Shown: positions 1 through 27,108 of the stretch, in pieces
How the letters are laid out: each line of letters begins with the position of its first letter
How positions within the stretch are numbered: position 1 is the stretch's first letter
Assembly (NCBI GenBank): GCA_043820025.1
Contig: JBDRED010000041.1
Coordinates: 1 to 27,108, forward strand
Reading direction: 5' to 3'
Length of the DNA: 27,108 nt
Source of the DNA: JBDRED01 sp043820025 [NCBI: Elusimicrobiota bacterium]
GTDB lineage: Bacteria; RUG730; JBDRED01
Notes under the pieces: model-generated
Databases searched by the model: none
What the model saw: the letters and a program-made list of their open reading frames with translations, nothing else
What the model was told of the DNA's origin: nothing
Translations under genes and position numbers: made by a program

Positions 1-521
1 TGCAATGTTATTATAGGTGAAGCTGAGGTTATTTCCATCGCAGACTCCGGCGCTGTTTCTCCAATACCAACCCTGCCTGTCCCCACAAAATGGGCAATGC
101 TTTTTCCATATAATCCTAATGATATATAATTATTGCCTGAACCATCCGCTTGATGCGTATAACTTATCTCTGCGCAATTATAATTAGCTGCTTCTTTGCC
201 TAAATGATACCTAAGCGCGCCGGCGTCCGGCATGCTTGGATTTAACATCTTTAAAATTATCGAAGTACCTGCCCAAGGTTTGTTTAAGTGTAATGCTGCG
301 CCCGGATTTGTTGTTCCTATTCCCACATTTTTTTTGAAATACGCGTCTCCTGTGGATGTGATTGTTGAGACTATTACTCCTAATGAGTCCTGCACTTGAA
401 GGCCGCTTGATCCGTCATTTGTCTCCAGCTTTATTGTCACGTCTGCAGCTGCATATAATGACATAGTCAATATTAAAATCATACTTAATACGCTAATAAA
501 ATAAATTAACACTTTTCTCAT
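1..521 (-). CDS. Secreted IGIGTTNP-repeat protein, partial (third tandem paralog)
   Basis: This gene is cut by the left edge of the window; the first 173 codons are visible and open, starting at an ATG at 521-519. The product opens with a lysine/arginine-poor hydrophobic stretch (about residues 5-20) ending in Ala-Ala-Ala, which I read as a signal peptide. Next comes VTIKLETNDGSS, the same mature N-terminus found in the two complete paralogs upstream, then VGIGTTNPGAALHL near residue 60 and a second, degenerate VGIGETAPESAMEI near residue 155. It is the most divergent of the three: it lacks the FINxSND segment and the long GGFKMPDGT module between the N-terminus and the first repeat. Its function is unknown; secretion and a fibrous or adhesin-like role are inference. 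It is probably cotranscribed with its paralogs, although 136 bp separate it from the preceding gene. Confidence 0.8.
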   Translation of the reverse strand, partial: MRKVLIYFISVLSMILILTMSLYAAADVTIKLETNDGSSGLQVQDSLGVIVSTITSTGDAYFKKNVGIGTTNPGAALHLNKPWAGTSIILKMLNPSMPDAGALRYHLGKEAANYNCAEISYTHQADGSGNNYISLGLYGKSIAHFVGTGRVGIGETAPESAMEITSASPIITL

Positions 522-624
522 ATAAGACCTCGTCAATCCTAGCCTTCTAATCATAATTTAAGCATAAAAAACTAATAAATCAAGTGCTTATCATGAATAA
601 TCCCTAATATCAATACATCTTTTA

Positions 625-654
625 CTGCCTGAGTTCAAATCTCACCTCGGGCAG
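625..654 (+). other. tRNA 3'-end-like fragment / hairpin
   Basis: The bases GTTCAAATC match the tRNA T-loop consensus. They are flanked by TGAG/CTCA, a four-pair T-stem, and followed by CTCGGGCA, which looks like the 3' acceptor strand plus discriminator of a tRNA whose 5' end would be GCCCGAG (a common tRNA-Leu start). No D-arm, anticodon arm or 5' acceptor strand lies within the preceding 90 bases, so this is not a whole tRNA. The same bases can fold into an alternative hairpin, CTGCCTGAG with CTCGGGCAG, whose one irregular pair is G-U in plus-strand RNA and C-A in minus-strand RNA. It begins 3 bases past the stop of the 779-aa gene, so a weak minus-strand terminator is another reading. Confidence 0.35.
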
Positions 655-657
655 ATT

Positions 658-2997
658 TTAATAATTAGGCCAATTGGCCACAACCTCCCAGCCGCTAACG
701 CCATCTGAAACGACCCATACAGAATCATTTCTGTAATACAATCCAAAGAAACCTTCGCTTACACCGTTCACTGTATCGCCTGACAACGCGGCGACCGCAA
801 CATTTTGATCTGTAGAACTTATATCTTTAACAAAATACATTCTGCCCGGGCATGCGCTGGGATCAGGCAGGTAAAAAATGATGTAACCCGAATCATTACC
901 TGCCAAAATCACAGCAGCGTCCTCAAAATCAGCCAGATTATAAGTACCTGAACTGGTATGCACATAAACCTTAGCTCCCATGGTCCCATAAACAAATAAA
1001 TTAGAGGTTGGATTTGTTGTGCCAATACCGATATTACCGGAATCATAATATATTTTATCTGATGTTCCCCTGTCCCAGTAAGTGTCTGTGCCTGCAAAGG
1101 TATTTGTCGATGAGGCAATCGTTCCGTCCGGCATTTTAAAGCCGCCTGTCATGGATTCCATCTGGCCGTTAATACTAACTCCGTTTAATACATATAGCGG
1201 AGACTTACCTGATATTGAAGAAACATACAAATTATTAAAATCGCCTGCATCTGCCTGAACCGTTGTGTCTGATAATATATCTCCCGCAACATGCAAAAGC
1301 TCTAACGGGTTATTAGTTCCTATCCCTATATTGCCTGCGCTCTTTATAGTCATATAGTTAGGTGCTCCGTCATATCCCGTAAAGTTCAAATCTGCGGTAG
1401 AACCTAAAACAGATGAGGTCGCAAACTGTATATAACCTGTTGTCCCGTCATTAACTATCCTTACCTTAGTATCAGCATTTAAATATATTCCCGCATTACT
1501 ACTGCCCGCGCCTGAGAATAATGTCGTATCGCTCTGTATTGAACCGCTTGATCTGATATTGCCTGTTACCTCTAATGCTGACCCCGGATTTGTAGTTCCT
1601 ATTCCAATGTATCCGCCATCCTCTACAAACAGGCCGTGACCTGCATCATCGTATACCTTTAATCCGTTTGCATCTATTGCCTTTGCTCCGGCTCCAATAA
1701 AACTGCCGCCTGAAGATATCTCTACGTCATAATCGCCGTTTCCAATATTAATAAATTTAAATTTGTGGTCATAAGCAGAATATTGCCAAGCGCCGCCGCC
1801 ATTCCATGCCCCATAAATTCCGCCTATTATTCCCGGAGTTATTCCCAGCCCATATCCGGTTCCGTTTAATCCCTCTGAAAGATACACCTGTCCTTTTCCC
1901 ACTGCGCTTGAAATCCAAACTGTTGATACAGGATCTACAGCGCCGATTCCCAGATTCCCTGTAACATAAAGTTTTCCTGCTTCTGAAACCGTAAAAATAT
2001 CCACAGCTGATGCAGGATTATTTGAATCATGTTTTACTCTAAAATAATTTGATGTGCCTGTCGAATTATTATCTATAACTACAGCTACATCCTCAGGCCC
2101 TTGAAGAGACATATATTCAGGCGTTCCTGTCTGGCTTTTTAAGACTCTGTAATTATCTCCAAAATCTACTTGATAGCCGTTACTTAGACGAATATTACCC
2201 TTCGAAATATCTAATTTCTGCGCAGGATTTGTCGAGCCTATGCCAATAAAACCTTCTGTTACTATTAAGTTACTATTCATTGTAGATACTGCTGTGGTTG
2301 AGCCTACAATTACTCCGCCTCTTCCAAGATAATCACAATATATTTGTAATGACGAATAACCTCCGCTATCTTTAAACTTTGCCCATTTACCGCCTACTAA
2401 ATGCTGAAATACCATATCCGGCGTATCTTTATATTGCAATTGATATTGCCTTCCGCCATTTTCTATAAATTGTAAATATTTACTGTTACCTGTTTCCATA
2501 TCGCCGCTGTCTTTGACATGCAATCCGACATTATCTCCATAGTCCAAAAAATAGATTCCATTTAACGCGTTTGCCGATACGCTTGAAGTCTTTACCTCCG
2601 CTGATTTTATATTATCCGTAACTTCTAATTGTTCAATCGGATTATTAGTTCCAATACCAATATTTCCTTCGTTATAATAAATATTACTTCCTGCGCCCTT
2701 ATCCCATAATCCTCCGCCAAAAGACGAGGTAGAAAGCATTACCGTGCTATCAGGCAGTTTAAAGCCGCCGCTTCTTGATTCGATCATGCTGTCTGAAACT
2801 ATCCCTCCCATAAAATATGCCAAGCCGTTAGATGTTACGCTCGAGATTGTTAAATCATTTGAGTTATTTATAAACATCGAACTTGACCCGTCATTTGTAT
2901 CGAGCTTTATTATAATCTCAGGGGCAGAATTAATATTCGATATGTTAAAGATAAGGATTAATGAAAATAATATTAAATGTTTTTCATTTAATCTCAT
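658..2997 (-). CDS. Secreted IGIGTTNP-repeat protein, tail-fibre-like (779 aa)
   Basis: I do not recognise a named family for the whole protein. Residues 1-25 form a signal peptide with a hydrophobic core. The mature protein starts IIIKLDTNDGSSS, as in its neighbours. Six copies of a G-x-I/L-GIG-x-x-N/D-P motif are spaced through the chain (first near residue 111, second near 249, third near 348), each followed by a short strand such as EQLEV. This spacing is usual in phage tail-fibre-like and bacterial surface proteins of beta-rich, probably trimeric fold. A module with SGGFKLPDST, STSSFGGGLW and IYYNEGNIGIG at residues 70-120 recurs near the C-terminus as TGGFKMPDGT and IYYDSGNIGIG. The last 100 residues (LPDPSACPGRMY, LSGDTVNG, VSDGVSGWEVV) resemble C-terminal domains of phage tail proteins. 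The start has a GAGGT ribosome site 5 bases upstream. It follows the 771-aa paralog by 38 bp. Confidence 0.85.
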   Translation of the reverse strand: MRLNEKHLILFSLILIFNISNINSAPEIIIKLDTNDGSSSMFINNSNDLTISSVTSNGLAYFMGGIVSDSMIESRSGGFKLPDSTVMLSTSSFGGGLWDKGAGSNIYYNEGNIGIGTNNPIEQLEVTDNIKSAEVKTSSVSANALNGIYFLDYGDNVGLHVKDSGDMETGNSKYLQFIENGGRQYQLQYKDTPDMVFQHLVGGKWAKFKDSGGYSSLQIYCDYLGRGGVIVGSTTAVSTMNSNLIVTEGFIGIGSTNPAQKLDISKGNIRLSNGYQVDFGDNYRVLKSQTGTPEYMSLQGPEDVAVVIDNNSTGTSNYFRVKHDSNNPASAVDIFTVSEAGKLYVTGNLGIGAVDPVSTVWISSAVGKGQVYLSEGLNGTGYGLGITPGIIGGIYGAWNGGGAWQYSAYDHKFKFINIGNGDYDVEISSGGSFIGAGAKAIDANGLKVYDDAGHGLFVEDGGYIGIGTTNPGSALEVTGNIRSSGSIQSDTTLFSGAGSSNAGIYLNADTKVRIVNDGTTGYIQFATSSVLGSTADLNFTGYDGAPNYMTIKSAGNIGIGTNNPLELLHVAGDILSDTTVQADAGDFNNLYVSSISGKSPLYVLNGVSINGQMESMTGGFKMPDGTIASSTNTFAGTDTYWDRGTSDKIYYDSGNIGIGTTNPTSNLFVYGTMGAKVYVHTSSGTYNLADFEDAAVILAGNDSGYIIFYLPDPSACPGRMYFVKDISSTDQNVAVAALSGDTVNGVSEGFFGLYYRNDSVWVVSDGVSGWEVVANWPNY

Positions 2998-3035
2998 AAC
3001 TACCTCGAAAATTCATAACACAGCTTAATAAAATT

Positions 3036-5351
3036 CTAAGGAGCATAATAAATGTGTATAGTCTCCCACCTGCTTGTTCCATCTGAAACGAGAACTACAG
3101 CGTCATCTCTATTGTATAAATACCAGTTTGAATCACTTTGGTTAAAATAATCGCCGCTTAAGGCTGTAAGCGTACAGCCATAAGATGTGCTTCTGTTTTT
3201 AATGAGATACATTCTACCCGGGCATGTCGCAGGATCCGGCATAGTAATAGTCGGATTAAGGCCATTTACCAGAATTATTGTAGCCTCGACACTTGCCAAA
3301 TTTGTATTACTTCCAACATTTAACGTCCTGGCACCCATTGTGCCATAAACATATAAATCCGACGCAGGATTCGTAGTCCCAATACCTACATTACCGGAAT
3401 TATAATAAATAATACTGCCTGAGCCGGCGCTCCAGAGACTTCCGCTGCCGCCAATTGTGCTGGTAGATGTCATAACAGTTCCGTCAGGCATTTTAAAACC
3501 GCCTGTCAAAGACTCTATCAGTCCATTTACGCTGACTCCGTTTAATACATAAAGCGGCGACTTGCCTGATATAGATGAAACATATAAATTATTAAAATCA
3601 CCCGACTCTGCCTGAACCGTTGTGTCAGATAATATATCTCCGGCAACATGCAAAAGCTCTGACGGGTTATTCGTTCCTATTCCTATCCTGCCGCTGCCCT
3701 TTATTGTCATGTGGTTAGGAACGCCGTAATAACCTGTAAAGTTTAAGTCTGCGGTTGAACCTGACACCGACGAAGTTGCAACCTGCACATAACCTGTTGT
3801 GCCGCTATTTGTCAGTCTTATTTTGGTATCTGCATTGAGAACAATGCCTGCGTCGCCGCTGCCACTGCCTGCATACAAGGCTGTATCACTGCGTATCCAA
3901 TCTGTAGCTCTAACATTGCCTGTTACATACAAAGGCGTCACAGGATTGGTCGTTCCGATCCCCACATACCCGCCATCTTTTATAAACAGGCCATTACCGC
4001 CGTCATCGTATACCTTTAACCCGTTTGCATCCAGCGCCTTTATTTCCTTTCCTATAAAACTTCCGCCTGATGATATCTCGACGTCATAATCGCCGTTTCC
4101 AACATTAATAAACTTAAATTTAAGGTCATCACTCAAATCTGCTATTGCGCCGCCGCCATTCCATATTCCATAAGCGCCGCCAATTGCGCCGCCTGTAAGA
4201 GCCAGTCCATAAAGAGGCCCGCTTAATCCGCCTGAAAGATACAACTGCCCGTTCCCTACAGTATTTGAAATCCAGAGCGCAGATGTAGGATTTGTTGTTC
4301 CTATACCTACATTGCCTGTTACATAAACCTTACCTGCTTCTGAAACCGTGAATATATTTGTAGCTGCCGCAGGATCTGTTGAATCACGCATTACCCTGAA
4401 ATAGTTCGAAGACCCTGTTGAGTTATTGTCTATTACTACTGCCACATCCTCAGGGCTTTGAAGAGACATGTACTGAGGCGTTCCTATCTGATACTTTAAT
4501 ACTCTATAATCATCTCCAAAATCCAATTGATAGCCGTCATCCAGACGGATATTGCCTTTATAAATATCTAGCTTTTGAGCAGGATTTGTTGTGCCTATAC
4601 CTATATAACCTTCTGTTACCAAAAGATTACTGTTTAAAACCGATGATAGAGTGGCCGAACCCACTATTACTCCGCCAGCCCCGCTGCCGTCGTGATATAC
4701 TTGAAGCGATGAAAAACCTCCGCTGTCAGTAAACTTCGTCCATTTACCGCTGGACATTTGTTGAAATACCATTTCAGGCGCTGCTGTATATTGCACCTTG
4801 AATTCGCTCCCGCCGCTTTCTCTAAATTTTATCTCTTTTCCGAGGCCTGTTTCCATATGCCCGCCGTCTTTTATATGTAACCCCACATTATTTCCATCAT
4901 CAAGCAGGAATAGCCCTGCAGATGTGCTTGCCGACACGCTTGAGGCCTTTACCTCCGCAGATTTTATATTATCAGTTACTTCTAATTGTTCAACCGGGTT
5001 ATTAGTTCCAATGCCGATATTGCCTTCGTCATAATAAATATTACTTCCTGCGCCCTCAAGCCATAATCCTCCTCCTAAGGAACTTGTTGATACCAAAACA
5101 GTCCCATCAGGCATTTTAAGCCCGCCTGATTTCGATTCTATTTGGTTGTCGGAAATAATACCGCCAGTATAATATGCCTGGCCGTCTGAAGTTATACTAG
5201 ATACAGTAATATCATTTGAATCATTTATAAACATAGCGCTTGATCCGTCGTTTGTTTCGAGTTTAATAGTTACATCCGAAGCTGAATAGAGATATGTATT
5301 TAATATGGCAAGAATAAATATTTTGCATAATAGCATCTGCTGCTTACTCAT
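3036..5351 (-). CDS. Secreted IGIGTTNP-repeat protein, tail-fibre-like (771 aa)
   Basis: This is the first gene of the tandem paralog set and nearest to the promoter at 5394-5421. It has a signal peptide (about residues 1-24), the shared mature start VTIKLETNDGSSAMF, six GIGTTNP-type repeats in the same order and spacing as the 779-aa paralog, and the duplicated GGxKMPDGT / IYYxxGNIGIG module near both ends. The C-terminal domain (MPDPATCPGRMYLIK, LSGDYFN, LVSDGTSRWETI) matches the paralog's. The two genes are very alike at DNA level in blocks, for example 3535-3690 against 1178-1330, so they derive from a gene duplication. AAGGAG lies ahead of the ATG. A surface fibre, adhesin or host-attachment role is inference; no enzymatic motif was seen. 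Confidence 0.85.
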   Translation of the reverse strand: MSKQQMLLCKIFILAILNTYLYSASDVTIKLETNDGSSAMFINDSNDITVSSITSDGQAYYTGGIISDNQIESKSGGLKMPDGTVLVSTSSLGGGLWLEGAGSNIYYDEGNIGIGTNNPVEQLEVTDNIKSAEVKASSVSASTSAGLFLLDDGNNVGLHIKDGGHMETGLGKEIKFRESGGSEFKVQYTAAPEMVFQQMSSGKWTKFTDSGGFSSLQVYHDGSGAGGVIVGSATLSSVLNSNLLVTEGYIGIGTTNPAQKLDIYKGNIRLDDGYQLDFGDDYRVLKYQIGTPQYMSLQSPEDVAVVIDNNSTGSSNYFRVMRDSTDPAAATNIFTVSEAGKVYVTGNVGIGTTNPTSALWISNTVGNGQLYLSGGLSGPLYGLALTGGAIGGAYGIWNGGGAIADLSDDLKFKFINVGNGDYDVEISSGGSFIGKEIKALDANGLKVYDDGGNGLFIKDGGYVGIGTTNPVTPLYVTGNVRATDWIRSDTALYAGSGSGDAGIVLNADTKIRLTNSGTTGYVQVATSSVSGSTADLNFTGYYGVPNHMTIKGSGRIGIGTNNPSELLHVAGDILSDTTVQAESGDFNNLYVSSISGKSPLYVLNGVSVNGLIESLTGGFKMPDGTVMTSTSTIGGSGSLWSAGSGSIIYYNSGNVGIGTTNPASDLYVYGTMGARTLNVGSNTNLASVEATIILVNGLNPTITMPDPATCPGRMYLIKNRSTSYGCTLTALSGDYFNQSDSNWYLYNRDDAVVLVSDGTSRWETIHIYYAP

Positions 5352-5393
5352 AGTATTCTCCTTTTTATGCTATTATAATTAAATCATATACAC

Positions 5394-5421
5394 ATTATAA
5401 TACAAGCGAAGAAGGTGTGAA
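5394..5421 (-). promoter_or_regulatory. Sigma70-like promoter for the repeat-protein genes
   Basis: On the minus strand a TTCACA -35 (5421-5416) and a perfect TATAAT -10 (5399-5394) are separated by 16 bases, about 40 bases before the ATG of the 771-aa gene. The gap follows the end of recJ, where no terminator hairpin is visible. Confidence 0.55.
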
Positions 5422-5441
5422 AATTGTGAATTTTTTGTGAA
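5416..5441 (-). repeat. Three TTCACA direct repeats, possible operator
   Basis: TTCACA occurs three times on the minus strand, at 5441-5436, 5430-5425 and 5421-5416, with starts 11 and 9 bases apart. The last copy is the proposed -35 element. Direct repeats about one helical turn apart just upstream of a promoter are the usual layout for a response-regulator or activator site. The binding protein is unknown. Confidence 0.35.
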
Positions 5442-5451
5442 TACTTTGAAG

Positions 5452-7653
5452 TTATTTTGACCGGCTAAATACCGGGCTATTTTCAGAAATAATATGCAAA
5501 AGCTCAAACTGCCAGTTTGTTTTAGCGTTAAATGTATTTTTTCCTAATTTAACAATAACCTCATTTCCATTGTTTAATTGAGAAATATTCTCTGCCATAC
5601 CCCAGCCGACTGTATCAACTGCCTTGATGCATGTTTTTATATGGTCCTTATTTGCACCGATAATACGGGTATTAGTAAAATCCGGCCTGTAAATTTTAAA
5701 TACCGGATATTCATTTGACTTTCCAAACGGCTCCAGCATCTCAATTCCTTCTAAAAAACCTCTTGTTATATCACTCGATTCCATTGAGGCGTCAATAAAT
5801 ATTTTTTCATTTAAAATATCTTCTGTTATAATATTTTCGCATACATTTTTTATTGATTGTTCAAAACCTTCTAATTTATCACAGCTCACCGTAAGGCCTG
5901 CCGCTGCTTCATGCCCGCCAAACTTTAGGATAAAATCCGCGCACTCCGCCAGTAAATCAACGGCGCTTACTCCGTCAACACAGCGCATTGAGCCAATCGC
6001 TTCTTTCCCTTCTTTTGCCAGCACTATAGAAACCTTGTTATATTTTTTCTTTATAGCTGAAGCCGCAATGCCTGTAACTCCTCTATAAATCCCTGACTCA
6101 TAAATAACAAGAACCTTTTCTGCGCCGTTTTTTTTCTCTGCAATTTTATCAGCTATATCAAAAGCTTCGGCCTGTAAATCTTTTCGCTTAGCGTTTGTTT
6201 CAAGAAGTTTATTAATTAAAATTAAGATTTTTTCAGGCTCATCCGACAACAGTAAATCTATCACAATCTCCGGAACACGCATCCTGCCCGCTGAATTAAT
6301 GAGCGGCGCAAGATTCCATGAAATATCGCGCGCAGTAAATTGCGCCCTGTCAGAAAAAACATGATTCACCAGGATATTAAGCCCCTTGTTTCCTGAATCT
6401 CTAAATTTCTTTATGCCAATTTTAACAATTGTTCTATTCTCGTCAATCAGCGGCACAATGTCCGCTATTGTTGATAAAGCAGTCAAGGGAAGCGCGGTAT
6501 TTAAATATTCCTGAATACGCAGATTTTGTTTTGTCAGCATAATATCAAGAATCGAAGCCGTAACCATAGCGTCTGCTAACGCGCGATGAAGACCGCCATG
6601 TTCGATACAAAATGATTCTGCAAGCTTTCCCAGGTTATGCCTTATACCCGGGTACATCATTCTAGACATTTCAAGCGTATCAATTACCTGATTTTTAATT
6701 TTTTTGTTTAAATGTTTTTTATATTCCTTTTGAAGAAACCCTAAATCAAACTGCGCGCTATGAAAAACAAGGATCGCATCGCCTAAAAATTTGTCGAACT
6801 TTGGAATAACCTCTTCCATATAAGGAGCGTTTTTACACATCTCGTCAGTTATTCCGTGAATATTTATAACATTATCCGGAATTTTATTTTCCGGTTTAAT
6901 AAGCGACGAAAATGTGTCTTTGACTACGCCATTAACAATTTTTACAGCTCCTATTTCAATAAGTTCATTATTATTCGGATTTGAACCCGTTGTTTCTGTG
7001 TCAATAACAACGAGTTCCTTTTGAAAATAGTGATCATAAGAAAGATGGAGAGCATGTCCGAGCTTAAAAACCACGCCGCACCCTGAAAGCTCCCTAAATG
7101 GATATATAGAATCCTTTCGTTTTGGGTCAATGACAGCTTCAGCCTCAGGCAGATTTTTCTGCGGCTCATGATGATCAGTAATAATAACATCAATTGAGCG
7201 CTTTTTAAGATTAAACGCAACCTCGCTATCTGTTATACCGCAATCTACAGTAATAATGAGTGAGATATTATATTCATCAACTACAGGATAGACCTCATTA
7301 CTAAGGCCATACCCATCTTTAGGAATAAATGTAACAGCATTAATACCATAGCGCTCTAATATACTCTTCATTAGCACTACAGATGTAACCCCATCAACAT
7401 CCTTATCGCCATAAATAAGAATTTTTTCTTTATTTTTTATAGCGTGTTTGATCCTAATAACTGCCTTTTCCATGTCAGGCATTAAGAATGGGTTATGAAG
7501 ATGCGTTATGTCGGGATTTAAGAATTTTTTTATTCTTTTTGTAGTGTCATGCCCTCTTTGTACGAGCATATTTAGAATAATATCCGGTATATCGAGGCTA
7601 TTAGATAACTGCTCAACTTTTGATGTGTGAAATTCTTTTTCTAACCATTGCAT
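5452..7653 (-). CDS. recJ: RecJ exonuclease with inserted DnaQ-type DEDDh exonuclease
   Basis: RecJ is the 5'-3' single-strand DNA exonuclease of recombinational and mismatch repair. Residues 80-200 hold the DHH core: GDKDVDG (83-88; the usual Tyr of GDYD is Lys), VDCG at Asp137 and TDHH at 159-162, ending in GCGVVFKLGHAL. RecJ would normally continue straight into the helix ending TIADIVPL, seen here at 396-402. Instead about 165 residues (213-375, bases about 6529-7017) form a full DnaQ-like 3'-5' exonuclease: IDTETTG (Asp218, Glu220), HSAQFD (Asp303) and HRALADA (His356, Asp361). All five DEDDh residues are present. RecJ then resumes with NSAGRM (453-458), the DHHA1 domain with GGHEAAAGLT (579-588) and a C-terminal OB-like region. 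The length of 733 aa fits a usual RecJ of about 570 plus the insert. The start overlaps the end of the transketolase C gene by 13 bp, implying coupled translation. Confidence 0.93.
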   Translation of the reverse strand: MQWLEKEFHTSKVEQLSNSLDIPDIILNMLVQRGHDTTKRIKKFLNPDITHLHNPFLMPDMEKAVIRIKHAIKNKEKILIYGDKDVDGVTSVVLMKSILERYGINAVTFIPKDGYGLSNEVYPVVDEYNISLIITVDCGITDSEVAFNLKKRSIDVIITDHHEPQKNLPEAEAVIDPKRKDSIYPFRELSGCGVVFKLGHALHLSYDHYFQKELVVIDTETTGSNPNNNELIEIGAVKIVNGVVKDTFSSLIKPENKIPDNVINIHGITDEMCKNAPYMEEVIPKFDKFLGDAILVFHSAQFDLGFLQKEYKKHLNKKIKNQVIDTLEMSRMMYPGIRHNLGKLAESFCIEHGGLHRALADAMVTASILDIMLTKQNLRIQEYLNTALPLTALSTIADIVPLIDENRTIVKIGIKKFRDSGNKGLNILVNHVFSDRAQFTARDISWNLAPLINSAGRMRVPEIVIDLLLSDEPEKILILINKLLETNAKRKDLQAEAFDIADKIAEKKNGAEKVLVIYESGIYRGVTGIAASAIKKKYNKVSIVLAKEGKEAIGSMRCVDGVSAVDLLAECADFILKFGGHEAAAGLTVSCDKLEGFEQSIKNVCENIITEDILNEKIFIDASMESSDITRGFLEGIEMLEPFGKSNEYPVFKIYRPDFTNTRIIGANKDHIKTCIKAVDTVGWGMAENISQLNNGNEVIVKLGKNTFNAKTNWQFELLHIISENSPVFSRSK

Positions 7654-8591
7654 TGTTTTTTTCTACTCATGGCCTTTTTTGCCGAAGCCACTATTTTCTC
7701 AGCCGTCAATCCATAAACCTTTAATAATTCATCCGGTTCTCCTGATTCGCCAAAAACATCTTTTATGCCTATCATTTCCATTGGCGCAGGAAAGCTGCGG
7801 GCAAGCTCCTCGGATATTGCGCTTCCCAGTCCGCCGATTATTTGATGTTCCTCAGCAGTTACAACAGCGCCTGTTTCCCTGGCAGTATTTATCAATGTCT
7901 GCGTGTCCAAAGGTTTTATTGTATGAACATTTACAACCTTTGCCTTGATATTTTCATGCTCTAAGATCTCAGCTGCGCGAAGCGCTTCCGAAACCATAAC
8001 GCCGCACGCAAATATTGAAACATCGCTTCCTTCCCTCATAATATTCATTTTACCGATCTCAAACTCAGTGTCTTTATTTGTCATAACAGGAACAGCTGTC
8101 CTGCCTAATCTCAAAAACACAGGCCCTGATATCTCGGAAATCTTTTTCGTTGCTTTGATAGACTCATAATAATCGCATGGCACAATTATTTTCATATTTG
8201 GAATTGCTCTCATAATCGCTATATCTTCCAGAGCCTGATGCGTTGCTCCGTCGGGCCCTACCATAATCCCGCTGTGTGTTCCTACTATCTTTACATTAAG
8301 ATTTGAATAACAAACAGTATTTCTGATCTGATCCCAAGGCCTGCCTGTAGTGAATATACTATAAGCGCACGCGTATGGTATTAGCCCCATAAGAGAGAGT
8401 CCTGCTGAAATACCTATCATATTCTGCTCAGCTACGCCAACATTAAAAAATCTATCCGGAAACGCGTTAGCGAATAAGTTAGACATTGTAGACGCTGTAA
8501 CATCCGCGCTTAAAACAACAATTTTATTATTTTCTTTGCCTAATTCCGCAAGCGCCTCGCCATACCCTAGTCTCGTAGCTTTTTTTTCCAT
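7641..8591 (-). CDS. Transketolase, C-terminal subunit
   Basis: This is the half of transketolase carrying the pyrimidine-binding and C-terminal domains (316 aa, the usual size for the split form). With its partner it moves two-carbon ketol units between sugar phosphates in the non-oxidative pentose phosphate pathway, using thiamine diphosphate. VGVAEQNMIG places the cofactor-activating glutamate at Glu55. SADVTAST near the N-terminus and the closing region around FGESGEPDELLKVYGL are typical of the family. A GGAG ribosome site precedes the ATG. It lies 142 bp after the N-terminal subunit gene, a gap filled by a GC-rich structured sequence, and overlaps recJ by 13 bp. DXS-type synthase is a more distant relative, but the two-gene layout and motifs fit transketolase. 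Confidence 0.92.
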   Translation of the reverse strand: MEKKATRLGYGEALAELGKENNKIVVLSADVTASTMSNLFANAFPDRFFNVGVAEQNMIGISAGLSLMGLIPYACAYSIFTTGRPWDQIRNTVCYSNLNVKIVGTHSGIMVGPDGATHQALEDIAIMRAIPNMKIIVPCDYYESIKATKKISEISGPVFLRLGRTAVPVMTNKDTEFEIGKMNIMREGSDVSIFACGVMVSEALRAAEILEHENIKAKVVNVHTIKPLDTQTLINTARETGAVVTAEEHQIIGGLGSAISEELARSFPAPMEMIGIKDVFGESGEPDELLKVYGLTAEKIVASAKKAMSRKKQCNG

Positions 8592-8637
8592 ATAATCTCC
8601 AATAAGTTTAACGAGTTTTAAAAGCGGCGCGAAGTAT

Positions 8638-8721
8638 CGTCACCGCCCTGCCTAACACATGGCCCAGCATTCATGCGGAACCTACCCGACTTTAACGGGG
8701 CAGGCTAAGTTCAGGATGACG
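8638..8721. repeat. GC-rich nested inverted-repeat element
   Basis: This stretch is clearly richer in G and C than its surroundings and has nested complementary arms: CGTCA (8638-8642) with TGACG (8717-8721), and CCTGCC (8647-8652) with GGCAGG (8699-8704). Smaller inner pairings lie around GCATTCATGC and CCTACCCG/CGGGGCAGG. It lies wholly between the two transketolase genes. It could be a dispersed REP- or MITE-like unit or an mRNA structure separating the two cistrons; the sequence alone does not decide. Confidence 0.45.
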
Positions 8722-8732
8722 CAGCAGCGTCA
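8715..8732 (-). terminator. Hairpin directly after transketolase N gene
   Basis: TGACGC (8717-8722), AGCA loop, GCGTCA (8727-8732) is a perfect 6-bp stem whose end is one base past the TAA stop of the upstream gene. No T tract follows on the minus strand, so it is unlikely to be a strong intrinsic terminator. Attenuation or mRNA protection is more likely. Its core, GATGACGCAG-N-AGCGT, recurs at 21765-21780. Confidence 0.35.
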
Positions 8733-8733
8733 C

Positions 8734-9564
8734 TTATATTCCTATTGCTTTATTCTCTATCTCTTGCAATGCTTTATCTCTTTGTTCTGCATTTGGAGAC
8801 TTGCCATGCCAGTCTGCAATATTTTCCATAAATGATATGCCTTTGCCTTTTATAGTTTTTGCTATTATGACAGTCGGCTTTTTCTTAATGGTCATTGCTT
8901 TTTTATAAGCGTCTAATATTTCATTAAAATTATGTCCATCAATCTCAATAGCGTGCCAGCCAAATGATTCCCATTTCTCTTTGAGAGGCTTTATTGACAT
9001 AACATCGTCCACAAAACCATCAATCTGCAAATTATTATTATCAACTATCGCGCATAAATTATCCAGTTTAAAATGAGACGCGCTCATTACCGCTTCCCAA
9101 ATCTGGCCGGACTGAAGCTCTCCATCTCCCAGCAGTACATATACACGCGAATTGATTTTTTTATTAATCATGCCAAGAGCCATGCCAACTCCAATAGACA
9201 ACCCCTGGCCTAATGAACCTGTGGTTGTCTCTATCCCGGGCAGATTATAGCAATATCCCGGATGTCCCTGCAGTTTTGTGCCGCATTTTCTCAAAGTGCA
9301 TAGCTGTTTGTCGTCGAAATATCCCTTACGCGCTAAACATGAGTATAAAGTCGGACAAACATGCCCCTTTGAAAATATTACCCTGTCTCGTTCTTCCCAT
9401 GCAGGATTTTTTGGGTCATGTTTAAGAATACCCCAGTATAGTGAGACCATAATCTCAACGCATGACAGAGAACCTCCGGGGTGGCCGCTTCCTGCTTCAT
9501 ATATCATATTTATTATATCTTTCCTGACTAATTTACCGGCGTCAATTAGTTCTTGAATATTCAT
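8734..9564 (-). CDS. Transketolase, N-terminal subunit
   Basis: This 276-aa protein is the thiamine-diphosphate diphosphate-binding half of a split transketolase. Seen motifs are GSGHPGGS with His28, SKGHVCPTLY at 66-75, TGSLGQGL near 115-122, and the thiamine/Mg site GDGELQSGQIWEA from Gly146 with the Asn-Asn-Asn at 175-177. It would act with the downstream C-terminal subunit as an alpha2-beta2-type enzyme of the pentose phosphate pathway. A GGGGGA ribosome site stands before the ATG, and a promoter candidate lies at 9600-9628, so this gene may open a tktN-tktC-recJ transcript. Split transketolases are common in archaea, Firmicutes and candidate phyla. Nothing is missing from the domain. Confidence 0.93.
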   Translation of the reverse strand: MNIQELIDAGKLVRKDIINMIYEAGSGHPGGSLSCVEIMVSLYWGILKHDPKNPAWEERDRVIFSKGHVCPTLYSCLARKGYFDDKQLCTLRKCGTKLQGHPGYCYNLPGIETTTGSLGQGLSIGVGMALGMINKKINSRVYVLLGDGELQSGQIWEAVMSASHFKLDNLCAIVDNNNLQIDGFVDDVMSIKPLKEKWESFGWHAIEIDGHNFNEILDAYKKAMTIKKKPTVIIAKTIKGKGISFMENIADWHGKSPNAEQRDKALQEIENKAIGI

Positions 9565-9599
9565 TTATCCCCCATTAATACATATTAAAATAAAAAGTT

Positions 9600-9628
9600 A
9601 TTATATATTCTTTACTCTATATATGCAA
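9600..9628 (-). promoter_or_regulatory. Possible promoter for transketolase-recJ genes
   Basis: On the minus strand TTGCAT (9628-9623) and a perfect TATAAT (9605-9600) are 17 bases apart, about 36 bases before the transketolase N start. The -35 is weak (three of six consensus bases) and the gap is very AT-rich, so a chance match is possible. Confidence 0.35.
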
Positions 9629-9644
9629 ATTTTATTTATAAAAA

Positions 9645-10361
9645 CTAATATTTAAAGTTCCACTCATCCTTTGAATATTTCTCATTCAATAAGCGGTTCG
9701 CTGACTTAATTTCATCATCATCAAAAGCTCGTTTATTAAAAACCGCTCCAATTTCGTATTCCCAGCCTTTTAAAACATTATCGATCAGCTCCTTCAATAA
9801 ACCGCTATTTCTTTCTGTAAACATTGGGAGCTGAATGGTTCCCTGTTGTAAAATAAGCTTTTTTGTCCTTTTTTGGGCGCTGCCAACAATCTTCTTATCA
9901 TCTAAAAAAATATCATAACTTACAGGTTCGTCAAAACAGCTATATGTTAAACTATTAGTCTTCTTTTTCACACTTTTAAGTGCAGCAGGTATTCCCATAA
10001 AATTTAGACCTCTGCATATAGCGCTGTGAAAACACTTATAAGAACTATTAAGATCTCGAGGAAAAGAACCTTCATCAATAGGCGCAATTAAACTGTAAGA
10101 AATATCATATTCATGCAGAACAATACCGCCGCCTGTAGGCCTGCGAACAGCAGAAAGTTTTTTTTCTAACCATTGTTCTTTTAGGCTTGCGACCTTTTGA
10201 GCATAGCCGTATGAGTAACATTTCTCATTCCATCCATAAAAACGCAAAACAGGTTTTTTAACAGCAGATTCAAGACATTTAAGCAATGCTTCATCATAAG
10301 CCATATTCTCAAAAGCAGACTTGTCATACTCATCAATAATTATATCCCATGTATTTCTCAT
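9645..10361 (-). CDS. lipM: LipM-like octanoyltransferase / lipoate-protein ligase family
   Basis: This belongs to the BPL/LplA/LipB fold family that attaches octanoyl or lipoyl groups to carrier lysines. RRPTGGGIVLH (73-83) is the family's substrate-binding loop. The segment SCFDEPVSYD with Cys142, followed by KKIVGSAQ (156-163) and LQQGTI, matches the layout of Bacillus LipM, in which a cysteine forms the acyl-enzyme intermediate. ATP-dependent LplA ligases do not have this cysteine. I therefore favour octanoyl-ACP:GcvH transfer over lipoate scavenging, but the choice rests on one residue and its surroundings. The gene follows gcvPB by 33 bp with an AAGGAT ribosome site, so its natural target is the GcvH encoded in the same cluster. 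No lipoyl synthase is in the window. Confidence 0.8.
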   Translation of the reverse strand: MRNTWDIIIDEYDKSAFENMAYDEALLKCLESAVKKPVLRFYGWNEKCYSYGYAQKVASLKEQWLEKKLSAVRRPTGGGIVLHEYDISYSLIAPIDEGSFPRDLNSSYKCFHSAICRGLNFMGIPAALKSVKKKTNSLTYSCFDEPVSYDIFLDDKKIVGSAQKRTKKLILQQGTIQLPMFTERNSGLLKELIDNVLKGWEYEIGAVFNKRAFDDDEIKSANRLLNEKYSKDEWNFKY

Positions 10362-10394
10362 ATAATAATCCTTAGATAACTAACTTGAGGAAAA

Positions 10395-11843
10395 TTAATA
10401 CGCCAGATCTTGAAGCTTAACCGCCTTAACTTCGTCCAGCCTGCCGACCGGCGTTGTATGAGGCGCTTTTTTTAGTTTATCAGGGTCGGTCTCTATCTCA
10501 TCCGCAATCTTTTGCATAATGACAATCAAAGAATCTAATGACTCTCTGCTCTCTGTTTCAGTTGGCTCAAACATCATACACTCCGGTATTGTAGTCGGAA
10601 AATATATTGTCGGTGGATGTATGCCATAATCAATCATTCGTTTAGCTATATCTAATGCCCGTATACCGTTTTTAGCAAATTTCTTTGCAGTCAAAACAAA
10701 CTCGTGCATACATGGCTCATTGTCAAATGGATAATCAAATATTTTTTTTAGTTTTTGCAGAAGATAGTTTGCATTAAGAACCGATACAGCGCCCACATCC
10801 TTTAATCCTGATTCGCCCAGCTGTCTTATATACACATATGCTCTGATAATCGCGGGAATATTACCATAGAATGCTCTGACCCTTCCAATAGACGAATCTG
10901 ACTCTAATTGTAAAGAAAACTCGTTTTCTTTTTTTATAACTCTTGGCAAAGGCAGAAATTTTACTAAGTCCTTCTTAACTCCAATTGGCCCGGAGCCGGG
11001 CCCGCCGCCGCCATGCGGAGTAGAAAATGTTTTATGCAGATTAAAATGCATTACATCAAAACCCATATCACCGGGCCTTATCCTGCCAAGCATTGGATTT
11101 AAATTTGCTCCGTCGTAATAAAGAAGCGCGCCTTGATTATGCGCCATAGCCTGAATCTTTGTTATACCATTATCAAACAAACCAAATGTGCTCGGATTAG
11201 TTATCATAACAGCAGATACGGTATCATCCAATAATGACTCTAAATGAACCAAGTCTACATTCCCTTTATCATTGCATCGCACCTCAATAACCTGCATGCC
11301 AAGCAAAGCCGCTGACGCAGGATTTGTTCCATGCGCTGATGTGGGAATTATAATTTTATTTCTTTTATTATCATTTCTGCTTTTATGATACGCGTTTATA
11401 ATCAATAGCCCTGTAAATTCGCCATGCGCTCCTGCAGCGGGCTGAAGAGACACAGCATCCATCCCGCTTATCTCAGCAAGAAAATTTTGAAGTTCAAATA
11501 TTATTTTTAAAATACCCTGCGCGTTTGACTCGCCGGAGTATGGATGCATTTTTGTAAATTTCGGATTTGCCGCAGCCTTCTCATTCATTTTTGGATTGTA
11601 TTTCATTGTGCATGAACCAAGCGGATAAATACCATTATCAACGCCAAACACCTTTTTGGAAAGGTTTGTGAAATGTCTTACCACGTCGATCTCAGCCACG
11701 CTTGGTATATTAATACCTGATTTCTCCGATCTTAGAAATTTACTGTTAACATTTTTTTTAACTTCCCTTTCTTCATTTTCTAATAAATGAATCATATACG
11801 CATTGGGTTTGCTATGATGTTGAAATATTAGTTTATTTGACAT
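10395..11843 (-). CDS. gcvPB: Glycine dehydrogenase (decarboxylating) subunit 2
   Basis: This is the PLP-carrying half of the two-subunit P-protein of the glycine cleavage system. It decarboxylates glycine and hands the aminomethyl group to lipoyl-GcvH. HFNLHKTFSTPHGGGGPG contains the cofactor lysine, Lys271. The N-terminal GIYPLGSCTMKYNP (71-84), LQPAAGAHGE (133-142) and SAHGTNPASA are also family signatures. At 482 aa it has the usual length for this subunit. Its ATG lies inside the end of gcvPA (11-bp overlap), so the two subunits are probably made in equal amounts by coupled translation. The two-gene P-protein is typical of thermophiles, Firmicutes and many candidate phyla; Proteobacteria mostly have a fused form. 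Confidence 0.96.
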   Translation of the reverse strand: MSNKLIFQHHSKPNAYMIHLLENEEREVKKNVNSKFLRSEKSGINIPSVAEIDVVRHFTNLSKKVFGVDNGIYPLGSCTMKYNPKMNEKAAANPKFTKMHPYSGESNAQGILKIIFELQNFLAEISGMDAVSLQPAAGAHGEFTGLLIINAYHKSRNDNKRNKIIIPTSAHGTNPASAALLGMQVIEVRCNDKGNVDLVHLESLLDDTVSAVMITNPSTFGLFDNGITKIQAMAHNQGALLYYDGANLNPMLGRIRPGDMGFDVMHFNLHKTFSTPHGGGGPGSGPIGVKKDLVKFLPLPRVIKKENEFSLQLESDSSIGRVRAFYGNIPAIIRAYVYIRQLGESGLKDVGAVSVLNANYLLQKLKKIFDYPFDNEPCMHEFVLTAKKFAKNGIRALDIAKRMIDYGIHPPTIYFPTTIPECMMFEPTETESRESLDSLIVIMQKIADEIETDPDKLKKAPHTTPVGRLDEVKAVKLQDLAY

Positions 11844-13179
11844 GTTTTATTATCTCCCCAACCTTTTCTATAACTAAATCAAGAACGCTTTTTGATTTGG
11901 TCTCAGTTACTGAAACAAGCCAGCTTAATTCAAAGCCTTTTATCTTCAATGGCAGGCCTAAAACTATATTTTCTTGTTCCAATAATTTTTGAGCCATTTC
12001 AAAATTTTTTGTATTATCCAAACTTAACACAAATTCATTAAAAAATCCTTTTTTAAACTTTACGCTTAATCCATTTATTTTATCCAGCCCATCCGCTAGA
12101 TAATAAGCGTTTTGCATACACTTAAGCGCTGTCTGTTTAAGTCCATTTGCGCCCATAAGAGATAAATATATCGCAGCGTTAAGCGCGCACCACGCTTGAT
12201 TAGAACATATATTACTAAGCGCTTTTGCCCTTCTTATATGCTGTTCTCTCGCCTGAAGAGTTAAAACATAACCATCATTATTATTCGCGTCCGTAGTTTT
12301 TCCAACAATCCGCCCGGGAATATATCTTACATATTCTTTCTTAGCCGCAAAAATGCCTAATGTATTTCCGCCGAAAGCAGGTTCAAGCCCCAAACACTGG
12401 CCTTCGCCTACTACAATATCAGCTCCAAGATTACCCGGCGGCTCTAAAATCCCAAGCGATATTGGATAAGTAATAACGATAAGCAATGCTCCGTTTTTAT
12501 GAGCTATATCCCCTATTTCCTTTATATCCTCTATCATGCCTAAATAATTTGTCTGCGCTATAACTATCGCAGCTGCGTCTTGAAGCTCTGCGTCGAGACT
12601 TAACTGCGATGTGAGACCATTAATATTATCCGCAAATTTTATTTTTATGTCAGAATATTTAAATCCCGTATTTACTACGTCAATATACTCCGGATGCGCA
12701 AGCGAACTCATAATAACCTTCTTTCTTCCTGTAATATGCGCGGCAGTCTTGACAGCTTCAAATGTAGCGGATGCTCCGTCATAAAGAGAAGCGTTTGAGA
12801 CCTCCATACCTGTTAATCGCGTAATAAATGTTTGATATTCATACATTATCTGCAAAAGGCCCTGGCTCATCTCAGCCTGATATGGAGTATACGCTGTGAC
12901 AAACTCGCTGCGGTTTGACAATGCCCCGACAGCAGAAGGTATGAAATGATCATATATCCCTGCTCCGAGAAAGCTTATAACTCCGTCAGTGTTATTCATG
13001 TTTAATATTGTTTCTATCTCAGATAACAGCTCTTTTTCCGGCAGAGGCGCAGGTAGATTTAATTTTCCCGATAACCTAACTTCCCCGGGAATAGAATTGA
13101 AAAGGCCTTCAATATCAGAGAGCCCTAGTTCTTTACATATCTCATCAATATCTTTTTTTAAATGCGGGATAAAGCTCAT
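11833..13179 (-). CDS. gcvPA: Glycine dehydrogenase (decarboxylating) subunit 1
   Basis: This is the N-terminal half of the split P-protein (448 aa), homologous to gcvPB but without the PLP lysine. It completes the active site and dimer. FLGAGIYDHFIPSAV near residue 70, TAYTPYQAEMSQGLLQ near 95 and the YDGASA motif near 129 are characteristic. Further on, GEGQCLG and FGGNTLGIFAAK are also conserved. The start is 3 bp after the gcvH stop, and the 3' end overlaps gcvPB, giving a tight gcvH-gcvPA-gcvPB unit. No gcvT precedes or follows it in this window, which is unusual for a glycine cleavage operon. Confidence 0.95.
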   Translation of the reverse strand: MSFIPHLKKDIDEICKELGLSDIEGLFNSIPGEVRLSGKLNLPAPLPEKELLSEIETILNMNNTDGVISFLGAGIYDHFIPSAVGALSNRSEFVTAYTPYQAEMSQGLLQIMYEYQTFITRLTGMEVSNASLYDGASATFEAVKTAAHITGRKKVIMSSLAHPEYIDVVNTGFKYSDIKIKFADNINGLTSQLSLDAELQDAAAIVIAQTNYLGMIEDIKEIGDIAHKNGALLIVITYPISLGILEPPGNLGADIVVGEGQCLGLEPAFGGNTLGIFAAKKEYVRYIPGRIVGKTTDANNNDGYVLTLQAREQHIRRAKALSNICSNQAWCALNAAIYLSLMGANGLKQTALKCMQNAYYLADGLDKINGLSVKFKKGFFNEFVLSLDNTKNFEMAQKLLEQENIVLGLPLKIKGFELSWLVSVTETKSKSVLDLVIEKVGEIIKHVK

Positions 13180-13182
13180 TCT

Positions 13183-13566
13183 CTATGCACCTGCCTCTTT
13201 GCTGACAAATTCATTATAATCATTCTCGCTTAACAAATCATTTAAATCTGAATCAGTTACTCCTGTCACCTTTATCATCCACCCTTTTTCGTAAGGGCTC
13301 TGGTTAACCATCTCAGGCGATGATTTCAAAGTCTCATTTATTGCGCTTATACTGCCATTAACCGGTGAAATGAGGTCTGATACAGCCTTAACTGACTCTA
13401 CAACTCCAAAGCTTGCGCTTTTTGCTATTGCTTTGCCAATTCCGGGAAGCTCGACAAAAACCACATCGCCAAGCTCGTCAACCGCGTGCTGTGTGATCCC
13501 GATTATACAAACATCCCCATCTTTTTTTACCCATTCATGACTCTTTGAAAATTTAATTTCTGACAT
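13183..13566 (-). CDS. gcvH: Glycine cleavage system H protein
   Basis: GcvH is the lipoyl carrier that shuttles the aminomethyl group between the P, T and L proteins. The chain (127 aa, usual length) has HEWVKKDGDVCIIGIT near the N-terminus, ELGDVVFVELP, and the lipoylation site GVVESVKAVSDLISPVNG with Lys60. It is the first gene of the gcv unit, with a strong GGAGGAGG ribosome site seven to eight bases before the ATG. The 96-bp leader carries repeated AGGGACTG sequences and no glycine riboswitch that I can recognise. The LipM-like enzyme three genes on is the likely modifier of Lys60. Confidence 0.96.
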   Translation of the reverse strand: MSEIKFSKSHEWVKKDGDVCIIGITQHAVDELGDVVFVELPGIGKAIAKSASFGVVESVKAVSDLISPVNGSISAINETLKSSPEMVNQSPYEKGWMIKVTGVTDSDLNDLLSENDYNEFVSKEAGA

Positions 13567-13600
13567 ATTATTCCTCCTCCTTAAAAAATTTTTGGGTATT

Positions 13601-13635
13601 AGAGGGCGCAGTCCCTATTAATGGACAGTCCCTCG
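13601..13635 (-). repeat. AGGGACTG direct repeat in gcvH leader
   Basis: On the minus strand AGGGACTGTCC and AGGGACTGCGCCCT occur 6 bases apart. GGACTGTCC is itself palindromic about its central T, and AGGG/CCCT can pair in the second copy. Repeats built on GGGACTGTCCC are dispersed in various bacterial genomes. No other copy is present in this window. Confidence 0.4.
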
Positions 13636-13662
13636 CTTGACTTTTTCGATCTCAGATCTGCG

Positions 13663-15075
13663 CTAAAAAAATATTTTTAGAGCTGATTTTGCCTGCCATA
13701 ATAGATGTTTCAGAGAATTCGTTCTAAACAGATGATTCATTATATATGACGGCCTTGTATAAAAATCTCTGTAAGCATCTACAATAATCTTCTGATATTT
13801 ATCTTTATCTTTTAATGTCCATGTATAATCATTCATTATTTGCTTTGGGTCATTTACATAATCCATCCAAAAATCATGAAATCTTCCTTCCTTTAATCCT
13901 TGTTCATAAAAAACGCTCTTAGGAATTGGGGCAAAGATACCGAATACCACATAGTCGGCTTTGAGCGACTTTGCGTACTCAACCGTTTTCTTTGTTTCCT
14001 CGTCACTCTCTGTGGGAAGGCCTATCATAAAGTTCGCGTAAGTGTGTATTCCCTTATCATAAACCATTGCAATGGTTTTCCTGGCCTTTTCCAGATCTAT
14101 CTTTTTATTAATTACATTCTGCATTCTTTCAGTCCCGGTCTCAACGCCAAACTGTATCAGATTACACCCGGCTTTCTTCATCTTATCGACTGTCTCTTCA
14201 TCAAGAACGTCAACCCTGCTCCTGCAGTTCCACCTAATATTCAATTTTCTATTTACTATCTCATCGCATATTTCTATAACACGTTTTTTGTTGCATGTAA
14301 ATAGCTCGTCGAAAAACAGAAAATCCCTTATCTTATAATTTGACACTATTTCTTCAAGCTCATCAACCACATGGTTTGCAGATCTATAATGAAATTTCTG
14401 ATCTCCGTCTAATTTTGAACAAAAGTAGCATTTAAAAGGACAACCTCTAGACGTTATGACGGTTGTCATGGGGCTTCCTATAGCGAGAATAGATGAATAC
14501 TTGCTATTATCAATTAAGTGTCTAGCCGGGAACGGAAGTTCGTCTAAATTCTCTATACGTTCGCGTATTATTTCCTTATTCTTAGGGGAATCTTTTGTGA
14601 GAGCATTTGGTATAGTGTCTATTGCTTTTAGCTCATCTTCTTCTAAATATTTTGCTAATTTAGTAAAAGCTTTTTCCCCATCGCCGCAAACAACATAATC
14701 TATCTCTTGGATATCGATTGTCTGCCATGGATATATTGTTGCATGCGGCCCGCCTGCAACGATCTTTATATCCGGCCAATTTTTTTTAACCTCTTTAGCT
14801 ATTTTTATCGTATCAAGCAGATAATATGTTGAAACATATAAACCTAAAATATCAGGCTGCTGAGCGCCTATATGGTAAATTACGTCGTCAAAATTCATAT
14901 TAAGTGAAGGAGCATCGCATACGCAAACTTCATAATCTGTATGTTTTTCAATATAACCGGCAAGCGACAAAAGACCCATAGGCGGATAATTACCGGAATC
15001 AACCTCAATACTAAGCTGAGGCGTATTGCCAAAACAGTAATGATCTCTTGTTGGAAATAATAATAATATTTTCAT
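13663..15075 (-). CDS. B12-binding-domain radical SAM protein
   Basis: The N-terminal 140 residues have the Rossmann-like layout of cobalamin-binding radical SAM enzymes (BchE/HpnP type): an early NYPPMGLLSLAGY, then PDILGLYVSTYY, IKIVAGGPHAT and DYVVCGDGE. The classical B12 histidine motif DxHxxG is absent, as is common in this class. The radical SAM domain has GCPFKCYFC with the cluster cysteines at 212, 216 and 219, counting from the ATG at 15075. FGVETGTERMQ and GLPTESDEET follow. I chose this ATG over the TTG six bases upstream because GGGA is well spaced for it. It is 470 aa, with a C-terminal helical tail seen in many lipid- or peptidoglycan-related members. The substrate is unknown. 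It lies between lepB and gcvH without overlap, so the neighbours say little. Confidence 0.85.
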   Translation of the reverse strand: MKILLLFPTRDHYCFGNTPQLSIEVDSGNYPPMGLLSLAGYIEKHTDYEVCVCDAPSLNMNFDDVIYHIGAQQPDILGLYVSTYYLLDTIKIAKEVKKNWPDIKIVAGGPHATIYPWQTIDIQEIDYVVCGDGEKAFTKLAKYLEEDELKAIDTIPNALTKDSPKNKEIIRERIENLDELPFPARHLIDNSKYSSILAIGSPMTTVITSRGCPFKCYFCSKLDGDQKFHYRSANHVVDELEEIVSNYKIRDFLFFDELFTCNKKRVIEICDEIVNRKLNIRWNCRSRVDVLDEETVDKMKKAGCNLIQFGVETGTERMQNVINKKIDLEKARKTIAMVYDKGIHTYANFMIGLPTESDEETKKTVEYAKSLKADYVVFGIFAPIPKSVFYEQGLKEGRFHDFWMDYVNDPKQIMNDYTWTLKDKDKYQKIIVDAYRDFYTRPSYIMNHLFRTNSLKHLLWQAKSALKIFF

Positions 15076-15086
15076 TCGCAAATCCC

Positions 15087-15114
15087 TTATTCTGTATTCT
15101 TAGTTCTATATTCT
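15087..15114 (-). repeat. Four-copy 7-bp tandem repeat
   Basis: Directly after the TAA of lepB the minus strand reads AGAATAT, AGAACTA, AGAATAC, AGAATAA, four imperfect 7-base units with no spacer. It fills nearly the whole gap before the radical SAM gene and ends just before its ribosome site. Copy number could change by slippage; no function is evident. Confidence 0.6.
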
Positions 15115-15115
15115 A

Positions 15116-15892
15116 TTATTTAATGGCCTTGATTCTCGACGGCGGCCAATATACAACTAACGCCTTACCCTTAATGTAATCTGTATGCAAAGGCCCCCAG
15201 AATCTGCTGTCATAACTCGCATCCCTATTATCTCCCATTACGAAATAATGCTTTTCAGGCACAATAATCGGCCCAAAATTATCGCGTATTCTAAACTGTT
15301 CAGGCAAAAACTGATCGTTAGGATATGTATTAAAATCACTATGTATCACATAAGGCTCATTCTGCGCTTCTCCATTAACATATAAAACCTTATTACGAAC
15401 CTCTATTGTATCTCCGGGCAGGCCAACGCATCTTTTGATAAAGTCCTTTGTTGTATCCTCAGGAAAAGCAAATACCACAATATCCCCGCGCTTTGGGTTT
15501 GTTAAAGCTGCAATGCGCTTCAGATAAACGCTCAACTCTTTATTAGCGCCTATCGGCAGTCCAACGCCTTTATCAGCCGGCGTTATATGAACAAACGGCA
15601 GTCTCCATCCATAAACAACCTTATTCACAAATAAATGGTCTTTAATTAATAACGTATTTTGCATTGAACCGGAAGGTATTTTAAACGCCTGCAATAAAAA
15701 ATACATTATTAAAAATGCAAAAATGAGCGCAGACATACCGGTATTAACCCATTCAAGCAGCCAGTCTGTGAATTTTTGGCCATTATCAGAGTTAAAATAT
15801 TTCTTAATTAAAACAAGTATTATCTTTGCGGTAATTAAAATAACCGCGATAAATATCACCTTTCTTTCCATATTCATTTGACTAAAATCCAT
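15116..15892 (-). CDS. lepB: Signal peptidase I
   Basis: Signal peptidase I is the membrane serine/lysine protease that removes signal peptides from exported proteins, including presumably the repeat proteins at the other end of this window. Two hydrophobic segments (about 11-30 and 51-70) anchor it. KIPSGSMQNTL gives the nucleophile Ser76, RGDIVVFAFPED and FIKRCVGLPGD give the general base Lys153, and MGDNRDASYDSR is the box near the C-terminus. The 258-aa length is normal. Its ATG overlaps the lepA stop (TAATG) and AGGAGG lies inside the end of lepA, the classical lepA-lepB arrangement. There is nothing odd in the catalytic residues. Confidence 0.96.
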   Translation of the reverse strand: MDFSQMNMERKVIFIAVILITAKIILVLIKKYFNSDNGQKFTDWLLEWVNTGMSALIFAFLIMYFLLQAFKIPSGSMQNTLLIKDHLFVNKVVYGWRLPFVHITPADKGVGLPIGANKELSVYLKRIAALTNPKRGDIVVFAFPEDTTKDFIKRCVGLPGDTIEVRNKVLYVNGEAQNEPYVIHSDFNTYPNDQFLPEQFRIRDNFGPIIVPEKHYFVMGDNRDASYDSRFWGPLHTDYIKGKALVVYWPPSRIKAIK

Positions 15893-17583
15893 TAATCCTC
15901 CTTTTCAACTCCAAGCACTGCGCTAAACGCCTCTTGCGGTATAGCGATTCTTCCGAATTGTTTCATTTTTTTCTTTCCCTCTTTCTGCTTTTCGAGCAGT
16001 TTCCGCTTTCTTGTTATATCGCCGCCATAACATTTCGCTATCACATCCTTTCTCATTGCGCGAACATTTTCTCTTACTATTATCTTTCCGTTAACACGCG
16101 CCTGCAGAGGAACTTCAAACATCTGCCTGGGTATTATCTCTTTTAATTTAATAATTAAATTTCTCGCCTGATGCGACGCTTTTTCCCTATGCGTTAAAAA
16201 CGCTAAAGCATCGAGCTCCTCATTATTGACTAATATTTCTAATTTTACAAGATCAGACGCGCGATAACCTATATACTCATAATCAAGCGACGCATGCCCT
16301 TTTGTAATTGATTTTAATTTATCATAAAAATCAAACAATATCTCAGCTAATGGCAGTTCGTAATTTAATATTACTCTTTTAGTGCCAAGATACTTCATAT
16401 CTATAAACCTGCCTCTCTTATCCTGAGAAAGCTGCATTACACCGCCTACCATATCTGAGAGCGTAATAATTGTGGCATTAATATATGGCTCCAGTATTTC
16501 CTTAATATCAGCCATTTTTGGCAAATGCGATGGATTATCTATTAATAAAACTTCATCATTCTCTAATACAACCTTATACTCAACGTTTGGCGACGTTATT
16601 AAAAGCTGAAGGCCATATTCCCTCTCAAGACGCTCTTTCACAATATCCATATGCAAAAGTCCCAAAAGCCCTAATCTGAATCCAAAACCAAGAGCCTGAG
16701 AAGTCTCGGGCTGATAGAAAAAAGACGCATCATTAAGTCTTAATTTTTCCAACGCCTGCTGAAGAGATACATAATCACTGTTATTTATAGGATAAAGTCC
16801 CACAAAAACAAATGGTTTAACGACTTTATAACCAGGCAGAGGCGTTGTTAATGGATTCAATTTGTCAAATACCGTATCCCCGATTTTTACGGAATGTATA
16901 TCTTTAATACTCGCAATAAAATATCCTACTTCTCCGGCGCTTAGACTTGCAGCTTTTTCCAGCTTTACACCCAAGTATCCTACCTCATCAACTTCATAAA
17001 CAGATCCTGAAGAAAACATTTGAATACTCATTTTTGGAGTAAGCCTGCCGTCTATCATGCGCACATAAATTATTACTCCTCTGTAAGGATCAAAAACCGA
17101 ATCAATAATAAAACATTTTAATTTACCGTCAGGATCGCCCTCCGGAGGCGGTATATTTATTATAATTGAATCAATAACCTCTTGAACGCCCATTCCGGTT
17201 TTGGCGCTTACATGAAGCGGCGGTAATCCAAGCATAAAACTTTCTTCAATCTGCTTTGTTACGCTCGGAACATCCGCATTCGGCAGATCTACTTTATTAA
17301 TTACAGGAATAATATATAATCCGCTCTCCTCAGCTAAATGCACATTCGCAAATGTTTGAGCCTCAATGCCTTGAGACGCGTCAACTACCAAAAGAGTTCC
17401 CTCGCATGCGGCAAGAGACCTAGACACCTCATAAGAAAAATCAACATGTCCCGGAGTATCAATAAGATTTAAGATATACTTTTCACCGGTTTTATCTATA
17501 TAATTAATACGAATAGCCTTTGCTTTAATAGTAATACCTCTCTCGCGCTCCAGATCCATATCGTCTAAAACCTGATCCTTCAT
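15892..17583 (-). CDS. lepA: Elongation factor 4 (LepA), open frame after frameshift
   Basis: LepA/EF4 is a ribosome-binding translational GTPase. This frame begins at [20 protein letters not shown], normally about residue 40 of LepA, and holds switch [14 protein letters not shown], the NKVD box (VINKVDLP), the SAKTG motif and the LepA-specific C-terminal domain ([20 protein letters not shown]) through to a normal end. The missing beginning, including the P-loop, is encoded directly upstream (17580-17696) but in a different frame. Removing one CT unit from the (CT)5 tract at 17591-17600 joins the two into a 601-residue protein with the standard sequence across the junction ([12 protein letters not shown]). 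So the gene is either truly disrupted, length-variable, or affected by an assembly error. The 563-aa product alone lacks the P-loop and could not bind GTP normally. Confidence 0.93.
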
Positions 17584-17696
17584 CTGGCGTAGAGAGAGAG
17601 TGTGTGCGTGATCTCAAGTATCCTGTCTGCGAGCGTTGACTTGCCATGATCAATATGCGCAATTATAGAAAAATTTCTAATATTCTTTATCTTCAT
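17580..17696 (-). pseudogene. lepA: LepA N-terminal fragment with P-loop (frameshifted)
   Basis: Starting at the ATG at 17696-17694, 38 codons encode [20 protein letters not shown] and then [14 protein letters not shown], a textbook LepA N-terminus with the G1 P-loop AHIDHGKST. After that the frame runs into LYAR and a TGA that overlaps the ATG of the main lepA frame (ATGA). The break falls in a compound CACACA-CTCTCTCTCT tract. The stop/start overlap could allow reinitiation, but the P-loop would then sit on a separate 38-residue peptide. Upstream, 53 bp separate it from ptsI, with only a weak ribosome site. Confidence 0.88.
17591..17606 (-). repeat. Compound CA/CT microsatellite inside lepA
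   Basis: The minus strand reads CACACA (17606-17601) and then CTCTCTCTCT (17600-17591). Five CT units are present, and the LepA frame needs four. This is the site of the lepA frameshift. Confidence 0.85.
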
Positions 17697-17749
17697 TTTT
17701 TATGCTCATTGAAGTTTATATCTTCATTAACTCTATAAATTTATGATTT

Positions 17750-19459
17750 TTACAAAAGAGACTTTCTAAGTATTTTTTCAATAGAACTTCTGTCATGCGC
17801 AGCAAGAAGCTGTCCGGTAATTTCTTCCGCCTCTGTAAATGACACAGATCTAATTGCTTGTTTAACTTTAGGTATGGCAATAGGGCTCATACTCAATTGC
17901 TGAAGTCCCAGGCCCACTAATATTTTCATAAAACGCGGATCAGAAGCCATTTCTCCGCACATACTTACACTCTTACCCGCTTTGTTGCAGGAATCAATAA
18001 CAAACTTTAATAGGCGTATAACTCCCAAATGCATTGGATCATACAAATCGCTGACATTCTCATTTACTCTATCAACAGCAATGGTATATTGAATAAGGTC
18101 ATTTGTTCCAATACTCAAAAAATCCACCTCATCAGCGATAACATCAGCGCAAAGCGCAGCGGACGGCACCTCTATCATGGCGCCTATCTCAATATTTTCA
18201 TTAAACTGAATATTTTTCTGACGCAGGTCATCCTTTACCTCACTTAATGCTTTATTAGCCTTTCTAAGCTCCTCTATGCCGGATATCATTGGATACATAA
18301 TTTTTAAATTTCCTTCTGTGCTCGCCCTTAGTATGGCTCTAAGCTGTGTTCTGAAAAGTTCCGGGTATTTGAGGCATAATCTAATAGCGCGCAATCCAAG
18401 AAATGGATTTCTCTCCGGAGCGAATCTAAGCTGTTCCGCCAGTTTATCGCCTCCCAGATCAATAGTCCTTATTATTACTGAATATGGAAGCATACTCTTC
18501 GCAACTAATTTATAACTTTCATACTGTTCTTCTTCACCAGGCAGATCAGCTCTGTTAAGATATAGATATTCAGTTCTATACAATCCTATACCATTACCGC
18601 CATGCGATAATACAGATTTAACTTCTCCCGGTATTTCAATATTAGCAACCAGGTTTATAGTACGATTATCTGTAGTAGTTGCGGGCAAATCGCGTAATTT
18701 TTCTAATTCCTTGTCATTCGCCTCAAATTTTTTCTTTTCACGCTCATAGTTTTCCATAACTTGCTTTGTAGGATTTATAATGACAATGCCTTCATAGCCA
18801 TCAATAATAATCGTGTCGCCTGTATGAATCTTTTGCGTTATGTCATGAAGGCCGATAACAGCAGGTATTTCAAGCGAACGCGCCAAAATCGCGGTATGCG
18901 AAGTGCGGCCTCCTATATCTGTCACAAAACCTATTACTCTATCTTCTTTCATAGATATTGTGTCAGAAGGAGACAGATTGTGCGCGACTACAATAACCGG
19001 GGTCTTAATAGACTCCAGCGCTTTTCTTTCTTTTCCTAATAAATTATGTATTAATTTTTTTATTACATCAACGATATCCCTTTCTCTCTCTCTCAAATAC
19101 TCGTCATCTATATGGCTAAATGTTTCCGTTACCTTATTAAGAATCTCCTGCAGGGCAAACTCAGCATTTATTCCTTCTTTAATTCTAGTAACAACATCTT
19201 CCGTAAATAATGTGTCGTCTAAAATCAATAAGTACGCATAAAATAAACGCGCATGTTTTCTTCCAAGTTCTTTCAGGACTCTTTTATGCGTAGCCTTCAT
19301 TTCATTTTTTGTTTTAACAAGCGCTTTTCTAAATCTGAATATCTCTGCCCTCATCTCATTTTTTGGAACAATACGTTTGATAACACAAACTTCTTCTTCA
19401 GCCATTAAAAATGCCTTGCCGCAAATAATACCCGGAGATACGCCAATACCTTTAATCAT
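17750..19459 (-). CDS. ptsI: PTS enzyme I (phosphoenolpyruvate-protein phosphotransferase)
   Basis: Enzyme I takes phosphate from phosphoenolpyruvate and passes it to His15 of HPr, the first step of the PTS. GGRTSHTAILAR carries the phospho-histidine, His188. The PEP-binding barrel has GIGLYRTEYLY (about 290-300), FLGLRAIR, the SIGTNDLIQYT box (about 449-459) and the catalytic Cys501 in SMCGEMASDP. At 569 aa it is the usual length for the sugar-type enzyme, without the GAF domain of the nitrogen-type paralog PtsP. GAGGT lies 8 bases before the ATG. It follows HPr by 70 bp and closes the PTS cluster. lepA comes next and may be cotranscribed. Confidence 0.97.
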   Translation of the reverse strand: MIKGIGVSPGIICGKAFLMAEEEVCVIKRIVPKNEMRAEIFRFRKALVKTKNEMKATHKRVLKELGRKHARLFYAYLLILDDTLFTEDVVTRIKEGINAEFALQEILNKVTETFSHIDDEYLRERERDIVDVIKKLIHNLLGKERKALESIKTPVIVVAHNLSPSDTISMKEDRVIGFVTDIGGRTSHTAILARSLEIPAVIGLHDITQKIHTGDTIIIDGYEGIVIINPTKQVMENYEREKKKFEANDKELEKLRDLPATTTDNRTINLVANIEIPGEVKSVLSHGGNGIGLYRTEYLYLNRADLPGEEEQYESYKLVAKSMLPYSVIIRTIDLGGDKLAEQLRFAPERNPFLGLRAIRLCLKYPELFRTQLRAILRASTEGNLKIMYPMISGIEELRKANKALSEVKDDLRQKNIQFNENIEIGAMIEVPSAALCADVIADEVDFLSIGTNDLIQYTIAVDRVNENVSDLYDPMHLGVIRLLKFVIDSCNKAGKSVSMCGEMASDPRFMKILVGLGLQQLSMSPIAIPKVKQAIRSVSFTEAEEITGQLLAAHDRSSIEKILRKSLL

Positions 19460-19477
19460 TTTATTAACCTCGCTTTA

Positions 19478-19503
19478 ATCGTGATGCGTAATGCGTTGCG
19501 CGA
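19478..19503 (-). repeat. ACGCA-rich mini-repeat between HPr and ptsI
   Basis: The minus strand reads GCGCAACGCATTACGCATCACG, with ACGCAT twice in a row 7 bases apart. It stands out in AT-rich DNA. A similar motif (GCGCACAACGCACAACG) lies between rpmG and tRNA-Trp. Confidence 0.35.
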
Positions 19504-19529
19504 TAATAATAACACTCGAACATTTATTA

Positions 19530-19793
19530 CTATTCATCGAAATGACTATTAATTAATGCCTCTAATGCATTCATCGCCTCTATCTCATCATCTCCATCGA
19601 TTATAAACTCAAGCTCTGAACCTGCTTCAGCAGCAAGCATCATAATTCCCATAATGCTTTTTGCGTCAACCTGCATAGTATCCTTGCTGACCTTTATTGA
19701 CGATTTATATTTATTCGCGGTTTCGACGAGCAAAGCCGCAGGCCTTGCATGCACTCCAAGTTTGTTTAAAATTTGAATCTTTTTTTTAATCAT
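19530..19793 (-). CDS. ptsH: Phosphocarrier protein HPr
   Basis: HPr carries phosphate from enzyme I to EIIA proteins. The chain is 87 aa, with GVHARPAALLV placing the active His15 and DAKSIMGIMML placing the regulatory Ser46. Both are at the positions found in Gram-positive HPr. Since HprK is encoded in the same cluster, Ser46 is very probably phosphorylated in this organism. The start overlaps the EIID stop by four bases (ATGA), so HPr is translationally coupled to the membrane subunits. This differs from the usual ptsH-ptsI pairing, and here a 70-bp gap precedes ptsI. Confidence 0.97.
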   Translation of the reverse strand: MIKKKIQILNKLGVHARPAALLVETANKYKSSIKVSKDTMQVDAKSIMGIMMLAAEAGSELEFIIDGDDEIEAMNALEALINSHFDE

Positions 19794-20578
19794 GCTATTA
19801 TCCTTAATAATACTAATAGAAATACAATCACAGTAGTAATATAGATTAACTTGACTACTGATACTTTATAATAATTTGCAATAATAAATACTATTTCCAA
19901 ACCCACAAGCGCAAAAATTGTACTAATATTAAAATTCTGCACAATCATAAACACAAAAAAGCCGGCAGCCAGCAGAATAAGCGCTAATAAATGTATTCTT
20001 GTATATACCTTAAAATCATGCCAGCGCCTAACATATGTAATAACCTTTGTGCCAATATGATACGCTTTAAAAACGCCCCAAAACCTCATATACAAATGCG
20101 GAATGTTATAGCACACAATAAACAACAATAAAATTAGAAAATAATACTCATTTGAATAATAAGCGCCTAAAATAAAATGACGATATTGCGTAAGATAAAA
20201 TAATAAAATTATTATTAGCGCGGAAAAAGGCCGCCATGTACCCCAAAAAAATGAATCTCCGATAGCTGATAATGGTCCTGCCATTGTGCTCTTTAAGGTG
20301 CGTATTTCTTTTGTAAAATCAACCCCTTCAATTTTCATGCGCTCTTCATACGCTACGACCAATCCGGCAATAATGCTAACCATATATGGCTGAACATTAA
20401 AAAATTCTAAATGCCTTTTTAATGCATTAAAATACCCCTCTTTATCATTAGTAAATTTTTTCAACAAAGGCTTAAGAATAAAAACAAAACCAACATTTTG
20501 CATTCGTTCAAAATTCCATACAGCCTGCAGTAAGAAAGAACGAAGCCCTATATAAAAGAGATCTCTGTTTTGAATCAT
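19790..20578 (-). CDS. PTS mannose/fructose/sorbose family EIID
   Basis: EIID is the second membrane subunit of the mannose-type PTS permease. QAVWNFERMQNVGF near residues 18-31 and LKRHLEFFNVQPYM near 49-62 are the family's N-terminal signatures. AGPLSAIGDSFFWGTWRP near 101-118 is the conserved central region, followed by four to five hydrophobic segments to the end. The length of 262 aa is normal. AAAGGT precedes the ATG, 15 bp after EIIC. Sugar specificity cannot be read from the sequence, and no sugar-metabolism gene lies in the cluster that would hint at it. Confidence 0.92.
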   Translation of the reverse strand: MIQNRDLFYIGLRSFLLQAVWNFERMQNVGFVFILKPLLKKFTNDKEGYFNALKRHLEFFNVQPYMVSIIAGLVVAYEERMKIEGVDFTKEIRTLKSTMAGPLSAIGDSFFWGTWRPFSALIIILLFYLTQYRHFILGAYYSNEYYFLILLLFIVCYNIPHLYMRFWGVFKAYHIGTKVITYVRRWHDFKVYTRIHLLALILLAAGFFVFMIVQNFNISTIFALVGLEIVFIIANYYKVSVVKLIYITTVIVFLLVLLRIIA

Positions 20579-20593
20579 AATAATACCTTTGCC

Positions 20594-21244
20594 TTAATGC
20601 TGTTGTCCATTATGCGCCGCCTTATGATGCTTAAGGGATCTTTGAAAAAAATGATTAAACATTGCGGCAAAACCTATAATAGGCAATATTGAGTAACTCG
20701 CCTCCAGCGCTTTAATAAATGTTAAAGGTAATTGAAAATACAGCACCTTTGCTATTTGTTCTGTAACCGGCAGCACGATGATTAAGTACACAAAACTAGC
20801 AAGAAAAAAAAATGTGATAGAGTACGCCATTACAAACGTAATGCAGGCAGACTTATGATTATTTATACAATCATCTACCTTTCTAGCCATCCTGCTATTC
20901 CAAGTGCGGACTAATATTTCTATATGCTTAAAAAGATACACAATAGGAAGCGCTATCAGAATAACAAACATAGTAAATGCGTCTCCCCTGTGCGGCACTG
21001 TATAATTAACGCCCAGCACAAGCGTTGTAAAAATTGTTAAATTAATAGGCACCATTGCGCCGACATATATGAGATTAACCCATAACATTTCAAATATTAT
21101 ACCGATTGCAAACCCGGTATTGATATCTCCTAATATCCAGCCAATAATAGGAGCTGCCACTATCGGCCTTGAAATCATAAAATTACCGACTACAGTCGCG
21201 TCGAGACTCAATAATGCGCCAACAATACTTATGATTAAAAACAT
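20594..21244 (-). CDS. PTS mannose/fructose/sorbose family EIIC
   Basis: EIIC forms the sugar channel with EIID. The N-terminus (LLSLDATVVGNFMISRPIV, then GWILGDINTGFAIGI) matches the start of EIIC-Man proteins, and there are five to six hydrophobic segments. At 216 aa it is shorter than the usual 250-270, and its C-terminus is a His- and Gln-rich tail (HHKAAHNGQQH). Short EIIC forms are known from clusters of this kind in Deltaproteobacteria-like lineages, so I do not regard it as broken. Only 2 bp separate it from the EIIB stop, and its AAGGG ribosome site lies within EIIB. Confidence 0.88.
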   Translation of the reverse strand: MFLIISIVGALLSLDATVVGNFMISRPIVAAPIIGWILGDINTGFAIGIIFEMLWVNLIYVGAMVPINLTIFTTLVLGVNYTVPHRGDAFTMFVILIALPIVYLFKHIEILVRTWNSRMARKVDDCINNHKSACITFVMAYSITFFFLASFVYLIIVLPVTEQIAKVLYFQLPLTFIKALEASYSILPIIGFAAMFNHFFQRSLKHHKAAHNGQQH

Positions 21245-21246
21245 AA

Positions 21247-21735
21247 TTATAACCCTTGCTTTTTAAGTTCTTTTGCCACGTCTATACGTTCGGCTTCCGG
21301 AAGCGTCCTGCTTTCAAGCTGTAAACCTTTATTGCTTAAAGCGCGCAGATATTCAACATCATCCTTGCTTACTGAAATTGTCTCTAGAATTTGTTTTTTG
21401 CCTTCAGAAAAATGCATACCGCCAATATTAATTGAATTAATTTTTAAACCGCCTTCAATTAATTGGAACGCATCTTTCGGACATGATACAAGCACTAAAG
21501 TTTTATTCTTATCAAAATAACCTTGTTTATACTGTTCAATAGCTGTATCTATGCGTTCAATATAAACATCAACATCGCTGGGAATAGCCAGAGTCATTAG
21601 GGCTTTCTGCATCTCATCACACGCAACAATATCATTCGCTACAACAATGATTTCAGCGCCTATCTCTTTAAGCCAACCCTCTACTACCTGTCCATGTATT
21701 AAACGATCATCAATTCTAAAAAGTATAATTGACAT
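21247..21735 (-). CDS. PTS mannose/fructose/sorbose family EIIB
   Basis: EIIB accepts phosphate from EIIA on a histidine and donates it to the incoming sugar. FRIDDRLIHGQVVEGW has the phosphorylated His14, counting from the ATG at 21735. I prefer this ATG over an in-frame TTG 21 bases upstream because GGCGGGG sits at ribosome-site distance before it. IVVANDIVACDEMQK and the LKINSINIGGMHFSEGK region are also typical of the sorbose-type IIB domain. The protein is 162 aa, a separate domain as in the sorbose and fructose/levan types (E. coli ManX is a fused AB). The 47-bp gap upstream holds a mini-repeat. Confidence 0.93.
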   Translation of the reverse strand: MSIILFRIDDRLIHGQVVEGWLKEIGAEIIVVANDIVACDEMQKALMTLAIPSDVDVYIERIDTAIEQYKQGYFDKNKTLVLVSCPKDAFQLIEGGLKINSINIGGMHFSEGKKQILETISVSKDDVEYLRALSNKGLQLESRTLPEAERIDVAKELKKQGL

Positions 21736-21764
21736 TTTACCCCGCCGCCTATCCAAGTTTTAGT

Positions 21765-21780
21765 ACGCTACTGCGTCATC
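21765..21780 (-). repeat. GATGACGCAG mini-repeat after EIIA
   Basis: The minus strand reads GATGACGCAGTAGCGT, identical at 15 of 16 positions to 8715-8730. Both copies begin within three bases of a stop codon. Here the stem is shortened to ACGC/GCGT with loop AGTA. Confidence 0.4.
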
Positions 21781-21782
21781 TA

Positions 21783-22187
21783 TCATTTACACCCTTTTGC
21801 TACATCTTTTATGCGCAATATGTTTTCTTTAGCCGCATCCGTTATCTTTACAGTTAAATCTTTTAGATCACAATTATTCCTTTGTGTTATTGCTGTTAAA
21901 ACCATTGCAAGATTAACGCCGGATACAACCTCAACTTCGTCGCAATTTAAGAACTTTAACGAAGCATTACAAGGAGTGCCTCCAAACATATCTACAAGTA
22001 TTAGAACCCCTTCAACCTCTTTCCATTTGCCTATTATTTCCTGAATTTTTTTGTTTAACGTATCTAAACCCTCGCCCGGATAAATTCCAACTGCCTGAAT
22101 ATATTCTTTTTTACCCACAATATGTTCCGCAGTATCCAGCAGAGATTCAGATAAACCCCTATGCGTTACGAGAATAACCCCAATCAT
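21783..22187 (-). CDS. PTS mannose/fructose/sorbose family EIIA
   Basis: EIIA of the mannose type receives phosphate from HPr. The N-terminus MIGVILVTHRGLSESLLDTA puts the active histidine at His9, and LVDMFGGTPCNASLKFL near residues 66-82 is the other conserved loop. The ATG at 22187 is six bases after GGGAG and is better placed than two TTG codons just upstream, giving 134 aa. It starts 12 bp after the yvcK stop and begins the EIIA-EIIB-EIIC-EIID-HPr run. As a free-standing subunit it could also act as a signalling EIIA. Confidence 0.93.
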   Translation of the reverse strand: MIGVILVTHRGLSESLLDTAEHIVGKKEYIQAVGIYPGEGLDTLNKKIQEIIGKWKEVEGVLILVDMFGGTPCNASLKFLNCDEVEVVSGVNLAMVLTAITQRNNCDLKDLTVKITDAAKENILRIKDVAKGCK

Positions 22188-22199
22188 CAACAACTCCCG

Positions 22200-23198
22200 T
22201 TAAAAACTTAACCTATTTAATTCCTTATATTTACTATGATATAAATCTACAATTGCCGAGGATAATTTTTTTGGATCATGCCGCGCATACTTCGCGCTCT
22301 CAGACATTTGCCTGCCAAAAAAATCTCCGGTAACATATGCTGTATTACCAAACACATTCGCAGAATCATAAGCTATGGGATACGATGCTTTTTTTGCGTA
22401 TTTTTCCAACAAATCCTCATCAATCCTTTTTGTATTAATTAATATATAATCTATACAAGAAGCGCCTATATGATCATTAAGCGCCTGCAAATGGTCTAAT
22501 GATGAAAAATTATTTGTTTCTCCGGGCTGTGACATTATATTACAAACAAACACCTTAAGAGCCTTAGAATTTCTAAGAGCTTTATTAATATCATTTATTA
22601 ATAAATTGGGAATTACACTCGTATACAAACTTCCCGGCCCAAGAATAATAATATCCGCATTATTCATGGACTCAACAGCCTCAGGAACAGCTTTACACTC
22701 AGACGGTTCAAGAAAAATACTTTTAATTCTGCCCACACTTTTGGATATGGCTGTCTCGCCTTTTAATACTTCTTCTGTTTCAAGCTTTGCCCTGAGAGCA
22801 ACCTTATGAAGAGTCGCAGGTATCACCTTTCCATCTATTGCCAAAATCTTGCTGGACTCAACTATGCCCTTTTCAAATCCGCCGCGAATATCCGACATAG
22901 CCATAATAAACAAGTTTCCAAAACTATGGCCTGCAATATCTCCCTCGCCTCCAAACCTATATTGAAACAACTGTGACATAAGCGTTTCTTCTTCAGCCAA
23001 AGACACTAAACAGTTCCTTATATCTCCCGGGGGCAGTATGCCATATTCTCTGCTTAATCTTCCTGAGCTTCCTCCATCATCTGTCACAGTGACAATTGCC
23101 GAAAGGTTTTTATTATACGCTTTTAGGCCTGAAAGCAGTGTTGAAATACCTGTTCCGCCGCCAATAGCTACGATATTTAAATCAGAAAATTGTTTCAT
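22200..23198 (-). CDS. yvcK: YvcK/CofD-like gluconeogenesis factor
   Basis: The YvcK family are UDP-sugar-binding regulators needed for growth on gluconeogenic carbon and for cell-wall homeostasis. IGGGTGISTLLSGLK (about 12-26) is the nucleotide-binding loop. TVTDDGGSSGRLSREYG (about 37-53), PGDIRNCL and GHSFGNLFI are family signatures, and LGPGSLYTSVIPNLL near residue 186 is also conserved. It is 332 aa, full length. It sits between rapZ and the PTS permease genes, the same order (rapZ-yvcK) as in Bacillus. The ribosome site is weak. The 79-bp leader has a possible -10 TATAAT. Confidence 0.93.
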   Translation of the reverse strand: MKQFSDLNIVAIGGGTGISTLLSGLKAYNKNLSAIVTVTDDGGSSGRLSREYGILPPGDIRNCLVSLAEEETLMSQLFQYRFGGEGDIAGHSFGNLFIMAMSDIRGGFEKGIVESSKILAIDGKVIPATLHKVALRAKLETEEVLKGETAISKSVGRIKSIFLEPSECKAVPEAVESMNNADIIILGPGSLYTSVIPNLLINDINKALRNSKALKVFVCNIMSQPGETNNFSSLDHLQALNDHIGASCIDYILINTKRIDEDLLEKYAKKASYPIAYDSANVFGNTAYVTGDFFGRQMSESAKYARHDPKKLSSAIVDLYHSKYKELNRLSF

Positions 23199-23230
23199 AA
23201 GTATACCAAACTTTAAAGTGTGAGGGGAGT

Positions 23231-23260
23231 ATTATAATCTCACCTTAATTAATAACTTAA
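23231..23260 (-). promoter_or_regulatory. Weak promoter candidate upstream of yvcK
   Basis: A perfect TATAAT (23236-23231) lies about 33 bases before the yvcK ATG, with TTAAGT 18 bases further upstream as a poor -35. The perfect palindrome ACTTTAAAGT follows the -10. The surroundings are AT-rich, so this is only a candidate for an internal promoter. Confidence 0.25.
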
Positions 23261-23277
23261 CACTTAGCGCTTAAAAC

Positions 23278-24150
23278 TTACTTCAATGGTTTCAATATAT
23301 CTCTATGAGTAACGCGTACAGATATATTTTTCTTTTCTAAATGGTTCTTTAGCTGATTAGAAATAACAACAGACCTATGCCTGCCGCCGGTGCATCCAAT
23401 TCCAATAGTCAAATAATGCTTTCCTTCCTCTATAAATGAAGGTATAAGAAAATTAAAAAGACCATATATTTTATTTAAAAACTGTTTAGCCTTATTATCA
23501 TTTAATACGAATTTTTTTACCTTTTCATCATTGCCTGTATAAATACGCAGGTCATCATAATAAAACGGGTTCGCAAGAAATCTGGTATCCAGAACTATAT
23601 CCACCTCCATGGGCAGTCCGTATTTATATCCAAAGGAAATAATGTTAACAACAAGCCGCGACACCTCTTTTTTTGAAAAAGCGTTCTTTATTGTTTCACG
23701 CAGCATAGCAATGGTCAAATCGCTCGTGTCAATTATATTATTCGCGTTATCTCGTATTTTTTTCAGACTCTTCCTTTCCATTTTTATGCTTTCCAGAACT
23801 GTTTTCCCTCCACCGCTCAGAGGATGTTTTCTTCTGGTTTCGCTAAATCTTCTTATTAAGATTTCGTCCCGCGCCTCAAGAAAAAGAATATGATAATTGA
23901 TGCTTCTCTTTTTTAAATCATCCAATATGAGAATTAGGTCATTAAGAAAGGTTTTTTCCCTTATATCTATTCCCAGCGCGACCTTATTCATTGTATTACC
24001 GGACTGCATAGACAGATTTGAAAATTTCGGGATGAGCGCTATGGGAAGATTATCAACGCAGAAATATCCAATATCCTCGAAACACTTCATGACCTGGCTC
24101 TTTCCTGAACCTGATATACCGGTAATAATAACAAAACTAAAATCTTTCAT
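23278..24150 (-). CDS. rapZ: RapZ/YvcJ-family nucleotide-binding protein
   Basis: RapZ (YvcJ in Bacillus) is a P-loop protein. In enterobacteria it is the adaptor that targets the small RNA GlmZ to RNase E. GISGSGKSQV (11-20) is the Walker A, IGYFCVDNLP (27-36) the next family motif, LEARDEILIRRFSETRRKHPLS (central region) a Walker-B/arginine stretch, and IGCTGGRHRSV near residue 252 the highly conserved C-terminal RNA/metabolite-binding loop. It is 290 aa, normal length. The ATG is 2 bp after the hprK stop, with AAGGA inside hprK. The hprK-rapZ-yvcK linkage suggests shared carbon or cell-envelope precursor control; whether it binds small RNAs here is unknown. Confidence 0.94.
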   Translation of the reverse strand: MKDFSFVIITGISGSGKSQVMKCFEDIGYFCVDNLPIALIPKFSNLSMQSGNTMNKVALGIDIREKTFLNDLILILDDLKKRSINYHILFLEARDEILIRRFSETRRKHPLSGGGKTVLESIKMERKSLKKIRDNANNIIDTSDLTIAMLRETIKNAFSKKEVSRLVVNIISFGYKYGLPMEVDIVLDTRFLANPFYYDDLRIYTGNDEKVKKFVLNDNKAKQFLNKIYGLFNFLIPSFIEEGKHYLTIGIGCTGGRHRSVVISNQLKNHLEKKNISVRVTHRDILKPLK

Positions 24151-24152
24151 TG

Positions 24153-25094
24153 TTATTTCCTTTTATTCTTCATATACCCAATAAGTTTTTTATTAAGCTC
24201 TTTTACAGGATTATATCCTTGATTTCTAAGCGCCTGATTCATTGCGGCAATTTCAATAAGTATTCCCAAGTTACGTCCGGGTTTAACAGGCACAGTTATC
24301 TTTGGAATATTAACTCCTAAAATATTTGAATAAGTATCAGTGAAACCTAATCTCTCATAACCCTTTGTCGCATCCCATTCCTCAAGCTCAATAACAAGCT
24401 GTATAATTGTTTTATCCAGCACTGATCCCATTCCAAAAAGCATTTTGATATCAAAGATACCTAATCCTCTTATCTCCATATGGTGCTTAACAATTTCTTG
24501 CGCTATTCCAACGAGAATGCCTCCTGCTTTATGTTTTAGCGTAACTAAATCATCAGAAACAAGCTGGTGCCCTCTTTTCAACAGCTCCAGCGCGCATTCA
24601 CTCTTTCCTATACCGCTCTTTCCTGTTATTAGTATACCTAAACCATAAACCTCAACAAGCACGCCGTGCATGCCGATAGAAGGAGCAAAGACATCCTCAA
24701 GATAGACATTCACTTCATTCATAAATTGAGTAGTAGCCATTGAAGTTCTGATAAGCGCAACATCAGCATGGTTACACTCGTCAACAAGCTCCTTTGGCAC
24801 TTCTAAATTTCTTGAGATTACTAAACATGGCACATTAAATTCTAATATTTTTATTAACGTTTTTTTTATGTCGTAAGAGGAAAGTGTTCTTAAATAAAAT
24901 ATTTCTGCGTTTCCTAGAACTTGTAAGCGATGATAAGGAAAGTATTCAAGATATCCGGAAAGAGCTATTCCGCACCTATTAACATCAGAGATAGAGATCA
25001 CCTTATTCAATCCGACATTCTCCTCTGTAAGAAGCGCCAGATCGAATTCTCTCCTTTTTCTCTTATAAAACTCACGGACTTTTATCCCATGCAT
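24153..25094 (-). CDS. hprK: HPr kinase/phosphorylase
   Basis: HprK phosphorylates HPr on Ser46 when glycolytic intermediates are abundant and reverses this when phosphate is high. The C-terminal kinase domain has MHGVLVEVYGLG with His143, the Walker A GKSGIGKS (158-165), SDDLV (180-184) and the family signature EIRGLGIFDI (207-216). The first 125 residues are the usual N-terminal domain. The length of 313 aa is standard. No convincing ribosome site precedes the ATG, but the N-terminus HGIKVREFYKR aligns with what is expected. In Firmicutes Ser46-P-HPr acts with CcpA; no CcpA-like gene is visible here. Confidence 0.96.
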   Translation of the reverse strand: MHGIKVREFYKRKRREFDLALLTEENVGLNKVISISDVNRCGIALSGYLEYFPYHRLQVLGNAEIFYLRTLSSYDIKKTLIKILEFNVPCLVISRNLEVPKELVDECNHADVALIRTSMATTQFMNEVNVYLEDVFAPSIGMHGVLVEVYGLGILITGKSGIGKSECALELLKRGHQLVSDDLVTLKHKAGGILVGIAQEIVKHHMEIRGLGIFDIKMLFGMGSVLDKTIIQLVIELEEWDATKGYERLGFTDTYSNILGVNIPKITVPVKPGRNLGILIEIAAMNQALRNQGYNPVKELNKKLIGYMKNKRK

Positions 25095-25154
25095 TATACA
25101 TAACCAATCCCAAAAGTTTTCACATCAGCGCGGCACAATAATACCGCAGTCCAA

Positions 25155-25613
25155 TTAATACTCGTCTTCTTCTTTTATTATATCAATAACCTCGTCCGAA
25201 CTCTTCGCTTCTAAAAGCGATTGTCTAAAGTATTTATCCTTCAAAAGATGAGATATCTTTGCTAATGCTTTTAAATGCGCTCCTGCTGAATCCGGCGGCG
25301 CTATAAAAAGAAAAATTAAATGTACCGGTTCGCCGTCAAGCGCGTCAAAATTTACACCTTTTTTGGAAACCCCAAAAGCGGCATAAATGCTATCCACTAA
25401 ATCAGATTTTCCGTGAGGTATTGCTATTCCCTGCCCTATCCCGGTTGAACCAAGATCTTCCCTTTCCATAAGAATATTTACAACATTATTTTTTTCTTTG
25501 ATTTTTCCGCTTTTATGCAAGAGGTCTACCAACTCTGTAATCACATCTTTTTTTGTTGAAGCTTTAAGGTCAACTGTAACTAAATCCTTTGAAAGAAAGT
25601 CTAATATTTTCAT
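25155..25613 (-). CDS. ptsN: PTS EIIA of the fructose/nitrogen type (PtsN-like)
   Basis: This 152-aa protein is a stand-alone EIIA domain of the fructose/nitrogen superfamily. GSTGIGQGIAIPHGKSD (55-71) holds the phosphorylated His67, and LIFLFIAPPDSAGAHLKAL is the second conserved block. In Proteobacteria PtsN belongs to a regulatory phosphorelay (with Npr and PtsP) and does not transport sugar. Here only one HPr and one enzyme I are nearby, so they probably serve both systems (inference). It lies between hpf and hprK, as hpf-ptsN are linked in many Proteobacteria. The ribosome site AAGGGG is good. A dedicated fructose permease is absent. Confidence 0.93.
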   Translation of the reverse strand: MKILDFLSKDLVTVDLKASTKKDVITELVDLLHKSGKIKEKNNVVNILMEREDLGSTGIGQGIAIPHGKSDLVDSIYAAFGVSKKGVNFDALDGEPVHLIFLFIAPPDSAGAHLKALAKISHLLKDKYFRQSLLEAKSSDEVIDIIKEEDEY

Positions 25614-25646
25614 AATTTATCCCCTTACCTCCCGATATACTGTTAA

Positions 25647-26162
25647 CTATTCAGCCCGAACTATTTCATATTTATCCGGAGAAACTCTTCTTAGAATTGA
25701 CATTTTCTTTGTTTCATCATCTACAAAAATTAAATATGATTCTTCGCTTTTTCTCAAGGCTGAAACAGCCTGCTCCTTCGTCATAGATGGCAGTTTATTT
25801 TGCTTTTTAGCGACAATATCATAATCCGGAATAATGCCCGAAGATATGTAATCATATTTTGTGCGTGTATGAGGATGATATAATTTCAATTTATCCTTAA
25901 ATTTTCTTAACTGATATTCCATCTTATCAATCAATATATCAACAACTACCCTAACTTCTTGCCCATCCTTTTTTATAACAAATGTTTTAAATGATGTTTT
26001 CACTCTAAGCTCAAGAAAATAAAAGTATTTTTGCATACTTACCGTTAAATCAATAACCTCAATCTTCGCAGAAAAGATCTCTAATCTAGTAATCTTCTTT
26101 TTAATATAATCCAAATCTTTTTTTGCTATGTTACAGCCTTTTGAATGAATTTTTACCTGCAT
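25647..26162 (-). CDS. hpf: Ribosome hibernation promoting factor, long form
   Basis: Long HPF binds the 30S subunit through its N-terminal domain and pairs ribosomes into inactive 100S dimers through its C-terminal domain. From the ATG at 26162 (MQVKIHSKG), preceded by GAGGG at five bases, the protein is 171 aa. An upstream in-frame ATG would put the proposed promoter inside the gene, so I reject it. The beta-alpha-beta domain occupies about 1-95, with lysine-rich KLKLYHPHTRTKY. The C-terminal domain (DIVAKKQNKLPSMTKEQAV, YLIFVDDETKKMSILRR) is the dimerisation module, if divergent. It heads the PTS regulatory cluster, directly before ptsN. Confidence 0.88.
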   Translation of the reverse strand: MQVKIHSKGCNIAKKDLDYIKKKITRLEIFSAKIEVIDLTVSMQKYFYFLELRVKTSFKTFVIKKDGQEVRVVVDILIDKMEYQLRKFKDKLKLYHPHTRTKYDYISSGIIPDYDIVAKKQNKLPSMTKEQAVSALRKSEESYLIFVDDETKKMSILRRVSPDKYEIVRAE

Positions 26163-26193
26163 AAATCCCTCTTTTTTATAAAGATTATCTTTT

Positions 26194-26222
26194 ATACTAC
26201 TACTACCCGTCATTACTGTCAA
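26194..26222 (-). promoter_or_regulatory. Sigma70-like promoter for the hpf-PTS cluster
   Basis: A perfect TTGACA (26222-26217) and TAGTAT (26199-26194) are 17 bases apart on the minus strand, ending about 32 bases before the hpf ATG. This is the best -35 in the window and probably starts the hpf-ptsN-hprK-rapZ-yvcK transcript. Confidence 0.6.
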
Positions 26223-26238
26223 GAAAATAAAGCAAAAG

Positions 26239-26568
26239 TCAGCTTACAGACACAACCTTTGGTTTATAACCATCAATTTCTGAGTCATTAAAAAACCCAT
26301 ATGATAAAATTGTTATCGTATCTCCAACTATACCTTTTCTAGCCGCAGGTCCATACAAAACAACATTTTTAGAGCCTTTTGGTTCTTCTATCACATACGT
26401 TTCAAGACGTTCACCATTGTTAAGGTTCAAAACATGAACCTTTTCGCCGGGCTTCAAATCTGCAGCCTTTAAAAAATCAATATCCAGGCCCAGGCTCCCT
26501 TTGTAGTGTATATCTGCGCCTGTTATCTTTACCCTATCTATCTTTGACTTTAACATTTCCCTCATCAT
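26239..26568 (-). CDS. panD: Aspartate 1-decarboxylase
   Basis: PanD makes beta-alanine from aspartate for pantothenate and coenzyme A. It is made as a proenzyme that cleaves itself to form a pyruvoyl cofactor. ADIHYKGSLGLD shows the cleavage site Gly24-Ser25, so Ser25 becomes the pyruvoyl group. KSKIDRVKITGAD before it and LNNGERLETYVI, GPAARKGIVGD after it are family motifs. At 109 aa it is shorter than E. coli PanD (126) because the C-terminal tail is reduced; the catalytic region is complete. GAGGT precedes the ATG at four bases. No other pantothenate gene is nearby. It follows tRNA-Trp by 76 bp, where secE would be more usual. Confidence 0.94.
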   Translation of the reverse strand: MMREMLKSKIDRVKITGADIHYKGSLGLDIDFLKAADLKPGEKVHVLNLNNGERLETYVIEEPKGSKNVVLYGPAARKGIVGDTITILSYGFFNDSEIDGYKPKVVSVS

Positions 26569-26644
26569 AATTACCTCACACTCCTCAAAACCCGCTGTTT
26601 TTATTACGTTTCTTTAATGTCCGCACTACGCGCTGCAAATAAAT

Positions 26645-26718
26645 CAGGCCTGGTGAGACTCGAACTCACAACCAACGGTTTTGGAGACCGCTACTCTAGC
26701 CAATTGAGCTACAGGCCT
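26645..26718 (-). tRNA. trnW: tRNA-Trp (anticodon CCA)
   Basis: The 74-base cloverleaf folds with acceptor AGGCCTG/CAGGCCT (seven perfect pairs), D-arm GCTC with a nine-base loop, anticodon stem GCGGT/ACCGT with loop CTCCAAA (anticodon CCA at loop positions 3-5), a five-base variable loop, and T-arm GTGAG/CTCAC around TTCGAGT. The discriminator is G and the CCA tail is not encoded. It lies between rpmG and panD; tRNA-Trp beside tuf and rpmG is a common bacterial order. Confidence 0.97.
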
Positions 26719-26806
26719 AAATCGTTGTGCGTTGTGCGCAGCAGCTCAGGGTTTTTGCGCACCGGCCCCGGGATACAAATCAAGACTCTTGACCATTGAC
26801 TGCCTT
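26719..26806 (-). other. Spacer between rpmG and tRNA-Trp with palindromes
   Basis: This 88-bp gap is more GC-rich than its neighbours. It contains TCAAGACTCTTGA (26780-26792, perfect palindrome around a single base), CCGGCCCCGG (26762-26771) and, near the tRNA, GCACAAC twice. No open frame or clear terminator with a T tract is visible. tRNA 5' processing must occur within it. Confidence 0.4.
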
Positions 26807-26956
26807 TTATTTTATCTCTTTATGATCCGTTCGTTTTTTGCAAAATTTGCAATACTTTTTTAGTTCAAGCTTCTCAGGATGTTTTTTCTTATCCTTGTCA
26901 TAATTATAATTTCTTCTCTTACATTCACTGCACGCTAATGTTATTAATTCTCTCAT
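26807..26956 (-). CDS. rpmG: 50S ribosomal protein L33
   Basis: This 49-aa protein of the large ribosomal subunit starts [17 protein letters not shown] and ends with [16 protein letters not shown]. Two CxxC pairs (Cys9/12 and Cys36/39) form the zinc-ribbon version of L33. The ATG is 17 bp after the tuf stop and follows AGAGGTAGG, so it is read from the tuf transcript. Order tuf-rpmG-tRNA-Trp is typical. It is complete. Confidence 0.95.
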
Positions 26957-26973
26957 TTTTTTATCCTACCTCT

Positions 26974-27108
26974 TTATTCAATAATCTCGCTAATAACGCC
27001 CGCTCCAACAGTTCTTCCGCCTTCTCGTATCGCAAACCTCAATTCCTTTTCCATTGCTATCGGTGTTATTAATTCTGCCTCTATCTTTATATTATCTCCG
27101 GGCATTAC
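26974..27108 (-). CDS. tuf: Elongation factor Tu, C-terminal end (partial)
   Basis: Only the last 44 codons lie inside the window. They read [20 protein letters not shown], then [20 protein letters not shown], and end in IIE before a TAA, the invariant C-terminus of EF-Tu domain 3. EF-Tu brings aminoacyl-tRNA to the ribosome. The remainder is beyond the right edge. It is followed by rpmG at 17 bp. Confidence 0.97.

What the first reader, a model, noticed from the sequence alone, without database searches (positions are those of the whole stretch)
6529..7017. DnaQ-type exonuclease nested inside RecJ
A complete DEDDh 3'-5' exonuclease (Asp218, Glu220, Asp303, His356, Asp361 all present) is inserted in frame between the RecJ DHH core (ending FKLGHAL) and the helix leading to TIADIVPL. 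Both parent enzymes keep their catalytic residues, apart from GDYD being GDKD in RecJ. One chain could then degrade single-strand DNA from both ends, or the insert could act on RNA or on mispaired 3' ends during repair. A similar nesting is known in PolC, where an exonuclease is inserted in a PHP domain. I know of no characterised RecJ of this kind.
Basis: partly seen in the sequence, partly recalled or inferred. Interest (0 to 1): 0.8.

Follow-up and report, generated by a model that had tools for sequence, protein, structure and literature searches.

The report
RecJ nuclease with nested second exonuclease
In little-known bacteria, the DNA-chewing enzyme RecJ carries a complete second DNA-chewing enzyme of the opposite direction inside its own fold, which may let one protein eat single-stranded DNA from both ends and feed the pieces to neighbouring recycling enzymes.

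Summary
The 733-aa recJ gene (5452-7653, -) holds a full DEDDh exonuclease (residues 211-378) between DHH motifs III and IV; all five catalytic residues and the RecJ metal ligands are present. AlphaFold2: pLDDT 94.2, pTM 0.93. It is no artefact: the nest occurs in 25 Elusimicrobiota genomes and in a second small phylum, as one clade (99/88) nearest to PolC-type exonucleases.

Three findings go beyond the lead. (1) These RecJs share an altered 5'-nucleotide pocket. (2) The nested domain is mostly the genome's only RNase_T-family exonuclease: 23 of 26 intact-nest genomes have no other, while 47 of 55 relatives with a decayed or deleted nest have a free one. Few independent events underlie this; a kinship-aware test gave no support. 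(3) Nucleoside phosphorylase genes lie near recJ at 26 of 26 other loci of this type, against 0 of 12 ordinary recJ loci; the window itself shows only transketolase genes.

Best reading: a two-site, opposite-polarity ssDNA exonuclease tied to nucleoside recycling, which also supplies the cell's DnaQ-type activity. DnaE PHP proofreading motifs are intact in 30 of 30 genomes examined, so replicative proofreading is a weaker rival. No activity is measured.

The parts
5452..7653 (-). recJ gene with nested exonuclease, 733 aa; ATG at 7653, overlaps the 3' end of the upstream transketolase gene by 13 bases
7042..7653 (-). RecJ residues 1-204: N-terminal part with the DHH domain, motifs I-III (GDKD, VDCG, TDHH)
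7399..7410 (-). motif I GDKD (residues 82-85); Lys84 stands where DrRecJ has Tyr80
6520..7023 (-). nested DEDDh exonuclease domain, residues 211-378
   Evidence: VIA-align Z 26.0 to SaDinG exo, 25.6 to E. coli epsilon, 24.9 to PolC exo
6994..7002 (-). Exo I motif DTE: D218 and E220
6745..6747 (-). Exo II D303
6571..6588 (-). Exo III H356 and D361
5452..6501 (-). RecJ residues 385-733: motif IV (D398), DHHA1, OB fold
7641..8591 (-). transketolase C-terminal subunit gene, same strand, directly upstream; the only part of the relatives' gene setting, with the next gene, that is seen in this window
8734..9564 (-). transketolase N-terminal subunit gene

Best explanation
This is a RecJ-family protein that carries two nuclease sites: the DHH/DHHA1 site of RecJ (expected 5'-3' on ssDNA) and a nested PolC/DnaQ-type DEDDh site (expected 3'-5'). 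I think it degrades single-stranded DNA from both ends to 5'-mononucleotides. In these bacteria it would supply the cell's only DnaQ-family exonuclease (and, in the nest-bearing Elusimicrobiota examined, the only RecJ found), and hand nucleotides to the nucleoside phosphorylases, phosphopentomutase, cytidine deaminase and transketolase encoded beside it in its relatives. Shown by sequence: the nesting, its conservation, both sets of catalytic residues, the gene setting of relatives, the pattern of free DnaQ presence. Inferred: activity, polarity, substrate, and the metabolic link.
For: All 25 other rows with a full-length insert (202 or more residues in the stretch 196-398) keep all five DEDDh residues, at 33-42% identity to the window; one further row (G017) is cut off and shows D and E only. 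RecJ metal ligands are kept in the nested, decayed and paralogous forms sampled. Model pLDDT 94.2, pTM 0.93, both halves match solved relatives. Intact-nest genomes: 23 of 26 have no RNase_T match other than the nested one; decayed or deleted nests: 47 of 55 have one (Fisher 1.4e-10 without correction for kinship). Two of the three exceptions (G016, G334) carry a DEDDh protein of another lineage, the latter on a long branch; only G008 has a DnaQ of the phylum's usual kind. Ten nest-bearing genomes hold a single RecJ, the nested one. Gene setting: nucleoside phosphorylase genes near 17 of 17 nested and 9 of 9 decayed-nest recJ loci, near 4 of 5 divergent nested paralogues in the second phylum (the fifth runs to the end of its contig stretch), 0 of 12 ordinary recJ loci and 0 of 5 ordinary recJ in the second phylum (one of these five is the same gene as one of the twelve).
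Against: No activity is measured. The window's own 27 kb hold only the transketolase genes, no phosphorylase. Decayed-nest recJ genes sit in the same gene setting, so the setting does not require the nested exonuclease. On the RecJ tree only 2 independent contrasts on well-supported branches exist for the nest/free-DnaQ pattern (4 on all branches), and over random pairings the free gene changed in the expected direction no more often than not, so the pattern is not shown once kinship is counted. Eight of 55 decayed-nest genomes have no RNase_T match either, including the 3.4-Mb G330; many genomes are incomplete assemblies. Exonuclease VII is present in all 21 intact-nest genomes searched, so other ssDNA digestion exists. 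The altered 5' pocket may change the RecJ half's substrate.
Confidence: 0.53

Rival explanations
1. The nested domain is a replicative or repair proofreader: a DnaQ (epsilon) substitute that happens to be housed in RecJ and removes mispaired 3' ends.
For: Complementary occurrence with free DnaQ; nearest kin are PolC proofreading domains; Z 25.6 to E. coli epsilon.
Against: The PHP proofreading motif HHDHEHCDH is complete in DnaE of 30 of 30 genomes examined, 20 with an intact nest and 10 without, so a candidate proofreader is already present. The domain is predicted as firmly placed in RecJ (pTM 0.93), with no evident tether to DnaE (not modelled). The gene setting of relatives is metabolic.
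Confidence: 0.2
2. The nested domain acts on RNA (as RNase T or oligoribonuclease do), the chain degrading both RNA and DNA for nucleoside recovery.
For: 23 of 26 nested genomes show no other RNase_T-family protein, hence no Orn or RNase T by that model; neighbouring phosphorylases could use ribonucleosides; a second DHH/DHHA1 protein lies beside or near recJ in some loci.
Against: Closest relatives are DNA enzymes (PolC exo, DinG exo, epsilon). The RecJ half of the window keeps the Tyr of GYG (DrRecJ Tyr114), which clashes with ribose in DrRecJ.
Confidence: 0.15
3. The nested domain is only a structural or binding module, catalysis being incidental.
For: In most relatives the domain has decayed yet a shortened remnant persists, so part of it is kept without catalysis.
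Against: All five catalytic residues are kept in all 25 other rows with a full-length insert, at low overall identity; three genomes have deleted the domain almost entirely, so scaffolding is dispensable too.
Confidence: 0.06
4. Assembly or gene-calling artefact.
For: None found.
Against: Same nesting in independent genomes of two phyla; open frame throughout; even composition.
Confidence: 0.005

Closest known systems
Bacterial RecJ (DrRecJ 5F55, TthRecJ 2ZXO)
   Same: Domain order DHH-DHHA1-OB; metal ligands D83, D85, D87, D137, H161, D398; GYG tyrosine; Arg457, Ser555 and Arg557 of the phosphate pocket (sequence); Z 51.5 to 6LRD
   Different: About 165-aa exonuclease between motifs III and IV; Lys for Tyr80 in the window, Arg/Lys/Ser in the clade; Arg109 lost; gene setting of relatives metabolic
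PolC
   Same: Also a DEDDh exonuclease nested inside another metallo-nuclease domain (PHP), stated in PMC3919608 (passages); its exo is among the nearest kin in the tree
   Different: Host domain is RecJ, not PHP; no polymerase
DinG with N-terminal exonuclease (S. aureus DinG, PMC12345164, passages)
   Same: DEDDh domain in one chain with another DNA enzyme; best-scoring fold match of the insert, Z 26.0, tied with epsilon at 25.6
   Different: Fused end to end, partner is a helicase
Cdc45 and archaeal GAN/RecJ-Cdc45
   Same: RecJ-fold proteins; human Cdc45 has a helical insertion in its DHH domain (passages of PMC4873980)
   Different: That insertion is a helical element thought to serve replisome contacts, not an enzyme
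E. coli RecJ plus ExoI/ExoX as separate exonucleases in mismatch repair (recalled)
   Same: Same pair of opposite polarities
   Different: Here in one chain

Membership tests
RecJ (TIGR00644) | Family score over curated cut-off | tested here: met
   471.7 vs 396.9 bits
RecJ (TIGR00644) | Two-metal ligands: Asp79, 81, 83, 135, His159, Asp223 of DrRecJ | tested here: met
   D83, D85, D87, D137, H161, D398 (and the sequence; ligand list from PMC4846377)
RecJ (TIGR00644) | 5'-nucleotide pocket: Tyr80, Arg109, Arg280, Ser371, Arg373 of DrRecJ | tested here: not met
   Tyr80 is Lys and Arg109 is lost; the other three are present. Shared by the whole clade, so this is a RecJ with an altered pocket rather than a non-RecJ
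RecJ (TIGR00644) | 5'-3' ssDNA exonuclease activity | not testable with these tools
   needs assay
DEDDh (DnaQ-like) exonuclease, PF00929 | Full-length family match | tested here: met
   151.9 bits, cut-off 24, model 1-164; TIGR00573 144.7 vs 71.5
DEDDh (DnaQ-like) exonuclease, PF00929 | D, E, D, H, D catalytic residues | tested here: met
   D218 E220 D303 H356 D361
DEDDh (DnaQ-like) exonuclease, PF00929 | Fold | tested here: met
   Z 24-26, rmsd 1.2-1.9 to DinG, epsilon, PolC and DnaQ domains
Pol III epsilon (DnaQ proper) | Equivalog score TIGR01406 / PRK05711 | tested here: not met
   131.5 vs 222.7 and 124.7 vs 196 bits
Pol III epsilon (DnaQ proper) | Binds DnaE and the clamp | not tested
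   no complex modelled
PolC | Exo inside PHP plus polymerase | tested here: not met
   PRK00448 164.7 vs 873 bits, exo part only

The most novel reading that the evidence does not exclude
A distinct RecJ lineage with a second, opposite-polarity exonuclease nested in its catalytic domain works as a DNA-consuming enzyme of a nucleoside-catabolism gene group; in nest-bearing Elusimicrobiota it displaced both the ordinary RecJ and the free DnaQ exonuclease, and the nested site decays where a free DnaQ is kept.
Probability: 0.33. Interest if true: 0.85.

Novelty: new variant of a known kind. Interest (0 to 1): 0.72.

Why it matters
RecJ is a textbook one-way (5'-3') nuclease. A natural RecJ with a built-in 3'-5' enzyme, conserved across two phyla, would be a single-chain two-ended ssDNA exonuclease, and its series of intact, decayed, shrunken and deleted nests is a natural experiment on domain nesting and loss. 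The tie to nucleoside phosphorylase genes raises a directly testable role for RecJ in DNA recycling rather than, or besides, repair. The clade's changes at Tyr80 and Arg109 give a testable hypothesis about 5'-end recognition.

Tried and rejected
Artefact: rejected (two phyla, many genomes). Recent copy of the organisms' own dnaQ: not favoured; in a tree with outside sequences the nested domains join the PolC/Fusobacterium group (83/84) while 29 of 33 free rows form another clade (99/99). In a tree without outside rows the nested set merely sat beside free ones. Simple proofreader: weakened by intact PHP motifs. Decay of the RecJ half in the second-phylum paralogues: I suspected it from the changed motif surroundings, but all ligands tested are present, so dropped. 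Kinship-aware test of the nest/free-DnaQ pattern: 2 contrasts on supported branches, median p 1. A strict link of motif-I Tyr with Arg109: on rechecking, one ordinary row, L111, has Arg in motif I and still an Arg near the Arg109 place, and two have Phe, so the link is with the clade, not strictly with Tyr. Structural search of the decayed-nest model (collected in 104) listed RecJ and other DHH-type structures and two alanyl-tRNA synthetase fragments but no exonuclease among 50 rows; homology of the remnant rests on alignment and on its order of strands and helices. First genome scan by peptide patterns found nothing; viral scans found nothing. Plasmid and phage tblastn listings showed RecJs whose best-ranked places are about 1.5-1.7 kb long, too short to hold the insert; the unlisted records were not examined. 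ExoVII absence as a reason for the nest: rejected, it is present in all 21 intact-nest genomes searched. Rows dropped: in the DEDDh tree nine of 52 loci with RNase_T matches (L158, L167-L170, L225, L229, L234, L237) were lost because my motif filter found no fitting frame; thirteen rows were left out on purpose; row L054 (G017) was left out.

Print: searches for RecJ with DnaQ/fusion/DHH, RecJ with Elusimicrobi, RecJ with exonuclease domain/inserted/DHHA1, Elusimicrobi with DnaQ, recJ with nucleoside phosphorylase/operon/transketolase and with salvage gave no paper that describes this protein, judged from listings and, for PMC12345164 (returned), passages. Most subscription papers and all preprints are outside that library; domain-architecture databases were not available.

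Full report
What is there. The gene at 5452-7653 (-) encodes 733 aa. Pfam gives DHH, RNase_T, DHHA1 and RecJ_OB in that order, with a complete RNase_T match at 215-369; TIGR00644 recJ is passed. Against solved RecJs the sequence aligns in two pieces with the insert between. The insert separates motif III (TDHH) from motif IV (TIADIVPL), so the DHH catalytic domain itself is interrupted. Composition is even across the gene. AlphaFold2 with 62 sequences gives pLDDT 94.2 and pTM 0.93, so the placement of the nested domain on RecJ is predicted with confidence. VIA-align: whole RecJ Z 51.5 (6LRD); residues 211-378 Z 26.0 to S. aureus DinG exo, 25.6 to E. coli epsilon, 24.9 to PolC exo. No coordinates were available, so the geometry of the two sites was not measured.

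How widespread. The first genome scan by peptide patterns found nothing. A fusion-specific DNA pattern (DEDDh motif, gap, RecJ motif IV) found 25 stretches: 10 true fusions, nine titled Elusimicrobia and one an untitled bacterium, 10 ordinary RecJs and 5 without RecJ. No whole genome is held for the window; handles were taken from the fusion loci, and each of those 10 genomes has one RecJ, the nested one. A search of 340 genomes of that phylum gave a match in 299, many of them a DnaQ only. I extracted RecJs from the best-matching loci and aligned 95 rows: the window, 81 of this RecJ type and 13 ordinary ones. Of the 81, 26 keep the nest: 25 with a full-length insert and all five catalytic residues, and one cut off after D and E (G017). 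The other 55 have lost catalytic residues: by length of the stretch 196-398, three have 181-185 residues, five 161-168, 44 have 111-146 and three (L070, L079, L088) about 40, that is, no domain. A model of a decayed form (pLDDT 91.8) shows a shortened domain in the same place, with the strand and helix order expected of a cut-down RNase H-like fold, though a structural search of that model listed no exonuclease.

A second phylum. One fusion genome (G005) lies in another phylum with seven genomes held. G005 and G347 carry a RecJ of the same kind (G347 as a fragment). G342-G346 have an ordinary RecJ (GDYD, no insert) and a second, divergent RecJ of 711-730 aa (639 aa, running off its stretch, in G346) with a nested DEDDh; in the four that I aligned (L172, L174, L176, L183) the nested residues and the RecJ ligands are complete. 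In a DEDDh tree with outside sequences, the nested domains of both phyla form one clade (99/88), the second-phylum ones together (100/95) and the window at the base of the Elusimicrobiota set (98/86). The nearest outside group is PolC and a Fusobacterium protein (83/84); 29 of 33 free DnaQ-like rows of the phylum form a separate clade (99/99). The window's LepA is 49-61% identical to that of the Elusimicrobiota genomes searched and 47-54% to three of the second phylum; two more of that phylum showed no LepA match. I place the window in Elusimicrobiota, provisionally.

Altered 5' pocket. In DrRecJ, Tyr80 stacks on the first base and Arg109 is among the residues that hold the phosphate of the 5' nucleotide (PMC4846377, passages). 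In my alignment all 13 ordinary rows keep an arginine at or near the Arg109 place (10 with Tyr, two with Phe, one, L111, with Arg in motif I; one of the Phe rows read by eye). None of the 81 rows of this clade that cover the stretch (window included; L052 does not cover it) keeps it, and all 81 have Arg, Lys or Ser for the Tyr (two rows read by eye). Equivalents of Arg280, Ser371 and Arg373 are kept in the window. So GDKD is part of a clade-wide remodelling, perhaps with the basic residue moved to the other wall of the pocket (inference).

Complementarity with free DnaQ. RNase_T (PF00929) was sought in 29 genomes with a nested or part-decayed copy, 24 decayed, deleted or ordinary ones, all 340 of the phylum and the 7 of the second phylum. 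Intact-nest genomes (25 Elusimicrobiota plus G005): 23 of 26 have no other match. The exceptions are G008 (a DnaQ of the phylum's usual kind) and G016 and G334 (DEDDh proteins of other lineages, G334's on a long branch). Decayed or deleted nests: 47 of 55 have a match; 8 do not (G242, G253, G265, G279, G308, G310, G324, G330; for G308, G310 and G324 this is inferred from their absence from the list of matching genomes, which names only 20 of 37 genomes without a match). In the second phylum the nested copy is the only match in G005, G342, G343 and G346; G344, G345 and G347 have one more, weak, whose Exo I motif has lost one or both catalytic acids. Fisher p for 3/26 versus 47/55 is 1.4e-10, but the tree offers only 2 independent contrasts on supported branches and no significance, so this is a strong pattern from few events. 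PMC12926913 (passages) reports more than three standalone DnaQ homologues per proteome on average over its set, which makes genomes with none notable; but in this phylum most genomes have only one to a few.

Not an evident replacement of replicative proofreading. DnaE of 30 genomes (20 intact nest, 10 not) all carry the complete PHP motif HHDHEHCDH, which the same paper treats as an active proofreader. Exonuclease VII is found in 30 of 33 genomes, including all 21 intact-nest ones; the three without it have decayed nests.

Gene setting. Genes for purine and pyrimidine nucleoside phosphorylases, a second phosphorylase-superfamily protein like MTA phosphorylase, a metalloenzyme like phosphopentomutase, cytidine deaminase and transketolase halves, with a phosphate transporter and a DUF47 protein in some, lie around recJ, mostly on its strand (Pfam; comparison; the finer names MTA phosphorylase and phosphopentomutase are recalled likenesses). 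At least one nucleoside phosphorylase lies near 17 of 17 nested loci and 9 of 9 decayed-nest loci. The window itself shows only the two transketolase genes, recJ overlapping the first by 13 bases. The divergent nested paralogues of the second phylum lie next to PNP in 4 of 5 loci (the fifth runs to the end of its stretch), the ordinary RecJs of the same genomes in 0 of 5, and 0 of 12 ordinary RecJ loci show any of these genes. Flanks differ in length, some being under 2 kb. A PfkB-family kinase and a second DHH/DHHA1 protein appear in some loci.

Interpretation. The most economical reading is a RecJ lineage that became tied to nucleoside catabolism and took up a PolC-like exonuclease into its DHH domain before the two phyla parted (or that passed between them), and thereby offers both polarities in one chain. 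Where a free DnaQ is present the nest has mostly decayed while RecJ and the gene setting stay, which suggests that the nested activity is general enough to be replaced by a free DnaQ. What is shown is anatomy, conservation and context; activity, polarity and physiology are inferred.

Verdict. Observation confirmed; interpretation partly supported and extended. New variant of a known kind: both enzymes are known; the nesting and its setting are not described in the papers found by my searches.

Noticed in passing
G001, G004, G005, G006, G010, G337, G338, G340, G341: A separate protein in open frames of about 400-460 aa that matches only the first 270-280 positions (PHP part) of DnaE at E about 1e-57 to 1e-68; seen in 9 of 20 nest-bearing and 0 of 10 other genomes searched.
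   Followed up: no
   Followed up: no
L114, L116, L147, L151, L188, L192, L251: DnaQ-like proteins with a C-terminal extension that looks like a WYL domain (recalled likeness, not scanned); in the second-phylum ones (L188, L192, L251) the Exo I motif has lost catalytic acid(s).
   Followed up: partly
window 658-2997 and 3036-5351 (-): Two tandem paralogous proteins of 779 and 771 aa with many IGIGTTNP-type repeats and no Pfam match at E 0.001.
   Followed up: partly
L035 / G009:C8: Nested recJ is split by a frame change near the DHHA1 domain; may be a sequencing error or a pseudogene.
   Followed up: no
L111 / G011: A long-branched 697-aa RecJ without nest but with Arg in motif I (YADRDVDG) and an Arg near the Arg109 place; its position in the tree is unclear.
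   Followed up: no
L252-L255, L257: A second DHH/DHHA1 protein in open frames of about 410-440 aa with an HDDPDG motif beside or near recJ, and PfkB-like kinases in the same gene group in other loci.
   Followed up: partly
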